Part shown: positions 1-64,000 of the stretch, piece after piece
How positions within the stretch are numbered: the stretch's first letter is position 1
How the letters are laid out: each line of letters begins with the position of its first letter
Source: an uncultured SAR86 cluster bacterium
Lineage (GTDB): Bacteria > Pseudomonadota > Gammaproteobacteria > Magnimaribacterales > Magnimaribacteraceae
DNA length: 64,000 nt
Direction of reading: 5' to 3'
Assembly: GCA_902542325.1 (NCBI GenBank)
Contig: CACBUE010000001.1
Location: forward strand, 186,001-250,000
Made by a program: the position numbers and the translations under genes
The notes under the pieces: generated by a model
The model's input: only the letters and a program-made list of their open reading frames with translations
What the model was told of the DNA's origin: nothing
Databases searched by the model: none

Positions 1-657
1 TTAGCATTGATAGCCGTTGTATTTGTTCATATATTGGCGCTTCATGAAGTCGGTTCTAATAATCCAGATGGAGTGGATGTCAAGAAATTTAAAGACGCTG
101 ATGGTGTTCCTTTAGATACAAAACCATTTTTTCCCTATGATGTAATGCATGACTTATATGCAATTGGTGTATTTTTAATCTTCTTTGTAGCAATTATGTT
201 CTTTTATCCAGACGGGGGTGGGTACGTGATTGAATATGTTAACTATGAAGCAGCTGATAACTTAAAGACACCTGAGCATATTGTTCCTTCCTGGTACTAC
301 ACTCCTTACTATGCAATGTTAAGAGCAGTCACTTTTCCTTTATTTGGACTGACAGCGAAATTCCTAGGATTTGTTGTAATGGCCGCAGGTATTGCAATTT
401 TTGTAGCTCTACCATGGTTAGATAGAAGCCCAGTTAAATCAATAAAATATAAGGGTATCTACAGCAAATTCTTCTTGGCTTTATTTGTAGTTAGTTTCCT
501 GGTATTAGGCTATCTCGGTGCAGTCCCATCTACACCTGCAAGAACAATTGCTGCACAAATATTCACTGTATGCTACTTTGCTTACTTTTTGTTAATGCCC
601 ATATATTCAAAATACGAAACATGTAAACCTGTACCTGACAGGGTGCAATTGGGATGA
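1..657 (+). CDS. petB: Cytochrome b of the bc1 complex, C-terminal part (5' truncated by window edge)
   Basis: This is the C-terminal ~218 residues of cytochrome b, the membrane subunit that carries the quinone sites of ubiquinol:cytochrome c oxidoreductase. The frame is open to base 1, so the two-haem N-terminal half lies outside the window. What remains shows an HxxxLHEVGSNNP-type loop near the start, then hydrophobic helices with a P-SWYYTPYYAMLR stretch typical of the region after the cd2 helix. The stop overlaps the cytochrome c1 start (ATGA at 654-657), so the two are translationally coupled in the usual petABC order. The family assignment is firm; only the missing 5' part limits it. 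Confidence 0.93.
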   Translation, partial: LALIAVVFVHILALHEVGSNNPDGVDVKKFKDADGVPLDTKPFFPYDVMHDLYAIGVFLIFFVAIMFFYPDGGGYVIEYVNYEAADNLKTPEHIVPSWYYTPYYAMLRAVTFPLFGLTAKFLGFVVMAAGIAIFVALPWLDRSPVKSIKYKGIYSKFFLALFVVSFLVLGYLGAVPSTPARTIAAQIFTVCYFAYFLLMPIYSKYETCKPVPDRVQLG

Positions 658-1493
658 ATAAAAAAAATCGAATTCTCACCTTTGTTGTAATTATTGCAGC
701 TAGTTTGGGTTCTTTAAAAGTTCTTGCTGCAGCTGGAGCTGCTTGTGGTAGTTTCCTGTCTGAGGATGGTCTCACAAAGGGAGAATGCAAAGAGGCATAT
801 ATAAATCCGAAGGATAAAGCCTCACTTCAACGTGGTGCACAAGTCTATATGAATTACTGTTTAGGTTGTCATTCTTTGAAATATGCAAGATACAAAAAGG
901 TGTCTGAAGATTTGGAAATCCCACTTAGCATGTTCCAGGAAAATCTGATATTTGGTGATCAGAAGATGGGAGATTTAATCCAAGTAGGAATGGACCCAAA
1001 AGAAGCAAAAGAATGGTTTGGAAATGCACCCCCGGACTTAACCCTTGAAGCTGGCTTAAGAGGACCTGACTGGATATATACTTACCTTACAAGCTTCTAT
1101 ATTGATGAATCAAGACCGTTAGGTGTGAATAACAAGGTTTATGAAAATGTTGGAATGCCTCATGTTTTAATTGATATGCAAGGAACTCCTAGATCAGTAT
1201 GTAAACAGATTCCTGCATTTGCAGATAATGGCGGCATAAAGCAGGATCCCCTAACCGGTGAACAGCTTACAGAAGAAAGATGTGGTTTTCTCCAGGTTGA
1301 TAATGGCACGGGTGAAATGAGCACCGAACAGTTTGATAAGACTATGCTAGATCTTACTAACTTCCTAGCTTACATGACTGATCCACTGAAGGTTGAAAGA
1401 GAGACTATTGGAACTTATGTTTTACTATATCTCTTTATTTTTACAATGCTTAGCTATCTTCTCTATAGAGAATTTAAGAAAGATCTTCACTAA
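654..1493 (+). CDS. petC: Cytochrome c1 of the bc1 complex
   Basis: Haem-bearing subunit that passes electrons from the Rieske protein to soluble cytochrome c. An N-terminal signal sequence (residues ~5-26) is followed by a mature domain with one CLGCH haem motif at residues 69-73. A single C-terminal membrane anchor (about 255-272) ends in basic residues, as in proteobacterial c1. The length of 279 residues is a little above the usual ~250. It directly follows cytochrome b with an ATGA overlap, and sspA follows 21 bases downstream, the common gammaproteobacterial arrangement. Confidence 0.95.
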   Translation: MNKKNRILTFVVIIAASLGSLKVLAAAGAACGSFLSEDGLTKGECKEAYINPKDKASLQRGAQVYMNYCLGCHSLKYARYKKVSEDLEIPLSMFQENLIFGDQKMGDLIQVGMDPKEAKEWFGNAPPDLTLEAGLRGPDWIYTYLTSFYIDESRPLGVNNKVYENVGMPHVLIDMQGTPRSVCKQIPAFADNGGIKQDPLTGEQLTEERCGFLQVDNGTGEMSTEQFDKTMLDLTNFLAYMTDPLKVERETIGTYVLLYLFIFTMLSYLLYREFKKDLH

Positions 1494-1514
1494 TTTCCCT
1501 AAATAGGAGTTTTT

Positions 1515-2153
1515 ATGGTTTCACTTAGTAATAGAACGTCAATGGCACTTTTCTCAGATCCAATGGACCATTATAGTCAAAGAGTAAGGATAGTTATGGA
1601 AGAAAAGGGTGTCACTAGCGAAATCATTGATTCTGATACTAATAATTTAAGTAACGAGATTCTAGAAGTAAGTCCTTATGCAGAATTACCTGTATTGGTT
1701 GATAGAGATGTTTGTTTATATGACTCTTTGATCCTAATGGAGTACTTAGATGAACGGTTCCCTCATCCACCACTTCTGCCTGTGTATCCAGTCTCAAGAG
1801 CACATATTCGATTATTTATCCAAAGAATAGAAAAAGATTGGTGTGAGATATTTGATGAATTAATTCAAGGAAATCAAACGGAGGCTAAAGCTAAGAAATT
1901 ACGAACAGAATTAAAATCTCAAATATTGGGAATGTCTCAAATACTCAAAGAGAAACCTTTTTTTATGTCAGATGAATTCAGCCTTGTAGATTGTTGCATA
2001 GCTCCTATTCTCTGGAGACTCCCCTTAATTGGTATAGAGCTTCAGAAAGATTCTAAAACCAAACCTATCTATGAGTATATGCAGAGAGTTTTTACAAAAT
2101 CATGTTTTATAAATAGTTTGTCTGAGCTTGAGAGAGATATAAGGTCTTCTTAG
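1515..2153 (+). CDS. sspA: Stringent starvation protein A
   Basis: GST-fold protein that binds RNA polymerase and alters transcription in starvation and acid stress in E. coli. An N-terminal thioredoxin-like half (LFSDPMDHYSQRVRIVMEEK, then PYAELPVLVDRD) is followed by an all-helical C-terminal half. The 212 residues equal the E. coli protein. The start is supported by AGGAG at 1505-1509. In most gammaproteobacteria sspB follows; here a convergent lpoA lies six bases downstream, so sspB is absent from this position. Confidence 0.9.
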   Translation: MVSLSNRTSMALFSDPMDHYSQRVRIVMEEKGVTSEIIDSDTNNLSNEILEVSPYAELPVLVDRDVCLYDSLILMEYLDERFPHPPLLPVYPVSRAHIRLFIQRIEKDWCEIFDELIQGNQTEAKAKKLRTELKSQILGMSQILKEKPFFMSDEFSLVDCCIAPILWRLPLIGIELQKDSKTKPIYEYMQRVFTKSCFINSLSELERDIRSS

Positions 2154-2159
2154 TTTTTT

Positions 2160-3290
2160 CTATAAAATCTTTATTCCTTTATCGGTTATCTCAAATATAT
2201 AAGGCGATCTTTTATACCTTTTTCGTTCCAGACTTATTTTTCCAGTTAGACCTTTGTAGATAAAGTTTTTTGAATTAACAGAACCATACCTTAAAAGAAT
2301 AATTTCAAAAGCATCGTATCCAATAGCAAACTCCCTAGTTCTATTTACTTCAGCTATATATTTAGGCATCGGAATGGGCATCATGATAGACATATCCGAA
2401 TGAATAGATCCAATGAGATCTTTTTCAAGAGGCTGATAATTATCATTTGTATTCCAACTATTAAGTATGAAAATGTCAAAATCCTTTTCAGATATATAGT
2501 CTATTGCTGGCTTTAGATTCCTTGCTTCTTTTAAGTCTAATGATAAGAAAAATGTATCTATGTCCTCACGACTTCTAGAAGTACCCGAAACTTTCTCGGA
2601 AAGTCTTCTTGATAATTTCCTAATCCTTTCCTTACTTCTGTCAACCAACAGAATTTCAGAGAACATAGTTTGACTAGTTGTCTCATTATTATATGTTTTA
2701 GAAGTCACGATTTCTTTTTTGTAATCTTTCAGCAAATTAACAATACTATTTTTATCAATATTATTTTTACTATCTATGACAACAAACCTAGAAGAACTTT
2801 CTGGAATATTTTGAATTAATTTATATTTTTCTTCTTCTCTTGAGACTATAAAAGTATTATCAAATCCCATTTCATCTAGGTTATTCGAGACAAATAAAGT
2901 TTTAGCCTTAGGGAGTTTTTGAATGCATTCTTTATATGATTTATCCATTGGCTGATTTGAAACATAGAAAACTATATTGAGGTTTACCTTGTTTTGTTTA
3001 ATTTTGCATTGAGTATATGTGATAGGAGAGAGAATTATTTTTGGGATATAGGAAATTCTTGAATTATAAAAAAAGGAATTTGCAATGAACCCTTGAATCT
3101 CTTGCGGAACTAGAATTTTCTCATCTTTCTGAAAGAAAAATATATTGATTGTCTGAGGTAGAGATTTAATTTTATAGTTAAATTGAGGTTTTTGAATTAG
3201 AGTATTTGAAGATTCGCCTTCATTACTTTTTGGAATTGATGAACATGCGGACACAAGAAGGATGATTAAAATCAAGGATATATTTTTCAT
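2160..3290 (-). CDS. lpoA: LpoA-like outer-membrane lipoprotein activator of PBP1a (short form)
   Basis: The N-terminus carries a lipoprotein signal with lipobox VSAC (Cys16). The rest resembles the C-terminal periplasmic-binding-like domain of LpoA/LppC, notably a late FAIGYDAFEIILLRYG stretch followed by GLTGKISLERKRYKRSP. In E. coli LpoA activates the synthase PBP1a from the outer membrane. At 376 residues it is far shorter than E. coli LpoA (over 650), so the N-terminal TPR-like domain appears to be missing. It is divergent from rsmI with seven bases between starts; lpoA-rsmI neighbourhood is conserved in gammaproteobacteria and supports the call. Confidence 0.8.
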   Translation of the reverse strand: MKNISLILIILLVSACSSIPKSNEGESSNTLIQKPQFNYKIKSLPQTINIFFFQKDEKILVPQEIQGFIANSFFYNSRISYIPKIILSPITYTQCKIKQNKVNLNIVFYVSNQPMDKSYKECIQKLPKAKTLFVSNNLDEMGFDNTFIVSREEEKYKLIQNIPESSSRFVVIDSKNNIDKNSIVNLLKDYKKEIVTSKTYNNETTSQTMFSEILLVDRSKERIRKLSRRLSEKVSGTSRSREDIDTFFLSLDLKEARNLKPAIDYISEKDFDIFILNSWNTNDNYQPLEKDLIGSIHSDMSIMMPIPMPKYIAEVNRTREFAIGYDAFEIILLRYGSVNSKNFIYKGLTGKISLERKRYKRSPYIFEITDKGIKIL

Positions 3291-3297
3291 TTAACTC

Positions 3298-4137
3298 ATG
3301 AATAAAAATTTAGGTTCTCTCTATATTGTCTCTACTCCCATAGGTAATTTAAATGATATTACATTCAGGGCGATAGAAGTACTTAATAAAGTTCATATTT
3401 GTGCGTCTGAAGATACAAGAATATCTAGTGTGCTTTTTAAGAAATATAATATAAATACTAAGCTAACTTCTTACCACAAGTTTTCGGAAAAAAGTAAGAT
3501 AAATAGATTTATAGATGTTTTGAAGTCAGGAAAAGACATTGCCCTAATAAGTGATGCTGGAACTCCTTTAATCTCCGATCCAGGACAATTTTTAGTAGAA
3601 GCAGCTATTCAAAATAAAATAAGAATAATACCAATACCAGGAGCAACATCAGTAATTACTGCATTAAGTGTTTCAGGTTTTAAGCTTGAAAATTTTACTT
3701 TTTATGGATTTTTTCCACGAAAATCAAAAGAAAAAAAGGTCCTCTTAAAAAAAATAGCTTCGTCTTCTGGCCCATCTGTTTTATTTGAGTCAGGTAGGCG
3801 TTTAGAGAAATTAATTGATTCTTTATCTGAAGAACTAAAACCAGATTGTAGAATTTTAGTTGCAAGGGAGCTAACTAAATTACATGAGACTCTTTATAGA
3901 TCTGAGTTATATAAAATAAAGGAAATTCTTCTTGATTCTGAATTTGGATTGAAAGGAGAATTTGTAATTATCATTGATGGTTATGAGGAGGAATCAGGAG
4001 ATATTTTGGTTGAAGAAGAGAAAAGAATATTAGGAATTCTTATGGAAAAATTAGATAGAAAATTAGCTTTACAAATTGCGTCTGAAATACTCAAAAAAAA
4101 GAGAAATGAAATTTATAAAATAAAAATGAAGAGCTAA
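3298..4137 (+). CDS. rsmI: 16S rRNA (cytidine1402-2'-O)-methyltransferase
   Basis: Tetrapyrrole-methylase-fold enzyme that 2'-O-methylates C1402 in the decoding centre of 16S rRNA using S-adenosylmethionine. Visible family signatures are LYIVSTPIGNLNDITFRA at the N-terminus, CASEDTR, the SDAGTPLISDPG loop near residues 85-96, IPGATSVITALSVSG, and FYGFFPRKS. The 279 residues match the family. It starts seven bases from the divergent lpoA start, leaving almost no room for two separate promoters. RNase P RNA follows about 30 bases downstream. Confidence 0.95.
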   Translation: MNKNLGSLYIVSTPIGNLNDITFRAIEVLNKVHICASEDTRISSVLFKKYNINTKLTSYHKFSEKSKINRFIDVLKSGKDIALISDAGTPLISDPGQFLVEAAIQNKIRIIPIPGATSVITALSVSGFKLENFTFYGFFPRKSKEKKVLLKKIASSSGPSVLFESGRRLEKLIDSLSEELKPDCRILVARELTKLHETLYRSELYKIKEILLDSEFGLKGEFVIIIDGYEEESGDILVEEEKRILGILMEKLDRKLALQIASEILKKKRNEIYKIKMKS

Positions 4138-4169
4138 ACTTCTTTTCAATTACTTTTATGGATACAATT

Positions 4170-4510
4170 GATGGGAGTCAGCTAGATAATCGCTCAACTT
4201 TTTGAGAGGAAAGTCCGGGCTCCATTGGACAAGACGCCAGGTAACTCCTGGGAGACGTAAGTTTACGGAAAGTGCAGCAGAAAATATACCGCCTCTTTGA
4301 GGTAAGGGTGAAAAGGTGTGGTAAGAGCACACCGCATATCAGGTAACTGATTATGGCTTGGCAAACCCCGTCTGGAGCAAGACCAAATAGAGGCCCTAAT
4401 GTTAGTCCTGACAGGGCCAGGGTAGGTTGCTTGAATTTTGTGGTGACACAAAATCTAGATGAATGATTATCCTCGACAGAACCCGGCTTACCGGCTGACT
4501 CATCCCATCA
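4170..4510 (+). ncRNA. rnpB: RNase P RNA (class A)
   Basis: Catalytic RNA that trims tRNA 5' leaders. The conserved 5' block gaggaaagtccgggctcc and the 3' block acagaacccggctta are both present, with the intervening conserved pieces gccaggtaac, cagtgcagcag-like, ggtaagggtgaaa, ggtaagagcacaccgc, ggagcaagaccaaatag, ggtaggttgcttga and ctagatgaatga in the order found in E. coli M1 RNA. The ends (gatggga-gtcagc at the start, ggctgac-tcatcccatc at the end) pair to form P1, which sets the boundaries to within a few bases. A T-rich stretch (4521-4527) follows and may end transcription. Confidence 0.96.
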
Positions 4511-4572
4511 TTTCTCATAATTTTTTTACATACTTTTTGGGGTTTTTCATTTACAAAAAAGTGTACTAATTA

Positions 4573-4602
4573 TTGTAACTTTCACTAGTAATTTACTATA
4601 AA
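4573..4602 (+). promoter_or_regulatory. Candidate mra promoter
   Basis: TTGTAA at 4573-4578 and TATAAA at 4597-4602, 18 bases apart, lie upstream of mraZ. The -10 region abuts the first MraZ-like repeat (4600). A second -10-like hexamer, GATAAT at 4629-4634, overlaps the last repeat but has no good -35. The call rests on motif inspection only. Confidence 0.4.
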
Positions 4603-4629
4603 GTGTGTAAAAGTGTGTAAAAGTGCAAG
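4600..4629 (+). promoter_or_regulatory. Three tandem 10-bp repeats resembling MraZ operator boxes
   Basis: Three head-to-tail decamers, AAAGTGTGTA at 4600-4609, AAAGTGTGTA at 4610-4619 and AAAGTGCAAG at 4620-4629, sit about 35 bases before mraZ. A further half-matching copy, AAAGTGTACT, lies at 4558-4567, 42 bases upstream. MraZ is known to bind short direct repeats with ~10-bp periodicity upstream of its own operon; an AAAGTG core is known from mollicutes. Autoregulation of the division cluster by MraZ is the simplest reading. Confidence 0.7.
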
Positions 4630-4665
4630 ATAATGTAACGTTTACATATACTTGCTTATAAAGAA

Positions 4666-5145
4666 ATGAGTTTAGGAATATACGGATCGAGCACTCTGAC
4701 CCTTGACACAAAAGGCAGAATTGTTATACCTGCAAGGTATAGAGAGCTTCTACGAAAGAGCTGTGAAGGTGAAATAGCAATCACAAAAGATCCTCAATAT
4801 CCTGCACTCATAATATACCCAGGCAAAATTTGGAAAGATATTTCACAAAAATTTGAGGTTCTTGGCGGTTTAAATCAAAAAGTAAGATCTATTCAATGGA
4901 AAGTTTTGGGAAATGCTTCTGTAACAGAATTTGAAGCAGTTGAAAGAATGACTATTCTTATACCTCAAATATTAAGAGACTTTGCTGAACTTGCGATTAA
5001 GCAACAGGTAGCTCTCATCGGAATGGGTTCAAAGTTTGAATTATGGAATCAAGAAAATTGGGACAAAAAACAATCTGGTTTTCAGATTCCTGGCGAAGAC
5101 TTAATTGATAATCTTCCACCGACTTTAGAGGAGATACCATTTTGA
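4666..5145 (+). CDS. mraZ: Transcriptional regulator MraZ
   Basis: AbrB-fold DNA-binding protein that forms a ring and represses the division/cell-wall operon it heads. Two MraZ repeats are visible: the first at residues 8-55 with LDTKGRIVIPARYRELL, the second around 85-130 with EFEAVERMTILIPQILRDFA. The 159 residues match the family. Tandem AAAGTG-type boxes just upstream suggest autoregulation. The stop codon overlaps the TTG start of rsmH. Confidence 0.95.
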   Translation: MSLGIYGSSTLTLDTKGRIVIPARYRELLRKSCEGEIAITKDPQYPALIIYPGKIWKDISQKFEVLGGLNQKVRSIQWKVLGNASVTEFEAVERMTILIPQILRDFAELAIKQQVALIGMGSKFELWNQENWDKKQSGFQIPGEDLIDNLPPTLEEIPF

Positions 5146-6026
5146 TCCAAGCTAGTCATGAAGCTGTGATGGTGAATGAAGTGCTAGAAAATCTTGTCTT
5201 TGAACAAAATGGAAAATATGTAGACTGCACATTTGGAGCAGGGGGTCACTCTTTAGAAATCTTAAAAAAAATTAATGAGTCTGGTACTTTAATTTCGATC
5301 GACAAAGACAAAAAAGCAACAATCAACCTATCCAAAGATTTTACTGACGATGGAAGATTCAGATTAGTTAATGATTCTTTCTCTAATCTCAGAAGCCTAT
5401 TTGAAGATAAAGAAGTTGATGGGATATTGATAGATCTTGGTATTTCCTCAACACAACTCGATGATCCTAAAAGAGGTTTTAGTTTCCAATCAAATGGACC
5501 TTTAGATATGAGAATAGATACAACCAAAGGTCAAACCGCATCAGATTGGATAAATACCGCCACAAAAAAAGAAATTGAAGATGTGCTATGGGTTCTTGGT
5601 CAGGAAAGAGCTTCAAGGAAGATTGCAAGTAAGATTTGTGAAATAAGAGAAAAGAAGCCTATAGAATCAACTAAAGAATTATCTGATCTTATAAGATCTT
5701 GCGTTTATACGAGATCTAAAAAACACCCAGCTACAAATTCTTTCAGAGCGATAAGGATGCTTATCAATAACGAGATAGAGGAACTTCAGAAAGTCTTAGA
5801 GGCTTCAAGTCATGTTTTATGTTGTGGAGGGAGACTTGCAGTCATAAGCTTCCACTCTATGGAAGATAGGATTGTCAAAAGATTCTTCCAAGGAAAAGAT
5901 AGAAATGAATCAAATGTGAAGTTTCAATATATAAAAGATAAATTTCTTAAACCAACTCCTAAAGAAATAACCATTAATCCAAGAAGTAGAAGTGCGATCT
6001 TAAGGGTCGCAGAAAAGCTATGTTGA
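5142..6026 (+). CDS. rsmH: 16S rRNA (cytosine1402-N4)-methyltransferase
   Basis: S-adenosylmethionine enzyme that N4-methylates C1402 of 16S rRNA; with RsmI (also in this window) it makes the double modification of that base. Motifs seen: HEAVMVNEV at the start, VDCTFGAGGHS (SAM loop), DGILIDLGISSTQLDDP-like segment near residue 95, and LAVISFHSMEDRIVKRFF near 240. TTG at 5142 is chosen because it overlaps the mraZ stop, has AGAGGAG eight bases upstream, and places the conserved HEAVM at residues 6-10. It overlaps ftsL by seven bases. Confidence 0.95.
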   Translation: MIQASHEAVMVNEVLENLVFEQNGKYVDCTFGAGGHSLEILKKINESGTLISIDKDKKATINLSKDFTDDGRFRLVNDSFSNLRSLFEDKEVDGILIDLGISSTQLDDPKRGFSFQSNGPLDMRIDTTKGQTASDWINTATKKEIEDVLWVLGQERASRKIASKICEIREKKPIESTKELSDLIRSCVYTRSKKHPATNSFRAIRMLINNEIEELQKVLEASSHVLCCGGRLAVISFHSMEDRIVKRFFQGKDRNESNVKFQYIKDKFLKPTPKEITINPRSRSAILRVAEKLC

Positions 6027-6310
6027 ATATTAAACATAAATTAATTTCCATTTCCTTATTAGTCTCTATTTCTTTTCTAAGTTCTTATAAACTTGTTTTG
6101 CAAACATATGAGCATAGGACTATATTTGCAGAATTGGAAAACCTTAGGCTGGAAAAAGAAGAGTTATCTTTTCAATCTAATATCCTGATTGAAGAGGTAA
6201 AGTACTATAAAAATCACATCTCCTTAAGAAAATATGCTTCTGAAAAGCTAGGAATGGTTATTCCTAAAGATAAAGATCGAGTCTATCTGACAAGGAGAAT
6301 TGATAAATGA
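6020..6310 (+). CDS. ftsL: Cell division protein FtsL
   Basis: Small bitopic septum protein that forms a coiled coil with FtsB and links FtsQ to the FtsWI synthase. A short N-terminus is followed by a single membrane segment (about residues 8-24), then a periplasmic coiled coil (~30-65, E/L/K rich) and the typical end motif ASEKLGMVIPKDKDRVYL. The position after rsmH is that of the canonical dcw cluster. The 96 residues fit. Sequence conservation in FtsL is weak, so position and topology carry much of the call. Confidence 0.88.
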   Translation: MLNIKHKLISISLLVSISFLSSYKLVLQTYEHRTIFAELENLRLEKEELSFQSNILIEEVKYYKNHISLRKYASEKLGMVIPKDKDRVYLTRRIDK

Positions 6311-6969
6311 GATATCTGATAATCATAATTTTTGCTTTGCTTGCTGGTTGCTCGAGTCAAAAAGAAGCAAATATTGATTCAATTAATATAAAAGTATCAA
6401 AAGAAATAATTTCAAATTTCGATCAGGTCAAACACCAGATTACAAATCACTTACAAAATAAAAATAAATATAACAAAAGTGAGATTTTCTCTAATTCTTG
6501 GGTCTCAGTTATAAAGGCCACAAATACATTTGATGAAGAAATACATATTGAAGTCAAAGAACACCAACCAATTGCTTCTTTGGATAGAGGCAGGTTTATA
6601 ACTCAAGAAGGAAAGATAATTACTCCTAGTGGAGGAGATAAATCTCTTAAATTGGTATCAATAATTGGAAGAGATAATGAATATTTAACACTGCTTGATA
6701 GTACTTTCTTACTACAAGATATATTAAATCTCAAAGGAAATTCTCTCATTAGCATTGAGCATAGAGGGTCAGGTTTTATTGAGGCGGTTGATAATGAAAG
6801 TGTGACTTACAGATTTAATGAAGAGGATTTCCGGGTTCAGCTCGAGCGTCTCGAGGAACTTATACTGTTCGAGCTGAACTCAGGAATCAATGATGATATC
6901 AGATATATAGATTTGAGGTATAAAAATGCTATTGCTTTGGGCAATAAGAATATGGAGAAATCAATATGA
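6307..6969 (+). CDS. ftsQ: Cell division protein FtsQ, with predicted lipoprotein anchor
   Basis: The periplasmic part resembles FtsQ: a POTRA-like region (about residues 25-85), then IHIEVKEHQPIASLDRGR and FITQEGKIITP, matching the FtsQ segment with the conserved EHQP and the following 'aligned' strands, and a late beta domain to ~205. FtsQ normally has a cytoplasmic tail and one transmembrane helix. Here the protein begins directly with a type II signal, MRYLIIIIFALLAGC, lipobox LAGC at 12-15. An in-frame TAA at 6304-6306 rules out a longer N-terminus. The gene overlaps ftsL and ftsA (ATGA). FtsQ identity is strong by position and moderate by sequence. Confidence 0.82.
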   Translation: MRYLIIIIFALLAGCSSQKEANIDSINIKVSKEIISNFDQVKHQITNHLQNKNKYNKSEIFSNSWVSVIKATNTFDEEIHIEVKEHQPIASLDRGRFITQEGKIITPSGGDKSLKLVSIIGRDNEYLTLLDSTFLLQDILNLKGNSLISIEHRGSGFIEAVDNESVTYRFNEEDFRVQLERLEELILFELNSGINDDIRYIDLRYKNAIALGNKNMEKSI

Positions 6970-8192
6970 GTAATGTAAGCAGAAATGAAATGCTGGTTGG
7001 TGTAGATATTGGAACTTCGAAAGTGGTTGCAATTGTTGCTGAGGCAAGAGGAGGTCAACTAGAAATTATTGGTCTAGGAACACATTCTTCAAAAGGATTA
7101 AAAAATGGAGTTGTAGTAGATATTGATTCCACAACAACAGCTATAAAAAAATCTATAGAAGAGGCTGAAAGTATGGCAGGGTGTCATATTGGTTCGTGCT
7201 ACGTAGGCATATCAGGTAGTCACATAAGAGGTCTAAATTCGGAGGGAGTAGTACCAATTCGAGATGGAGAGGTAAAGTTCACAGATGTAGATAGAGTTAT
7301 TGAGACTGCTCAAGCTATGGCAATCCCTGCAGATCAAAGATTACTTCATGTTCTTCCAAGAGATTACATCATAGATAAACAAGATGGTATTAAAGAGCCC
7401 CTAGGGATGGCAGGTTCTAGATTAGAGGCAAAAGTTCATTTAGTAACATGCAGTGAGAACTCTTCACAAAATATTCATAAATGTATTAGCGCATCTGGTC
7501 TAGATGTAGAAGCATTTGTTTTAGAGCAATTGGCTTCAAGTTACTCGGTTCTAACAGAAGACGAAAGGAACTTAGGAGTCTGTCTTATTGATATCGGAGG
7601 GGGAACAACTGACATAGCGGTTTTTGTGGATGGCTCTATTTGCTTTACTGATGTCATACCGATAGCTGGAGATCATGTAACAAATGATATAGCTCAAGCT
7701 TTAAGAACACCGCCTACCCAAGCAGAAACAATAAAACAACGATATGGATGTGCAGTTAGCTCAATGACCAGACCTGAAGAAATAATGATGGTTCCGGGTA
7801 TGGGTGGAAGGCCTGAAAGAGAACTCTCTAGACAGGCTTTAGCTGATGTCTTGGAGAGAAGGTATGTAGAGATATTTAGTATGGCACAACAAAAATTGAG
7901 CTTAAGCGGTTTCGATGAGTTGATACCTGCAGGAATAGTTTTAACAGGAGGGGCCTCAAAAGTTGAAGGTGCTACTGAGTTAGCAGAGGAAATATTCCAT
8001 TCTCCAGTTAGGATGGGATCTCCACATTCAGTAGAGGGTTTTTCTGAAATAATCAATAATCCAGTTTATGCAACTTCAGTCGGCCTACTACTTTATGGAC
8101 AAAAGCAAATGCAAGAAGATCATTTAAATTATATTCATAGAGATAAGAATATCTTAAATAGAATTTCTAGATGGTTTGGAGGAAATCTTTAG
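6966..8192 (+). CDS. ftsA: Cell division protein FtsA
   Basis: Actin-like ATPase that tethers FtsZ to the membrane and recruits late division proteins. The phosphate-1 motif GVDIGTSKVVAIVAE is at residues 12-26, the 1C/SHS2 domain at about 85-160, and the phosphate-2 motif CLIDIGGGTTDIAVF near 202-216. GIVLTGGASKVEG marks the adenosine loop near 325. The C-terminus ends in RISRWFGGNL, an amphipathic membrane-targeting sequence. It overlaps ftsQ by four bases and precedes ftsZ by 25 bases. Confidence 0.96.
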   Translation: MSNVSRNEMLVGVDIGTSKVVAIVAEARGGQLEIIGLGTHSSKGLKNGVVVDIDSTTTAIKKSIEEAESMAGCHIGSCYVGISGSHIRGLNSEGVVPIRDGEVKFTDVDRVIETAQAMAIPADQRLLHVLPRDYIIDKQDGIKEPLGMAGSRLEAKVHLVTCSENSSQNIHKCISASGLDVEAFVLEQLASSYSVLTEDERNLGVCLIDIGGGTTDIAVFVDGSICFTDVIPIAGDHVTNDIAQALRTPPTQAETIKQRYGCAVSSMTRPEEIMMVPGMGGRPERELSRQALADVLERRYVEIFSMAQQKLSLSGFDELIPAGIVLTGGASKVEGATELAEEIFHSPVRMGSPHSVEGFSEIINNPVYATSVGLLLYGQKQMQEDHLNYIHRDKNILNRISRWFGGNL

Positions 8193-8217
8193 TACTTAAT
8201 TAAAAGAGAGGTTAATT

Positions 8218-9366
8218 ATGAGTGAATGGGAAATAATCGAAGAAATAAAAGAGAATGCTTCAATTAAAGTTATAGGAGTCGGAGGCGGAGGAGGTAATGC
8301 TGTGCAGCATATGGTTGAATGCGGCATTGAAGGTGCTGAGTTCATATCTATAAATACTGATAAGCAGGCTTTAGATAAAAATGATGCGAGCATTAAATTA
8401 ATATTAGGTATGGAAATTACTGATGGTTTAGGAGCGGGTGCAAATCCGATAATTGGAAGGGAAGCAGCTCTTGAAGATAGAGATAAATTGAGAGATATGC
8501 TTAAAGGAACCGACATGGTTTTTGTAACAGCAGGGATGGGAGGAGGAACAGGAACTGGAGCTGCTCCTATAGTTGCTCAAGTTGCTAAAGAGCTTGGAAT
8601 TCTTACTGTTGCCGTTGTAACTAAGCCATTTGAGCTAGAAGGTGCCAAGAGAATGAAGATTGCTCAAGAGGGCATAAAGGAGCTGATCGAGGAGGTTGAT
8701 TCTTTAATCACCATACCTAATCAAAAATTACTTGAAGTTCTTGGAGAAGATTGCAGTATGCTTGAGGCATTTAAACAAGCCAATGATGTTCTTGGTGGGG
8801 CGGTGAGAGGTATATCAGACATTATTATTAGACCTGGCTTAATAAATGTTGATTTTGCAGACGTAAAAACTGTAATGTCTGAAAAAGGAACCGCTATGAT
8901 GGGTACAGGTACTTCAAGTGGTCCTGATAGGGCTAGAATAGCTGCAGAACAGGCTGTCGCAAGTAAGCTTTTAGAAGATATTAGTTTAAAAGATGCAAAA
9001 GGAGTTCTAGTAAATATTACCGCTGGACCTGAATTATCTTTAGGTGAAATTAAGGCCGTTGGTGATTGCATAAATAGTTTTGCTTCTCCTGAAGCGATAA
9101 TTGTTACTGGAACAGTTTTAGATGAATCTTCTACGAATGATCTTACTGTTACAGTTATTGCTACCGGGCTGAATTCTTCAGTACAAACAGCCTCTAATAA
9201 ACCTGAAAGTGTGAGGGTTGTTAGTGAAAGGCAACCTTTACCTTTAAGCGATGCAGCAAAGCAGCTACTTGATAATCCTCCATCAATAGAAAAAGCTGTG
9301 AAAAAGGCTTCTAATGAAGACGAATATCTTGATATACCGTCATTTGTAAGAACTCAGTTAGATTAA
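8218..9366 (+). CDS. ftsZ: Cell division GTPase FtsZ
   Basis: Tubulin-like GTPase that forms the Z ring. The signature loop GGGTGTG is at residues 108-114, preceded by VGGGGGNAV (21-29). After a linker (about 320-365) comes the conserved C-terminal peptide DEYLDIPSFVRTQLD, which binds FtsA and ZipA. The linker is short; the 382 residues match the family. AGAGAGG shortly before the ATG is the ribosome-binding site. ftsZ sits in the middle of the cluster here, not at its end. Confidence 0.98.
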   Translation: MSEWEIIEEIKENASIKVIGVGGGGGNAVQHMVECGIEGAEFISINTDKQALDKNDASIKLILGMEITDGLGAGANPIIGREAALEDRDKLRDMLKGTDMVFVTAGMGGGTGTGAAPIVAQVAKELGILTVAVVTKPFELEGAKRMKIAQEGIKELIEEVDSLITIPNQKLLEVLGEDCSMLEAFKQANDVLGGAVRGISDIIIRPGLINVDFADVKTVMSEKGTAMMGTGTSSGPDRARIAAEQAVASKLLEDISLKDAKGVLVNITAGPELSLGEIKAVGDCINSFASPEAIIVTGTVLDESSTNDLTVTVIATGLNSSVQTASNKPESVRVVSERQPLPLSDAAKQLLDNPPSIEKAVKKASNEDEYLDIPSFVRTQLD

Positions 9367-9376
9367 TTAGGAGATT

Positions 9377-11026
9377 ATGTCTACAAGGATTCTCTATTCT
9401 TCGGGAAGAATAGTTTTTATCCAATTAATTATCCTTATAGGATTCCTGTCTCTTTTGAGCAGATTTATTTATCTTCAAATTTCTCAAGATATTTTTTTAG
9501 ATGATCAAGTTTTTAATAGATTAGATTCTCAATATTCTCTTTTGGCCCCTCGAGGAAAAATATTAGATAGAAATGGTAATGTTCTAGCTCTTGATGTAAA
9601 AGGATTTAGTGTTGGAATAGATCTAGAGAAATTTAAATTCGAAGAAGCAACAATTACTTTTCTTTCTGAGCTTTTAGATAAAGATCCTTTTAGCCTTTCA
9701 AATATACTTTATGGAAAGTCTTCTGGTTATAAAGAGATAAGTAGAAATATTAATTTTGAGACAAAAGAAAAGCTAAGAGTAAAAAAGATACCTGGTGTAT
9801 ATTTCAGAGAAAACTTAAGAAGGAGTTATCCTGAGAGAAACATAACATCACATGTTGTCGGCCTAACTGATATCGACAGAAAGGGCATTCAGGGAGTTGA
9901 ATTAATCTTTGATAACGAACTGCGAGGTAAAGAGGGCAGCTTTGAAGGTATTAAGGGAGCAAAAAATACTAAGCTTGAAGGAAAAAGGATTGCAGCTGTT
10001 TCTGGTAAAAATATCACATTAACTATTGATATCAATATTCAGTCCATTGCTTACCATCAATTAAACGAGGCAATAAAAGAAAATAATGCGAAGGCAGGAT
10101 CTATAGTTGTTATAGAGCCAAAGTCAGGTGATATATTAGGATTAGTAAATTATCCTTCTTTTGATCCTTCTAATAGAAAAAATCTAACGGATATGTCTAA
10201 ATTGAGAAATCGAGCAACTATAGATATATTTGAAGCAGGTTCAGTTTTAAAGCCGCTTGCGATGTCTGCTATATTAGAATCAGATTATCTACCCAAAACT
10301 TCTAAAATCGATACCTCGCCTGGTTGGATAGAATATGAAGGCTTCAAAACAAGTGACTTTAAAGATTACGGAGCGCTGAGCCTTTCTCAAATTATTTCCC
10401 TTTCTAGCAATGTCGGAATGGTAAAGTTATGTCAATATCAAGATATAGAGCACCTCACAAATTATTACAAAAAGTTTGGTATTGGGCGTTATCCTACTTC
10501 AATTATGCTTCCTGCTAGAGAGGGTTTCCTTCCACATTCATCTCAATTTACGTTGAGAGATAAAGTAAGCTCTTGTTATGGGTATGGAATGACCTTGTCT
10601 GCACTCCAAATTGCACAAGCGTACTCAGTATTTGCAAATGAAGGAAACTTCATTGAGCTAAATTTATTTAAAGATCATAGTTTTGATGAACCCGTGGATG
10701 AAAAGGTCTTACAAAAGGAAACTAATGATATTGTTCTAGACATGCTTGTTGAGTCCGTAAACTCCTCTGACGGAACTGCTTCTAAAGCAAAAATGCAAGA
10801 GAAGATAGTTGCAGGTAAAACTGGAACTGCGAAAGAGAGTCTAGAAGAAGAAACTACCTACTCAGCAACATTTGCCGGATTTGTGCCTCATGATGAACCT
10901 GAATTACTTGCAGTTGTTGTACTCAATGGTCTATCTGGTGAAGACTATTCAGGTGGTAGGGTATCTGCTCCTGTATTTTCAAGATTAATGCAGCAGATAT
11001 TTATGTTACAAGATCTAAAAATATAA
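9377..11026 (+). CDS. ftsI: Peptidoglycan transpeptidase FtsI (PBP3)
   Basis: Septal class B penicillin-binding protein. One N-terminal membrane helix (residues ~12-34) precedes the PBP dimerisation module (LAPRGKILDRNG near 55-67). The transpeptidase has active-site SVLK at 289-292, an SSN triad in LSSNVGM near 340, and KTGT in VAGKTGTAKE near 480. The 549 residues match E. coli FtsI (588) less the processed tail. It lies immediately after ftsZ and one base from murE. In the usual cluster ftsI follows ftsL directly, so three genes have been placed between them here. Confidence 0.95.
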   Translation: MSTRILYSSGRIVFIQLIILIGFLSLLSRFIYLQISQDIFLDDQVFNRLDSQYSLLAPRGKILDRNGNVLALDVKGFSVGIDLEKFKFEEATITFLSELLDKDPFSLSNILYGKSSGYKEISRNINFETKEKLRVKKIPGVYFRENLRRSYPERNITSHVVGLTDIDRKGIQGVELIFDNELRGKEGSFEGIKGAKNTKLEGKRIAAVSGKNITLTIDINIQSIAYHQLNEAIKENNAKAGSIVVIEPKSGDILGLVNYPSFDPSNRKNLTDMSKLRNRATIDIFEAGSVLKPLAMSAILESDYLPKTSKIDTSPGWIEYEGFKTSDFKDYGALSLSQIISLSSNVGMVKLCQYQDIEHLTNYYKKFGIGRYPTSIMLPAREGFLPHSSQFTLRDKVSSCYGYGMTLSALQIAQAYSVFANEGNFIELNLFKDHSFDEPVDEKVLQKETNDIVLDMLVESVNSSDGTASKAKMQEKIVAGKTGTAKESLEEETTYSATFAGFVPHDEPELLAVVVLNGLSGEDYSGGRVSAPVFSRLMQQIFMLQDLKI

Positions 11027-12466
11027 ATGTATTCTTCAAATTTCTTACAAGAACTGAAAGACCTAGAAAATTTTAAAGATATTAAGATTAGAAGTATCCA
11101 CTTAGATAGCAGAGAAGTAAAAGAGGGAGGTCTATTTTTTGCAATAAAGGGTCATGATAAGGATGGTAGCGATTTTATTTCCTCAGCTATTTCAAATGGA
11201 GCCTCGCTTGTCATTTCGGATACATATCAACAATATACGGAAAGAGTAATTTATTTTAAAGAACTTAAAAAATATATTGGTATTTTTGCATCAAGGTTTT
11301 ATAACTCTCCAAGTACAAAAATAAAATCCATATGTGTAACTGGAACAAACGGAAAAACTACCTCTGTTGAAACATTTGCAAATATGAGTAATTTACTAGG
11401 CTATAAATCTGGCTTTATGAGTACGATCAATTTTTCTAAAGATGGATTAATGTTAGAGAAATCAGATCTAACCACCCCTGATGCCATCAAAATACACAAA
11501 AATATTAAAGATTCATTAGAATCTGAAGCTATCTACATCGCTATGGAAGCATCTTCTCATGGCTTAGAACAGGATAGACTAATTGGCCTTGATATCGATT
11601 ACGCTATATTGACAAGCTTTTCGCATGACCATTTAGACTATCACGGCAATATACAAAGTTATCAAGCAGCTAAAGAAAAATTATTTTTAGATTTAAATCC
11701 AAAAAAAAATATAGTGTGCATAGACAGTTCTTTCGGCAAAAAACTTCATTCAAAACTTTTAAAAGATAATAAGGAAACTTACAGCATATCTATAAAAGAA
11801 AATGCTGATTTTCACGCTTCGTTTGAGAAATCCCCAATTGGATTAAAGGTTAATTTAAAAGCATTCGGGAAACATCTTACTTTTGAACTAAAAACATTTT
11901 CCAGATATCTTGCTTCGAACATTATATGCTCAATGGCTGTTTTGATTTTGGAGGGAGTAAAGCTTTCTGAGATATCAAAAATAACAAAAGATATAGTTCT
12001 ACCTCAAGGTAGGCTTGAAAGAATAATTAAAAATCAGCAAGTTATTTATATAGATTATGCACATTCACCTGAAGCTTTGGAATGCACACTGAAAGAATTG
12101 AATAACATACATAATGAGCCTATCTGGTGTCTTTTTGGGTGTGGAGGAAATAGAGATAAGGATAAGAGGCCTTTAATGGGTAAGATTGCTCAAAAATATT
12201 CAAACCATGTAGTTTTAACCAATGATAATCCAAGAGATGAAGATGAAATGGATATAATTAATGACATCCTTTCTGGAATAAAGGAAATGGAACAAATATC
12301 CATAAATTTAGATAGAAAGGATGCAATAGAATCATCTATCTTGGAAATGGAAAGAAACCATATCAATGGTGTCTTATTAATTGCAGGAAAGGGTCATGAG
12401 CACTACCAAGAAGTTAATGATAATTTATATGAGTTAAATGATAAAAATATTGTTAATTCTTTATAA
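11027..12466 (+). CDS. murE: UDP-MurNAc-L-Ala-D-Glu:meso-diaminopimelate ligase
   Basis: Adds meso-diaminopimelate to the peptidoglycan precursor in the cytoplasm. The ATP loop is TGTNGKTT at residues ~105-112; the late TNDNPRDEDE segment carries the DNPR motif that selects diaminopimelate rather than lysine, consistent with dapA in this window. GKGHEHYQ near the end is also typical. The gene starts on the base after the ftsI stop and is followed 13 bases later by murF. Confidence 0.96.
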   Translation: MYSSNFLQELKDLENFKDIKIRSIHLDSREVKEGGLFFAIKGHDKDGSDFISSAISNGASLVISDTYQQYTERVIYFKELKKYIGIFASRFYNSPSTKIKSICVTGTNGKTTSVETFANMSNLLGYKSGFMSTINFSKDGLMLEKSDLTTPDAIKIHKNIKDSLESEAIYIAMEASSHGLEQDRLIGLDIDYAILTSFSHDHLDYHGNIQSYQAAKEKLFLDLNPKKNIVCIDSSFGKKLHSKLLKDNKETYSISIKENADFHASFEKSPIGLKVNLKAFGKHLTFELKTFSRYLASNIICSMAVLILEGVKLSEISKITKDIVLPQGRLERIIKNQQVIYIDYAHSPEALECTLKELNNIHNEPIWCLFGCGGNRDKDKRPLMGKIAQKYSNHVVLTNDNPRDEDEMDIINDILSGIKEMEQISINLDRKDAIESSILEMERNHINGVLLIAGKGHEHYQEVNDNLYELNDKNIVNSL

Positions 12467-12479
12467 AATTTTTGAATAA

Positions 12480-13814
12480 ATGAATCTATCTAAACTAGCA
12501 GAAATTTCAGAAGGTCAGCTCTTTGGAGAAGTACCCAGTATTGATAATTTTAGTATCGACAGTAGAACACTCAAGCAAAATGACCTTTATATTGCTCTAG
12601 AAGGAAAGAATTATGATGGGGCACAATTTATTCCTGAGGCTATAAAGAAAGGTGCAGTGGGTATTATCTCTAATAATCAGATCGAACAGGACATACCAAA
12701 CATAGTTGTTGCAAGTACCTACGAATTCATGGATAGAGTCGCTAACTATAATCGAAGTAAATTCTCAGGTAAGGTAATAGGCATTACTGGAACTAACGGC
12801 AAAACTTCGACAAAACAAATACTCTCTAATCTTCTAAATGATGGTAAGTCTTGTCATAAAACTTTAGGCAATAAAAACAATCAAATAGGAGTTCCTTACA
12901 CTCTCCTTAGTTTAAAAAATGTCTATGATTTTTCAGTAATTGAAATGGGCACTAGCCAGTCAGGAGAGATTGCAATTTTGAATAATCAGGTAAAACCAGA
13001 TATAGCTGCAATAACTAATGTTTCTATTGGACATCTCGATGGTCTAAGAGATACAGAGTCAATTGCAAGAGAAAAAGGGAATATTCTTAATTTTTATAAT
13101 GATAATGGAGTTGCGGTCTTACCTAAAGATTCTGTCTTTTTTGATTTTTGGTCAAAAAAAACTAATGCAAAAGAAATAATAAGTTTTGGTTATCAAGAGT
13201 ATTCTGACTTTAAAGTTTCAGATATAGAAATAGATTTTATCAATAATTCTACCAATTTCTATTTGAGGTTTGATGGAAAAAAAGAAAAATTTTTGATAAA
13301 CGGAGCGAGTCGTGATAATCCCTTGAATGCTGCATTATCGGTTGCGACAGCTATATACTGTGGATGTCCACTTAGTAATATCAAAGAAAGATTAAAATTT
13401 ATTGACCTTCCTGAAAGGAGATTGGCTATTTCTAATTCCTTGAGAGGTTCAATATTGATTGATGATTCTTATAATTCAAATCCTGCTTCATTGAGAAATG
13501 CTGTTGATTCACTTGAAGGCATTAAAAGAAAAAAAATTTGTATCCTAGGTGATATGAAAGAGTTAGGCTCAGATTCTCAAAAAATTCACCAAGAAATGTA
13601 TGAATACATAAGCGAAAGGGTTGATCAGATCTTCTGCATAGGAGATGAGTGGTCAACATGCAGTCCAAATGAAAAACAAGATTTATCTATTTTTGAAAAT
13701 CAAGATGATCTTTATTCTCACTTAATTTCTATAATCGATAAGAAAACTATATTATTAGTGAAAGGCTCTAGATCAACTAGAATGGATTTATTAGCTGATA
13801 AACTAAAAGAATAA
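12480..13814 (+). CDS. murF: UDP-MurNAc-tripeptide:D-Ala-D-Ala ligase
   Basis: Adds D-Ala-D-Ala to complete the UDP-MurNAc-pentapeptide. Mur-ligase domains in order: N-terminal nucleotide domain with SIDSRTL near 26-32, ATP loop [13 protein letters not shown] near 100-112, [10 protein letters not shown] near 129-138, and a C-terminal domain with [11 protein letters not shown] around 325. At 444 residues it is normal in length. Its stop overlaps the mraY start (TAATG). Confidence 0.95.
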
Positions 13815-14896
13815 TGTTACTACCTTTATTTGAATACTTATCTGAATTTTTTGGACCTTTTCGAGTTGTAGAATTTCTTTCTACAAGAGCAATTCTTGCT
13901 ACATTAACTTCTCTCTTATTTTCACTAGTATTAGGACCTAAATTCATCAATAAGATGAAAGATATTCAGGTAGGACAAGTTATACGAGAGGAAGGACCTG
14001 ATAGCCATTTATCAAAACAGGGCACACCTACAATGGGCGGTACTTTGATCCTGAGTTCTATATTTTTAAGTGTAGTCTTGTGGGGAGACCTAGAAAACCG
14101 ATATTTATGGGTTGCCTTTTTGACAGCTATGTCTTTTGGCATTCTGGGATGGATTGATGATCGCTTAAAAATAAAACATCAATCCAGTGACGGGTTGTCA
14201 CCTTTAAATAAAATTTTTTGGCAATCTTTTATAACTATTTTGGCATGTTCTTATCTTTATGTTACTCAAGAAAATATTTCTGAAACAAGTTTGATAGTTC
14301 CGTTCTTTAAAGATATTTCCGTTCCTCTAGGCGCAGGTTTTATTGTTTTGTCCTATTTTGTAGTTATTGGAACTAGTAATGCGGTTAATTTAACTGATGG
14401 TCTAGATGGATTGGCTATTCTTCCTTGCGTTATGGTTGCAGCAGGTCTTGGAATTATTGGTTATTTGGCTGGAAATGCCATATATTCAGATTTTTTAAAT
14501 ATTCCTTATTTACCAGGTACAGGTGAAATGATTGTATTTTGCGGTGCTTTAGTAGGTTCTGGGATTGGGTTCCTTTGGTTTAATACTTATCCTGCTCAAG
14601 TATTTATGGGAGATGTAGGGTCTTTATCGCTTGGGGCTGCATTAGGAATAGTTACCGTTATTATAAGGCACGAATATGTTTTGCTTGTCATGGGTGGACT
14701 TTTTGTTATTGAGGCGCTATCAGTTATCGTTCAAGTTACTTCTTTTAAGTTAACTGGTAAGAGAGTTTTTAATATGGCACCTTTACATCACCACTATGAG
14801 CTAAAAGGTTGGCCCGAGCCACGAGTAATTGTTAGGTTCTGGATTATTACATTTATGCTTGTCTTACTAGGTTTAGCTTTACTTAGACTAAGATAA
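13814..14896 (+). CDS. mraY: Phospho-MurNAc-pentapeptide transferase
   Basis: Polytopic membrane enzyme that loads phospho-MurNAc-pentapeptide onto undecaprenyl phosphate to make lipid I. Conserved catalytic pieces are present: GTPTMGG near residue 74, GWIDDRLK near 115-121, [13 protein letters not shown] near 190-202, FMGDVGSL near 260, and [13 protein letters not shown] near 320. Ten hydrophobic segments and 360 residues match E. coli MraY. It lies between murF and murD with minimal spacing. Confidence 0.97.
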
Positions 14897-14901
14897 ATCA
14901 A

Positions 14902-16206
14902 GTGCAGAAAAGGATACCTTTAGTTCTTGGCTTTGGAATGACAGGTCAATCGATCTTAAATTATCTTTCAAAAAGAAATAATGAGATTTATCTAATAGAA
15001 GATTGGGAGGAAAATCCAAGCCTTCGTGAAATTGATAGGTTTGGAATTAAAGTTCATGTGAATCCTCAAATAAACAGCGAATTATTTAGCAAAGTATCAG
15101 ATGTTTATTCTAGTCCAGGGATACCTATTCAACATAAGGCCTTATCTCTTGCTTCTGAGCATAAGATTAACATTTCTTCGGACATTGAAGAGTTTTTAAA
15201 AATAAACAAGAGTACAAAAATACTAATTACAGGTACAAATGGTAAAACTTCTACCTGCCAGATTTTAGAGACTTTACTTAGTTCAGTTTTGTCGGATTTA
15301 AAAATAGTCTCCATAGGAAATATAGGCAAGCCTGTCCTTGATTATATAGACAATGATATTGACGTATCAATCATAGAAGTTTCGAGCTTCCAATTAGAAC
15401 TTTTAAATGAAGTTGAGTTTGACATAGGTTTACTATTGAACATAGAAGAGGATCATTTAGATAGACATGCAGATATTGAAGATTATAGGAACGTAAAAAA
15501 ATCCGTATTAAAAAATGCTGATATAAATATTTCTTATAATGATAGAAATCTCTTTTCTAAAACATTCTTAAATTACAAGGCAATCACTTTGCCTAACGAA
15601 CTTGCTGAATCATCAATATTTAATGATTGGCCCAAACATGATATTGAAAATTTAAAAGCAAGTGTTGCGGTTTTAATGGCTCTTATAGAAAGATTTAGAA
15701 AAAGTTCTATAGGGAATATAAACTTATTCGAAGAACTAGAAAAAGCTTTCTATCAATTTAAAAAATTTCCGCACAGATTTGAGCATTTAGAAATGGTTAG
15801 AGGGATAAATTTTATAAATGACTCTAAGGCAACTAATTTAGATGCTATGTTGAAAGCTATAAGTGCTGCAAATGAATTGGAAAAGATTGGGAATATATAT
15901 TTAATATGCGGGGGTGATTTAAAAGGACAAGAAATTGCTTCAAAAGAACTGCAAGAAATAAAAAGTCTCAAAAAGGTCTTTATCTTTGGTAAAGATAAAG
16001 AATTAATTTTCAATACTTTAAGTCCATATTCCCATTGTTTCATTGTTCAAGATTTAAAGGAGGCTCTAAAAGAGGCATTAAAATCTGGTAAAGATGATGA
16101 TTGTGTTTTATTTTCTCCAGCTTGCTCAAGTTTGGATATGTTTAAAGATTACAAAGATAGAGGAGAAACCTTCAAACGCTTAATAAAAGACTTAAACGAT
16201 GAATAA
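14902..16206 (+). CDS. murD: UDP-MurNAc-L-Ala:D-Glu ligase
   Basis: Adds D-glutamate to the UDP-MurNAc-alanine precursor. The N-terminal Rossmann-like segment is VLGFGMTGQS, the ATP loop [14 protein letters not shown] near residues 109-122, then LLLNIEEDHLDRH near 180-192, and a C-terminal domain with FINDSKATNLDAML near 305-318. GTG at 14902 is used because it is the first start after the mraY stop and keeps the conserved N-terminus. It overlaps ftsW by eight bases. Confidence 0.94.
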   Translation: MQKRIPLVLGFGMTGQSILNYLSKRNNEIYLIEDWEENPSLREIDRFGIKVHVNPQINSELFSKVSDVYSSPGIPIQHKALSLASEHKINISSDIEEFLKINKSTKILITGTNGKTSTCQILETLLSSVLSDLKIVSIGNIGKPVLDYIDNDIDVSIIEVSSFQLELLNEVEFDIGLLLNIEEDHLDRHADIEDYRNVKKSVLKNADINISYNDRNLFSKTFLNYKAITLPNELAESSIFNDWPKHDIENLKASVAVLMALIERFRKSSIGNINLFEELEKAFYQFKKFPHRFEHLEMVRGINFINDSKATNLDAMLKAISAANELEKIGNIYLICGGDLKGQEIASKELQEIKSLKKVFIFGKDKELIFNTLSPYSHCFIVQDLKEALKEALKSGKDDDCVLFSPACSSLDMFKDYKDRGETFKRLIKDLNDE

Positions 16207-17368
16207 ATTTAATTTTTTTAAGGACTTTGACTTTTCTAAACTAGATTTTGTTTTGCTTACATTGTTCTTAGTGCTTGGGTTTTTTGGATTATTAATACTT
16301 TCTTCAGCCTCGGCACATTTTTCTGATTCTATTTATGGTAATCCGTCTGCTATTTTTAATAGACAGTTTTTTTACTTTATCCTTGGCATTATTGGTCTTT
16401 TCGCGTGTTTTTTTGTACCTTTGAACTTTTGGTCCTCTTACGATCGATTGTTCATAAGTTTTGGCATTTTATTGCTTTTTTCAGTTTTTATTCCTGGGAT
16501 AGGTATTGAAGTCAATGGTGCAAATAGGTGGATAAGGATAGCTGGATTTGGTCTGCAACCTTCAGAAATAATGAAATTCCTGAGCATCCTATATATTTCA
16601 TGCTACTCTGTAAGAAGAATAAAAGAAATACAAACGCACTGGCTAGGATTTTTTAGGCCTGCACTTATAATTGTAAGTATCATTTCTATTATTCTTATTC
16701 AGCCTGATTTAGGTTCCTCGGCAGTAATATTCATATCCGTATTAGGAGTCTTGTTTGTGGCTGGAGTAAAAATTCAACAATTCCTAGTTGTAGCTCTGCT
16801 AGGTTTTATTGCTATTACGATGATGATTATTTTTGTGCCATGGAGATGGGAAAGGATAATATCTTTCATCGATCCTTGGAGTGACCCTTGGGGAAGTGGT
16901 TATCAATTAACATTATCACTTATGTCTATTGGAAGGGGAGATTGGTTTGGAGTTGGACTGGGGCAAGGTTTAATGAAAATGGGTTATCTACCTGATGCTC
17001 ATACGGACTTTATATTTTCTGTAATAGTAGAAGAAATGGGAATATTGGGAGGCTTTGCTATTATTTCATTGCTTTTTGGATTGTCATTTAGGATCTTTTT
17101 TATTGGAAGGGAGTCATTAGTAAGAAAGAACTTCTTTGGTTTCTATTTCTCTTTTGGAGTAGCTCTCCTATTAGGATTGCATACCTTTATAAATGTAGGA
17201 GTTTCTTCAGGTCTTTTACCTACAAAAGGATTAACTTTACCTTTAATCAGCGGTGGCGGCACTAATCTAATAATTGTTTGTCTAATGATTGGACTGATTT
17301 TGAGAATAGATTATGAAAATAAAAATTCAATGCCAATACCAATGATTAAGCGACGAGCACAATTCTGA
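16199..17368 (+). CDS. ftsW: Septal peptidoglycan glycosyltransferase FtsW
   Basis: SEDS-family polymerase that works with FtsI at the septum. About ten transmembrane helices across 389 residues. Family motifs include NGANRWIRIAGFGLQPSE near residue 100, IQPDLGSSAV near 168, and the SGLLPTKGLTLPLISGGGTN segment near 340-360. The catalytic region after helix 7 contains the expected acidic position. Position between murD and murG supports FtsW over RodA. Confidence 0.95.
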   Translation: MNKFNFFKDFDFSKLDFVLLTLFLVLGFFGLLILSSASAHFSDSIYGNPSAIFNRQFFYFILGIIGLFACFFVPLNFWSSYDRLFISFGILLLFSVFIPGIGIEVNGANRWIRIAGFGLQPSEIMKFLSILYISCYSVRRIKEIQTHWLGFFRPALIIVSIISIILIQPDLGSSAVIFISVLGVLFVAGVKIQQFLVVALLGFIAITMMIIFVPWRWERIISFIDPWSDPWGSGYQLTLSLMSIGRGDWFGVGLGQGLMKMGYLPDAHTDFIFSVIVEEMGILGGFAIISLLFGLSFRIFFIGRESLVRKNFFGFYFSFGVALLLGLHTFINVGVSSGLLPTKGLTLPLISGGGTNLIIVCLMIGLILRIDYENKNSMPIPMIKRRAQF

Positions 17369-18432
17369 TGAATATTCTGATAATCGCTGGTGGAACAGGT
17401 GGTCATGTGTATCCAGCCCTAAGTATTGCCAAAGAATTTCAAGATGAAGGAAATACTATCTTTTGGATAGGAAAGAAAAATAGTTTGGAAGAAAACATAG
17501 CCTTAAGAGAAGATTTCTCATTTTATCCAATTAATGCTCGAGGTTTTCTTGGCAAAAATTTTTTTGCAAAAATAAGTTCTATTTTCTTTGTTTTTACCGC
17601 CCTGATCAGAAGTTTTTTCTTAATTAGTAACATTAAACCTGACATTATCATAACAACAGGAGGTTATCTCTCTCTTGCTCCTGGTTTGATAGGTTCTTTG
17701 TTCTGTCCATTATTTATTCATGAGCAGAATAGTGTCCCAGGACTAACTAATAGAATATTACACAAAAGATCTAAAATTTCCTTTGAAGCTTTTCCAGACA
17801 CATTTAATAATCTAACAAATAAGGTAAAGTGCGTTGGGAACCCAATTCGTGAGGATATAGTAAATATATCTCCTATAAATAAATCTAATGAAACAAAATT
17901 TAATATTTTAATTCTAGGAGGCAGCCAAGGTTCAAAACAAATCAATGATATCTTGATAAATATTTTATTGACTAGAAAGGTACCTTCTCATTGGTCTTTT
18001 ATTCATCAGGTGGGAAAGCTAACCTCAAAAGAATTGAAGGATGCTTATACTGAATCTGGTAATGAATTTGTGATAAAGGAATTTTTAGAAAATATAGCTG
18101 AAGCCTATCAATTCTGCGATATAGTTATTTCTCGCTCTGGTGCGATGACCGTTAGTGAAATTTGCTCAGTTCAGAAACCTTCCATACTTTTACCTTTACC
18201 TTGGTCTTCAGAAAATCATCAATACATAAATGCCCAATATCTAAAAAATAGAGGTGCAGCTGAGATTATCGATTCTGATGTCTCCAATTCTATTCGACTG
18301 CTAGAGCTATTAATTAATTTAGAAAGCGACCATAATAGATTAAATTCAATGGCATACTCTGCTTCTAAAGTTTTTCCTCAGTTTGCCTCCAGGAATATTT
18401 TTAAATCAATTAATGAATCCCTCACAATATAA
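17368..18432 (+). CDS. murG: UDP-GlcNAc:lipid I GlcNAc transferase
   Basis: Peripheral membrane glycosyltransferase that converts lipid I to lipid II. GGTGGHVYPALSIA near residue 8 is the N-terminal glycine-rich loop, FIHEQNSVPGLTNR near 118-131 is conserved, and ILGGSQGSKQIND near 183 plus SRSGAMTVSE near 255 belong to the donor-binding half. The 354 residues are typical. It starts on the last base of ftsW and overlaps murC. Confidence 0.95.
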   Translation: MNILIIAGGTGGHVYPALSIAKEFQDEGNTIFWIGKKNSLEENIALREDFSFYPINARGFLGKNFFAKISSIFFVFTALIRSFFLISNIKPDIIITTGGYLSLAPGLIGSLFCPLFIHEQNSVPGLTNRILHKRSKISFEAFPDTFNNLTNKVKCVGNPIREDIVNISPINKSNETKFNILILGGSQGSKQINDILINILLTRKVPSHWSFIHQVGKLTSKELKDAYTESGNEFVIKEFLENIAEAYQFCDIVISRSGAMTVSEICSVQKPSILLPLPWSSENHQYINAQYLKNRGAAEIIDSDVSNSIRLLELLINLESDHNRLNSMAYSASKVFPQFASRNIFKSINESLTI

Positions 18433-19801
18433 ACTTAACAATATCCATTTCATAGGTATTGGTGGCAGCGGTATGAGCGGAATAGCAGAAGTACTAAATA
18501 ACCTTGGTTACAAGGTATCGGGCTCAGACAGTGTCTCTTCATCAAATACTGATAGGCTTGAGAAGTTAGGCATAAGAATTAACTATGATCATAATCCAAA
18601 TAACCTACGTGATGTTGAAATGGTAGTTATATCAAGCGCTATATCTGATGATAATCCTGAATTAGTCTCTGCCAAAGAACAGTTAATTCCAGTTTTAGCA
18701 AGGGCAGAAATGTTATCAAGTTTGATGAACAATAAAAGAGGAATTGCTATAGCCGGTACTCATGGCAAGACAACCACTACAAGTTTGGTAGCATCTATAA
18801 TGACTAATGCTAATCTTGATCCAACATTTATTAATGGTGGAATAATCAATAGCTTTAACTCCAATGCACAGTTAGGAGAGGGAGATTACTTAATTGCTGA
18901 AGCAGATGAAAGCGATAGGTCTTTTTTGCTCCTGCAGCCATCTGTGTCCATAGTCACAAATATAGAACCAGATCACTTGATTAATTATGATGGTAGTTTT
19001 GATAATCTAAAAAAAGCTTTCTTGGAATTTATAAAAAGACTGCCATTTAATGGAGTATCCATTGTTTGTGGTGACGACGCTGTGGTGAAAGAGTTGAAGA
19101 CCAACTTCCAAAGACCACATATCAGTTATGGTTTTGAACCTTCAAATGATTATGTGTTATCAGGCTACAACACAGACGGAAGAAACTCTTACTTTGTATT
19201 AACCTCAGATACCGATTCAATAGACTTTAAGCTTAATATGCTTGGGAAGCATAACGTTCTTAATGCAGCTGCAGCGATTGTATTATGTCTACAAGAAGGG
19301 ATAGAAGTTCAAGTCATTCAGCATTCTTTGTCTAACTTTATGGGCATAGATAGACGAATGCAAATTTTAGGGGACAAGAAAAATGGAACTAGTACCTGCC
19401 TTTACATCGATGATTATGGACATCATCCAACTGAAATTAAAAAAACCATTCAGGCAATAAGAACTTCTTTTCCTGACTTTGAGCTGAAAATGGTTTTTCA
19501 ACCCCATAGATTTACAAGAACTAAAGATTTATATGAAGAATTTATTGAAGTTTTAAGCCATGTAGATGAGTTATTTCTTTTGGATATTTATTCTGCGGGA
19601 GAAAATCCAATAGAAGGCATCAATAGCTCAAACATACAAAGTTCATTGATTAGATCAGGTTTTGATAATGTAAAGTTATTGAATAGTAATGAAGTAGCCA
19701 AAGAAATAGATAAAGATTTAAATAAAGATACTATCTTTGTTTTCCAGGGTGCGGGTGACATATCCTCCATTAGCCAAAGTATGGTTGAGGAATTTAAATA
19801 A
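18413..19801 (+). CDS. murC: UDP-MurNAc:L-alanine ligase
   Basis: First amino-acid ligase of peptidoglycan synthesis, adding L-alanine. HFIGIGGSGMSGIAEVL near residue 11 is the N-terminal loop, AIAGTHGKTTTTSLVA near 108 the ATP loop, EADESDRSFL near 155, and DDYGHHPTEI near 330. ATG at 18413 is chosen over an upstream TTG at 18383 because it places the IGIGGSGMSG segment at the usual distance. The start lies inside the murG tail (20-base overlap). Confidence 0.94.
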   Translation: MNPSQYKLNNIHFIGIGGSGMSGIAEVLNNLGYKVSGSDSVSSSNTDRLEKLGIRINYDHNPNNLRDVEMVVISSAISDDNPELVSAKEQLIPVLARAEMLSSLMNNKRGIAIAGTHGKTTTTSLVASIMTNANLDPTFINGGIINSFNSNAQLGEGDYLIAEADESDRSFLLLQPSVSIVTNIEPDHLINYDGSFDNLKKAFLEFIKRLPFNGVSIVCGDDAVVKELKTNFQRPHISYGFEPSNDYVLSGYNTDGRNSYFVLTSDTDSIDFKLNMLGKHNVLNAAAAIVLCLQEGIEVQVIQHSLSNFMGIDRRMQILGDKKNGTSTCLYIDDYGHHPTEIKKTIQAIRTSFPDFELKMVFQPHRFTRTKDLYEEFIEVLSHVDELFLLDIYSAGENPIEGINSSNIQSSLIRSGFDNVKLLNSNEVAKEIDKDLNKDTIFVFQGAGDISSISQSMVEEFK

Positions 19802-19802
19802 A

Positions 19803-20756
19803 ATGGAACCTATTGAAATTCTTCAAGAACAAAAAATATTATTATTATTCGGAGGATGGTCGGCTGAAAGAGATATATCAATTAATTCTGGAAAAGCAGT
19901 AGCAGGGGCTTTAATTAGAAATGGCATAAATTTTACAGAGTGTGATTTAACCTCTGAAAAACAGGCTAAACTTTTATCTACTGATTATGACCTTGCTTTT
20001 ATAGCCTTGCACGGAAGAGGGGGGGAAGATGGCTTCATCCAAGAGATTCTTGAATCTAAGAATATTAAATACACAGGTAGCGATACCATTTCTTGTAAAA
20101 TATCTTTAAATAAGATTGAGTCAAAGAAAATTTGGAGAGATTTGTTATTACCTACCCCAGATTTTGTTGAAATTTTAAATGTCGGCAAACCTGAGATGAA
20201 ATTAACTCCGCATCTTTCAGGAGAAAATGATATTACTGCATTAGATAAGACTTATGCAGTTAAGCCTGCGAATGAAGGCTCCAGTTTTGGTATAACTATC
20301 GTAAGGCCGGGTAAGGGTACTTTAGAAAAAGCTATGCTAGATGCTTCTAAGTATGACTCTTCAATCTTAGTAGAGGCATTTGTTGAGGGCAGAGAACTTA
20401 CTGTTTCGATACTTGGAGACGATGTATTTCATCCAATTCATATCAAGCCGTCTGGAGATTTTTATGATTTCGATTCTAAGTATAATAATAAAGGTACGGA
20501 ATATATAAAAGCTGACCTTTCAGTTGATAAACTTAATGAAATTAAAGAATATGCGTGGCACGCATTTTCTTCGCTTGGTTGCAGTAAATGGGGTAGGGTT
20601 GATTTCATTGAAGATAAGGAAGGTAATTTTCAGATAATAGAAGTTAATACTGTTCCTGGATTGACCGAAACAAGTCTTTTTCCTAAAGCTGCATCTTACG
20701 AAGGCATTGACTTCGATGAATTAATTATTAAAGTCCTTCATTTGTCTTGCAAATAA
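19803..20756 (+). CDS. ddl: D-alanine-D-alanine ligase
   Basis: ATP-grasp enzyme that makes the D-Ala-D-Ala used by MurF. LLFGGWSAERDISINSGK near residue 13, ALHGRGGEDGFIQ near 65, AVKPANEGSSFGI near 150 and FQIIEVNTVPGLTETSLFP near 275-293 are diagnostic. The start at 19803 follows the murC stop directly and gives 317 residues, close to E. coli DdlB. In this genome ddl closes the cluster, whereas ftsQ, ftsA and ftsZ usually follow it. The rpsF promoter -35 lies in its last codons. Confidence 0.95.
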   Translation: MEPIEILQEQKILLLFGGWSAERDISINSGKAVAGALIRNGINFTECDLTSEKQAKLLSTDYDLAFIALHGRGGEDGFIQEILESKNIKYTGSDTISCKISLNKIESKKIWRDLLLPTPDFVEILNVGKPEMKLTPHLSGENDITALDKTYAVKPANEGSSFGITIVRPGKGTLEKAMLDASKYDSSILVEAFVEGRELTVSILGDDVFHPIHIKPSGDFYDFDSKYNNKGTEYIKADLSVDKLNEIKEYAWHAFSSLGCSKWGRVDFIEDKEGNFQIIEVNTVPGLTETSLFPKAASYEGIDFDELIIKVLHLSCK

Positions 20757-20775
20757 TATTACTTCTAAATAAAAT
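20747..20775 (+). promoter_or_regulatory. Promoter of the rpsF operon
   Basis: TTGCAA at 20747-20752 and TAAAAT at 20770-20775 are separated by exactly 17 bases and lie at the end of ddl. The predicted transcript starts near 20782, giving a leader of about 48 bases that contains the hairpin at 20787-20809. Confidence 0.6.
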
Positions 20776-20786
20776 GCTTCCTCCTT

Positions 20787-20809
20787 GCTCCACATATTGA
20801 TATGGGAGC
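20787..20809 (+). other. Leader hairpin upstream of rpsF
   Basis: GCTCC (20787-20791) pairs with GGAGC (20805-20809), and CATA (20793-20796) pairs with TATG (20801-20804), leaving one bulged A and a TTGA loop. No T-tract follows, so it is not an intrinsic terminator. Leaders of S6-S18 operons in many bacteria bind the S6:S18 complex; this hairpin is in the right place, but the known consensus with its CCG bulge is not evident. Confidence 0.5.
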
Positions 20810-20829
20810 TATAAACCAAGAGGAAAATA

Positions 20830-21309
20830 ATGAGAAATTACGAAATAGTATTCCTAGTTCACCCTGATCAGTCTGATCAAACTTCTTCTATAATCTCCAA
20901 GCTTGATAAGCTTATAAAAGACTCTGGTGGTCATGTTCATCGTTCTGAAAATATAGGAAATAGAAAACTAGCTTATCCTATTCAAGATCAATTTAAAGCA
21001 AGTTACGGACTCTTAAATGTGGAATGCAACCAGGAAGCAATTGAAGATATAAAGAGTTCGTTTAAGTTTAATGATTCAATAATAAGAAATATTGTCTTAA
21101 GCACTAAGAAGGCTCATAGTGAACCATCTGCTCTACTTGCTCAAACAGAAGAGGATAATGAGAAAGATTCTTACCAGGAAGCAAGGGAAGCTGCAAATAA
21201 GGCTGTAGACCAAGAGGCACATGCAGCTTCTAATAAAACTGAAAAGCCAAAAGAAATGTCTCAAAAGTTAGATGAATCATCAACCGAAGAAAGAAAAGAG
21301 GAAGCGTAA
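20830..21309 (+). CDS. rpsF: 30S ribosomal protein S6
   Basis: Ribosomal protein of the platform that binds S18. The N-terminal [17 protein letters not shown] and the [17 protein letters not shown] segment (near 48-64) are characteristic. The fold ends near residue 100; the remaining ~60 residues form a polar, glutamate/lysine/alanine-rich tail ending in EERKEEA, longer than in E. coli (131-135 residues in total). GAGGAAAATA precedes the ATG. The stop overlaps the rpsR start. Confidence 0.95.
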
Positions 21310-21572
21310 TGGCGAAGAAGCAAAAGAAAAATTTCAAACGAAAAAGTGATTTTGATAATAGACCTAAGTACTGTAAGTTTACTACCCTCGACATCGAAGA
21401 AATAGACTTTAAAGATATAAAACTTCTTAAAGAATATATTACCGAAACTGGTAAGATTATTCCTGCTAGAATGACCGGAACTTCTGCGAAGTATCAAAGA
21501 CAACTTAACAAAGCTGTTAAAAGAGCAAGACATCTTGCTCTCATTCCCTATACAGATTCTCACTATAATTAA
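21309..21572 (+). CDS. rpsR: 30S ribosomal protein S18
   Basis: Small-subunit protein that pairs with S6. A lysine-rich N-terminus is followed by [19 protein letters not shown] and then [19 protein letters not shown] with [12 protein letters not shown], the S18 core. It has 87 residues against 75 in E. coli because of a longer basic N-terminus. It overlaps rpsF by one base (TAATG) and no priB lies between them. Confidence 0.96.
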
Positions 21573-21575
21573 GCT

Positions 21576-22031
21576 ATGGAAGTAATATTATTAGAAAAAG
21601 TAGCTCAATTAGGAGATCCTGGTGATCTAGTAAATGTAAAAGCTGGTTATGGTAGAAATTTTCTTATACCTAATGGAAAAGCTGTAAGGGCGGATGAAGA
21701 GAATAAGGCAGAATACGAGAAGAGAAAAGAGGCGCTGCTTAAAGCGGAGGCTGAAAGAAAGGATTTAGCTACGAACCTTGCATCAGGTATGGAATCATTA
21801 GTTATTGAAATAACTGTGGAAGTGTCTGAAGAAGGCACTCTATATGGTTCAGTCGGCACAAGAGAGATCGCAGATTCTCTTGTTGAGAAAGGCCACCAAG
21901 TTGAAAAAAGTGCTGTTAGATTGCCCGAAGGAGTCCTCAAAGAAGTTGGTGAGTATTCAATTGATGTCGAATTACATCCAGAAGTGATAGCACCAATCAC
22001 GGTTAAAATAATTGCTAGTCAAGAAACTTAA
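21576..22031 (+). CDS. rplI: 50S ribosomal protein L9
   Basis: Two-domain ribosomal protein with a long connecting helix. MEVILLEKVAQLGDPGDLV and GYGRNFLIPNGKA form the rRNA-binding N-terminal domain (1-40); the helix spans about 41-75, and the C-terminal domain carries GTLYGSVGTREIADSL. The length of 151 is typical. It is the third gene of the rpsF operon; dnaB follows 61 bases later. Confidence 0.97.
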   Translation: MEVILLEKVAQLGDPGDLVNVKAGYGRNFLIPNGKAVRADEENKAEYEKRKEALLKAEAERKDLATNLASGMESLVIEITVEVSEEGTLYGSVGTREIADSLVEKGHQVEKSAVRLPEGVLKEVGEYSIDVELHPEVIAPITVKIIASQET

Positions 22032-22092
22032 AAAGTAACTTGTCTTGGGCCTCTTCCAATGGGAGAATTGATGCCTTTTCTAAAAAAGAAAT

Positions 22093-23499
22093 ATGGCCTC
22101 AGAAAATATACCAAGTAGAGAATTACCTTACTCAACCGAAGCAGAAAAAGCTGTTCTCGGAGGCATCATGCTTAAGAATGAGACTTGGGATATTATTTCT
22201 GACTTAGTCAAAGAGGATGATTTTCATAAAGAAGAACATAAGCTAATTTATAGAACAATCAATAACCTTCAAGAAGAAGGTAAACCTGTAGATCTAATAA
22301 CAGTTCAAGAAGCTATTGAAGGTAATGGAGATCTCCCTAAGTTAATAAATTCGGGCGGTAAGGACTATCTTACGTTGTTAGCCAGAGAGACACCTAGCGT
22401 AGCAAACATTCAAAGCTACGCAGACATAATTAAGCAGAGATCAAATTTAAGACGTTTAATAATAGCTGCAGATAATATTTCAAAAATTGCAAAAGAATCT
22501 GATGCATCTGGTAGCGATAGGATAATTGATGAGGCAGAGGAAAAGATATTAAGCTTAAGAGATGACTTAAATCGATCTGTTGGCCCTAAAGAGGTTAAAG
22601 AGCTCCTCGGGCAAGTTTATACAGATATACAAGAATCATCCGAAAGTGGTAATTCACTAGTAGGAGCTAGTACCGGCTTTACCGAAATAGATGAAGTAAC
22701 TCTTGGCTTTCAAAAGTCTGACTTAATTATCATCGCAGGCCGACCATCTATGGGTAAAACAGCATTTGCTTTTAACATCGCTGAGAATGTTGCCCGTCAA
22801 ACTGATCAGACAGTTTTATTATTCAGTATGGAAATGTCTTCTGAGCAAGTTGTCAGAAGATTTATTTCAAGCATTTCAAATATCGATCTACAAAGGTTGA
22901 TGAGAGGTCAACTCGAGGATCAAGACTGGGAGGGAATCGATAAGGCTCTGACAGTCTTGAGTCAGAAACATATTTTGCTAGATGATACTCCGGCATTATC
23001 TCCATCTGAAATAAGAGCTAGAGCAAGAAGGGTAAAGAGAGAGAATGATGATCTTGCTATGATTGTAATTGACTATCTACAACTTATGCAGATACCTGGA
23101 AGGGGAGATAATAGGGTCGCAGAGATTAGTGAGATAAGCCGCTCTTTAAAGGCACTAGCTAAAGAATTGAATGTTCCAGTTATAGCTTTATCACAACTTA
23201 ACAGAGCCGTGGAAACTAGGCCAAATAAACGACCAATTCTAGCCGATCTGAGAGACTCAGGTGCTATAGAGCAGGATGCTGATGTCATTGCATTTCTTTA
23301 TAGACACTCATACTACGATCCATCTGACTTAGAGAGTAAAGGCAAGGCTGAAGTAAATATAGCTAAACAGAGAAATGGCCCTACAAAGGCAGTTCAAGTA
23401 GCCTTTGTTGAAAATACAGCCACGTTTCAAAATTTGGCTAGGAGCGATAGATTTCCACCTCAATACTATGAAGAGAATGACGATCCTTTCCCTTCGTAA
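22093..23499 (+). CDS. dnaB: Replicative DNA helicase
   Basis: Hexameric 5'-3' helicase at the replication fork. The N-terminal domain (about 12-115) begins LPYSTEAEKAVLGGIML; a linker leads to the RecA-like domain with Walker A GRPSMGKT at 216-223, MIVIDYLQLM near 320, and SQLNRAVE with RPILADLRDSGAIEQDADV around 375-400. The 468 residues match E. coli DnaB. No intein is present at the GRPSMGKT site. The 61-base gap before it holds only a weak hairpin. Confidence 0.97.
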   Translation: MASENIPSRELPYSTEAEKAVLGGIMLKNETWDIISDLVKEDDFHKEEHKLIYRTINNLQEEGKPVDLITVQEAIEGNGDLPKLINSGGKDYLTLLARETPSVANIQSYADIIKQRSNLRRLIIAADNISKIAKESDASGSDRIIDEAEEKILSLRDDLNRSVGPKEVKELLGQVYTDIQESSESGNSLVGASTGFTEIDEVTLGFQKSDLIIIAGRPSMGKTAFAFNIAENVARQTDQTVLLFSMEMSSEQVVRRFISSISNIDLQRLMRGQLEDQDWEGIDKALTVLSQKHILLDDTPALSPSEIRARARRVKRENDDLAMIVIDYLQLMQIPGRGDNRVAEISEISRSLKALAKELNVPVIALSQLNRAVETRPNKRPILADLRDSGAIEQDADVIAFLYRHSYYDPSDLESKGKAEVNIAKQRNGPTKAVQVAFVENTATFQNLARSDRFPPQYYEENDDPFPS

Positions 23500-23555
23500 A
23501 ATGGCAGCGTAAGTATCTAAAGAGGATATTTCAAAATACCATTTTTAAGTTAATG

Positions 23556-23561
23556 TATAAT
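23556..23561 (+). promoter_or_regulatory. Candidate -10 element for the diiron gene
   Basis: A perfect TATAAT preceded by TG sits 38 bases before the ATG at 23600, in the 100-base gap after dnaB. No convincing -35 is seen at 16-18 bases. Confidence 0.35.
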
Positions 23562-23599
23562 CTTTATGAGGTCTAGCAAAATTAAATTTTTTATTTGAT

Positions 23600-24676
23600 A
23601 TGAAAATTAAATATACAGAAGGTACACCCAGAAAAATTAGAGATTATGAAGACATAGAACCAGTGCTAGGTTCTGAAGAAGTTGAAGATATTGCTGAGAT
23701 ATTTAAAACACCTTTAACAGGAACCTACAATTGGGACTACACGGTACAAGATAATCGCATAGCTAAGCTTTATGAACTAGGAAAGAAGCTCAATTGGAAT
23801 GTTTCTATGGATATAGATTGGGATAGACCCATGATTGTATCTGATGAAATACCACCTATGTTTTGGGATGAATATCCACCTTATAAAAAATTGAGTCAAG
23901 AAGAAAAGAGAGAATTCTTAAGACACAGAGGCGCTAGTCAATTTAGTCAATTTTTACATGGAGAACAGGGAGCACTTCTAGTCGCTTCGCAGTTAGTATC
24001 ATGCGCGCCTACCTATCAAGCAAAACTTTACGCAGCTTCACAGGCGTTTGATGAGGCAAGGCATGTTGAAGCATTTACAAAGTATATTCAAAATAGATCT
24101 AAACTCATGTACCCTGTTGGGTCCGGCTTAAAAAGCCTGCTAGATAAGATCCTAACAGATGAGAGATGGGACCTTAAACTTATAGGTATGCAGATTATTA
24201 TTGAAGGCTTGGCCTTAGCTGCTTTCAATACTGCCAAGGCAGTTACTCCTGATCCAGTATTGAAGGATATTTTGCATTTGATTATCAGGGACGAAGCTAG
24301 ACATGTAACTTTTGGTGTGAATTACCTCGAAGACTTTATCGAAAACCTTTCTAATGAAGAAAGAGAAGATAGAGCTATGTTCGCTTACGAAGCTTGTGTT
24401 ATTAGTAAGGAGAGACTCTTTCCTACAGATGTATTTAGAAAATTTGGTTGGGATGAAGACGAAGCTAGAGAATTTTCAAATAATGCAGGTTTTGCTTCTG
24501 AATTTCAGAGGCTATTATTCTCTAGAGTCGTACCTAACCTCTCAAGGATAGGCCTGCTCACAGACAAGGTAAGACCTCTATACGATAAACTAGGGGTACT
24601 CGAATTCGAAAGTCATGATCCTGACGGTGATATATCTTGGGCTGAGTTGGAGAAACCTCTCGATTTATCTGCCTAA
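23600..24676 (+). CDS. Ferritin-like diiron protein of unknown substrate
   Basis: Helical protein with two repeats of a carboxylate-bridged diiron site: Glu122 in LHGEQGALL, then Glu152 and His155 in FDEARHVEAF, followed by Glu202 in IIIEGLALAAF, then Glu232 and His235 in RDEARHVTFG. This E...ExxH, E...ExxH arrangement is that of the ferritin-like/ribonucleotide-reductase-like oxygenase superfamily, which includes AurF-type N-oxygenases and aldehyde-deformylating enzymes. The duplicated DEARHV is striking. I cannot name the reaction. It stands alone between dnaB and pyrG with its own leader. Confidence 0.75.
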   Translation: MKIKYTEGTPRKIRDYEDIEPVLGSEEVEDIAEIFKTPLTGTYNWDYTVQDNRIAKLYELGKKLNWNVSMDIDWDRPMIVSDEIPPMFWDEYPPYKKLSQEEKREFLRHRGASQFSQFLHGEQGALLVASQLVSCAPTYQAKLYAASQAFDEARHVEAFTKYIQNRSKLMYPVGSGLKSLLDKILTDERWDLKLIGMQIIIEGLALAAFNTAKAVTPDPVLKDILHLIIRDEARHVTFGVNYLEDFIENLSNEEREDRAMFAYEACVISKERLFPTDVFRKFGWDEDEAREFSNNAGFASEFQRLLFSRVVPNLSRIGLLTDKVRPLYDKLGVLEFESHDPDGDISWAELEKPLDLSA

Positions 24677-24770
24677 TATTATATTTCTATTGTTCCTCAG
24701 ACAGGATTTTGTTAACCTGTAATCCCATCGTTGTGAAGCATTTCAACATTACGCTTCAAATGTGTCTTAG

Positions 24771-27235
<2,465 letters not shown>

Positions 27236-27244
27236 GGGTTTTCT

Positions 27245-28516
27245 ATGAAAATACAAAACATAGAAGGCTTTGAAGTTATAGACTCAAGAGGCAATCCAAC
27301 AGTAGCAGCGAGAGTTAACCTTGAAGGCTCAATATCTGCTTTAACGATGGTACCCTCTGGAGCTTCGACTGGTCAGCATGAAGCAAATGAGAAACGTGAT
27401 AAAGATGCAAACAGATATCTAGGCAAGGGTGTCTTAAGTGCGGTTAATGCAATCAATACAGAGATATCCTCCTTGCTAAAAGGTAAGGATATATTTGACC
27501 TTCTAGATAATGACAAACTGATGATAGACGCAGACGGAACTTCCAATAAAAGTAATCTTGGAGCAAATGCAATCTTGGCTGTTTCAATGGCGTCTGCAAA
27601 AGCCGCTTCGATAGCAAATAAAATTCCTCTTTATACTTTTTTAAATAATAAATATTCAGAATTCTGTAATAGAGATATTTCAGCTTCTCTTCCAATTCCC
27701 ATGATGAACATTCTTAACGGTGGAGCCCATGCAGATAATCCAATTGATTTTCAAGAATTTATGATTCAACCAAAAGGGTTCAATTCTTTTTCTGAAACGT
27801 TAAGAGCCGGAGTGGAGATTTTTCATACCCTAAAAAATATTCTCTCTTCAAAAGGTCTTAATACATCAGTTGGTGATGAAGGAGGTTTTACTCCAAACAT
27901 AAAATCACCTGAAGAGGCTCTTGATCTAATTATGATAGCAATAGAAAAGGCAGGATATGCTCCAGGTGAGCAAGTTGCGTTATGTCTGGATATAGCTGCT
28001 ACTGAATTTTATTCGGATTCAATTTACTCCCTCGCAGGCATGAATAAAGATTTTAGCTCTGCTGACATGGTAGGTTACATTCAAGACTTGTGTGGAAAAT
28101 ATCCTATAAGCTCAGTTGAAGATGGGCTTGATGAAGATGATTGGGACGGATGGACAAAACTTACAGAATTATTGGGTTCCCAAATTCAACTTGTCGGTGA
28201 TGACTTGTTTGTTACTAATCCAGAAAGAATAAAGAAAGGCATTAAAAATAATTCTGCCAATTCAGTTTTAGTCAAGGTAAATCAGATTGGAACACTTCTA
28301 GAAACTTTTGAATCCGTAAAAACTTCTGTAGATAATAATTTTACTACTATTATTTCACATAGATCTGGAGAAACTGAAGATACATTTATTGCAGATTTAG
28401 CTGTAGCAGTGGCTTCAGGGCAGATAAAGACAGGTGCACCCTCAAGATCAGACAGGGTAGCTAAATATAATAGACTATTGATGATAGAGTCGGATTCTAA
28501 AATAAATATTCGATGA
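27245..28516 (+). CDS. eno: Enolase
   Basis: Interconverts 2-phosphoglycerate and phosphoenolpyruvate. Diagnostic segments: EVIDSRGNPTV near residue 9, PSGASTGQHEA near 37, MNILNGGAHADN near 155, GDEGGFTPN near 206, the metal ligands in VEDGLDEDDWDGW and LVGDDLFVTNPE, and ISHRSGETEDTFIADL near 370. It has 423 residues against 432 in E. coli. It lies between kdsA and ftsB. Confidence 0.97.
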   Translation: MKIQNIEGFEVIDSRGNPTVAARVNLEGSISALTMVPSGASTGQHEANEKRDKDANRYLGKGVLSAVNAINTEISSLLKGKDIFDLLDNDKLMIDADGTSNKSNLGANAILAVSMASAKAASIANKIPLYTFLNNKYSEFCNRDISASLPIPMMNILNGGAHADNPIDFQEFMIQPKGFNSFSETLRAGVEIFHTLKNILSSKGLNTSVGDEGGFTPNIKSPEEALDLIMIAIEKAGYAPGEQVALCLDIAATEFYSDSIYSLAGMNKDFSSADMVGYIQDLCGKYPISSVEDGLDEDDWDGWTKLTELLGSQIQLVGDDLFVTNPERIKKGIKNNSANSVLVKVNQIGTLLETFESVKTSVDNNFTTIISHRSGETEDTFIADLAVAVASGQIKTGAPSRSDRVAKYNRLLMIESDSKINIR

Positions 28517-28854
28517 TAAAAAAAGTAATTCTAATCATAAAGGCGCAACCCATTTTCTTTGCTTCTTTTATTATATTAAGTTTTATAATCGGACTAACTC
28601 AATATCAATTTTGGTTTGGAGATTTTAGTAGAAGCGACTTACAAACTCTTAAAGAAGATATGGCTCTAGTCGAATCAGAGACTAATCTGATCAAAGATCA
28701 AAACGAAGATTTGCTAAAAGAAAAACAAAAATTAAGCTCTGGAAAGGAAGCCCTAGAAGGAGCAGCTAGAATAGAGCTTGGAATGATAAAACAAGGTGAA
28801 AAGTTTTATGTTTTTAAAGAAGAGTCCTCTACTGACTCATTAAAAAAAAATTAA
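28513..28854 (+). CDS. ftsB: Cell division protein FtsB
   Basis: Small bitopic divisome protein that pairs with FtsL. One membrane helix (about residues 14-31) is followed by a coiled coil (about 42-85, rich in E, K and L), then the family ending AARIELGMIKQGEKFYVF. The 113 residues are a little longer than the E. coli protein. Its location between eno and ispD is the conserved one. It overlaps the eno stop (ATGA). Confidence 0.93.
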   Translation: MIKKVILIIKAQPIFFASFIILSFIIGLTQYQFWFGDFSRSDLQTLKEDMALVESETNLIKDQNEDLLKEKQKLSSGKEALEGAARIELGMIKQGEKFYVFKEESSTDSLKKN

Positions 28855-28855
28855 A

Positions 28856-29548
28856 TTGATAGAGCCATTCGTAGTGATATTACCCGGCGCAGGATCAGGA
28901 TCGCGTTTTAACTCGGATACCCCAAAGCAATTTCAAAGAATAGAAGGAAAGTTAGTTATTGATTATTCCATAGATCTTTTTTTAACCTTCAATGAATGTA
29001 AAAAAATAATCATCGCCTTGCCAGACATACATCCAATAGATGAAAAAGTTAAAAAAGATGAGAGAATAAAAATTATCGAAGGAGGAGATTCTAGGGCAGA
29101 CTCTGTCAGGGAAGGTTTTAATGTGTTGATGTCATTAGGACATAAAGAGCATATATTGATTCATGATGTTGCTAGGCCTTGTCTACAGTTGACTGATGTC
29201 CAAAGTTTTTTGAAGATTTTTTCATCTTCAAAAGCAGATGGGATGATCTTTGCAAAACCTAGTACAGATACATTAAAGTCTTCAAAAGATGGTAAAGTCA
29301 TAGACAATACGGTTGATAGATCTTTATTTTGGGAGGCACAAACACCACAAATCTTCAATTCCCGTAAATTATCTCAAGCTTATCATTCTTACCGCGGAGA
29401 TTTAAATAAGGTTACAGATGAATCATCTCTTTTTGATAACAAAAAAGAGAATATACTTTTATTCAAAAGTCCTTCAAATAATATGAAAATAACTAACCCA
29501 GGCGACTTGCAATTAGCAGAGCATTTAATAAAGAGATTTAAGGAATAG
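28856..29548 (+). CDS. ispD: 2-C-methyl-D-erythritol 4-phosphate cytidylyltransferase
   Basis: MEP-pathway enzyme that attaches CMP to methylerythritol phosphate. The nucleotide-binding loop PGAGSGSRFNSDTPKQF is near residue 11, GGDSRADSVREG near 76, HDVARPCL near 103, and WEAQTPQIF near 165. A TTG start at 28856 is used: it is two bases after the ftsB stop, and no ATG or GTG precedes the conserved PGAG loop. The length of 230 is typical; ispF follows directly. Confidence 0.93.
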   Translation: MIEPFVVILPGAGSGSRFNSDTPKQFQRIEGKLVIDYSIDLFLTFNECKKIIIALPDIHPIDEKVKKDERIKIIEGGDSRADSVREGFNVLMSLGHKEHILIHDVARPCLQLTDVQSFLKIFSSSKADGMIFAKPSTDTLKSSKDGKVIDNTVDRSLFWEAQTPQIFNSRKLSQAYHSYRGDLNKVTDESSLFDNKKENILLFKSPSNNMKITNPGDLQLAEHLIKRFKE

Positions 29549-29552
29549 ATAT

Positions 29553-30026
29553 ATGCGTATTGGACATGGATATGATGCCCATAAATTGGTTCCAGGTGGT
29601 GGAATGACTCTGGGAGGCATTGAAATAAAATGCGATTACTCACTTGAAGCTCATTCTGATGGAGATATTTTAGTACATGCTTTGATCGATGCTTTATTAG
29701 GAGCAGCAGCATACGGCGATCTTGGAACTTATTTTCCTTCTGAAGATCAGTCACTTAAGAATATTTCTAGCTTATCTATGTTATCTACAGTTTTAGAAAA
29801 ACTTAATACAGATGATTACAAGATTTTAAATATTGACCTCACTTATGTGGGGCAAGTCCCTAAATTAATATCTTATAGTAAAGAAATTAGACAAAATTTA
29901 TCTACCTTCATTAACATGGACATCGAAAATATAAGTTGTAAAGCTACAACAACTGATCATTTAGGATTTGAAGGAAAACTGGAAGGAATATCTTGTCACT
30001 GTGTTGTGTTAATAGAACGTCAATAA
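29553..30026 (+). CDS. ispF: 2-C-methyl-D-erythritol 2,4-cyclodiphosphate synthase
   Basis: Forms the cyclic diphosphate intermediate of the MEP isoprenoid pathway. RIGHGYDAHKL at residue 2 holds the metal ligands Asp and His, AHSDGDILVHALIDALLGAA near 33 is the other conserved block, and TTDHLGFEGKLEGIS near 132 closes the active site. With 157 residues it is normal. It follows ispD by four bases with AAGGA upstream. Confidence 0.96.
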   Translation: MRIGHGYDAHKLVPGGGMTLGGIEIKCDYSLEAHSDGDILVHALIDALLGAAAYGDLGTYFPSEDQSLKNISSLSMLSTVLEKLNTDDYKILNIDLTYVGQVPKLISYSKEIRQNLSTFINMDIENISCKATTTDHLGFEGKLEGISCHCVVLIERQ

Positions 30027-30036
30027 AAATAAAAAA

Positions 30037-30804
30037 ATGAAAATTCTACTTTCAAATGATGATGGATATGACGCACCGGGACTCGAAGTGCTCTTTGAGA
30101 CACTGAAGGATTTTGCAGAACTTTGTGTTGTAGCTCCGGAAGAAAATAATAGCGGAGCAGGATGTTCCATAACGACTAATAAACCTATGCATGTTACCAA
30201 ACAAAAAAACGGTTTTTTTTCTGTTAGTGGCAGACCTGCAGACTGCGTTTATCTTGGAATAAATGAATTAGCTCCGTGGAAACCAGATATTGTGATTAGT
30301 GGAATAAACCTTGGGGCAAATATGGGAGAGGACCTGCTTTATTCTGGAACAGTCGGTGCCGCATTAGAAGCAAGAGGCTTAGATTATCCTTCTATAGCTA
30401 TATCTGCTGCTGCATTTCATCAACCAGGTTCCGAAAATTTTCTGGAACCTAATTATCAAACCTCTGCTGATGTTGTTCTAGATCTTCTCCAAAATTATGA
30501 ATTAAGTACAATTGATGCATCTCTCGTTTTAAATATCAATACGCCTAATGTAGAATTTTCAAAGGATCTTGGATACGTAATTACTTCAGTTGGGACATGG
30601 GGAGCAAGAACTCCTCCTGGCGTAGAAGAAGATATAAAAGGCAACAAAACATACTGGACGACCCATAGAGGTGAATTTCCACAGAATAAAGAGAATTCTG
30701 ACATAGCAATATTACAGGGTGGTAAAGTCTCTATATCCCCAATTAATCCGAGTTTCACTATTGATGAAGTATCGAATGGAAGCTTTAGTTTAAAAATGAA
30801 ATGA
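30037..30804 (+). CDS. surE: 5'-nucleotidase SurE
   Basis: Metal-dependent nucleoside monophosphatase associated with stationary-phase survival. LLSNDDGYDAPGL at residue 3 carries the two Asp metal ligands, APEENNSGAGCSIT near 37, SGRPADCVYLG near 65, and SGINLGANMGEDLLYSGTVG near 90. The 255 residues match. It overlaps pcm by four bases (ATGA); surE-pcm pairing is conserved in proteobacteria. Confidence 0.96.
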   Translation: MKILLSNDDGYDAPGLEVLFETLKDFAELCVVAPEENNSGAGCSITTNKPMHVTKQKNGFFSVSGRPADCVYLGINELAPWKPDIVISGINLGANMGEDLLYSGTVGAALEARGLDYPSIAISAAAFHQPGSENFLEPNYQTSADVVLDLLQNYELSTIDASLVLNINTPNVEFSKDLGYVITSVGTWGARTPPGVEEDIKGNKTYWTTHRGEFPQNKENSDIAILQGGKVSISPINPSFTIDEVSNGSFSLKMK

Positions 30805-31484
30805 GCCTAGATAAAGAAAATTTACAAGGTCAGGGCATGACCTCCTTAAGGACTAGGCAAAGACTAATTGAAAGACTGACTGAGAAAGGTATATCAGATG
30901 TAAGGGTACTCGCGGCTATGAGAGATAGCCCTCGACATCTATTTCTAGATGAAGCTCTCGCAACAAGGGCATATGAAGATTTATCCTTACCAATTGGTTA
31001 TCAGCAGACAATCTCACAACCCTATATAGTAGCTAGGATGACTGAATGTCTGATTTCAGATGAGCGTTTATCAGAAATTCCTCTTGAAAATACTCTGGAA
31101 ATTGGAACAGGTTGCGGTTATCAAACATATCTTTTATCTATCTTTTCAAAAAAGGTTACAACTATTGAAAGAATTGAGCCTCTTCAAATAAAAGCTAAGA
31201 ATATTCTTAAGAATCTAAAAGTTAATAATGTATCTTTTAAGTTTGATGATGGTAACAATTTAGGTCAGCAACAATACGATGCCATTCTTTCAGCAGCAGC
31301 TCCTTTAGAAGTTCCACATTACCTTAAAGAGCGTCTTGCTATTGGTGGTAAATTAGTTTTACCTGTGGGTAATAATGAACAACAAGTCCTTACCTTGGTA
31401 AAAAGGATTTCAGAAGAGGAATTTTTAGAAGAAAAACTCGAAGATGTTATGTTCGTTCCTTTGCTTAAAGGAGTAGTTTCATAA
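30801..31484 (+). CDS. pcm: Protein-L-isoaspartate O-methyltransferase
   Basis: Repairs isoaspartyl residues in damaged proteins using S-adenosylmethionine. Motifs: MTSLRTRQRLIERL near residue 13, VRVLAAMRDSPRHLFL, LPIGYQQTISQPYIVARM near 65-82, the SAM loop LEIGTGCGYQT near 96, and LPVGNNEQQVLTLV near 190. The 227 residues are a little longer than in E. coli. Its tail holds a strong AAGGAG (31468-31473) that may serve the next gene. Confidence 0.95.
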   Translation: MSLDKENLQGQGMTSLRTRQRLIERLTEKGISDVRVLAAMRDSPRHLFLDEALATRAYEDLSLPIGYQQTISQPYIVARMTECLISDERLSEIPLENTLEIGTGCGYQTYLLSIFSKKVTTIERIEPLQIKAKNILKNLKVNNVSFKFDDGNNLGQQQYDAILSAAAPLEVPHYLKERLAIGGKLVLPVGNNEQQVLTLVKRISEEEFLEEKLEDVMFVPLLKGVVS

Positions 31485-31525
31485 ATAAAGAAGGTAAATT
31501 CTCTCTATTCTGCAAAGGAATTGCC

Positions 31526-32323
31526 ATGGGAGTAGCAGAGGTTATTCCAGGTATTTCTGGAGGCACTCTAGCTCTTATCTTGGGTATATACGAGAGACTT
31601 ATAAATGCTATAAGCTCTTTTAATCTTGACCTTATTAGTTTGCTCAAGAATAAAAGAACCTTTGAAGCTTGGGATCAAGTTGATGGAACTTTTATAACAT
31701 TACTTATTATTGGAATGTTGACCTCAATTTTCATCTTTTCTTCCCTCATATTATTCTTCATGGAAGAATATCCTTTTATTTTCAAGTCCTTTTTGTCGAG
31801 CATTTTGCTTTGTTCTGCCTTTTTAGAACCACTGAAACCCAAAATGTCAGCGCGATTTTTGATAGGATTTACCCTTTCAATTTTTATTTGCAGTTTTCTA
31901 TATCTTTTACCTTCTAGGGAATTGGTGGATATAAACCTTTTGTATTTATTCTTTTCAGGATTCATTGCCATTACAGCATTAATAATCCCAGGCATATCAG
32001 GTAGTTTCATTCTTCTTTTACTTGGAACATATACCACTATGCTAATGGCTGTTAGGGATTTAAATTTCTATCTAATTTTTATCTTCCTATCAGGAGCAAT
32101 AATTGGCTTATTTAGCACAGTCAGACTCATCAAGTTTCTATATGAAAAGGAAAGACATCTACTCCTTTCAATTTTCTTTGGGTTAGTGATTTTTTGCGTA
32201 CCACTTATTTGGGTCAATGAAACAAGTAATACAAATAGTGACTTTAGTTTTCTATCTGTTGCAACTGGAGGTTCGCTTGGTATTCTCTTAATCTTTTTAT
32301 TTAACAAGATTAAGAAAATTTAG
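31526..32323 (+). CDS. DUF368 polytopic membrane protein
   Basis: Membrane protein with about eight hydrophobic helices and the two DUF368 signature segments: [20 protein letters not shown] at the N-terminus and [20 protein letters not shown] around residue 150, an internal repeat. Members have been linked to polyprenyl-phosphate flipping, but I do not assign that here. ATG 31526 has AAAGGA six bases upstream. The in-frame sequence upstream (KFSLFCKGIA) also resembles the family, and could start from an ATA at 31481. The stop overlaps convergent fdxA. Confidence 0.8.
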
Positions 32324-32643
32324 CGTTCAATCATATCAAATTTATCTTTCACTTCTTTCCATTGTTCTGAATCAGGAAGGGGATCTTTTTGTTCAACTAT
32401 ATTGGGCCACTCCATACAGAGCTCCGCATTTAGCTCTATATATTTTATTTGATCCTCTGGAACTTCGTCTTCCGAATAAATAGCATCTATTGGACATTCA
32501 GGTTCACATAATGCGCAGTCTATACACTCATCTGGATTGATAACCAACATATTGGGACCTTCGTAGAAACAGTCTACAGGACAAACTTCTACACAGTCTG
32601 TTAACTTGCATTTGACACACGCATCTCCAACAATAAAAGCCAT
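32320..32643 (-). CDS. fdxA: 7Fe ferredoxin FdxA
   Basis: Small electron carrier with one 3Fe-4S and one 4Fe-4S cluster. Cysteines at 9, 12, 17, 21 and 25 ([17 protein letters not shown]) and at 40, 43, 46 and 50 ([11 protein letters not shown]) give the FdxA pattern, followed by the C-terminal extension with [16 protein letters not shown] at 32643 is chosen over the adjacent TTG codon, giving 107 residues. It stands alone, convergent with the DUF368 gene and divergent from pncC. It may serve the oxoacid:ferredoxin oxidoreductase at 52.5-57.4 kb, though this is inference. Confidence 0.95.
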
Positions 32644-32739
32644 CAAGCATCATTTTACCAGCTAACCAATATTTGAGTAACCACCATCTAGACAAAGATA
32701 TGATTTCTGTTCTAATGACAAAGAATATTAATAAGTAAT

Positions 32740-33228
32740 TTGGAATTAACTGATCTAGAAAATCTTAGCTCAAATTTAGGAGCTCTCCTTCTTGAAAAGA
32801 AGATGTTTTTTACTTGTGCAGAGTCTTGCACAGGTGGGTTATTATCTCAATCTATAGTTTCTGTGGCTGGAAGCTCAGCTTGGTTTGGGTGTAGCTTTAT
32901 TACATATTCAAACTACTCTAAGCATAAGATGCTTGGTGTCTCAAAGGATTCACTGAAGTCGTATGGAGCTGTAAGTGAAGAAGTAGTGGGAGAAATGGTT
33001 ACTGGAGCTCTAAGTGAAAGCAGAGCAAATCTTGGTATTGCAATAAGCGGTATAGCAGGACCAGGTGGAGGTTCTCCTGAAAGGCCTGTAGGAACTGTAT
33101 GTATAGCCTGGAAACTTAATGAAGGAACAGAAATTAAAGAAACATTCCTATTTGATGGTAATAGAAACGAAGTAAGATATAGAACAGTTTTAAAAGCTTT
33201 AGAGGGGGCTATAGACTTATTAAAGTAA
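32740..33228 (+). CDS. pncC: Nicotinamide-nucleotide amidase (CinA C-terminal domain)
   Basis: Deamidates NMN to NaMN in pyridine nucleotide salvage. It consists only of the CinA C-terminal domain: FFTCAESCTGGLLSQSIVSV near residue 23, YSNYSKHKMLGVS near 58, GAVSEEVVGEM near 80, and ISGIAGPGGGSPERPVGTV near 105. A TTG start at 32740 is the most upstream that fits the family; no ATG is available before the conserved block. recA follows, as in E. coli. Confidence 0.9.
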   Translation: MELTDLENLSSNLGALLLEKKMFFTCAESCTGGLLSQSIVSVAGSSAWFGCSFITYSNYSKHKMLGVSKDSLKSYGAVSEEVVGEMVTGALSESRANLGIAISGIAGPGGGSPERPVGTVCIAWKLNEGTEIKETFLFDGNRNEVRYRTVLKALEGAIDLLK

Positions 33229-33239
33229 AATTTAAATAA

Positions 33240-33259
33240 TACTGTTCATTTATACAGTA
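33240..33259 (+). promoter_or_regulatory. LexA (SOS) box of recA
   Basis: The 20-mer TACTGTTCATTTATACAGTA contains CTGT-N8-ACAG and full TACTG/CAGTA flanks, an essentially perfect gammaproteobacterial LexA site. It overlaps the -35 position of the recA promoter, so LexA would block polymerase. Confidence 0.92.
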
Positions 33260-33270
33260 TTTTGTATAAT
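33242..33270 (+). promoter_or_regulatory. recA promoter
   Basis: A perfect TATAAT -10 at 33265-33270, preceded by TG, and a -35-like CTGTTC at 33242-33247, 17 bases upstream, inside the LexA box. The ATG is 29 bases downstream of the -10. Confidence 0.75.
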
Positions 33271-33298
33271 GCAATAATATTTTAAATGGAGAAATATT

Positions 33299-34318
33299 AT
33301 GGCTCATAAAAAGGTGACTGACATAAAAGAAGTAGATAAATCCAAGCAACTAGATAGCGCTTTAGGTCAAATTGAGAGACAGTTTGGCTCAGGTACCGTC
33401 ATGCGTATGGGAGAAAAGAGACATGAAAAAATTCCTGCTATTCCAACTGGATCATTAGGACTCGATATTGCATTGGGCATAGGTGGACTTCCCAGAGGAA
33501 GAATCGTTGAGATTTATGGCCCTGAGTCTTCTGGTAAAACAACACTTACTCTTGAAGTGATAGCACAATGCCAAAAATTAGGTGGTACTGCGGCATTTAT
33601 TGACGCTGAACATGCATTAGACCCCATTTATGCCGAAAAACTGGGAGTAAATGTTGATGAATTGTTAGTTTCGCAACCTGATACCGGCGAGCAAGCTTTA
33701 GAAGTTGCAGACATTATGGTTTCATCTGGTGGCATCGATATATTGGTTATTGACTCTGTAGCAGCATTAGTTCCGAAAGCTGAAATAGAAGGAGAGATGG
33801 GAGACCATCATGTTGGTCTGCAAGCAAGATTAATGTCACAAGCTCTTAGGAAGATCACTGGAAATGTTCAGAAGTCGGATACTTTGGTCATATTTATCAA
33901 TCAAATAAGACACAAAATAGGAGTCATGTTTGGAAGTCCGGAAACGACTGCAGGAGGAAATGCTCTCAAGTTTTATTCCTCTGTGAGAATGGATATAAGG
34001 AGAATCGGCACTGTTAAAGATGGTGATGAGGCTGTAGGAAATGAAACTCGAGTGAAGGTCGTCAAAAATAAAGTATCACCACCTTTTAAACAGGCAGAAT
34101 TTCAGATACTTTACAATAAAGGAATAAATAGATTGGGAGAGCTAATTGATAAAGGAGCTGATCTCGATATCATAGAAAAGGCAGGTGCTTGGTATAGTTA
34201 CGAAGGTGAGAAAATAGGACAAGGCAAGGCTAACTCCATCGAGTTTCTTGAACAAAATCCTAAATTACTGAAGACGATAGAAAAGCGAGTAATGGATTCC
34301 ATTAACAAGGAGGATTAA
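33299..34318 (+). CDS. recA: Recombinase RecA
   Basis: ATP-dependent strand-exchange protein and SOS co-protease. Walker A GPESSGKT is at residues 74-81, [10 protein letters not shown] near 147-156 is Walker B, and [13 protein letters not shown] with [18 protein letters not shown] covers the L1/L2 region near 170-215. The C-terminal domain is present but less acidic than in E. coli. GGAGAAATATT precedes the ATG. Expression is likely LexA-controlled. A strong terminator follows, and no recX is seen. Confidence 0.98.
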
Positions 34319-34360
34319 TTTCTCTTTCTCAAAATACCTGTTTTGTTATAGGATTCAAAT

Positions 34361-34387
34361 GTGGCGACCAATTGAGTCGCCACTTTT
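34361..34387 (+). terminator. Rho-independent terminator of recA
   Basis: GTGGCGAC (34361-34368) pairs perfectly with GTCGCCAC (34376-34383) around a seven-base loop and is followed by TTTT. It separates recA from the thiolase gene 20 bases further on. Confidence 0.92.
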
Positions 34388-34407
34388 ATGAAAATTAAGG
34401 AGATATT

Positions 34408-35586
34408 ATGGGGAATGCATATATAGTTGGTGCAGTAAGAACACCAGGCGGTAGGAAAAATGGAAAGCTAAGTCAGTGGCATCCTGCTGATCTAGGAGCA
34501 CTCGTTCTTGACGAAATAGTAGAAAGAACCGGGGTGAAGCCCGAAATGATTGATGATGTAATTTTTGGATGTGTCAGTCAGTCAGGTGCGCAATCAGGAA
34601 ATATAGCAAGAACAGCTGTTTTAGCTTCTTCTTTACCTGAATCAGTTCCAGGTACAACAGTTGATAGGCAATGTGGTTCTTCTCAACAAGCAATTCACTT
34701 TGCTGCACAGGCAGTCATGTCTGAAACGCAGGATATAGTTATAGCTGGTGGTGTAGAGGTAATGAGTCAAGTGCCCATTGGAGCAGCAATCATAGATAGC
34801 TTTAATGCTGGACATGGTCAACCTTTTGGAGGCAAGGGTACTAGTGAGAGATATCCAGGTGTGCAATTTAGTCAATTCACTGGGGCTGAAATGATGGCTG
34901 AAAGATGGCAAATGCCAAGAGAAGAATTGGATAGCTTTGCTTTGGCGAGTCATCAAAAAGCCATTAATGCAACAGAAGGTGGTTTTTTTGATAGAGAAAT
35001 AGTTCCTGTAGAAGGAGATCTTCCTAATGGTGAGAAGGAAATGGTCACTGTAGACGAAGGCATTAGATTTGATGCAAGTGAAGAAAGCCTATCTGGTTTA
35101 AATACTTTAACTGATGAAGGAGTTTTAACCGCTGGAACATCAAGCCAAATTTGTGACGGAGCTGCTGCAGTTATGCTTGTAAATGATGCTGGTCTTAAGA
35201 AGCTTGGACTTAAGCCAAGAGCAAAGGTAGTAGCTTTAGCTTTAGCAGGCGATGATCCGGTAATTATGTTGACTGGACCAATACCTGCTTCAAAAAATGT
35301 ATTAGAAAAAGCCTCTATGTCTATCGAAGATATAGATTTGTATGAAGTGAACGAGGCATTTGCTCCAGTTCCATTAGCTTGGGCAAAAGAATTAAATGCT
35401 GATTTAGAAAAATTAAATGTCAACGGTGGAGCAATGGCTCTTGGTCATCCATTAGGAGGAACAGGAGCAAAACTTATGACTACCTTGTTGCATGAATTGG
35501 AAAGAAGGGAAGCTAGGTTTGGTTTACAAGCAATTTGTGAAGGCGGAGGCACTGCCAACGCAATGATAATTGAAAGAATTAGTTAG
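34408..35586 (+). CDS. Acetyl-CoA C-acyltransferase (thiolase)
   Basis: Thiolase-fold enzyme that cleaves or forms 3-ketoacyl-CoA. The nucleophilic cysteine lies in DRQCGSSQQAIHFAAQ near residue 89, and the C-terminal catalytic motifs are VNEAFAPVPLAW near 312, NGGAMALGHPLGGTGAK near 343 and CEGGGTANA near 380. The 392 residues match tetrameric degradative thiolases. Specificity (acetoacetyl-CoA, longer chains, other acyl-CoA) cannot be read. GGAG precedes the ATG. It is a single gene whose stop overlaps the convergent proS stop. Confidence 0.9.
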   Translation: MGNAYIVGAVRTPGGRKNGKLSQWHPADLGALVLDEIVERTGVKPEMIDDVIFGCVSQSGAQSGNIARTAVLASSLPESVPGTTVDRQCGSSQQAIHFAAQAVMSETQDIVIAGGVEVMSQVPIGAAIIDSFNAGHGQPFGGKGTSERYPGVQFSQFTGAEMMAERWQMPREELDSFALASHQKAINATEGGFFDREIVPVEGDLPNGEKEMVTVDEGIRFDASEESLSGLNTLTDEGVLTAGTSSQICDGAAAVMLVNDAGLKKLGLKPRAKVVALALAGDDPVIMLTGPIPASKNVLEKASMSIEDIDLYEVNEAFAPVPLAWAKELNADLEKLNVNGGAMALGHPLGGTGAKLMTTLLHELERREARFGLQAICEGGGTANAMIIERIS

Positions 35587-36857
35587 CTTTTAATAATTGA
35601 AACAAGATCTTGATGAGAAACTAATTTAGGTTTCTCATCTTTTCTTTCTTTTAATTCAATTTCACCTGTTTCTATAGTTCTTTCACCGATAATTATAATG
35701 AAGGGAATTCCTGTAACTTCCATGTCAGCAAACTTAACTCCTGGCCTTTTATCTCTATCATCCCAAAGTACATCAATATTATTATCTTTAAGTAATTGAT
35801 AAATTTCTAAACATTTTTTCTTAATTTCCTCTTTATTCTTTTGATTAACTTCAACTATTGCTACTTCAAATGGTGCTAGGGATTTTGGCCATATTATTCC
35901 TTTGTCATCATAGTTTTGTTCAATCGCAGCTGCCACGATTCTCGAAGCGCCGATCCCATAACATCCCATTTCAGGATGTATATCCTTATCCTCACCTTGT
36001 ATCCTTAAATTAAGAACCTCAGAATATTTCCTTCCTAGTTTGAAAATATGTCCAACTTCAATTCCTTTTTTTAACTTTAACGATCCTATGCCATCTGGGC
36101 TTGGCATACCCTCCAGTGAAGCTGGGTCTTGGCCCTCTTGAAGTTCCGCCAATAGCTCTGCATTAATTGCATAATCACTTTTATCGCTGAAAGCTAGAAG
36201 GTCTTCTCCCGAGTCTGCAAGAACATGAAATTCTTCCGAATCAGAGCCACCTATAGTGCCACTATCTGCTTTGACAATTCTGTAATCTAATCCTATGACA
36301 TTGAATATTTGTATGTATGCTTCCTTCATAATAGAGTAACTTTTATCCATACCTTCTTTATCAAGATCAAAAGAATACGCATCTTTCATAATGAATTCTC
36401 TGGATCTCATTACTCCGAATCTAGGTCTTATTTCATCTCGAAATTTGGTTTGAATTTGATATAAATTTATAGGAAGTTGTTTGTAACTCGTTATGAGATT
36501 TTTACATAAATCAGTGATTATTTCTTCGTGGGTTGGCCCGAGGCAGAACTTATTCTCGTGTCGGTCAAAAAATACTAAAAGTTCTTGTCCGTACTGATCA
36601 ATTCTTCCAGATTCTTCCCACAGCGAAGCTGGTTGAACCATAGGCATCAAGATTTCTTGAGCTCCTGCATTATTCATACCTTTTCTGATGATATTTTCTA
36701 TTTTTTGAAGTACTTTCTTTCCTAATGGAAGCCAGTTATATATTCCAGATGAAACTTGTCTAATCAGACCAGCCCTTATCATGAGTTGATGGCTAATTAT
36801 CTCTGCATCAGCAGGATTTTCTCTTTGAGTACCTAGGATTAAGTGTGAAGCTTTCAT
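35583..36857 (-). CDS. proS: Prolyl-tRNA synthetase, short form without editing domain
   Basis: Class II synthetase that charges tRNA-Pro. Motif 2 region FRDEIRPRFGVMRSREFIMKD and motif 3 MGCYGIGASRIVAAA are clear, and a C-terminal anticodon-binding domain follows (about 330-424). In E. coli ProRS an editing insertion of about 180 residues (INS) lies between motifs 2 and 3. Here only about 20-25 residues (LAELQEGQDPASLEGMPSPD) separate SDYAINAE from GSLKLKKGIEVGHIF, so the domain is absent and the protein has 424 residues, not ~570. Sequence on both sides is intact, so this looks natural rather than a frameshift. Confidence 0.95.
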   Translation of the reverse strand: MKASHLILGTQRENPADAEIISHQLMIRAGLIRQVSSGIYNWLPLGKKVLQKIENIIRKGMNNAGAQEILMPMVQPASLWEESGRIDQYGQELLVFFDRHENKFCLGPTHEEIITDLCKNLITSYKQLPINLYQIQTKFRDEIRPRFGVMRSREFIMKDAYSFDLDKEGMDKSYSIMKEAYIQIFNVIGLDYRIVKADSGTIGGSDSEEFHVLADSGEDLLAFSDKSDYAINAELLAELQEGQDPASLEGMPSPDGIGSLKLKKGIEVGHIFKLGRKYSEVLNLRIQGEDKDIHPEMGCYGIGASRIVAAAIEQNYDDKGIIWPKSLAPFEVAIVEVNQKNKEEIKKKCLEIYQLLKDNNIDVLWDDRDKRPGVKFADMEVTGIPFIIIIGERTIETGEIELKERKDEKPKLVSHQDLVSIIKS

Positions 36858-36918
36858 AAAGTGTTCTTGCTAATACTAACATATAGCTAGTTTTGAGAAT
36901 CTATATAATTAAAATTGC

Positions 36919-36924
36919 TATAAT
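36919..36924 (+). promoter_or_regulatory. Extended -10 promoter for the FmdB-like gene and aspS
   Basis: TGCTATAAT is a perfect extended -10 (TATAAT at 36919-36924), 45 bases before the ATG at 36970. A small hairpin, AAGCTG/CAGCTT at 36933-36949, lies in the leader. No good -35 is present, which an extended -10 tolerates. Confidence 0.55.
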
Positions 36925-36969
36925 TACTGCATAAGCTGTAATTCAGCTTTATTTATTTAGTAATCGTTT

Positions 36970-37248
36970 ATGCCGACATATATTTTTAAGAATAAAAAAA
37001 CTGATGAGATTTTTGAGCAACAGATGCGAATTTCAGATTTAGACGAATATAAGAAAGAAAATCCTGATCTTATTCAGATGCCTACAGCTCCATCATTTAG
37101 ACTTAAAGGAACAGGATGGTATGAAACAGACTTTAAAACAGGAAATAAAAAAAATATTGCCAAAAGCGATAACGAAAGTCAGTCTTCTCCAAAACCTAAA
37201 GAAAAAAAAGATTCATCGACAAAAAAAGTATCATCTGAAAAGAAATGA
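36970..37248 (+). CDS. FmdB-like small protein lacking zinc-ribbon cysteines
   Basis: The beginning (MPTYIFKNKKTDEIFEQQM) and the block APSFRLKGTGWYETDFK (about 39-55) match the FmdB regulatory-protein family, which sits upstream of aspS in many proteobacteria. The family has a CxxC...CxxC zinc ribbon between these blocks; here there is no cysteine in the whole protein. The tail (about 56-92) is a lysine/serine-rich low-complexity stretch. Function is unknown. It overlaps aspS by four bases. Confidence 0.75.
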   Translation: MPTYIFKNKKTDEIFEQQMRISDLDEYKKENPDLIQMPTAPSFRLKGTGWYETDFKTGNKKNIAKSDNESQSSPKPKEKKDSSTKKVSSEKK

Positions 37249-39020
37249 AAAGAACGCATAAATGTAACCAAGTTACTTCAGACTTAATAGGTCAAGAGAT
37301 TACTATTTCGGGTTGGATTCATAGGAGGCGGGACCACGGTGGTGTAATCTTTTTTGATGTAAGAGACGAAGACGGATTGGTTCAAGTTGTCTATAACCCA
37401 GAATCTAAAGATATATTTTCTTTGGCAGAGACTTGTAGAAATGAATTTGTAATATTTTCAAAAGGGGTTGTAAGTGAGAGGCCAGTCGGCACAGCTAATG
37501 ATAATTTAGTAACGGGAGAGGTTGAGATTATTGCCTCTGATCTTGACATTCTAAACCCATCTTTACCAATACCTTTTCAATTAGATGAATATTCATCTGT
37601 TGGGGAAGAAACTCGTTTGAAATTTCGATTCTTGGATTTGAGACGGACTGAAATGCAAGATAATCTCAGACTAAGATCAAAAGTATCAACCTCGCTTAGA
37701 TCCTACCTTGATAATGAAGATTTTATTGAAATCGAAACACCTCTTTTAACAAAAGCAACGCCGGAAGGTGCAAGAGATTATTTAGTTCCCAGTAGAACAT
37801 TTCCAGGTCAATTCTTTGCTTTACCTCAGTCTCCACAATTATTTAAGCAAACACTAATGGCTTCCGGTTTTGAAAAGTATTTTCAATTTGCTAAATGTTT
37901 CAGAGATGAGGATTTAAGGGCTGATAGACAACCAGAATTTACACAATTAGACATAGAGATGTCCTTCGTAGATTCCAAAGAGGTTATGAGTTTAATTACC
38001 AAAATGATTAAACAAGTATTTAAAGAATCTATGTCAGTTGATTTGGGAGAGTTTGTAGAAATTACATACCATGAAGCTATTGAGAAATATGGTGTTGATA
38101 AACCAGACCTAAGAAATCCTCTAGAGTTAATTGAAGTAAAAGAATTGTTTAAAGAATGTGATTTTAAGGTTTTTAATGAACCAGCAAATGACAAAGATTC
38201 AAGAATTGCAGCGATTAAAGTACCTAATGGGAAGTTCTTAACCAGGAAACAAATAGATGACTATACAGAGTTTGTAGGAAACTATGGTGCAAAAGGACTA
38301 GCTTACATAAGGGTAGAAGATCCCTCGAAAGGCAAAGAGGGACTTCAATCGCCAATTATAAAATTTATAGAGGATTCCATCATAGAATCTTTATTATCAA
38401 CTTTAAAAGTTCAGGAAGGAGATATTATTTTCTTTGGAGCAGGAAAAAGAACTATCGTTAATGATTCATTGGCAGCGTTGCGGGATCTCGTCGCAAAAGA
38501 CCTAGATTTACTTACTTGTGAATGGGCCCCATGTTGGGTAGTAGATTTTCCAATGTTTGAGAAAAATAGAAGTGGAGATTTAACACCATTACATCATCCA
38601 TTTACTGCTCCGAATTGCACGGCAGATGAACTAAAAGAAGACCCGCTTGGAGCACTAACAGAGGCATATGATATTGTTTTAAATGGTACTGAGCTCGGAG
38701 GAGGCTCTGTAAGAATACATGATAGATTGATGCAAGAGACTGTTTTGAATCTTCTCAATATTAATGAGAAAGAGGCAGAAGAGAAATTTGGTTTCTTAAT
38801 TGCAGCATTACAGCATGGTTGTCCGCCGCATGCAGGATTGGCAATAGGTTTTGATAGAATGATTATGTTAATGACCGGCTCAGATTCTATAAGGGATGTA
38901 ATCGCCTTCCCTAAAACTCAAACAGCATCTTGTTTACTTACTGAGGCGCCAGGACAAGCTGCGCAGGAACAACTTGAAGAATTACATATTAGGTTCCACG
39001 GATTAGAAAAGGAGGATTAA
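37245..39020 (+). CDS. aspS: Aspartyl-tRNA synthetase
   Basis: Class IIb synthetase of the bacterial type. An N-terminal OB-fold anticodon-binding domain (GWIHRRRDHGGVIFFDVRDEDG near 23-44) is followed by motif 2 (FAKCFRDEDLRADRQPEFTQ near 215), the bacterial GAD insertion (about 280-420) and motif 3 (GLAIGFDRMIMLMTG near 530). The 591 residues equal E. coli AspS to within one. It lies between the FmdB-like gene and yebC. Confidence 0.97.
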   Translation: MKRTHKCNQVTSDLIGQEITISGWIHRRRDHGGVIFFDVRDEDGLVQVVYNPESKDIFSLAETCRNEFVIFSKGVVSERPVGTANDNLVTGEVEIIASDLDILNPSLPIPFQLDEYSSVGEETRLKFRFLDLRRTEMQDNLRLRSKVSTSLRSYLDNEDFIEIETPLLTKATPEGARDYLVPSRTFPGQFFALPQSPQLFKQTLMASGFEKYFQFAKCFRDEDLRADRQPEFTQLDIEMSFVDSKEVMSLITKMIKQVFKESMSVDLGEFVEITYHEAIEKYGVDKPDLRNPLELIEVKELFKECDFKVFNEPANDKDSRIAAIKVPNGKFLTRKQIDDYTEFVGNYGAKGLAYIRVEDPSKGKEGLQSPIIKFIEDSIIESLLSTLKVQEGDIIFFGAGKRTIVNDSLAALRDLVAKDLDLLTCEWAPCWVVDFPMFEKNRSGDLTPLHHPFTAPNCTADELKEDPLGALTEAYDIVLNGTELGGGSVRIHDRLMQETVLNLLNINEKEAEEKFGFLIAALQHGCPPHAGLAIGFDRMIMLMTGSDSIRDVIAFPKTQTASCLLTEAPGQAAQEQLEELHIRFHGLEKED

Positions 39021-39767
39021 GTGGCTGGTCATTCAAAGTGGGCAAATATCAAGCATCGAAAAGGGAGACAGGATGCTAAGAGAGGAAAGATTTTTTCTGT
39101 ATTAATTAGAGAGCTTACAGTTGCGGCAAAGCTTGGTGGCGGCGTAACAGATGATAATCCAAGATTGCGCACTGCAGTTGATAAGGCCTTAGCTGCAAAT
39201 ATGACTAAAGACACTATTGAAAGAGCTATTCAAAGAGGAGCTGGTGGCTTAGAAGGTGAAAATTTAGAGGAAGTAAGTTTTGAAGGATATGGACCAGGTG
39301 GAATAGCGATAATTGTAGAATCTATGACAGATAATAATAATCGCACAGTTGCTGAAGTAAGACATGCATTTACAAAATCAGGTGGCAATCTCGGAACTAA
39401 CGGGTCCGTATCTTACCTGTTTGAAAAAAAAGGTTTAATAAATATTACTCCTGATCAAGACGCAGACCAGGTAATGGAGATTTCAATTGAAGCTGGAGCT
39501 GAAGATATTGAAGTAAATGAAGACGATAGTATTACAGTGAGCTCTTCACCTGAAGATTTTGAGAATATAAAAAAAGCTTTGTTGGAGAAGGAAATTGATC
39601 TTATTGATTCTGATGTAGCCTTAATACCGGAGACAACTGTTAAAGCTGATTTAGACACCTCTTTAAAGGTTTTTAAGCTGCTTGAAATGCTTGAAGACCT
39701 GGATGATACTCAAAATGTCACCTCCAATATAGAGTTTGCTGAAGGCATGCTGGATCAATTGGACTAA
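39021..39767 (+). CDS. yebC: YebC/PmpR family regulatory/translation-associated protein
   Basis: Conserved three-domain protein of the YebC family; members are known as DNA-binding regulators and, more recently, as factors that help ribosomes on difficult proline stretches. MAGHSKWANIKHRKGRQDAKRGKIF at the start and YEGYGPGG-like FEGYGPGGIAI near 92-102 with NRTVAEVRHAFTKSGGNLG near 112-130 are diagnostic. The GTG start at 39021 follows the aspS stop directly. The usual followers ruvC, ruvA and ruvB are absent here. Confidence 0.95.
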   Translation: MAGHSKWANIKHRKGRQDAKRGKIFSVLIRELTVAAKLGGGVTDDNPRLRTAVDKALAANMTKDTIERAIQRGAGGLEGENLEEVSFEGYGPGGIAIIVESMTDNNNRTVAEVRHAFTKSGGNLGTNGSVSYLFEKKGLINITPDQDADQVMEISIEAGAEDIEVNEDDSITVSSSPEDFENIKKALLEKEIDLIDSDVALIPETTVKADLDTSLKVFKLLEMLEDLDDTQNVTSNIEFAEGMLDQLD

Positions 39768-39768
39768 T

Positions 39769-40185
39769 ATGACAAATTCTAGAAATAAAGGAGCTTCTTT
39801 CGAAAGAGAAGTGGCTAATTTGTTGACTAATGATTTGAATTTAACAAACAATATCAGAAGAATACTCGAGCAAACCAGGGAGAAGCATTTACCCGATTTA
39901 ATGTTGGGAAGGTGGTATCTCGAATGTAAGAGATACGGATCTGGAGCTGAACCATTAGATGCCTGGTGGAAGCAAGTCTTAGAGGCTACAAAAAATAAAG
40001 GAATCCCTGCTTTAGTATACAAGTTCGATAGAAGGCCAATTAAAGTTAGAGTGCCTCTAGGAGCCATAAACCCTTCACTCCATTTAGATTCACCTTTTAC
40101 AGCAGATCTATTATGGGATGACTTTATTTTTCTCCTAAAAGAACTTTATGCCAACGATATAGCTGATCATGAACACATAGACTAA
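39769..40185 (+). CDS. PD-(D/E)XK nuclease, possible Holliday-junction resolvase
   Basis: Small protein of 138 residues with the PD-(D/E)XK order: GASFEREVANLL with Glu12 and Glu14, then LPDLM with Asp43, then YLECKRY with Glu52-Cys-Lys54, followed by a W/Q helix (DAWWKQVLEATK). This resembles archaeal Hjc-type and phage resolvases and other small PDDEXK endonucleases. The first ATG inside the usual family N-terminus, at 39769, is taken as start. It sits between yebC and ybgC, exactly where ruvC-ruvA-ruvB lie in Pseudomonas and relatives, which suggests a junction-resolving role. The fold is well supported; the function is inferred. Confidence 0.75.
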   Translation: MTNSRNKGASFEREVANLLTNDLNLTNNIRRILEQTREKHLPDLMLGRWYLECKRYGSGAEPLDAWWKQVLEATKNKGIPALVYKFDRRPIKVRVPLGAINPSLHLDSPFTADLLWDDFIFLLKELYANDIADHEHID

Positions 40186-40583
40186 TGAAGGATTATAATT
40201 TAAGAATTTATTACGAGGATACTGATGCACAAGGTATTGTGTATTATGCTAACTATCTGAAATTTTTTGAAAGAGCCAGAACTGAGTATTTAAGAGAAGT
40301 TGGTTATGAACAAATGAAGCTTATGCAGGAAGGTATTATATTCATTGTCAGGAGTCTCGAGCTAAAACTTATCAAGCCAGCAAAGTTAGATGACTTTGTT
40401 AAGGTGAGAACTGAATTGTCAAAGCTTGGAAAAGTAAGTTTCGATTTTAAACAAACAGCATATGTCAATGATTCCTTGATTACTGAAGCGAATATTAAAT
40501 GCGGTAGTTTAGATTCGAAAACTTTTATTCCTTCAGTACTACCTGAATATATATTTAACGGAATGAAAAAACTACTTTTATAA
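40185..40583 (+). CDS. ybgC: Acyl-CoA thioesterase YbgC
   Basis: Hot-dog-fold thioesterase of the Tol-Pal cluster. RIYYEDTDAQGIVYYANYLKFFERARTEYL (residues 6-35) contains the catalytic Asp in EDTDAQGIVYYANY. It acts on short acyl-CoA or acyl-ACP and is linked to phospholipid metabolism. The 132 residues are typical. It starts on the last base of the nuclease gene (TAATG) and leads the tolQRAB-pal-cpoB operon. Confidence 0.95.
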   Translation: MKDYNLRIYYEDTDAQGIVYYANYLKFFERARTEYLREVGYEQMKLMQEGIIFIVRSLELKLIKPAKLDDFVKVRTELSKLGKVSFDFKQTAYVNDSLITEANIKCGSLDSKTFIPSVLPEYIFNGMKKLLL

Positions 40584-40587
40584 TTTT

Positions 40588-41262
40588 ATGGATCTCTCAA
40601 TTTTAGAATTATTTTTAAATGCAAGTATTGTAGTTAAATCCGTCATAGTCATTCTAATTCTTGCATCTATTGTCTCTTGGATGATAATTTTTGAGCGTTG
40701 GATTTACATAAAAAAAGTAAAGCAGGAATTCTTCGATTTTGAAACTAGATTTTGGTCAGATTCAGGACTAGAAGCTTTACTTTTAACAAGTCAAGAAGGG
40801 GAACATGAACCAATTGGCGCTGAATATATTTTTCAAGTTGGGTATCTTGACTACAAACGTCTCATAGCAGAAAAAATTGATTCAGATACTATTATGTCAA
40901 GTGTGCAGAGAAATATGCAGGCTGCGTTAACAAAAGAGCAATCATTACTTGAAAAACATTTACCTTTTTTAGCCACTGTTGCTTCTGTGAGTCCTTACAT
41001 AGGTTTGTTTGGAACAGTTTGGGGCATAATGAACTCATTCAGAGGGCTTGCCGGTTCATCTCAAGCTACATTATCTGCTGTAGCTCCCGGTATCTCTGAA
41101 GCTCTTATAGCAACGGCAATAGGACTTTTTGCAGCGATACCAGCTTTAATCGCTTACAACAAGTATATATCTGATTCTGATCGTCTCATTTCAAGTTTTG
41201 AAGGTTTTAAAGAGGAATTTTCGTCGGTTCTACATCGCGATATACAGTCTGATAAAAAATGA
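40588..41262 (+). CDS. tolQ: Tol-Pal system proton channel TolQ
   Basis: Inner-membrane ExbB/TolQ/MotA-family protein that, with TolR, converts the proton gradient into motion of TolA. Three membrane helices at about 15-35, 130-155 and 170-192. LATVASVSPYIGLFGTVWGIMNSF and GISEALIATAIGLFAAIPALIAYN are the conserved second and third helices. The 224 residues match. It is translationally coupled to tolR (overlap of four bases). Confidence 0.95.
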   Translation: MDLSILELFLNASIVVKSVIVILILASIVSWMIIFERWIYIKKVKQEFFDFETRFWSDSGLEALLLTSQEGEHEPIGAEYIFQVGYLDYKRLIAEKIDSDTIMSSVQRNMQAALTKEQSLLEKHLPFLATVASVSPYIGLFGTVWGIMNSFRGLAGSSQATLSAVAPGISEALIATAIGLFAAIPALIAYNKYISDSDRLISSFEGFKEEFSSVLHRDIQSDKK

Positions 41263-41675
41263 AACGAAGAAATCTAATCTCTGATATTAATGTTGTTCCT
41301 TACATAGATGTAATGCTGGTTTTGTTGGTTATCTTTATGATATCTGCTCCTTTGATGGTTCAAGGTATTCAGATAAATCTTCCCGAAGCGTCCTCTGAAG
41401 CTCTACCTGTCAAGAATAATGAACCTCTCATTATTTCCATTAAAAAAGATGGTGCTATCTTTTTGGAAACTCAATCTACTAAAGACAGATCTTTAAGTAT
41501 CGAGGAGATGAACAATTTAGTCTCGAAGATTTTTGAAGCTAGTCCTGGTTTACAAGTCGTCATAAGAGGAGATGGTGAAGTGAAGTATGAAAGAGTCATG
41601 ACTGTTATGGCTGAGTTACAAATAGCCGGAGCTGATGACATAGGCTTAATCTCACAACCAATATCATCTCAGTGA
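41259..41675 (+). CDS. tolR: Tol-Pal system protein TolR
   Basis: ExbD/TolR-family partner of TolQ. A short N-terminus, ISDINVVPYIDVMLVLLVIFM with the functional Asp in the single membrane helix (about 12-32), then a periplasmic domain ending AGADDIGLISQP. The 138 residues are typical. Its TGA stop is read within GTGA, overlapping tolA. Confidence 0.95.
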   Translation: MKRRNLISDINVVPYIDVMLVLLVIFMISAPLMVQGIQINLPEASSEALPVKNNEPLIISIKKDGAIFLETQSTKDRSLSIEEMNNLVSKIFEASPGLQVVIRGDGEVKYERVMTVMAELQIAGADDIGLISQPISSQ

Positions 41676-42277
41676 ACTATTTTGCTCCATTCTTTTTATC
41701 AGTATTTATTCATTTTGGTTTAGTTTTATCCTTTTCAAATTTTTTCACTATAGACTTTGATAAATTTAATATAGAAGCTAAAAAACCCATTACTGCTTAT
41801 ATTGTCTTCGCTGAAAATAAAAAGACCCAAAAAAACCCCATTAAAATCAAACAGGATCTTCAAAATAATACTATTTTGGAAATTGAGGCTGAAAAGATTG
41901 AAATCACTAGCAGCACTTCAGTCATAGAAGCAATTGAAGCTCTGGAGAATATAAAAACTTCCGATTCTCAAGAGAAAGTGGAAGTATCTCAATCCGATGT
42001 TGAGAAGTACTCTTTTGTAATCAAAAAACAAGTTATGTCAAACTGGAAAAGACCTAAAAATCTAAATTCGAATTTAAAGACTGAAATCCAAATTAATCTT
42101 GTACCTACAGGTGAAATTATATCTTCAAGAATAATTAAAGGGAGTGGCAATAAAATTTTTGATAATTCAGCCTTGTCCGCAGTTTCAAAGGTTAGATCTT
42201 TTGAAGGATTAAACATGCAAATGAGTCTATTTGATCAGCACTTTAGAGAATTTATTTTAATATTTAGTCCAAATTAA
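41672..42277 (+). CDS. tolA: Tol-Pal system protein TolA (short form)
   Basis: Links the inner-membrane TolQR motor to Pal and TolB. An N-terminal membrane helix (about 5-25; FLSVFIHFGLVLSFSNFF) precedes a short charged stretch and a C-terminal TonB-like domain (about 110-201) with IKKQVMSNWKRP and TGEIISSRIIKGSGNKIFD. The long alanine-rich domain II of E. coli TolA (421 residues) is reduced here to roughly 85 residues without the alanine-rich repeats. GTG at 41672 overlaps the tolR stop. Position and topology make the call safe. Confidence 0.88.
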   Translation: MNYFAPFFLSVFIHFGLVLSFSNFFTIDFDKFNIEAKKPITAYIVFAENKKTQKNPIKIKQDLQNNTILEIEAEKIEITSSTSVIEAIEALENIKTSDSQEKVEVSQSDVEKYSFVIKKQVMSNWKRPKNLNSNLKTEIQINLVPTGEIISSRIIKGSGNKIFDNSALSAVSKVRSFEGLNMQMSLFDQHFREFILIFSPN

Positions 42278-42290
42278 TTTGAATGACGAA

Positions 42291-43583
42291 ATGTTTTACA
42301 AGAATACTATTTTAATAACTGCATCATTATTTTTTCTTTCAACACTTTCCGGACAGCTCAGAATAGAGATCAAAGGTGGGCTAGAGGACCCAATTAATGT
42401 AGCAGTAGTTCCTATGCAATGGAATTTAGATAGCCCTCAAGATTTATTTGTTCATGAAGTAATAAAGTCAGATCTAGAATCATTCGGAGAATTCGATGTA
42501 TTGCCTCCTAAGAATATGTTGAGTCTACCTAGTTCTAAAGAAGAAGTTTTTTTTAAAGACTGGAGAATATTAGGAACAGATTTCTTGGTGATAGGAGACA
42601 TAGGTCTTTCGGAGGTGGAGAATGAAATAAAAGTTTCATTTATCATTTTTGATATTGTAAAAGAAAGAATAATACATAGAGGAGTAGTATTAGGTTCCAA
42701 AAAGTCTTTGAGAAGAATCAGTCATAAAATCAGTGATAACATTTATTCAAAAATAAATGGTATTCCAGGTATTTTTTCAACTCAAATAGCCTATATAGAT
42801 AAGCCATCTGTCAATGATCCTAACTATAACTTAATGATTTCAGATCTAGATGGATTTCAGAGCTTATCCCTTTTTTCTTCTCCACAACCTTTAATGTCTC
42901 CAAGTTGGTCTCCTGACAAGAAGAAAATTGCATATGTATCTTTTGAAGAAGGAACTTCGCGTATCTTCATACAGCAACTTTCTAATGCTGAAAGGTTTGG
43001 TCTTAAACTTGAAAGAGGAATAAATAGCTCGCCAAATTGGTCTCCAAATGGTGATAAATTGTCTGCTGTCCTATCCAGGACAGGTAATCCGGATATTTTT
43101 ATCTACGATCTTAAACTTTCTACTTGGATCCAAGTTACGAATCATTTTGGAATTGATACTGAACCAGATTGGTCACCTGATTCTAGAAAAATTTTATTTA
43201 CCTCTAATAGATCTGGTTCACCGCAGATATATGAAGCAAATATAAAAACGAACAGAATAAAAAGAATTACTTTCGATGGAACTTATAATGCACGGGGTAG
43301 GTATCTACCCAACGGAAAGGATATTGTCTTTGTTCATAGAAGAAATGGTGTCTTCCATATAGCCAAGCAAAACTTGAGATCTGGAAATATAAATATATTA
43401 ACTAATACTTCATTAGATGAATCTCCAACAGTTTCACCTAATGGAAATGTGGTTATTTATGCAACTAAGGACGGGGATAAGGATATATTGGCCGGTATAA
43501 CTTTAGATGGTAAGACAAAATTTATTATGCCTTCATTGAAGGGAGAGGCGAGAGAACCATCCTGGTCTCCTCTGATAGATTAG
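42291..43583 (+). CDS. tolB: Tol-Pal system beta-propeller TolB
   Basis: Periplasmic partner of Pal. A signal peptide (MFYKNTILITASLFFLSTLS) is followed by an N-terminal domain and six WD40-like propeller repeats, each with an S.SWSPDGKK.IAY-type strand (for example SPSWSPDKKKIAYVS, SSPNWSPNGDKLSAV, EPDWSPDSRKILFTS). ATG 42291 is preferred to a TTG 12 bases upstream, since that adds acidic residues before the signal. It follows tolA and precedes pal. Confidence 0.93.
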   Translation: MFYKNTILITASLFFLSTLSGQLRIEIKGGLEDPINVAVVPMQWNLDSPQDLFVHEVIKSDLESFGEFDVLPPKNMLSLPSSKEEVFFKDWRILGTDFLVIGDIGLSEVENEIKVSFIIFDIVKERIIHRGVVLGSKKSLRRISHKISDNIYSKINGIPGIFSTQIAYIDKPSVNDPNYNLMISDLDGFQSLSLFSSPQPLMSPSWSPDKKKIAYVSFEEGTSRIFIQQLSNAERFGLKLERGINSSPNWSPNGDKLSAVLSRTGNPDIFIYDLKLSTWIQVTNHFGIDTEPDWSPDSRKILFTSNRSGSPQIYEANIKTNRIKRITFDGTYNARGRYLPNGKDIVFVHRRNGVFHIAKQNLRSGNINILTNTSLDESPTVSPNGNVVIYATKDGDKDILAGITLDGKTKFIMPSLKGEAREPSWSPLID

Positions 43584-43597
43584 AATCAAAATAGAAG

Positions 43598-43603
43598 TAT
43601 AAT
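43598..43603 (+). promoter_or_regulatory. Candidate -10 element before pal
   Basis: TATAAT at 43598-43603 in the 37-base tolB-pal gap, with GGAGG (43611-43615) just before the pal ATG. It could give pal extra transcription; no clear -35 is seen. Confidence 0.35.
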
Positions 43604-43620
43604 AGAAACAGGAGGCTCAA

Positions 43621-44085
43621 ATGAACATCATACAAAAATCTTTATTAACTTTTCTCGTAATTACTGTAGCTTCATGCAGTTCTGTCTCAATGGATAGGAC
43701 AAGCGATTCAACAGCCATATCTGCATCTGCATCAGGTGCTTACTCCGATAGCGGTCTCACATCTAACAATATTCTTTACTTTGCATATGACAGATCAGAC
43801 ATAAATTCTGAGGGTAGGGCAAAAATTAGATCACTTGCTAATGTTATAAAAGACAATAATTTAAGTGTAAGAGTTGAAGGACATTGTGATGAGAGAGGGA
43901 CACGTGAATATAATTTAGCCCTTGGAGAACAAAGAGCTAAAACAGTCGCTGAATTATTAATTATCAATGGAGTTTCTTCAGAAAAAATTTCTACTGTTAG
44001 TTATGGTGAGGAAAAACCAGCCGTATCTGGCTCTAATGAGAGCTCTTGGTCAAAGAATAGAAGGGCACTAGTCAAAACATTCTGA
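43621..44085 (+). CDS. pal: Peptidoglycan-associated lipoprotein Pal
   Basis: Outer-membrane lipoprotein of the Tol-Pal system. The signal ends in lipobox VASC (Cys19) with Ser at +2. The OmpA-like domain (about 55-154) contains ILYFAYDRSDINSEGR, VEGHCDERGTREYNLALGEQRA and SYGEEKPAVSGSNE. AGGAGG precedes the ATG. The 154 residues fit the family. Confidence 0.97.
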   Translation: MNIIQKSLLTFLVITVASCSSVSMDRTSDSTAISASASGAYSDSGLTSNNILYFAYDRSDINSEGRAKIRSLANVIKDNNLSVRVEGHCDERGTREYNLALGEQRAKTVAELLIINGVSSEKISTVSYGEEKPAVSGSNESSWSKNRRALVKTF

Positions 44086-44090
44086 TTAAT

Positions 44091-44762
44091 TTGAAAAATA
44101 TTTTTCTTAGTTTTTTTCTTCTATCTTCTTTTGCGATTTTTTCTGAAGAAAATGAAAGTTTAGAACTTCTCTATAAAAAGATTGAAGTCCTTGAAGAGGA
44201 AATTAGAGATTTAAGAAATATACTAGAGGAAAATTCCATTCTGATTGATAGGTCTCTTGAACTTCAACAGCAGAGATACTTAGACTTAGATGCAAGAATA
44301 TTGGAAATATCGAAAATCTCCTCTGAAAAGCCAAGCTCAGTTGATGAGGAGGCCCAATATTTAGATACTGAAGAAAAAGATTTATTTAAGTCAGCGTTAA
44401 TTTTATTTGAAGAATCAAGATTTGCTGAGGCGTTAGAAATTTTCTCTCAAATTATAATTAATTTTCCTGATGGATCTTTTACGGCTGATGCATATTTTTG
44501 GTCTGGTGAATTATTTTTGGCTCAAGAGATGTTCGAAGATGCCAAACTAAGCTTTAAAAATGTAGTAGATAATTTTTATCAACATTCTAGAACACCAGAT
44601 TCTTTATTTAAATTAGGCGAAATTTATAGAATAGAAGGTGATCTTGAGAGGTCACTAGAATTTTATGACAAGGTCAATGAAGATTTTCCTGATTCAGGAG
44701 CCTCTCAACTAGCAAAAAAATCACAAGAAATTTTAAAAGAAGAGTCGAATTTAGTTGAGTAA
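44091..44762 (+). CDS. cpoB: Cell division coordinator CpoB
   Basis: Periplasmic protein that connects Tol-Pal with PBP1b at division. Signal peptide (MKNIFLSFFLLSSFAIFS), an N-terminal coiled coil (about 22-60), and TPR repeats from about 100 to 220 (FKSALILFEESRFAEALEIF, AYFWSGELFLAQEMFEDA, FKLGEIYRIEGDLERSLEFY). The TTG start follows the pal stop by five bases. The 223 residues are slightly below the E. coli length. Confidence 0.9.
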   Translation: MKNIFLSFFLLSSFAIFSEENESLELLYKKIEVLEEEIRDLRNILEENSILIDRSLELQQQRYLDLDARILEISKISSEKPSSVDEEAQYLDTEEKDLFKSALILFEESRFAEALEIFSQIIINFPDGSFTADAYFWSGELFLAQEMFEDAKLSFKNVVDNFYQHSRTPDSLFKLGEIYRIEGDLERSLEFYDKVNEDFPDSGASQLAKKSQEILKEESNLVE

Positions 44763-44784
44763 ACCTTTAAAATACGCATTTTTC

Positions 44785-44860
44785 GGGCCGTTAGCTCAGT
44801 CGGTAGAGCAGTTCGCTTTTAACGAATTGGTCCTGCGTTCGAGTCGCAGACGGCCCACCA
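44785..44860 (+). tRNA. tRNA-Lys (anticodon UUU)
   Basis: Acceptor GGGCCGT pairs with ACGGCCC, the D arm is GCTC-AGTCGGTA-GAGC, the anticodon stem GTTCG/CGAAT holds loop CTTTTAA with anticodon TTT at 44818-44820, and the T arm CTGCG-TTCGAGT-CGCAG is intact. CCA is encoded at 44858-44860. The next gene, crcB, begins eight bases after the CCA. Confidence 0.97.
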
Positions 44861-44867
44861 ACCCTAG

Positions 44868-45233
44868 ATGAATATCTTTTTAATTTGTTTAGGAGGTTCG
44901 ATAGGAGCTCTCAGTAGATTTTATTTATCTAGCCTATTTCAAAAGTCAGAGAATTTGGAAATACCCTTGGGAATTTTAATTGTAAATATTTCAGGTTGTT
45001 TCTTATTGGGTTTGTTTTACCATTTAATGGATTCAAATCTAGAAAGATACTTAACACCATTCCTTTTTGTCGGGTTCTTAGGCGCTTTTACTACCTTTTC
45101 TGCTTTTTCAAAGGAGTCTTTAGAGTTGTTATATCAAGGTAATTTCTTGATGGCCCTTTTATATGTAATACTATCAGTATCATCGTGCTTAGGGGCGACA
45201 TGGTTAGGAATGTACTTAACAAGAGTTAGTTAA
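44868..45233 (+). CDS. crcB: Fluoride ion channel CrcB/Fluc
   Basis: Small dimeric membrane channel that exports fluoride. Four membrane helices; LGGSIGALSRFYLSSLF near the start, IPLGILIVNISGCFLLGLF near 34-52 with the pore Asn, and FLGAFTTFSAFSKESLELL near 72-90 with the conserved TFS. The 121 residues match. It begins eight bases after tRNA-Lys with no visible ribosome-binding site and no fluoride riboswitch upstream. The tail overlaps the convergent next gene by eight bases. Confidence 0.93.
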   Translation: MNIFLICLGGSIGALSRFYLSSLFQKSENLEIPLGILIVNISGCFLLGLFYHLMDSNLERYLTPFLFVGFLGAFTTFSAFSKESLELLYQGNFLMALLYVILSVSSCLGATWLGMYLTRVS

Positions 45234-45789
45234 CTTTTAGTCCTCTAGTATCCCTCATTATTTGTCTATAACTATATCCTCTGTAACCCTCAGAGGTTAA
45301 AAGTTTTGATGCTTCCTTGCGCAGCCAAGTTATTCCTTTTCCTGGATTATCTGTTTGTAATTCCTTTATGACATTCACAACCCTTTCTTTTTTTAGAGCT
45401 GATTCCATTGAAAGACTGCTATTATCGAGCTCTTTGTATTTGGGAGAGGATTTATCAGTCATATAGCCCTTTAAATTTGAGACTTCAAGTGCATCCATCA
45501 TCAACATAGTATTGTATACAATGGTTTTTGATATTGGATTCCTATCCACTTCATCAAGTACGAGTTTTGCCCTAAAAATTATATGGGCTGCAAGCCTTAA
45601 CCTCTCCGATATATTTTCACTATCTAACATTGTAATAACATCATCCCATTTAGTAGAAAAATCAGATTCAGCTAAAATTTCAGCTGCTGCGGCGGCAATA
45701 TTTTGTAAGTTCTTTTTTGGATCAAGATCTTCAACTGCTTCTTGAAGTTGAGTTAAAGAAATATCAAGATGTGATTCTTTAGATTCCAT
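45226..45789 (-). CDS. Hypothetical helical protein
   Basis: I do not recognise this 187-residue protein. It is predicted mostly helical, with no signal peptide or membrane segment. The middle (about 55-105; RLRLAAHIIFRAKLVLDEVD) looks like an amphipathic helix bundle. The C-terminal basic region, WLRKEASKLLTSEGYRGYSYRQIMRD, could be a helix-turn-helix or nucleic-acid-binding tail. The codon use looks like its neighbours. It is convergent with crcB and divergent from a DUF3147 gene. Confidence 0.7.
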   Translation of the reverse strand: MESKESHLDISLTQLQEAVEDLDPKKNLQNIAAAAAEILAESDFSTKWDDVITMLDSENISERLRLAAHIIFRAKLVLDEVDRNPISKTIVYNTMLMMDALEVSNLKGYMTDKSSPKYKELDNSSLSMESALKKERVVNVIKELQTDNPGKGITWLRKEASKLLTSEGYRGYSYRQIMRDTRGLKVN

Positions 45790-45837
45790 ATATCTTCTTT
45801 TATCTTAACTATTGTTGTTTAATTATTAAATAACTTT

Positions 45838-46188
45838 ATGTACACGATAATTAAGATCATTCTTACCGCCTTAATCATAGTTATCATTTCTGAAATAGCT
45901 AAGAGGTCTACACTAATAGCAGGTATTGTAGCTTCCATTCCATTAACGTCTTTGTTGGCTTTTATGTGGCTATATTTTGATACACAAGACCCTAACTCCA
46001 TAAGAGATTTATCTAGAAATATTCTTTTAATGATACCTCCTTCGATTACATTCTTTGTCGTTTTATACAGCTTAATAGGATGGAATATATCTTTCTATTC
46101 AAGTTTATCTATATCAATTTTGCTTACAGCCTTTGTGTATTGGTTATATTTCTTTATATTAGGATTCTTTGGAATCAATTTAAAATAA
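45838..46188 (+). CDS. DUF3147 family membrane protein
   Basis: Hydrophobic 116-residue protein with four membrane helices. The N-terminal LIIVIISEIAKRSTLIAGIVASIPLTSLLAFMWLY and the following TQDPNSIRDLSRNI match DUF3147 small membrane proteins, whose function is unknown. It is divergent from the hypothetical gene at 45226, and a DUF1543 gene follows nine bases later. Confidence 0.8.
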   Translation: MYTIIKIILTALIIVIISEIAKRSTLIAGIVASIPLTSLLAFMWLYFDTQDPNSIRDLSRNILLMIPPSITFFVVLYSLIGWNISFYSSLSISILLTAFVYWLYFFILGFFGINLK

Positions 46189-46196
46189 AAATTAGT

Positions 46197-46466
46197 ATGA
46201 AATTATTTATGGTACATGTTGGATTTTATGACAGATCTATTGGGGACGGGCTCTACGAGACCCATTTGAATTATTTTATAGCCGCTGAGAATGCTAAAGA
46301 AGCCAAAACCAAAGCACATTCTTTAGAGGAATTTCAGGCAAAATCTATGCACATTGATGGGATAAAAGAAATTTCAAATGTTCAAGGCTATGAAGTTATT
46401 CTGAAGGAAGGTTCCGAATCAGAGCAAGGAAAGGTCATTTCATATGATGAAGCAAAGGAGTTATAA
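46197..46466 (+). CDS. DUF1543 domain protein
   Basis: An 89-residue soluble protein. MKLFMVHVGFYDRSIGDGLYETH, a central AENAKEAKTKAHSL and KSMHIDGIKEISNVQGYEVIL match DUF1543, whose function is unknown. ATG at 46197 is chosen because the family begins at MKLFMVHVG; a longer reading from within the DUF3147 gene adds an unrelated hydrophobic stretch. AAAGGAG near its end serves the hinT GTG start. Confidence 0.8.
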   Translation: MKLFMVHVGFYDRSIGDGLYETHLNYFIAAENAKEAKTKAHSLEEFQAKSMHIDGIKEISNVQGYEVILKEGSESEQGKVISYDEAKEL

Positions 46467-46468
46467 GA

Positions 46469-46810
46469 GTGGGCGATACAATTTTTCAAAAGATCATCGA
46501 TAAGGAATTACCAGCAGATATAATTTATGAAGATGATAAATCCTTAGTTTTTAAAGACATTAATCCTGTTGCGCCCACCCATCTATTAATAATTCCAAAA
46601 AAACAAATAGAAAAAATATCTGATGCACAAAAAGAAGATCAGGATCTTCTTGGTCATTTGTTTCTTGTAGCCGGAGAAGTGGCAAGACAATTAGGAATAC
46701 AAGATGCTTTTAGACTTGTTGTGAATAACGGTGCAGGAGCACAACAAACTGTTTTTCATCTCCATATACATCTTATAGCTGAAAGAGATTTTTCCTGGCC
46801 TCCTGGTTAA
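46469..46810 (+). CDS. hinT: HIT family nucleotide hydrolase HinT
   Basis: Purine nucleoside phosphoramidase of the HIT superfamily. TIFQKIIDKELPADIIYEDD at the N-terminus, NPVAPTHLLIIPKKQI near 32-47, and the histidine triad FHLHIHLIAER near 95-105 are clear. GTG at 46469 has AAGGAG eight bases upstream. The 113 residues are typical. Its stop overlaps the convergent bepA stop by four bases. Confidence 0.95.
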   Translation: MGDTIFQKIIDKELPADIIYEDDKSLVFKDINPVAPTHLLIIPKKQIEKISDAQKEDQDLLGHLFLVAGEVARQLGIQDAFRLVVNNGAGAQQTVFHLHIHLIAERDFSWPPG

Positions 46811-48249
46811 GAGAAGGACTTGAGGGCTTCAATAGATTTATGGGATCTTTCAATCTTATTATGGATAGCCTCTGTAAGTTGAAAATTATTGCCAGTTAAA
46901 TCAAGAGCCATCCTTAGATGTTTTATTGATGTTTCGTAAGATCCTGTTAAGAAAAAATATTCCGCTCTGGATAGGTGCAATCCAATTAAATTTTTATCAA
47001 GCCCTTGCACCTCTGCTAACCAATACCAAATTTGAGGATCTTTAGGTCTTTTCAATGTGAGATCCTTTAGTATCTTTTCTCCCAATTTATAGTCACCTTT
47101 GTTCATCAATACTCTGTTATAGAGCATTGAGATAGGATAATTGTAAGGATTAGTGCTTAACAGAGACGATGCCAATGCTTCTGCCTCAAAATAATTTTCG
47201 GCTTCAATATGAAGTTCTAAGAGACCTATTTGAAGCATGAGATTTTCACTATCCATTTCTAATGCTTGTCTCATGCTATTTAATGCTTGAGAGTGTTTGT
47301 TGTCCCTAGAATACGCAAGTGCAAGTCCATAGCGCGCTTCTAATTTTTCTCTTTCATCAGATGAATCTGTAAGCTCTTTTTGAAATATTGTTACAGCTTG
47401 TCGAGGTATTTCAGAAAAATGTACGATTGTCCTATTCCTCACAAGATAATAATCAAGTGAATTTCTGTAGTTTTTGTTTTCAAAACCTTGTGCCCTGGAT
47501 TGAGCATCCGCGATTCTATTTTTAGTAAGAGGGTGAGACCTTAAAAACTCAAGTTCGTTCGAACCTGAAAGCCTACTTAAAGATTGTAATTTTTCAAACA
47601 TATAAGAAGTACTTTTTGGATCGAAACCTGCCGATACCATATTTTTAAATCCAATTCTGTCAGCTTCTTGCTCATCGCCTCGACTAAAGGAGAGGTTCTG
47701 CTGAGTAATTGCTTGTTGACCTACTAGAAGAGCATTTGGATTACTAGTTGCCCCAGCAAGAGCTATACTTCCTAGTATCATGAGGGAATTGGCTAAGCTC
47801 CTATCTTTTTGCCTCTGCATTCTTCTTGCGAAGTGTCTTTGACTTAAATGAGCTAATTCATGAGATAGAACAGAAGCAAATTGACCTTCAGTCTCCGCAT
47901 GAAAAATAAGACCAGCATTGATGCCGATAATACCGCCAGGGGCAGCAAAAGCATTAACTGACTTTTCATCTATTAGTGCAATCTCCAATCTTCTATCAGT
48001 TAATTCACTAAATTCAGATAATCTATAAACTAAATGTTCAGAATAATCCTGAGAAACCGGATCGATATATTCTGGTAAAGTTCTTCGGAGTTGGGCCATA
48101 TATAGCCTTCCTAAATTATATTCAGAAGCAATAGATATAACCGAAGAAGAGCTATCTCCTATAACAGGGAGGTCCTCCTCGGAAGAAAATAAGTTGCTAG
48201 ATACCAAGATCAACAAATAGATTATGAATTTCGCTATAATGCTTTGCAT
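46807..48249 (-). CDS. bepA: M48 metalloprotease/chaperone BepA
   Basis: Periplasmic zinc metallopeptidase with a TPR domain that helps LptD/BAM assembly and degrades stalled outer-membrane proteins. Signal peptide (about 1-23), then HELAH at residues 130-134 with the third ligand in QEADRIGF near 195, and a TPR-rich C-terminal half (about 290-480). The 480 residues match E. coli BepA (487). It is divergent from the permease gene at 48324. Confidence 0.92.
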   Translation of the reverse strand: MQSIIAKFIIYLLILVSSNLFSSEEDLPVIGDSSSSVISIASEYNLGRLYMAQLRRTLPEYIDPVSQDYSEHLVYRLSEFSELTDRRLEIALIDEKSVNAFAAPGGIIGINAGLIFHAETEGQFASVLSHELAHLSQRHFARRMQRQKDRSLANSLMILGSIALAGATSNPNALLVGQQAITQQNLSFSRGDEQEADRIGFKNMVSAGFDPKSTSYMFEKLQSLSRLSGSNELEFLRSHPLTKNRIADAQSRAQGFENKNYRNSLDYYLVRNRTIVHFSEIPRQAVTIFQKELTDSSDEREKLEARYGLALAYSRDNKHSQALNSMRQALEMDSENLMLQIGLLELHIEAENYFEAEALASSLLSTNPYNYPISMLYNRVLMNKGDYKLGEKILKDLTLKRPKDPQIWYWLAEVQGLDKNLIGLHLSRAEYFFLTGSYETSIKHLRMALDLTGNNFQLTEAIHNKIERSHKSIEALKSFS

Positions 48250-48323
48250 AAAATTTTTATAACGCTAATTATATTAAATTAAAGAAATAGATTACCTAAA
48301 ATATTATTAGTTCCACAATTATA

Positions 48324-49361
48324 ATGCAGAGTTTATTAGATAAATTTATAAAAAGGTTTTTCTCCAATGAGGAATCTGTATATTTTGCCATCCTACTAAT
48401 ATTTTCTTTCCTTTTTATAATTTTCTTTGGTGATATCTTATTACCAGTAATTATCAGTGTAGTTATAGCGTTTCTTTTAAATGGGTTGATGAATGCTTTG
48501 CTAAAGATGGATATTTCTCAACAACTATCTTTGACCATAACCTTATTAGTCTTTTTTGGCTGCTATATGAGTTTATTTTTAGCTCTTCCTTCAATTGGTA
48601 CAGAAATTAATAATTTATTGCAAAATCTTCCGACAATTGTGAGCTCTTTTCAACAAACTCTAGTTGAGATGAATAATTATTTTTCAAAGGAAGATATCGA
48701 TTTGATTTTCGCTAATTTGAGCAATCAGATTAATAGTTTATTAAGCTCAGCTTTGGGTCAATTAGCAGGGACAATTTCTTTAATGTTTAATGCAATCCTT
48801 TACGCAATAATGATTCCTTTGATGGTCTTCTTTTTCCTGAAGGATAAGAATGAATTACTGCCAATTGCCTCATTTTTACTACCCAAAGAAAATGGATTTA
48901 TGCAATCCGTTTTTTCAGAAATGAATGATCAACTCTTTAATTATGTTACTGGAAAATTTTTGGAAATGATTATTGTTGCTAGTGCCTCATATATCTTATT
49001 CGCTACACTTGGACTTCCTTATGCTGTGTTAATTGCAATACTTGTTGGTCTTTCAGTAATTATCCCAATATTTGGTGCAATTTTAGTGACCGTCCCAGTT
49101 GTTTTGATTGGCCTGTATGAGTGGGGTGTATCTGAGAATTTCTACTGGCTACTGGGATTCTATCTATTAATACAAATTTTAGATGGTAATGTTCTTGTTC
49201 CTATACTTTTTTCGACTAGAAATAATCTTCATCCGGCAGTTATAATTGTAGCTATTCTATTCTTCGGAGGAATTTGGGGTTTTTGGGGGTTATTTTTTGC
49301 CATTCCTCTGGCAACATTCATTAAAGCAATTATTAATTCGTGGCCAGAACCAATTGATTAG
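48324..49361 (+). CDS. AI-2E family transporter (PerM-like permease)
   Basis: Polytopic membrane protein of 345 residues with about eight helices. The N-terminal FFGDILLPVIISVVIAFLLNGLM and the C-terminal GLPYAVLIAILVGLSVIIPIFGAIL and GNVLVPILFS segments match the AI-2E/UPF0118 family, often called PerM. Members are suggested to export AI-2, or act as Na+/H+ antiporters, but the substrate cannot be read from sequence. Its stop overlaps bcp by four bases; the pairing with bepA and bcp is common in gammaproteobacteria. Confidence 0.88.
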   Translation: MQSLLDKFIKRFFSNEESVYFAILLIFSFLFIIFFGDILLPVIISVVIAFLLNGLMNALLKMDISQQLSLTITLLVFFGCYMSLFLALPSIGTEINNLLQNLPTIVSSFQQTLVEMNNYFSKEDIDLIFANLSNQINSLLSSALGQLAGTISLMFNAILYAIMIPLMVFFFLKDKNELLPIASFLLPKENGFMQSVFSEMNDQLFNYVTGKFLEMIIVASASYILFATLGLPYAVLIAILVGLSVIIPIFGAILVTVPVVLIGLYEWGVSENFYWLLGFYLLIQILDGNVLVPILFSTRNNLHPAVIIVAILFFGGIWGFWGLFFAIPLATFIKAIINSWPEPID

Positions 49362-49831
49362 CCCTTAAGAAGTTTTGCTGCCTCAAGAACTTCTTTGGCA
49401 TGACCAGTAACCTTAACTTTTCTCCATTCGTTGACTAATTTCCCTTTTGAGTCAATCAAAAATGTACTTCTCTCTATTCCCATATATTTTTTACCATACA
49501 TGCTCTTTTCTTTTATCACATCGTATTGTTTGCATATTTTTTCATCGGGATCAGATATCAGTTCGAAATTGAATTTCTCATTCTTTTTGAATTTTTCATG
49601 AGATTTTATTGATTCCCTAGATAAACCAAAAATTACAGTATTTGCTCTGGTAAATTGGGCTTTTAAATCTCTGAAGTCTTGACCCTCTGTAGTGCAGCCT
49701 GGAGTGCTATCTTTCGGATAAAAATACAACACTACATTCTTACCTTTAAAATCAGAAAGACTTACATTCTTATTTCCGGTGCATTCGCCCTTAAAGATTG
49801 GGGCTTTATTATTTATTTTAGGTGTTGGCAT
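49358..49831 (-). CDS. bcp: Thioredoxin-dependent peroxiredoxin Bcp
   Basis: Reduces peroxides with thioredoxin as donor. The peroxidatic Cys46 lies in YPKDSTPGCTTEGQDFRDL. The resolving cysteine found five residues later in E. coli BCP is replaced by Gln51, so this is a 1-Cys type or uses another cysteine. The 157 residues are typical. It is divergent from dapA and convergent with the permease. Confidence 0.93.
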   Translation of the reverse strand: MPTPKINNKAPIFKGECTGNKNVSLSDFKGKNVVLYFYPKDSTPGCTTEGQDFRDLKAQFTRANTVIFGLSRESIKSHEKFKKNEKFNFELISDPDEKICKQYDVIKEKSMYGKKYMGIERSTFLIDSKGKLVNEWRKVKVTGHAKEVLEAAKLLKG

Positions 49832-49894
49832 ATCTCCTCCTTTAGAAACATTCTATAATATTGAGATTCTAACATTGAGTTAAAAAAATTATTA

Positions 49895-50791
49895 ATGTTT
49901 AATCTAAAAGGCTCTATTACAGCTCTGGTTACTCCAATGGAATCGGATGGGGAGATAAATTGGGAAGGCTTACAAGATCTAATTGAATGGCACATTAGCG
50001 CTAGCACATCAGGACTAGTGGTGGTTGGAACAACTGGAGAGTCAGCTACCTTAGATGTTTCGGAACATGTCCAACTTATAGAAAGAAGTGTAGATATTTC
50101 TAATGGTAGAATAAAAGTTATAGCTGGCACTGGAGCTAATTCTACAAAAGAAGCTATATATCTAACAACTTCAGCTAAATCTGCAGGTGCTGATGCTGCA
50201 CTATTAGTTACACCCTATTACAATAAGCCAACACAAGAAGGCTTATATCTACATTATCAGTTAATTGCAGATGAAGTTGATCTTCCACAAATTCTTTATA
50301 ATGTGCCTTCAAGAACGGGATGTGATCTCTTGAATGAAACCGTTCTTAGGTTAGTGGATCATCAAAATATCGTTGGTCTGAAAGATGCTACTGGCGATCT
50401 TGGACGCTTAGAAGATTTTATGACCAATTTAGATTCACAACAAAAAGATAACTTTGCTTTATATTCTGGTGACGATCCAACTGCCACTGAATTTATGATA
50501 AATGGTGGAACGGGAACAATTTCAGTAACTTCCAATATTGTTCCTAAAACAATATCAAATATATGTGATTATGCTCTGAGCGGAAATTCCAAGGCAGCTA
50601 GAGAGTTAGATGCAACGCTAGTCAGACTTAATCAAATTCTGTTTATAGAATCTAACCCAATTCCAATAAAATGGATGCTCAATCGAATTGGAAGAATAAC
50701 TGACGGCATAAGATTGCCTTTGTCTCATCTAGACACAAAGTTCCATGATGAAGCTGAGGAAGTTTTGGCTGAATTAAACTTATTAAATTAA
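49895..50791 (+). CDS. dapA: 4-hydroxy-tetrahydrodipicolinate synthase
   Basis: Condenses pyruvate and aspartate semialdehyde in the lysine/diaminopimelate pathway. ALVTPMESDGEINWEGL near residue 10, VGTTGESATL near 42, YYNKPTQEGL near 108, the Schiff-base Lys in IVGLKDATGDLGR near 158-170, and YSGDDPTATEF near 188. The 298 residues are typical. It supplies the mDAP that MurE uses. Its stop overlaps bamC (TAATG). Confidence 0.96.
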   Translation: MFNLKGSITALVTPMESDGEINWEGLQDLIEWHISASTSGLVVVGTTGESATLDVSEHVQLIERSVDISNGRIKVIAGTGANSTKEAIYLTTSAKSAGADAALLVTPYYNKPTQEGLYLHYQLIADEVDLPQILYNVPSRTGCDLLNETVLRLVDHQNIVGLKDATGDLGRLEDFMTNLDSQQKDNFALYSGDDPTATEFMINGGTGTISVTSNIVPKTISNICDYALSGNSKAARELDATLVRLNQILFIESNPIPIKWMLNRIGRITDGIRLPLSHLDTKFHDEAEEVLAELNLLN

Positions 50792-51768
50792 TGTATATGA
50801 ATAAATTTATCTATTTACTGATTGTTCCTCTCTTTTTAAGCTCTTGTAGTTATCTTTTAACTGATCATAAGAATGACTATTTAAGAGAAAAACAAGAAAA
50901 GTCATTAGACTTACCAGAAAATTTGACCACTAGACCGATCATTGATTACTACCCCATAAACTCTTCGAACACTGAGACTATTGGCAATGAATACAATATC
51001 CCTATGCCACAACAAGTATTTTCTTCAGGTACCTCTAATGAGGTAAGGATGCATAAATTAGGTGAAATTAGATGGGTTTATGTTGAAACTTTACCCAGCA
51101 GCGCATGGCCGATGATGAATGATTTCTGGATTACAAGTGGTTATAGCCTGGCAAAATCAGATCCAACATCAGGAATTATCGAGAGCACTAATATAGGAGA
51201 CAGCGAAATAAAGTCCAAACTTGTTATGAAAGTCGAACACGGTATCAGGCAAGCAAGCTCTGAAATTTTTGTCACTCATTTGGAAGAAATTGAAGGTCAA
51301 TGGATACGAGTGGCAGGAGATGATAATCTTGAAGAAGAAACTATGCGAAAGGTGTTAGATTACTTCGCAACTACACCACCAAGTGGAGGTACTTCATTGG
51401 TAGCCTTAAACCTGAATTATGGCCAGAAAGCCGCTCTCATACAAGACGATAGTCAGGTAAGTTTTATTGAGCTTAACTTGGAATATGCTCGTGCTTGGGC
51501 AGCCGTTGATAGAGCACTAAAAGAAGCTTTAATAGACGTAAATGACCTTGATAGAGATGAAGGAGTTTTTTATGTAAACTTTTCAAGAGAAGAGCAAAAG
51601 GGTTTTATTAGAAGAATCTTTTCTGGTGATTCATTTAACGGAGATTTTAAAATCTTAGTTACAGAAATTGATGAAAAAACTTGCAGAGTTACAATAAGTT
51701 CAGAAGTGGAGGAGGCTAAAGCTTACGAGCGGGAGCTTCTTTCAGAAATCAACCAATCATTGTCTTAA
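50791..51768 (+). CDS. bamC: Outer-membrane assembly lipoprotein BamC
   Basis: BAM-complex lipoprotein. Lipobox LSSC (Cys19) follows a signal sequence. An unstructured linker (about 20-75) with [11 protein letters not shown] resembles the BamD-binding segment, and two helix-grip domains follow (about 90-200 and 225-325), including [18 protein letters not shown]. The dapA-bamC-purC order is the E. coli order and supports it. Either ATG at 50791 or 50797 could be the start; the first overlaps the dapA stop. Confidence 0.88.
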
Positions 51769-51773
51769 ATTTT

Positions 51774-52490
51774 ATGGAAAATATTGAAAAAGGAGAACTA
51801 ATAACTACAGGAAAGGCTAAATCTTTGTATCAGTCTAATGAATCAGATTACCTGATAATGCACTATCGAGATGATACTTCTGCTTTCGATGGCAAGAAAA
51901 TTGAAAGTTTAGATGGGAAAGGAACCATTAATAATAAATTTAATGCTTTCATAATGGAGTATCTTGAAGGGGAGGGAATTCCTACTCACTTTGAAAAACT
52001 AATCAGTGAAACGGATAGTCTAGTTAAAAGACTTGATATGGCACCTGTAGAGTGTGTTGTAAGAAATGTTGCTGCTGGAAGTATTTGTAAAAGACTAGGT
52101 TTGGAGGAGGGCATGGACTTAAATCCACCTACATTCGAATTCTTTTATAAAGATGATGATCTTGGAGATCCAATGATCAATGAATATCATATTAAATCGT
52201 TCGGTTGGGCTACCGAGGATCAAGTAACTCAAATGCAAACAAAAGCTTTTCAAGTTAATGATGCTCTAAAGAAATTATTTTCTGAAGCCGGAATGATCTT
52301 AGTAGATTACAAGTTAGAATTTGGAGATTTCAAAGGTGAACTTTTGTTAGGAGATGAATTCACGCCAGATGGTTGCCGAGTTTGGGATGTAGAAACTAGA
52401 GAAAAGCTTGATAAAGACAGATTCAGACAAGGTCTAGGAGATGTTGTGGAGTCGTATCAGATAATGGCAAAAAAACTTGGAGTCATTTAG
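51774..52490 (+). CDS. purC: SAICAR synthetase
   Basis: Joins aspartate to CAIR in purine synthesis. [27 protein letters not shown] near residue 13-39, [18 protein letters not shown] near 92-110, [10 protein letters not shown] and [24 protein letters not shown] near 182-205 are characteristic. The 238 residues match E. coli PurC. It is the third gene of dapA-bamC-purC and ends two bases from the convergent korB. Confidence 0.96.
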
Positions 52491-52492
52491 AT

Positions 52493-53548
52493 TTATTTAA
52501 GACCAGAATTTATATCCTTTATTTTTTCTGAACCAGGACATAAATCATTAAGATCCATCTCATTTAAAGGCTTGTCTGAGACGTTTAGAATTTCTTTTAA
52601 ATCCTTAGCTTCTGGATCTGCATAAAGAAGACCTGTTAGAACCTTCCCATCTCTTTGAGATTCTTGAATATTTTGTATGGCCTTGATTTTATCTGCAGGA
52701 TCATAATTTTCGGAGATTTTTTCCAGAGAAAGTAACGAACCATCATGTAAAGGAACATCAACAGTTGATCCTTTTGGATAATCAGTAAGTATTTCCTTTC
52801 CAGAAGGTACAAAGTCTGGCCTAGACAGGGCGTCATTATGTTCTCGAATGTAGTCATAACTTTTAGTAGAGGTGTTGTGATTATTAAAGGTTACACAAGG
52901 AGAAATTATGTCTAAAAAAGAGAAACCTTTATGGGATAAGGCAGCTTTTAGCAAAGGAACTAATTGCTCTTTATCTCCAGAAAAGCTTCTTGCAACAAAA
53001 CTTGCACCTAATTGAATGGCCATGGAAGGTAAATCTATTGAAGGAAATAGATTATCATCGCCATATTTACTTTTCGATTCCAAGTCATTTGTAGCTGAAA
53101 ATTGACCTTTTGTAAGTCCATAAGTGCCATTATTTTCAACTATATATGTCATATTAAGCTGCCTTCTAGCACAGTGAATAAATTGACCAATACCTATTGA
53201 TGCGCTGTCTCCATCTCCAGAAATCCCCAAATATAATAGCTCATGATTCGCCATTGCAGCACCAGTAGCGATTGAAGGCATCCTTCCATGAACTGAGTTG
53301 AATCCATGAGATTGGTTCAAAAAGTAAGCGGGAGCTTTAGACGAACAACCTATTCCTGATAATTTTGCAACCTTGTAAGATTCTATACTGAGTTGAAAGC
53401 AAGCCTCAACTATTGCTGAGCTTATTGAGTCATGCCCACATCCTGCACAAAGGGTAGAGACAGCACCCTCATAATCTCTTCGTGTTAGTCCCAATTCATT
53501 TTTTTCAAGAAGTGGATGATGATTTTTTGGCTTTACTATATAAGTCAT
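52493..53548 (-). CDS. korB: 2-oxoacid:ferredoxin oxidoreductase, beta subunit
   Basis: Thiamine-diphosphate-binding subunit that decarboxylates a 2-oxoacid with CoA and ferredoxin. VSTLCAGCGHDSISSAIVEA near residue 33, GIGCSSKAPAYF near 65, HGRMPSIATGAAMANHEL, GDGDSASIGIGQFIHCARRQL near 112 and TYIVENNGTYGLTKGQFSAT near 134 are diagnostic of the Kor/Vor/Por beta family. It has 351 residues. It lies last in the three-gene operon. A 2-oxoglutarate substrate is the likeliest, but is not proven. Confidence 0.9.
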   Translation of the reverse strand: MTYIVKPKNHHPLLEKNELGLTRRDYEGAVSTLCAGCGHDSISSAIVEACFQLSIESYKVAKLSGIGCSSKAPAYFLNQSHGFNSVHGRMPSIATGAAMANHELLYLGISGDGDSASIGIGQFIHCARRQLNMTYIVENNGTYGLTKGQFSATNDLESKSKYGDDNLFPSIDLPSMAIQLGASFVARSFSGDKEQLVPLLKAALSHKGFSFLDIISPCVTFNNHNTSTKSYDYIREHNDALSRPDFVPSGKEILTDYPKGSTVDVPLHDGSLLSLEKISENYDPADKIKAIQNIQESQRDGKVLTGLLYADPEAKDLKEILNVSDKPLNEMDLNDLCPGSEKIKDINSGLK

Positions 53549-53557
53549 TTAATTTCC

Positions 53558-55375
53558 TTACGAGGCTACTAATGCCGGTTTACCGGATATGTGAGCATTT
53601 ATTTTATTTGTAATATGTTCAGCGGTTATAGGTTGACCATCAAAACAAAGAATAGATACAAGTTTGTCAGGAATTATCCCACCTTCAGCCATAATTAATG
53701 TTCTCATTTGACCATCTCTGTTTTGTTCAACTATAAAAAGCAGATCATGGTCTTCAATGAATTCCCAAACTTCAAGGTTAAATGGGAAGGCCCTAATTCT
53801 CATTGCATCAATATTTAAATTTTGTTCATCGAGAACATCAAGAGCCTCTTGCATAGAGCAATCTGTACTTCCAAAATAAATAATTCCCATCGAACTAGTA
53901 TTCTTTTCTTGATTAAATACTGGACTAGGCACTAAAGAAGAGGCTGTTTGAAATTTCTTTACAAGTCTTGTTAGCATTTCAGCATTTTTAACCCCATCTT
54001 CAGTATAACCGGCATATTCATCATGTGAGGTACCTCTTGTAAAATATGCCCCTTTTTCTGGATGTGTTCCAGGATATGTTCGATAAGGTATGCCATCTCC
54101 ATCAACGTCTAAATATCTTCCAAATTTCTCTATTCCATCTAAATCTTCTTTAGATAATACTTTCCCTCTATCATATTGATTATTATCGTCCCACTCGAAT
54201 TCTTTTGTAGACCAATCATTCATGCCTAGGTCTAAGTCCAGAAGCACAATAACAGGCGTCTGAAGTCGATCTGCTAGATCAAAAGCTTCCACGGCAAAAT
54301 CAAAACACTCCTTAGGATCTGATGGGATTAATAAAATATGTTTTGTATCTCCATGAGAAGCATATGCTGAACACAAGATATCCGACTGTTGCGTTCTGGT
54401 TGGCATACCTGTTGAGGGACCACCTCTTTGCACATTAAATAAAACAGTAGGAACTTCAGCAAAATAGGCTAATCCAATAAACTCGCTCATTAAGGAGACT
54501 CCTGGTCCACTAGTAGCAGTAAAAGCCCTCGCTCCGTTCCAGTTTGCTCCAATAGTCATACCCATGGCAGCTAATTCATCTTCAGCTTGAATAAATGCAA
54601 ATTTATTTTTTTCAGTGCCAATTTCGACCCTCATTTTTTCACTATATTTGCTGTAAGATTCTGCAAGAGATGTGGAAGGTGTAATAGGATACCAGGCACA
54701 AACAGTGGCGCCACCATATACACAACCCAAACCGGCAGCATCATTTCCACTAGTTAGGATTAATCCATCAGTTTTATTTGATTTGTTAACCTTGATATCA
54801 CAATAATCTTTGAAGTTTTCTTCTGCATAGTTATACCCAATGTTGAGAGCTTTTACATTAGGTTCGATGAGTTTTTCTTTACCTTTAAATTGTTCTTCTA
54901 TTAGTGAGATATATATATCTTTATCCATTTCAAGTATAGAAGCTAACAAGCCTACATACCCAAGATTTTTAAAGAGAAGTCTTTGCTTCGGATTGGTGAA
55001 TTCTTGGACGCATAATTTCGTGAGCGGAATTTCTAGGATATTTATATCTTCCCTGCCAAAATCTCTTTTCCAAGAAGAATCATAGATAAGGTAACCTCCC
55101 GCTTTAAGCTCTTCTACATCCTTTTGATAAGATTGAGGATTCATTGCAACAAATAAATCTATGCCTTCTCTTCTACCGAGGTATCCCTTTTCATTGACCC
55201 TTACCTCGAACCAAGTTGGCAAGCCTTGTATATTTGACGGAAAGATATTTTTTGGACTAACAGGTATTCCAGACCTAAAGACTCCTTTAGCAAACATTTG
55301 ATTTGCGCTTGCAGAGCCAGAGCCATTAACATTTGCAAATTTAATTACAAAGTCATTTACAGATTTTATCTTCAT
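53558..55375 (-). CDS. korA: 2-oxoacid:ferredoxin oxidoreductase, fused gamma-alpha subunit
   Basis: The N-terminal ~190 residues form the gamma domain (VKFANVNGSGSASANQMFAKG-like stretch and SRREGIDLFVAMNPQ), fused to the alpha domain (about 210-600) with SGNDAAGLGCVYGGATVCAWYPITPSTSLAES and ATSGPGVSLMSEFIGLA. The protein binds the oxoacid and CoA side of the reaction. ATG at 55375 is used: it overlaps the stop of the upstream gene as TAATG and starts at the conserved gamma domain. It precedes korB by nine bases. The fused architecture is that of the aerobic 2-oxoglutarate oxidoreductase type. Confidence 0.9.
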   Translation of the reverse strand: MKIKSVNDFVIKFANVNGSGSASANQMFAKGVFRSGIPVSPKNIFPSNIQGLPTWFEVRVNEKGYLGRREGIDLFVAMNPQSYQKDVEELKAGGYLIYDSSWKRDFGREDINILEIPLTKLCVQEFTNPKQRLLFKNLGYVGLLASILEMDKDIYISLIEEQFKGKEKLIEPNVKALNIGYNYAEENFKDYCDIKVNKSNKTDGLILTSGNDAAGLGCVYGGATVCAWYPITPSTSLAESYSKYSEKMRVEIGTEKNKFAFIQAEDELAAMGMTIGANWNGARAFTATSGPGVSLMSEFIGLAYFAEVPTVLFNVQRGGPSTGMPTRTQQSDILCSAYASHGDTKHILLIPSDPKECFDFAVEAFDLADRLQTPVIVLLDLDLGMNDWSTKEFEWDDNNQYDRGKVLSKEDLDGIEKFGRYLDVDGDGIPYRTYPGTHPEKGAYFTRGTSHDEYAGYTEDGVKNAEMLTRLVKKFQTASSLVPSPVFNQEKNTSSMGIIYFGSTDCSMQEALDVLDEQNLNIDAMRIRAFPFNLEVWEFIEDHDLLFIVEQNRDGQMRTLIMAEGGIIPDKLVSILCFDGQPITAEHITNKINAHISGKPALVAS

Positions 55376-57396
55376 TATGAATATGCCTTTGCTTCCTGAT
55401 AAAGGAAATTTTGCATGTCCCAAGCTCCTGTAGGACATCTCTCTGCACATAAACCACAATGCAGGCAGACATCTTCGTCTTTCACCATAACACGTGAAGT
55501 TTGCTCTAATTCCTCAGAAACCAAAATTTGCTGGTTTAAATTAATGGCAGGGATTCTTAGTTTATTTCTTAGATTTTCTTCAGAGTCATTGTGAACAAAA
55601 CTTATGCAGTCTGTAGGGCAAATATCTACACATGCATCACACTCAATACAAAGATCTTCTGAGAAGACAGTTTGAATATCACAGTTTAAGCAACGCTCCG
55701 CTTCCTCAAGAGCAGTGATTTCATCAAACCCCAACTCAACTTCCATCTTAAGATCTTTTAGAGCGTTTTTTTGGTCTGCATGAGGCACTAAAAACCTTTT
55801 AGCTTGCGAAATGTCATTATTGTAAGACCATTCGTGGACTCCCATTTTCTGACTTATAAGTGTAGTTGTTGGCTCTGGTCTATCGTATAGATCTGAACTT
55901 TTACAGAATTTATCGATTGAAATTGCCGCTTGATGACCATGCGCGGCTGCCCAAATTATATTTTCTGGCCCCCATGCGGCATCTCCACCAAAGAAAATCT
56001 TCTCATTTGATGACTGAAAAGTTACTTTATCGACTATTGGCATATCCCACTCACCAAATTCTATTCCAATATCTCTTTCAATCCACTCAAAAGCATTATC
56101 CTGTCCAATTGCAACTAATACATCATCACATTCAATAATAATCGGATCATCACCTGTAGGAACAAGACTTCTTTTGCCCTCTTCATCAAATACAGCTTCT
56201 ACTTTTTCAAATTCCATTCCAACTAGCTTGTCGTCTTTGATTAAGAAGCGTTTGGGTACGTGATTATCTAGGATAGGAATTCCTTCACCGAGAGCATCCT
56301 CTATCTCCCATTCTGAAGCTTTCATTTGGTCGAAAGGACTTCTAACTGCAACCTTCACTTCTTCAGCGCCAAGTCTTATAGCCGTTCTACAACAATCCAT
56401 TGCTGTATTTCCACCGCCCAATACTATTACTTTTTTTCCTACTGATTTCGTATGTTCAAAGGCTATGCTTGTAAGCCAATCTATCCCTATGTGTATATTT
56501 TTATCAGCAGCTTCTCTACCTTCGATATTTATATCTCTACCTTTAGGTGCTCCTGTTCCCACGAAGACTGCATCAAAATCTTTCTCTAAAAATTCTTTCA
56601 TACTCTTTATTTCTGAATTAAATACAGTTTTGATGCCCAAGTTCAAGACTTGATCAACTTCCTCATTTAGAACCTCCTCCGGAAGTCTAAAAGAGGGTAT
56701 ATTCGTTCTCATGAGACCTCCAGCTTGTGGATCTCTTTCGAAGAGAGTGCATTGATAACCCATCATTACTAAATCTCTTGCAACTGTTAATGAAGCGGGA
56801 CCACCTCCTATGAGACCAACTTTCTTTCCATTGCCAATTTCGGGGGTAGGTATTAGATTCGCAATATCATCTTTATAATCATAGGTAACTCTCTTAAGCC
56901 TACAAATTGCTACTGCTTTTTCATGAGTTCTAGTTCTCCGACAGGCAGGTTCACAGGGTCTGTCACAGGTTCTTCCGAGTATTCCAGGAAATACATTAGA
57001 CTCCCAATTTAGCATGTATGCTTCATTATAGTTGCCTTGAGAAATTTGTCTTATGTACTCAGGTACAGGTGTATGAGCAGGGCAGGCGTGCTGGCATTCT
57101 ACAACTTTATGATAGTACTGAGGATTTGCAGTATCTGTAGGAGGTACATATTGGGTAACGGTTTGCTCAGGTACAGAGAAAAGGTCGAGACTCTCTTGGC
57201 TTTTCGCTTGATCTATTTTAGCCTTTAGTTGTTCAACTACTTGCCATCTTAATTCTTGAGCTTTATCTAAATCGTGAGTCTGAAGTGACCTTCTCAAATC
57301 ATACCCTAATTCCTCTCTTAGAGTTTTAGGTACAGCTACTTTAACCCACCAAGTATTGTACCTTTTAAACAAGTACCTTGTGTCTGCGTTACTCAT
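55375..57396 (-). CDS. GltD-like FAD/NAD(P)H oxidoreductase with 4Fe-4S domains and an integrase-like N-terminal domain
   Basis: Residues ~1-65 (RYLFKRYNTWWVKVAVPKTL, then DLRRSLQTHDLDKAQELRW) resemble the arm-type DNA-binding N-terminal domain found on tyrosine recombinases (DUF6538-like). From about 95 the protein is GltD-like: Cys101, Cys105, Cys144, Cys148 and Cys152 can hold Fe-S clusters, VGLIGGGPASLTVA near 183 binds FAD, and VIVLGGGNTAMDCC near 315 binds NAD(P)H. The C-terminus has CIECDACVDICPTDC and CLHCGLCAERCPTGA, two 4Fe-4S motifs. It probably passes electrons between NAD(P)H and the KorAB ferredoxin site. No methionine codon separates the first domain from the rest. Confidence 0.85.
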   Translation of the reverse strand: MSNADTRYLFKRYNTWWVKVAVPKTLREELGYDLRRSLQTHDLDKAQELRWQVVEQLKAKIDQAKSQESLDLFSVPEQTVTQYVPPTDTANPQYYHKVVECQHACPAHTPVPEYIRQISQGNYNEAYMLNWESNVFPGILGRTCDRPCEPACRRTRTHEKAVAICRLKRVTYDYKDDIANLIPTPEIGNGKKVGLIGGGPASLTVARDLVMMGYQCTLFERDPQAGGLMRTNIPSFRLPEEVLNEEVDQVLNLGIKTVFNSEIKSMKEFLEKDFDAVFVGTGAPKGRDINIEGREAADKNIHIGIDWLTSIAFEHTKSVGKKVIVLGGGNTAMDCCRTAIRLGAEEVKVAVRSPFDQMKASEWEIEDALGEGIPILDNHVPKRFLIKDDKLVGMEFEKVEAVFDEEGKRSLVPTGDDPIIIECDDVLVAIGQDNAFEWIERDIGIEFGEWDMPIVDKVTFQSSNEKIFFGGDAAWGPENIIWAAAHGHQAAISIDKFCKSSDLYDRPEPTTTLISQKMGVHEWSYNNDISQAKRFLVPHADQKNALKDLKMEVELGFDEITALEEAERCLNCDIQTVFSEDLCIECDACVDICPTDCISFVHNDSEENLRNKLRIPAINLNQQILVSEELEQTSRVMVKDEDVCLHCGLCAERCPTGAWDMQNFLYQEAKAYS

Positions 57397-57437
57397 ATTC
57401 TGATATTAAATTCATTCCAATTAAATTAGGAATATAT

Positions 57438-57447
57438 GGTACATGTA
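57438..57447. promoter_or_regulatory. First copy of a GGTACATGTA repeat
   Basis: GGTACATGTA within ATGGTACATGTA, 41 bases before the flavoprotein start on the minus strand and near its probable promoter. It matches the fuller palindrome GGTACATGTACC at 57515-57526, 77 bases away. An unknown regulator could bind both. Confidence 0.45.
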
Positions 57448-57490
57448 TTAGGTTTATATACCAATACTTTTTATGAAAATTGTCTATATG

Positions 57491-57513
57491 TTAATGATAA
57501 TCATTATCATTAA
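57491..57513. promoter_or_regulatory. Fur box
   Basis: A perfect 11-1-11 palindrome, TTAATGATAAT-C-ATTATCATTAA. Its core contains two overlapping GATAATGAT-type hexamer arrays as in the Fur consensus GATAATGATAATCATTATC. It sits in the divergent spacer, about 80 bases before iscR and 95 bases before the flavoprotein start, so it can control either side. Confidence 0.85.
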
Positions 57514-57514
57514 T

Positions 57515-57526
57515 GGTACATGTACC
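57515..57526. promoter_or_regulatory. Palindrome GGTACATGTACC
   Basis: A perfect 12-base palindrome immediately after the Fur-like box. A 12-base copy of its left part (ATGGTACATGTA) recurs at 57436-57447. It is a candidate operator for an unidentified dimeric regulator. Confidence 0.5.
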
Positions 57527-57552
57527 TGTTTTTTTGTTTTTTTGGACACATA

Positions 57553-57584
57553 ATTGTTGACTAATTTACTCGGGAACATATAAT
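57553..57584 (+). promoter_or_regulatory. iscR promoter overlapping a type 1 IscR site
   Basis: Bases 57553-57577 match 21 of 25 positions of the E. coli type 1 IscR consensus (key pieces TTGACT near 57557 and the later CTCGGG). TTGACT at 57557-57562 is the -35 and TATAAT at 57579-57584 the -10, 16 bases apart. The predicted transcript start is at or next to the ATG (57592), so the mRNA may be leaderless. IscR autorepression through its Fe-S form is expected. Confidence 0.8.
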
Positions 57585-57591
57585 TCCGCCC

Positions 57592-58044
57592 ATGAACTTG
57601 ACTACCAAAGGCAAATACGCTGTCACAGCAGCACTTGATTTAGCGATGCAACAAACAATTGCAGATGGCTTTACAAAGATTTCTGATGTTGCAAAACGAC
57701 AAGATATACCTGCTGCTTACTTAGAACAAATATTTAGCCGTTTGAGAAAGGCTGGTATTTTACATGCAGCAAGAGGGCCTAATGGTGGATTTAAGCTTTC
57801 TAAGCAAAGAGATGAAGTGATGATCGGTGAGATCATAAGTGCAGTTGAAAGAAATATGGATGCTACCCAATGTTCTGGTGAGGGTATTTGCAACAGCGGT
57901 ACTAAGTGTATCGCACATAATTTTTGGATAGATTTTAATGACAATGTTAATGAATTTTTAATGAATAGATCTCTGGATGATGTCATTACAAACAGGAGAG
58001 GTAGTGTTGAACAAATGGGCCAAGCCCTTATAGCTACAGGATAA
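57592..58044 (+). CDS. iscR: Fe-S cluster-responsive regulator IscR
   Basis: Rrf2-family repressor that senses Fe-S status and controls its own isc operon. The N-terminal winged helix (MNLTTKGKYAVTAALDLA, QDIPAAYLEQIFSRLRKAGIL, RGPNGGFKLS) is followed by the cluster ligands Cys94, Cys100, Cys106 and His109 in CSGEGICNSGTKCIAH. The 150 residues are typical. No ribosome-binding site is visible before the ATG. It is divergent from the oxidoreductase operon. Confidence 0.97.
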   Translation: MNLTTKGKYAVTAALDLAMQQTIADGFTKISDVAKRQDIPAAYLEQIFSRLRKAGILHAARGPNGGFKLSKQRDEVMIGEIISAVERNMDATQCSGEGICNSGTKCIAHNFWIDFNDNVNEFLMNRSLDDVITNRRGSVEQMGQALIATG

Positions 58045-58047
58045 AAC

Positions 58048-59262
58048 ATGCAATTACCTATTTACCTAGATTATGCCTCTACCACACCGGCAGACCCTCG
58101 AGTGGTCAAGAAGATGCAAGAATGTTTATCGCTTGATGGAAATTTTGGAAATCCAGCTTCAAGATCGCATGCTTTTGGATGGAAGGCTGAAGAGGCAACT
58201 GAAGAGGCCCGACAGCACGTTGCAGATTTGGTTAATTGTGATCCTAGAGAAATTGTTTGGACCTCCGGTGCTACAGAATCTGACAATCTAGCGATTAAAG
58301 GAGCAGCTAGATTTTACAAGACTAAAGGAAATCACATCGTAACCTCAAAAATAGAACATAAAGCTGTCCTAGATAGTTGCAGGCAATTGGAAAGAGAAGG
58401 CTTTGACGTCACCTACCTCGATCCAGACAGCAATGGAATAATATCTCCAGATCTAGTTAAAGAATCACTAACAGACAAAACAATTTTAGTTAGCTTAATG
58501 CACATAAATAATGAAATTGGAGTCGTTAATGACATCAAGGCTATAGGAGAAATAACTAGGGAAGCCGGTATAATATTTCATGTTGATGCTGCACAAAGCA
58601 CAGGTAAGCTTCCAATTGACCTTTCGGAACTTCAGGTAGATCTTATGTCCTTTTCAGCACATAAAACTTACGGACCTAAAGGAATAGGTGCTATGTACGC
58701 GAGCAGAAAACCTAGGGTTAGATTAGAAGCTCAAATTCATGGTGGGGGACATGAAAGAGGCATGAGATCTGGTACTTTAGCCACCCATCAAATCGTTGGC
58801 ATGGGTGAGGCCTTTAGAATAGCAAAGGTAGACATGGATGAGGATAATAAGAGAATAGAAAACCTTAGAAATAAGTTCTGGGATGCTATTAAAGATATGG
58901 AAGAAGTGTATTTAAACGGTGATGAGATATCCAGAGCACCTGGATTCTTAAATGTAAGCTTCAATTATGTAGAGGGTGAATCATTAATAATGGCCCTTAA
59001 AGATATAGCAGTATCTTCCGGTTCAGCTTGTACTTCAGCTAGCTTAGAGCCCTCTTATGTTCTAAGAGCTTTAGGGCTAAAAGACGAACTAGCACATAGT
59101 TCTATTAGATTTGCTATAGGAAGATTCACTACTGAAGAAGAAGTAGAATATACAATTGACTTGGTTAGAGACTCGGTGGAAAAATTAAGGACTCTTTCTC
59201 CTTTATGGGACATGTATAAAGACGGTGTCGATTTGGACACAATTGAATGGGCGGAAGGCTAA
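58048..59262 (+). CDS. iscS: Cysteine desulfurase IscS
   Basis: PLP enzyme that takes sulfur from cysteine for Fe-S clusters and thio-modified tRNA. Lys206 in [12 protein letters not shown] binds [14 protein letters not shown] near 178-188 is conserved, and the active-site Cys328 lies in [14 protein letters not shown] on the mobile loop. The 404 residues equal E. coli IscS. It begins three bases after the iscR stop and is followed by iscU. Confidence 0.98.
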
Positions 59263-59288
59263 TTTAGTAATTTTAAATGAGGTAAAGT

Positions 59289-59693
59289 ATGGCATACAGC
59301 AAGAAAGTAGTTGAGAAGTTTGAAAACACACTTAACGAACCAGAAAAAAACAGTGTTGGAAGATGGGACCCCTCTGATTTGGATATCGGAACAGGCATGG
59401 TTGGTGCTCCAGCTTGTGGGGATGTCATGCGGCTTCAAATTAAGTGTAAACCAGAAAACAATAGTCATGTAATAAGCGATGTAAAATTCAAGACGTATGG
59501 CTGTGGCTCGGCGATTGCTTCCTCTAGTGAATTAGTTGATATGCTAATTGGTAAAACACTTGAAGAAGCTCGAGAAATAAAGAATAAAGATATTGCAAAT
59601 GCTCTTGATCTGCCTCCAATAAAAATTCATTGCTCAGTTTTAGCTGAAGATAGTATTCACAAAGCTATCGAGGATTACGAATCAAAGCTCTAA
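59289..59693 (+). CDS. iscU: Fe-S scaffold protein IscU
   Basis: Scaffold on which [2Fe-2S] and [4Fe-4S] clusters are built. Ligand cysteines Cys43 (APACGDV), Cys72 (YGCGSAIA) and Cys115 (IHCSVLAED) with Asp45 and His114 are all present. The protein lacks the usual LPPVK HscA-binding motif in exact form but retains LPPIKIHCS, which is close to it. A slightly longer N-terminus gives 134 residues. It follows iscS by 26 bases. Confidence 0.96.
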   Translation: MAYSKKVVEKFENTLNEPEKNSVGRWDPSDLDIGTGMVGAPACGDVMRLQIKCKPENNSHVISDVKFKTYGCGSAIASSSELVDMLIGKTLEEAREIKNKDIANALDLPPIKIHCSVLAEDSIHKAIEDYESKL

Positions 59694-59694
59694 A

Positions 59695-60051
59695 ATGTCT
59701 TCGGTAAACTCTTATACACCAAAGGAATTCAGCTTATCTGAGGCTGCGATTAATCACTTTTCCTTGAACTTGGCTGGAAAAGATTCTAAAGGAATAAGGT
59801 TGTCAGTATCAGAATCTACAGGTTGCTCAGGATACACCTACCAAATTGATTATGTAGAAAAACAAGAGTCTGATGATCTAGTTTTTGAATTTGAAGATGT
59901 AACTGTATTTATCGATGCAAATTCTTTCAAATACTTAAAAGGAACAAAAGTAGACTTCCTAGTTGAAGGCGTCAATGAAGGCATTAAGTTCTTAAATCCA
60001 AATGTCAAAGCTATCTGCGGATGCGGTGAAAGCTTTGAGATGGATATCTAG
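59695..60051 (+). CDS. iscA: A-type Fe-S carrier IscA
   Basis: A-type carrier that delivers clusters to target proteins. The conserved cysteines are in STGCSGYTYQIDYV near 42 and the C-terminal CGCGESFEM. At 118 residues it is a little longer than E. coli IscA because of an N-terminal extension. It begins one base after the iscU stop. Whether it is IscA or a related A-type protein is decided mainly by position. Confidence 0.93.
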   Translation: MSSVNSYTPKEFSLSEAAINHFSLNLAGKDSKGIRLSVSESTGCSGYTYQIDYVEKQESDDLVFEFEDVTVFIDANSFKYLKGTKVDFLVEGVNEGIKFLNPNVKAICGCGESFEMDI

Positions 60052-60057
60052 ACTCTT

Positions 60058-60396
60058 ATGACCAAGATCAAAGTCTTCCCACACGAAGAACTTTGTCCAG
60101 AAGGAGCGGAAATCGAAGCAAAGCCTGGACAGACGCTTGCAGAAGCATTGCTTGATAATAAAATTAAAATAGAGCACGCATGTGAGCTTTCATGTGCTTG
60201 TACAACATGTCATGTAATCGTGAGAAACGGATTTGAAAACCTTTCTGATGCATCTGATGATGAAGAAGATATGCTTGATAAGGCATGGGGTTTAGAAGCG
60301 GAGTCAAGGTTAAGTTGCCAAGTCGAGATCTCCGAATTTGATTTAGAAATCGAGCTTCCAAAATATACTATCAATATGGTTTCGGAGAATCATTGA
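60058..60396 (+). CDS. fdx: [2Fe-2S] ferredoxin Fdx
   Basis: Adrenodoxin-type ferredoxin that supplies electrons to Fe-S assembly. Ligands Cys42, Cys48, Cys51 and Cys87 fit (CELSCACTTCH and SRLSCQVEI), with an extra Cys46. The 112 residues match E. coli Fdx. In the standard isc operon hscB and hscA lie between iscA and fdx; here only six bases separate them. Confidence 0.96.
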   Translation: MTKIKVFPHEELCPEGAEIEAKPGQTLAEALLDNKIKIEHACELSCACTTCHVIVRNGFENLSDASDDEEDMLDKAWGLEAESRLSCQVEISEFDLEIELPKYTINMVSENH

Positions 60397-60590
60397 TGTT
60401 GTGGACTGATGTAAATGAAATAGCTATTGAACTAGCGGAGAAGCATCCAGATATTGATCCTACCTATATTTTGTTTACTGATTTAAGGAGATTAGTAATG
60501 GAACTGGAAGGTTTCATTGATAGCCCGGAAAAGACAAATGAAAAAATATTAGAAGCTATTCAAATGTTGTGGATTGAAGAGAGAGAATAG
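60396..60590 (+). CDS. iscX: IscX (YfhJ)
   Basis: Small acidic protein at the end of isc operons that binds IscS and iron and modulates the desulfurase. LWTDVNEIAIELAEKHPDIDP near the start and ILFTDLRRLVMELEGF are characteristic. ATG at 60396 overlaps the fdx stop (TGATG) and has GGAG nine bases upstream, preferred over a TTG three bases earlier. The 64 residues match. Confidence 0.95.
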   Translation: MLWTDVNEIAIELAEKHPDIDPTYILFTDLRRLVMELEGFIDSPEKTNEKILEAIQMLWIEERE

Positions 60591-60609
60591 CTATTATTTT
60601 CTTCGTAAG

Positions 60610-60615
60610 TATAAT
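60610..60615 (+). promoter_or_regulatory. Candidate -10 element of ndk
   Basis: A TATAAT hexamer in the 54-base iscX-ndk gap, about 30 bases before the ATG. No convincing -35 at 16-18 bases. AGGGGAAATAAG gives the ribosome-binding site. Confidence 0.4.
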
Positions 60616-60644
60616 GCGTTCCTTTAAAAACTAGGGGAAATAAG

Positions 60645-61049
60645 ATGGCTTTAGAACGCACTCTTTCAATAATAAAACCGGATGCTGTTGCAAAAGGGCA
60701 TGTAGATGAAATCTGTAAGAGACTAGAAGATGCCGGTCTATCAATTACTGAGAAAAAAAGTATTCATATGGATGATGCTTTAGCAGAGGGATTTTATATT
60801 GAACATAAAGGAAAGCCTTTTTTTGAAGATCTGATCAAATTCATGACTTCAGGGCCCATTCAGGTTCAAGTTCTAGAAGGCGAAAATGCTATTTTCAATT
60901 ATAGAGAAGTCATGGGTAGCACTAATCCTAAAGAAGCGACACCTGGGACTATTAGGGCAGACTTTGCTGAATCAATAGATGCTAATGCAGTTCATGGTTC
61001 TGACTCTCCGGAATCTGCCAAAAGAGAAATCGACTATTTCTTTGGCTAA
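60645..61049 (+). CDS. ndk: Nucleoside diphosphate kinase
   Basis: Transfers the gamma phosphate among nucleoside triphosphates. [15 protein letters not shown] near the start and the active His117 in [16 protein letters not shown] are present. The 134 residues are typical (E. coli 143 with tag differences). In many gammaproteobacteria rlmN and pilF-like genes lie between ndk and rodZ; here rodZ follows after 13 bases. Confidence 0.97.
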
Positions 61050-61062
61050 ATGAAATTAAGCT

Positions 61063-61926
61063 GTGACTGATGCACAAGTGATTTCTGTAGGAGAGATATT
61101 AGCTTCTGCGAGGAAGAAAAAAAGGTTACGTTATAAAAAACTTTCTTCCGAATTAAATATCGATGAAATTTATCTTATTGCTCTAGAGGAGGGTAACTTT
61201 GATCTCATTCCAGGAGGCGAGGCTTACGTAAAAGGTTTTCTCAGATCATATGCTAAAAAGTTAGATTTAAATCCAGATGATGTTATAAATAACTACCTAA
61301 GCTCAAGGAAAGGTTCTTTAAAAGCTACAAAAAAATTATCACCAAAAAATCAGATAAATAGTAATCCTAAAAATCTCCCCAAAATTGTACTAATAGCAAC
61401 CTTTTCAATAATTTTTCTTTTATTTTTAGGAGTAATATTTCGAGAATACGAAAGTGATAACCAAAAAGTTACAAATACAGTTGAAACCTCTACAACTATT
61501 ACTTCAAATGATTCTAATGAGATGCATGATGAAAGTACTCTTCTTATTTTAAAACCCGACGAGAATCAATCTTCAGAATCTACTGGAGACCTAATTACAG
61601 CTATAAATAGTGATCTTGACTCTCAAACAAGTGCATTACCCCTAGAAGAAACGCCTTTAAACAGAATTGATATAAAAGTTTATGGAGATTGCTGGCTTGA
61701 AGTTTTCAATGAGAATAAAAGAATGATTTACAACCTAGCAAAGGAAGGAGATGAGTTTGTATTGAATGAATCAAAAGTAAAAATTATCGCTGGAAATTTT
61801 AAGAATGTTGAAGTGTCATTTAATGATAAAATGGTAAATTTAGAGGATTATGCCAATACTAAACAAGTAAGTTGTATTGTATTGCCTTCAGGGGATTGTA
61901 GTGATTTCAGAACAGCAGATAGTTAG
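61063..61926 (+). CDS. rodZ: Cytoskeletal protein RodZ
   Basis: Inner-membrane protein that links MreB to cell-wall elongation. N-terminal Xre-like helix-turn-helix (about 8-75; [38 protein letters not shown]), one membrane helix at about 107-126, a serine/threonine-rich linker, and a C-terminal DUF4115 beta domain (about 205-280). The GTG start gives 287 residues; E. coli RodZ has 337. It overlaps ispG by 26 bases. The ndk-rodZ-ispG-hisS order is conserved. Confidence 0.9.
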
Positions 61927-63013
61927 AAAGGAAACAAGAAAGATATACGTAGGTGATGTTCCTGTTGGCGGCGATTCACCTATTTCAGTTCAAAGCATGA
62001 CAAATACTCTAACTGCTGATTCAGTCTCTACTATAAGGCAAATCCAACAGTTACATGAAGCAGGTGCAGATATTGTAAGGGTGTCGGTTCCTGATCAAGA
62101 AGCAGCTGACTCTTTTCATGTCATTAAAAGAAAGTCACCAGTGCCATTAGTTGCTGATATTCATTTTGATTACACAATGGCTCTTGAAGCGATTAAAGGA
62201 GGAGCCGACTGTATTAGGATTAATCCAGGGAACATTGGAAAAGAAGAAAAGATAAAAGAAGTAATATCCGCAGCTAAAGATACTAATACGCCTATTAGAG
62301 TTGGTATAAATGCCGGTTCTCTAGAAAGGAAATTGCAAATTAAGTACGGTGAACCCAACTCAGATGCTTTGGTAGAGTCAGCCTTAAATCATATAAATAT
62401 TTTAAAAAGATTAAACTTCGAAGATTTTAAATTAAGCATTAAAGCCTCAGATGTTCAAATGACCATTGAAAGTTATAGAAAAATTTCAGAATTGATTGAT
62501 CAGCCGCTTCATTTAGGAATTACTGAAGCAGGTGGTTTCAGATCTGGCACTGTCAAATCTGCAATGGGTCTTGGCTCTTTATTAATGGACGGCATAGGGG
62601 ATACTATTAGGATTTCGTTGGCCTCAGATCCGATCGATGAAATCAAAGTAGGTTGGGATATCCTGAGAGGCTTGAAAATAAGGTCTAGAGGTATAAATTT
62701 CATTGCCTGTCCGAGTTGTTCACGAATGAACTTTGATGTGATTGGAACAATGAATCAACTTGAATCTAGACTGGAAGATATTAAGGAAAATATTGATGTG
62801 GCTGTTATAGGTTGCTACGTAAATGGTCCTGGAGAATCAAAACATACTGACATAGGGGTTACTGGTGGATCTCCAAAAAACCTTATATATATAGATGGCA
62901 AACCAGATCATAAGGTAGAAAGTGCAGATCTTGCGGACCATCTTGAGAAAATGATCCGAGAAAAGGTTAAAGAAAAATCTAAAATCGAAGAGAACTTAAT
63001 TGCAAAAACATAA
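61901..63013 (+). CDS. ispG: 4-hydroxy-3-methylbut-2-enyl diphosphate synthase
   Basis: [4Fe-4S] enzyme of the MEP pathway. [20 protein letters not shown] near residue 13, [20 protein letters not shown] near 110, [11 protein letters not shown] near 265 and [15 protein letters not shown] near 305, the latter two with cluster cysteines. GTG at 61901 is chosen over an earlier TTG because AGGGGA lies five bases upstream and the N-terminus fits. It overlaps the rodZ tail and its stop overlaps hisS (TAATG). Confidence 0.95.
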
Positions 63014-64000
63014 TGTCTAAAATACAAACCCTAAGAGGTATGAATGACATCCATCCTAAGCAAGTAAAGGAGTGGTCTTATGTCGAAGAGATTATTAAGT
63101 CCTTGGTCGAATCTTACGGATATGAAGAAATCAGATTCCCAGTTGTTGAAAAAACAGAACTATATACAAGGTCAAACGAAGCTGCAGACATCGTCACCAA
63201 AGAGATGTACACCTTCAGTGACAAAAGTGGAGAAAGCATTTCATTAAGACCAGAAGGAACTGCGGGATGTGTTAGAGCAGCCATTGATAATGATTTATTA
63301 AGAACTGATAAACCAAGACTTTGGTATTCGGGGCCAATGTTCAGATATGAACGTCCCCAAAAAGGCAGGTCAAGGCAGTTTCATCAATTCAGTGCAGAAG
63401 TGTTTGGATTGAGTTCTCCGGAAATAGATGCTGAGCTCATAATGATTTCTGCTCGATTATGGAAAGAGCTAGACATTTTTGAAGGTTTAAGACTGGAAAT
63501 TAATAACTTAGGAGACGAACAAACTAGAAAATCTTATTCAAAAGCACTCGTAGACTTCCTTACAAAATTTAGCAAAGAACTTGATGAAGAAGCCATAAGA
63601 AAGTTAACTGAAAATCCATTGAGAATACTAGACTCTAAGTCGCCGGCAATTCAAGAAATACTTAAAGACGCTCCTTTAATTGAAGATTTTACTAATCAAG
63701 ACTCAAAAAATTATCAAGCAAACTTATTAGAGATTTTAGATGAATTGGGTATTGGCTATAAAGTAAATCCAAGACTTGTCAGAGGGTTAGATTATTATAA
63801 TCAGACTGTATTTGAATGGAAAACTGACCTTTTGGGGTCCCAAGATACTTTATTGGGTGGGGGCCGGTACGATGACTTAGTCGAAGAGTTAGGTGGTAAA
63901 CCATGTCCAGCTATTGGGTTTTCAATTGGACTGGAACGTTTAATCTTGTTACTTAACCAGGAAGATAAGATAAAACTTGAAACGAATTTAGATATTTACT
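63013..64000 (+). CDS. hisS: Histidyl-tRNA synthetase (3' truncated by window edge)
   Basis: Class II synthetase; the first 329 codons are visible and the frame stays open to the window end. IQTLRGMNDIHPKQVKEWSY at the start, motif 1 around residue 45, motif 2 FRYERPQKGRSRQFHQFSAE near 111-131, the histidine-binding LVRGLDYYNQTVFEW near 256-270, and motif 3 AIGFSIGLERLIL near 305. The anticodon-binding C-terminus lies outside. The start overlaps the ispG stop by one base. Confidence 0.97.
   Translation, partial: MSKIQTLRGMNDIHPKQVKEWSYVEEIIKSLVESYGYEEIRFPVVEKTELYTRSNEAADIVTKEMYTFSDKSGESISLRPEGTAGCVRAAIDNDLLRTDKPRLWYSGPMFRYERPQKGRSRQFHQFSAEVFGLSSPEIDAELIMISARLWKELDIFEGLRLEINNLGDEQTRKSYSKALVDFLTKFSKELDEEAIRKLTENPLRILDSKSPAIQEILKDAPLIEDFTNQDSKNYQANLLEILDELGIGYKVNPRLVRGLDYYNQTVFEWKTDLLGSQDTLLGGGRYDDLVEELGGKPCPAIGFSIGLERLILLLNQEDKIKLETNLDIY

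What the first reader, a model, noticed from the sequence alone, without database searches (positions are those of the whole stretch)
55375..57396. Flavoprotein of the oxoacid oxidoreductase fused to an integrase-type arm-binding domain
Residues 1-65 look like the N-terminal domain of tyrosine recombinases (RYLFKRYNTWWVKVAVPKTL, then LRRSLQTHDLDKAQEL), and are in frame with a GltD-like flavoprotein plus two 4Fe-4S motifs. There is no internal start that could free the enzyme. A recombinase DNA-binding module on an electron-transfer enzyme is not expected; it may now bind a partner protein, or give the enzyme DNA-binding or redox-sensing capacity.
Basis: partly seen in the sequence, partly recalled or inferred. 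Interest (0 to 1): 0.7.

Follow-up and report, generated by a model that had tools for sequence, protein, structure and literature searches.

The report
Integrase domain turned enzyme self-regulator
In the ocean bacterium SAR86 and in one other group, the DNA-gripping end of a virus-type integrase, together with what look like its DNA landing sites, is attached to the first enzyme of several energy-metabolism operons, apparently turning that enzyme into a switch for its own genes.

Summary
The fusion is real: residues 8-65 of the 673-aa KorC-like flavoprotein are DUF6538 (E 1.4e-9), a domain that also heads tyrosine recombinases. In 203 genomes of the order (SAR86), 122 carry the domain, one match each, on changing hosts: KorC, IscS, Rieske protein or a short membrane-tailed stub. 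In another gammaproteobacterial order the same domain (61-71% identical) heads KorA or an NfnA-like subunit, though the Kor enzymes are only 28-33% identical. Close orthologues outside SAR86 lack it. A short motif travels with the domain: GGTACA is the first or second most enriched 6-mer upstream of korC (59 seen, 1.0 expected), iscS (13/0.25) and korA/nfnA (19/0.6); a divergent subtype has ATGRGTACA. 54 domain-less korC loci show no excess (3/4.4). Other DUF6538 frames, mostly integrases, have it before their own start (15/1.0, 35 loci).

Best reading: an integrase arm-binding domain was captured with its sites as a portable 5' autoregulatory cassette, making the first enzyme of an operon its own, PutA-like regulator. 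DNA binding, repression and signal are inferred.

The parts
57202..57375 (-). DUF6538 (integrase arm-binding type) domain, residues 8-65 of the fusion protein
   Evidence: PF20172 37.9 bits, cut-off 27; 43.2 bits alone
57145..57201 (-). variable linker between domain and enzyme
   Evidence: alignment A5, 19 rows: few conserved columns here; no in-frame ATG/GTG/TTG (read)
55375..57144 (-). KorC-like enzyme part: Fer4_20, Pyr_redox_2, two C-terminal 4Fe-4S motifs
   Evidence: Pfam; 64-66% identical to three domain-less orthologues compared
57515..57526 (.). palindromic GGTACATGTACC, putative operator, -130 to -119 from the korC start
   Evidence: two places in the 1.307-Mb genome, the other inside a coding frame
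57438..57443 (.). further GGTACA/TGTACC copy, -47 from the korC start; TGTACCAT here is the longest invariant block in 14 f1-type korC upstream regions
57397..57591 (.). shared korC / iscR divergent intergenic region carrying the putative operators
57557..57584 (+). promoter-like TTGACT-16-TATAAT for iscR
   Evidence: 11 of 12 matches; the scan finds 2 sites, shuffles 2.4
53558..55375 (-). KorA (2-oxoacid:acceptor oxidoreductase alpha), second gene of the operon
   Evidence: TIGR03710 580.1 bits, cut-off 482.75; start
52493..53548 (-). KorB (beta), third gene of the operon
   Evidence: TPP_enzyme_C and PFO_beta_C
57592..58044 (+). IscR-like Rrf2 regulator, present here; not found at this locus in 12 of 12 family-f3 genomes examined
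   Evidence: Rrf2 110.1 bits; tblastn
58048..59262 (+). IscS, which bears the domain instead of KorC in some family-f3 genomes
   Evidence: Aminotran_5 289.3 bits

Best explanation
The N-terminal DUF6538 domain is the arm-site-binding domain of a tyrosine recombinase, captured together with its DNA sites, and now works as an autogenous regulator. The domain recognises repeated (A)GGTACA sites in the promoter of its own operon. Because it is fused to the first enzyme of the operon, the amount (and possibly the state) of that enzyme feeds back on transcription of korCAB, most likely as repression. In family f1 the sites lie between the divergent korC and iscR starts, so iscR-isc may be affected too. 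Domain plus operator behaves as a portable 5' cassette: it sits on the first gene of korCAB, korAB, nfnA-gltD-korAB, isc or petABC gene sets, or on a membrane-tailed stub. Shown here by computation: the fusion, host changes, motif enrichment, its tie to the domain and its presence at DUF6538 integrases. Inferred: operon structure, DNA binding, repression, and any sensing of redox, Fe-S or substrate state.
For: (1) Unbiased 6-mer test of 250 bp upstream: GGTACA ranks first in 17 SAR86 korC loci (59 seen, 1.03 expected) and 6 iscS loci (13, 0.25); in 8 korA/nfnA loci of another order AGGTAC is first (22, 0.62) and GGTACA second (19, 0.62). (2) The divergent subtype (stub, Rieske) has a shifted motif, ATGRGTACA (4 of 21 have C for R); the T before the searched string is present in 21 of 21 full contexts of 29 sites. 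(3) Without the domain there is no excess: 54 domain-less korC loci, 3 seen, 4.44 expected; no domain hit in any of 55 such loci. (4) In 35 other DUF6538 frames, 23 with a Phage_integrase match at E 0.01 (20 over its cut-off), GGTACA is the top 6-mer in 120 bp upstream (15, 1.03); 11 of 35 have a tandem [GC]TACA pair (9 of these 11 with the integrase match), against 5 of 706 background windows. Integrases and fusions share only this domain, so it is the likeliest reader. (5) Sites cluster at the domain gene: 3 of 12 AAGGTACA in single-contig G036; 3 of 19 TGRGTACAW in G035. (6) Domain 61-71% identical across orders, attached Kor enzymes 28-33%. (7) The host is the first gene in the gene sets read. 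(8) 122 of 203 genomes, one match each. (9) Precedents: PMC2951348, PMC5293562.
Against: The two f2/g20 korC loci read have one site each, and 3 of 8 korA/nfnA loci have one in 250 bp. 24 of 35 other DUF6538 frames lack the tandem pair, and 12 of 35 gave no integrase match, mostly short frames. Of three plasmid frames with the domain, one has tandem TGTACC; the other two have no GGTACA. Five of the eight GGTACA copies around the window gene lie inside coding sequence and are not counted as operators; the palindrome counts as two copies. In G051 2 of 4 and in G060 1 of 2 copies at the domain gene are coding too. No regulon beyond the own promoter was found; a second cluster in G060 lies inside argC. 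Related loci inflate the p-values. Outside SAR86 the one-copy rule fails: G1095 and G1104 have a second, weak match.
Confidence: 0.72

Rival explanations
1. Another transcription factor reads GGTACA; promoter and domain were merely moved together, and the domain itself binds a protein partner or shapes the enzyme complex.
For: Promoter and domain do move together; no binding was shown.
Against: The motif changes with the domain subtype, recurs at DUF6538 integrases of other classes with no shared promoter, and shows no excess at domain-less korC. Five unrelated hosts argue against a specific protein partner.
Confidence: 0.12
2. The domain acts on RNA: it binds the motif in the 5' leader or around the start codon and controls translation of its own message.
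For: In stub genes sites sit at -9 (9 of 9 read) and in most of them a copy overlaps the start codon (ATGAGTACA).
Against: Type A sites occur in both orientations, in most f1 loci as a perfect palindrome about 120-150 bp upstream; integrase relatives act on DNA.
Confidence: 0.07
3. The domain is a tether: it fixes its own locus to the membrane or to an enzyme complex (transertion, nucleoid placement), not a transcriptional regulator.
For: 40 of 122 genomes have a stub-sized frame; in the 9 stubs read the most hydrophobic stretch is the C-terminal tail; Rieske proteins are membrane bound (established knowledge).
Against: KorC, KorA and IscS hosts are soluble-type enzymes; sites lie upstream of the start.
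Confidence: 0.06
4. A neutral relic of a decayed integrase that happens to be in frame.
For: Origin from an integrase is likely.
Against: Conserved residues across 19 korC rows with a variable linker, one match in each of 122 genomes, host switch korC to iscS with the domain kept.
Confidence: 0.03

Closest known systems
Trifunctional PutA (PMC5293562, abstract read)
   Same: A metabolic flavoenzyme with an N-terminal DNA-binding domain that is an autogenous repressor; versions with and without the domain exist.
   Different: PutA uses a ribbon-helix-helix domain on one enzyme; here an integrase arm-type domain sits on at least five different hosts and brings its sites along. Switching by proline is known for PutA; no switch was tested here.
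KplE1 IntS and autoregulated tRNA-linked integrases (PMC2951348; abstract, passages and section 10 read)
   Same: The integrase represses its own gene because attL, with arm-type sites, overlaps the int promoter; proposed to be widespread.
   Different: There the protein is a recombinase; here only the N-terminal domain remains, fused to housekeeping enzymes.
IscR control of isc operons (PMC6599224, PMC4618611: listing only)
   Same: Control of Fe-S assembly genes, with iscR as the first gene of the operon in one of these listings.
   Different: In family f3 iscR was not found at the locus and the first gene is DUF6538-IscS, or unfused iscS divergent from DUF6538-korC.
BzdR-type regulators, enzyme plus DNA-binding domain (PMC3602430, start of abstract in the listing)
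   Same: A regulator formed by joining a DNA-binding domain to an enzyme.
   Different: There the enzyme became a regulator; here the enzyme domains look complete by Pfam.

Membership tests
DUF6538 (PF20172) | Profile match above the curated cut-off | tested here: met
   37.9 bits against 27; also over it in KorA-, NfnA-, Rieske- and KorC-fused representatives; the stub L126 (25.4) is just below, and IscS-fused L102 is not listed at E 0.01 but is found in its genome by the wider profile
Tyrosine recombinase | Catalytic Phage_integrase domain | tested here: not met
   Not among the families listed for the 673-aa protein (best 25 of 29 shown); present in P0001 and in 22 of 34 other DUF6538 frames at E 0.01
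Autogenous enzyme-regulator (PutA-like) | DNA-binding-type domain fused to an apparently complete enzyme | tested here: met
   (homology only)
Autogenous enzyme-regulator (PutA-like) | Repeated specific sites in the own promoter | tested here: met
   (sequence only)
Autogenous enzyme-regulator (PutA-like) | Measured DNA binding and repression; switch by substrate or redox | not testable with these tools
2-oxoacid:acceptor oxidoreductase (OAFO, KorAB) | KorA over the family cut-off, next to KorB | tested here: met
   TIGR03710 580.1 bits, cut-off 482.75; KorB is below the TIGR02177 cut-off (191.8 against 261.9)
NAD(P)-binding protein PRK12771 (KorC-like) | NCBIfam score over its cut-off | tested here: not met
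   409.2 bits, cut-off 516: related, not a member by that score
Integrase arm-type sites | Tandem copies of one motif between att core and int start, read by the N-terminal domain | tested here: inconclusive
   Tandem pairs in 11 of 35 loci; some upstream regions end in tRNA-like 3' sequence by eye; att cores not mapped

The most novel reading that the evidence does not exclude
A mobile regulatory cassette made of operator plus in-frame N-terminal DNA-binding domain, born from an integrase and its arm sites, moves between operons and between bacterial orders. It makes whichever gene is first in the operon the operon's own regulator, has switched from KorC to IscS within SAR86, and may stand in for IscR.
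Probability: 0.5. Interest if true: 0.88.

Novelty: new variant of a known kind. Interest (0 to 1): 0.78.

Why it matters
It would show how a bacterial regulator can arise in one step: a recombinase domain arrives with its own binding sites, so fusion to a gene gives a working feedback loop at once. It gives the unnamed domain DUF6538 a testable DNA target, and it suggests how SAR86, one of the most abundant surface-ocean groups, may control 2-oxoacid oxidation, Fe-S assembly and the bc1 complex. The domain-less, KorC-fused, KorA-fused and IscS-fused forms are a natural series for experiments.

Tried and rejected
Three scans of viral contigs (P0001, A2, A1) gave no confirmed relative; the 64-aa domain gave no match in phages and 3 in plasmids; PHROGs 0 families for 3 domain copies; PDB sequences: nothing better than E 0.13; no Rfam family in 52000-62000. 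A shared Fe-S theme of all hosts was considered and weakened: the KorA and IscS representatives show no Fe-S family in Pfam; 'first gene of an electron-transfer or Fe-S gene set' fits better. A wider regulon was looked for: the second GGTACATGTACC of the genome lies in a coding frame; the G060 cluster lies in argC upstream of erpA, kept in 2 close relatives and absent or single in the other genomes. GGTACA copies inside the domain's coding sequence were dropped as probably codon-driven. The korA identities are invalid (wrong frame) and were redone. The first domain-less control used 47 of 55 loci; repeated on 54, with L054 dropped because its upstream is cut. That type A fusions are one clade is not rejected (AU p 0.405) but not shown (84 columns, long branches, bootstrap not settled).
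Full report
What is there. The reading frame 55375-57396 (-) encodes 673 residues. Pfam finds DUF6538 at residues 8-65 above its cut-off, then the GltD-like part and two 4Fe-4S motifs. It is the first gene of korC-korA-korB; KorA is over the TIGR03710 cut-off. Divergently lie iscR, iscS and further isc genes. Reading the sequence, no in-frame ATG, GTG or TTG lies between about residues 62 and 98.

Which orthologues have it. The window lies in a SAR86 genome (closest named record: SAR86 AG-461-C18, 99%; handle G000). One search shows the best 80 of 165 loci. Of 29 loci whose N-terminus I read, 7 (67-99% identical) start with the domain; 21 (64-67%), titled Halieaceae and other groups, start at the enzyme (MKPTD or similar); one (L054) is cut by its contig end. 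No domain hit was found in any of the 55 loci L046-L100. Within this orthologue group the fusion is thus a SAR86 trait as far as seen.

Host changes in SAR86. A profile of both domain subtypes hit 122 of 203 genomes of the order, one match each at E 0.001 (PF20172 alone: 120 of 203, one each). By frame length: korC-size 58, plus 2 cut by contig ends; iscS-size 12; Rieske-size 9; stub 40; integrase 1. I read or matched the protein in 8 of the 12 iscS-size, 2 of the 9 Rieske-size and 9 of the 40 stub genomes; one representative each was checked with Pfam, some also with NCBIfam. Eighty-one genomes had none, among them 13 of the 40 that are at least 90% complete with at most 5% contamination. In the tree the f3 IscS domains lie with f3 KorC domains, three successive starred forks leaving KorC rows outside (one KorC row, L108, falls among IscS without support); with the other type A domains outside, the host switched from KorC to IscS there. 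In IscS-fused loci the kor operon is replaced by a TPP enzyme that NCBIfam names acetolactate synthase (PRK08322, 856 bits, cut-off 509; 8 of 8 genomes) and an aldehyde dehydrogenase whose best PDB match is acylating succinate-semialdehyde dehydrogenase (8cei, E 1.4e-160; 7 of 8), perhaps a bypass of the same 2-oxoglutarate step (inferred; cyanobacteria use such a decarboxylase-dehydrogenase pair, PMC10418658, passages). Neither enzyme was found in the two KorC-type f3 loci. iscR was found in 4 of 4 f1 loci and in 0 of 12 f3 genomes at this locus.

Other orders. In 369 genomes of the class, 7 had a match; outside SAR86 only G368 was strong (109 bits; the other four 36 bits or less). In its order (147 genomes, 9 hits) the domain heads KorA in 5, an NfnA-like reductase in 1 and integrases in 3 (integrases checked). 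In the family of G687 (40 genomes, 6 hits, two genomes already counted) two more have KorA and one more NfnA-like, from their first 110 residues; one (G652) is a weak match. In G687 the gene order is nfnA, gltD-like, korA, korB. Compared in three loci (L151, L162, L165), the domain is 61-71% identical to the window's, while KorA is 28-31%, KorB 30-33% (two loci) and the GltD-like protein 30% (one locus); three domain-less Halieaceae-type operons are 60-66% (KorA in two of them). The module has therefore probably moved between non-orthologous operons. In a phylum sample (398 genomes, 31 hits, the window among them) all other hits were 52 bits or less.

The motif. Looking upstream of 41 loci I saw repeated GGTACA/TGTACC (type A) or ATGRGTACA (type B). 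The window genome as held has 323 GGTACA; three lie in the 195-bp korC-iscR gap (two of them halves of one palindrome), where 0.05 would be expected from that density. Unbiased 6-mer counts confirmed the motif in each set; for the type B stubs GTACAT (14 seen, 0.45 expected) and GGGTAC (11, 0.24) lead, for the two Rieske loci GGGTAC (7, 0.18). In 54 domain-less korC loci 3 were seen and 4.44 expected (47 loci: 3 and 4.02). AAGGTACA: 3 of 12 in G036, 4 of 34 in G051 and 2 of 21 in G060 lie at the domain gene (2 and 1 of the latter two sets are in its coding part); G060 has a second cluster of 4 inside argC. TGRGTACAW: 3 of 19 in G035, 3 of 25 in G041, 2 of 21 in G047. Weak cases: one site only in the two f2 korC loci and in 3 of 8 korA/nfnA loci.

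Origin. Thirty-five DUF6538 frames outside the fused clade were tested; 23 have a Phage_integrase match at E 0.01, 20 of them over the cut-off, the rest being mostly short or cut frames. GGTACA is the top 6-mer in the 120 bp before their starts, and 11 of 35 have a tandem pair against 5 of 706 windows (9 of the 11 have the integrase match). Of three plasmid frames with the domain, an Azospirillum one has TGTACC three times at exact 13-bp steps and two have no GGTACA. The SAR86 integrase P0001 has GGTACA and GGGTACA before its start. Integrases that repress themselves because attL overlaps their promoter are described (PMC2951348; abstract, passages, section 10). Since integrases and fusions share only the N-terminal domain, it is the probable reader of the motif.

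Mechanism and standing. Best supported: autogenous control of the operon through its first enzyme, as in trifunctional PutA (PMC5293562, abstract). Binding, sign and signal are inferred. The term DUF6538 is in 0 papers of the held library. The capped listings of searches show, by title and start of abstract, no such fusion, and one search found no paper; papers beyond those listings were not seen. The SAR86 paper PMC11582366 mentions 2-oxoglutarate ferredoxin oxidoreductases and has no occurrence of integrase or IscR (passages).

Noticed in passing
window 57493-57511: AATGATAATCATTATCATT resembles a Fur box (recalled consensus) in the korC-iscR gap; in the alignment of 14 f1-type upstream regions only the two nearest relatives (L021, L025) keep it.
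   Followed up: partly
L102:973-4157 and corresponding places in 8 f3 genomes: The kor operon is replaced by an acetolactate-synthase-like TPP enzyme (8 of 8) plus a succinate-semialdehyde-dehydrogenase-like enzyme (7 of 8), perhaps a swap of the 2-oxoglutarate step.
   Followed up: partly
L101-L105, L107-L109, L135-L138: iscR not found at the isc locus in any of 12 f3 genomes, while iscS remains; the rest of those genomes was not searched for iscR.
   Followed up: partly
L207 (G060:C6:18945-19547): Second GGTACA cluster, inside argC, upstream of erpA; kept in two close relatives, single copies in five other f3 genomes.
   Followed up: partly
L126:4944-5384 and L133:4798-5310: Stub genes of DUF6538 plus a hydrophobic tail lie in different gene neighbourhoods in the two loci whose neighbours I read.
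   Followed up: partly
L038, L047, L093, L099: SAR86-like (L038) or Halieaceae-like korC in records titled Cytophagales, Verrucomicrobiaceae and Saprospiraceae; misbinning or transfer.
   Followed up: no

What the first reader, a model, noticed from the sequence alone, without database searches (positions are those of the whole stretch)
55375..57396. Flavoprotein of the oxoacid oxidoreductase fused to an integrase-type arm-binding domain
Residues 1-65 look like the N-terminal domain of tyrosine recombinases (RYLFKRYNTWWVKVAVPKTL, then LRRSLQTHDLDKAQEL), and are in frame with a GltD-like flavoprotein plus two 4Fe-4S motifs. There is no internal start that could free the enzyme. A recombinase DNA-binding module on an electron-transfer enzyme is not expected; it may now bind a partner protein, or give the enzyme DNA-binding or redox-sensing capacity.
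Basis: partly seen in the sequence, partly recalled or inferred. Interest (0 to 1): 0.7.

Follow-up and report, generated by a model that had tools for sequence, protein, structure and literature searches.

The report
Redox enzymes wearing integrase DNA-binding heads
In this marine bacterium an iron-sulfur redox enzyme carries, at its front end, a domain otherwise found at the front of integrases, and the DNA around the start of its gene holds a cluster of repeats that such a domain may bind, so the enzyme probably controls its own production.

Summary
The fusion is real, old and under purifying selection. Residues 8-65 match DUF6538 (37.9 bits, cut-off 27). In the order (SAR86 by named relatives) 60 of 61 genomes whose flavoprotein N-terminus is visible carry it; G201 lacks it. 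Related heads sit on IscS (12 genomes), the Rieske protein (9) and a short tail-anchored protein (40); outside the order on KorA and an NfnA/PyrK-like reductase. A second integrase-type head sits on the Rieske protein in family f4, on GltD in f2, and on a large 2-oxoacid oxidoreductase.

Each head class is preceded by its own repeated motif. GGTACA: 106 of 106 type-A genes; TG[ACG]GTACA: 30 of 30 type-B, 0 of 106 type-A; TTGAACA at least twice: 11 of 11 f4 Rieske; GTCATAC at least twice: 12 of 12 GltD. The same enzymes without head: 1 of 39 has GGTACA. Within one genus the motif follows the head. DUF6538 genes that are not carriers also show GGTACA before their starts (8 of 20, P 1e-6; 3 of the 9 with a confirmed recombinase domain).

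Best reading: an integrase DNA-binding head, captured with its operator, makes the enzyme an autogenous regulator. Binding is inferred, not shown. My literature searches found no description.

The parts
55375..57396 (-). Flavoprotein of the 2-oxoacid:acceptor oxidoreductase operon (GltD/NfnB-like, Fer4_20 + Pyr_redox_2 + two 4Fe-4S), 673 aa, with the integrase-type head
57202..57375 (-). DUF6538 (PF20172) head, residues 8-65; predicted beta-beta-alpha-beta-alpha fold
   Evidence: Pfam; AlphaFold2 of residues 1-70, pLDDT 92.8
57515..57526 (.). Putative operator 1: perfect palindrome GGTACATGTACC (two overlapping GGTACAT half sites)
   Evidence: with up to one mismatch only one other place in the genome, inside a coding region (L183)
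57435..57444 (.). Putative operator 2: TATGGTACAT, upstream of the start codon
57062..57362 (.). Five further GGTACA/TGTACC sites inside the first 340 bases of the coding sequence (57062, 57143, 57170, 57329, 57357)
   Evidence: 8 of the window's 22 such sites start in 57062-57526, Poisson P 2.8e-13
57493..57511 (.). Perfect palindrome AATGATAATCATTATCATT, Fur-box-like (name recalled), between the two operators
   Evidence: 0 mismatches
57557..57584 (+). Promoter-like site before divergent iscR (TTGACT-16-TATAAT)
   Evidence: the number of promoter-like sites in the region is not above shuffles
53561..55375 (-). Oxoacid oxidoreductase alpha subunit (KorA-like; POR, POR_N); its ATG overlaps the flavoprotein stop
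52493..53548 (-). Oxoacid oxidoreductase beta subunit (KorB-like)
57592..58044 (+). iscR-like Rrf2 regulator, divergent from the flavoprotein, shares the intergenic region with the putative operators
   Evidence: Rrf2 110 bits
58048..59262 (+). iscS-like cysteine desulfurase, without head in this genome; in 12 family-f3 genomes a head sits on this protein

Best explanation
The N-terminal head is a sequence-specific DNA-binding domain that came from a tyrosine integrase, probably together with repeats at the integrase's own promoter. It binds GGTACA sites that flank and overlap the start of the flavoprotein gene (in the region shared with divergent iscR), so the enzyme represses its own operon when enough of it is free: autogenous feedback by the product of the first gene. 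The module (operators plus head) has been fused to the first gene of several operons, mostly of iron-sulfur electron-transfer systems. Shown here: the fusion, its conservation, the pairing of head type with repeat type, the position of the repeats, and similar repeats before some true integrases. Inferred: that the head binds the repeats, that the effect is repression rather than activation, that operator and head moved together, and what signal releases the head.
For: Head-repeat pairing in the 250 bp at the gene start, 161 genes with a head (plus one integrase) against 39 genes for the same enzymes without a head (8 GltD, 7 IscS, 24 Rieske) and 251 other genes: GGTACA 59/59 flavo, 12/12 IscS, 26/26 KorA, 9/9 NfnA-like; TG[ACG]GTACA 9/9 Rieske and 21/21 tail-anchored, 0/106 type A; TTGAACA at least twice 11/11 f4 Rieske; GTCATAC at least twice 12/12 GltD; TATACACA at least twice 2/2 large oxidoreductases. 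Headless 1/39 for GGTACA; other genes 14/251 (1 with two or more). In the four SAR86 classes mapped sites are densest from -200 to +100, with a thinner group at +200 to +450 in flavo and tail-anchored genes, and none at -400 to -300. Within genus g18, 11 of 11 type-A flavo genes have the A and not the B motif, and 4 of 4 type-B genes have the B motif. High-GC Woeseiaceae-type genomes keep GGTACA. Integrase side: SAR86 integrase L116 (Phage_integrase) has two GGTACATT sites before its start; 8 of 20 non-carrier DUF6538 genes of the class have GGTACA within 120 bp upstream, P 1.3e-6. Cluster in the window P 2.8e-13. dN/dS 0.03-0.10. The enzyme's cluster cysteines are invariant in 17 sequences.
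Confidence: 0.75

Rival explanations
1. The repeats are operators of some other regulator, and the head is a protein-protein or scaffold domain that merely rides along.
For: Binding by the head is not shown. The Fur-like palindrome and adjacent iscR show that other regulators may act here.
Against: The motif changes with head type, also within one genus, and is kept across unrelated loci and GC contents. Family f3 yields no IscR match (none of the 110 matching genomes of 203 is f3) yet keeps the motif. The same enzymes without head lack it in 38 of 39. Some true integrases carry the same core.
Confidence: 0.12
2. The head binds the operator, but the main point is sensing: loss or oxidation of the iron-sulfur cluster, or assembly of the enzyme, switches DNA binding, as a redox or Fe-S status sensor; it may activate instead of repress. 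(This overlaps with the best explanation rather than excluding it.)
For: Most carriers belong to Fe-S systems: Fer4 flavoprotein, IscS, Rieske with two different heads, GltD with Fer4_20 and a DHODB-type Fe-S reductase, KorA, a POR/TPP oxidoreductase with a ferredoxin-like cysteine pattern.
Against: The tail-anchored carrier shows no cluster motif (21 of 21 end in a membrane-like segment); KorA and IscS hold no stable cluster themselves (recalled). No data on cluster-dependent binding.
Confidence: 0.3
3. A relic: a decayed integrase gene fused by chance to the next gene and now neutral.
For: Integrases with such heads still occur in the order (L116, L259).
Against: dN/dS 0.03-0.10; presence in 60 of 61 visible flavoproteins; heads on several other genes; repeats kept.
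Confidence: 0.02

Closest known systems
Tyrosine integrases with a DUF6538 N-terminal domain
   Same: Head is homologous (Pfam). Of three plasmid matches, the two annotated ones (38% and 35% identity) are tyrosine-type recombinase/integrases; the third (48%) lies in an unannotated record. Similar repeats stand before some of these genes
   Different: No core-binding or catalytic recombinase domain; the head sits on redox enzymes
Autogenous enzymes with a DNA-binding domain (PutA, BirA, NadR; recalled)
   Same: A working enzyme joined to a DNA-binding domain that controls its own gene or pathway
   Different: Head type and origin (integrase instead of ribbon-helix-helix or helix-turn-helix) and its repeated capture, apparently with its operator; binding here is inferred
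BzdR (PMC3602430, outline and abstract read)
   Same: DNA-binding domain joined to an enzyme fold (shikimate kinase)
   Different: The abstract says that loss of the enzyme activity was essential for BzdR and that it is a regulator with an effector-binding domain; here the Fe-S cysteines are invariant
PRK12771-type NAD(P)-binding flavoproteins (GltD/NfnB-like)
   Same: 409.2 bits over residues 77-662
   Different: Below that model's cut-off of 516; extra head

Membership tests
DUF6538 (PF20172) | Score above gathering threshold | tested here: met
   37.9 bits against 27
Tyrosine recombinase | Core-binding and catalytic domain (Phage_integrase) | tested here: not met
   No such match among the 25 of 31 families shown for the protein; the rest of the chain is flavoprotein
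Integrase arm-binding fold of known structure | Clear structural match to a solved arm-binding domain | tested here: inconclusive
GltD/NfnB-like flavoprotein (PRK12771) | Domain content Fer4_20 + Pyr_redox_2 + Fer4 | tested here: met
GltD/NfnB-like flavoprotein (PRK12771) | NCBIfam curated cut-off | tested here: not met
   409.2 bits against 516
Autogenous DNA-binding enzyme (trigger enzyme) | DNA-binding domain joined to an intact enzyme | tested here: inconclusive
   Head present and cluster cysteines invariant in 17 sequences; neither DNA binding nor enzyme activity was tested
Autogenous DNA-binding enzyme (trigger enzyme) | Binding to its own promoter and control of its transcription | not testable with these tools
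   Only motif evidence

The most novel reading that the evidence does not exclude
A portable regulatory module, an integrase promoter with its arm-type repeats plus the integrase DNA-binding head, is repeatedly captured in frame by iron-sulfur electron-transfer enzymes, converting each into a self-contained sensor-regulator whose cluster or assembly state sets DNA binding. In small genomes this would replace separate transcription factors, one enzyme at a time, and different heads would specify different operators on different enzymes in the same cell.
Probability: 0.28. Interest if true: 0.92.

Novelty: new variant of a known kind. Interest (0 to 1): 0.82.

Why it matters
It would show one way in which autogenous enzyme-regulators arise: a recombinase gives up its catalytic half and leaves its DNA-binding head, and perhaps its operator, on a metabolic operon. 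It offers a direct, cheap test (one 70-residue domain, one short DNA), a set of matched natural pairs of head and repeat, and a possible explanation of how abundant, gene-poor ocean bacteria control redox metabolism. It also gives the uncharacterised DUF6538 domain a testable DNA target.

Tried and rejected
Considered that the domain has no function or that the start is mis-annotated: rejected by conservation and dN/dS. Considered that the IscS fusion in family f3 arose many times: the IscS tree needs 3 changes and the flank tree 5 (both 'quick' trees, and six rows of the flank tree fill only half of its columns), so few events plus exchange of whole alleles of the locus between genera is likelier. 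Considered IscR as the owner of the motif: no f3 genome matched IscR, yet the motif stays. Looked for a wider regulon: GGTACATGTACC with up to one mismatch is at one other place in the genome, inside a coding region; TATGRGTACAWW in 10 f2 genomes gave 42 sites, of which I count 28 at the head gene, and the 14 others are fewer than the 27 of the reversed-pattern control. The full-length structure model was poor (mean pLDDT 53), so how the head packs on the enzyme is unknown. Type A and type C heads are only weakly similar by profile comparison (probability 21%, 16 columns), so they are treated as separate captures. Viral contigs gave no confirmed relative, phages no match, sequences of solved structures only one match at E 1.7.

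Papers: DUF6538, 0 papers; integrase + arm-binding domain + autoregulat + transcription, 0; trigger enzymes + DNA-binding domain + fused + repressor, 5 listed, BzdR outline and abstract read; integrase + exapt and others, 1 listed; SAR86 searches (listings), passages of PMC11582366 read ('integrase', 'iron-sulfur', 'transcription' and 'Rieske' have 0 occurrences in its main text); integrase + arm-type + own promoter + repress, 2 listed; Rieske + glutamate synthase + integrase domain, 0. Papers outside the open-licence library were not seen.

Full report

CONSERVATION. Named relatives place the window in the SAR86 cluster. Over 203 genomes of the order, 65 have the flavoprotein; in 4 the N-terminus is not held; 60 of the other 61 have the head. 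G201 has a flavoprotein that begins just after it, so a headless form exists. dN/dS of the head is 0.03-0.10 in four comparisons, with saturated dS in three.

OTHER CARRIERS, TYPE A AND B. A profile of the head matches 122 of 203 genomes, once in each. By open-frame length, and by sequence in the loci read, these are 60 flavoproteins, 12 IscS fusions, 9 Rieske fusions, 40 short tail-anchored proteins and 1 integrase (of the tail-anchored proteins 21 were examined and 21 have a C-terminal membrane-like segment). The 12 genomes with IscS fusions are all in family f3 and have no flavoprotein match; in the ten loci whose ORFs I listed, the fusion lies in the isc operon in place of the flavoprotein arrangement. 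IscS and flank trees need 3 and 5 changes, which suggests few fusion events and exchange of alleles between genera. Outside the order, named genomes (Woeseiaceae, Chromatiales and others) carry the type-A head on KorA or on an NfnA/PyrK-like reductase; 80 of 107 relatives found were kept. In the protein collection 331 proteins matched the KorA head, and the 120 listed all have PF20172.

A SECOND HEAD TYPE. Of seven f4 Rieske loci first read, four have a different integrase-like head and three have none. Searching with that head matched 108 of 203 genomes: 14 in f4 (three with frames too short to judge), one 382-aa protein L259 with integrase SAM-like domains, one of them above cut-off, and 93 in f2. 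In f2, 12 of the 13 GltD-type loci fetched give distinct GltD genes (glutamate synthase small subunit), and G148 and G149 also have the head on a protein of about 1240 aa; that of G149 has POR, TPP and DUF6537 domains. The other f2 matches were not read. In genus g10 the headless Rieske genes L223, L231 and L242 start right behind the upstream ribosomal-protein gene and lack the repeats.

OPERATORS. Upstream regions side by side showed a GTAC-core repeat before the type-A and type-B genes printed. Counts in the 250 bp at the start: GGTACA in type A 106/106 (59 flavo, 12 IscS, 26 KorA, 9 NfnA-like; two or more in 52, 12, 13 and 9); TG[ACG]GTACA in type B 30/30 and in none of the 106 type A; TTGAACA in f4 Rieske 11/11; GTCATAC in GltD 12/12; TATACACA in the large oxidoreductase 2/2, each of these at least twice. 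The C classes have none of the other four motifs. B genes also contain GGTACA in 26 of 30, since the B motif with G includes it. Controls: headless GltD 0/8, IscS 0/7, Rieske 1/24 for GGTACA, and one headless GltD has a single TTGAACA; among 251 other genes GGTACA 14, TG[ACG]GTACA 3, TTGAACA 27 (none twice), GTCATAC 3, TATACACA 2. Enrichment against the rest of the same loci was 32-35-fold for IscS and flavo and 45-74-fold for type B, 17-25-fold for KorA and NfnA-like (there 25 of 26 KorA, because the start of L298 was set too far upstream; 26 of 26, which anchors at the head). A blind per-gene test was significant only in part of the genes (numbers under evidence against), while 2 of 251 control genes passed it. 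Within genus g18 the motif follows the head type: 11 flavo genes A and not B, 4 tail-anchored genes B, 8 GltD and 2 large oxidoreductases neither.

INTEGRASE SIDE. The SAR86 integrase L116 (Phage_integrase and DUF6538 above cut-off) has GTAGGTACATT and GTGGGTACATT right before its start. L259 has five TAACACA/TGTGTTA copies in 200 bp and none elsewhere in its locus. In an even draw of 369 genomes of the class, 8 of 20 DUF6538 genes that are not carriers have GGTACA within 120 bp upstream (background predicts 0.045 per gene; P 1.3e-6). Scanning 15 of the 20 by Pfam, 9 have a recombinase domain above cut-off, and 3 of these 9 have GGTACA; four of the eight hits are frames of only 75-85 aa. By eye, other integrases there show other tandem repeats (for example three GGGCACA-like copies before L404), but I did not test this. 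Two annotated plasmid integrases have no GGTACA upstream, an unannotated third one has two TGTACC. So a shared ancestral operator is plausible, not established.

MECHANISM. In the window a perfect palindrome (57515-57526) and a second site (57435-57444) precede the start, and five more lie in the first 340 coding bases; 8 of the window's 22 sites are in 465 bp (P 2.8e-13). Sites near the promoter and start codon fit repression best (inference). A Fur-like palindrome lies between them and a promoter-like site for iscR nearby, so iscR may be co-regulated. The signal is unknown: free enzyme level, cluster state or membrane placement are options. That most carriers belong to iron-sulfur systems points to the second, but the tail-anchored form argues against its being general.

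STATUS. Shown: fusion, conservation, several carriers, two head types, head-repeat pairing. Inferred: DNA binding, repression, signal, and joint capture of operator and head. Autogenous enzyme-regulators are a known kind (recalled: PutA, BirA, NadR); the integrase source, the pairing with a private repeat, and the recurrence are what appear new in the searches made. PMC11582366 (passages) notes 2-oxoglutarate ferredoxin oxidoreductases in two SAR86 families as part of an alternative TCA cycle, probably the metabolic setting of this operon.

LIMITS. Genomes are related, so counts are not independent events; I count about nine gene contexts. Motifs were noticed in the data before being counted. 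Many genomes are incomplete, and some named MAGs (Ilumatobacter, Cytophagales, Deltaproteobacteria labels) may be mis-binned.

Noticed in passing
window 57493-57511: Perfect Fur-box-like palindrome (name recalled) between the two operators, kept in several g1 relatives (L087-L092) but not seen in the other flavo upstream regions printed.
   Followed up: partly
L032 5792-6526, L033 5789-6517, L083 2776-3504: In part of family f3 a ferredoxin and an IscA-like protein (names from sequence) are one 242-244 aa ORF; in L121 and L122 they are separate.
   Followed up: no
L031-L035, L117, L120 versus L083, L084, L118: At one locus, alternative gene sets (TPP enzyme and mostly aldehyde dehydrogenase with head-IscS, or KorB-KorA-flavoprotein beside plain IscS) alternate between and within genera.
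   Followed up: partly
L069, L127, L230, L232: Two different integrase-type heads were acquired by the same gene, the Rieske gene before cytochrome b, in both cases downstream of a ribosomal-protein gene (rpsI by sequence).
   Followed up: partly
L068, L073, L076-L079, L125: In genus g8 the tail-anchored head gene is divergent from an NAD-formate dehydrogenase-like gene (name from sequence), which its repeats could also control.
   Followed up: no
L068, L072, L075, L079 linkers: Recurring VPI/VPM peptides in the linker of tail-anchored proteins can be encoded by reverse copies of the B motif; reverse sites do occur at +200 to +450.
   Followed up: partly
G005, G006, G012, G013, G021: Family f1 genomes without the flavoprotein also gave no IscS match at E <= 1e-80 and no IscR match, as if the whole segment was lost.
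   Followed up: no
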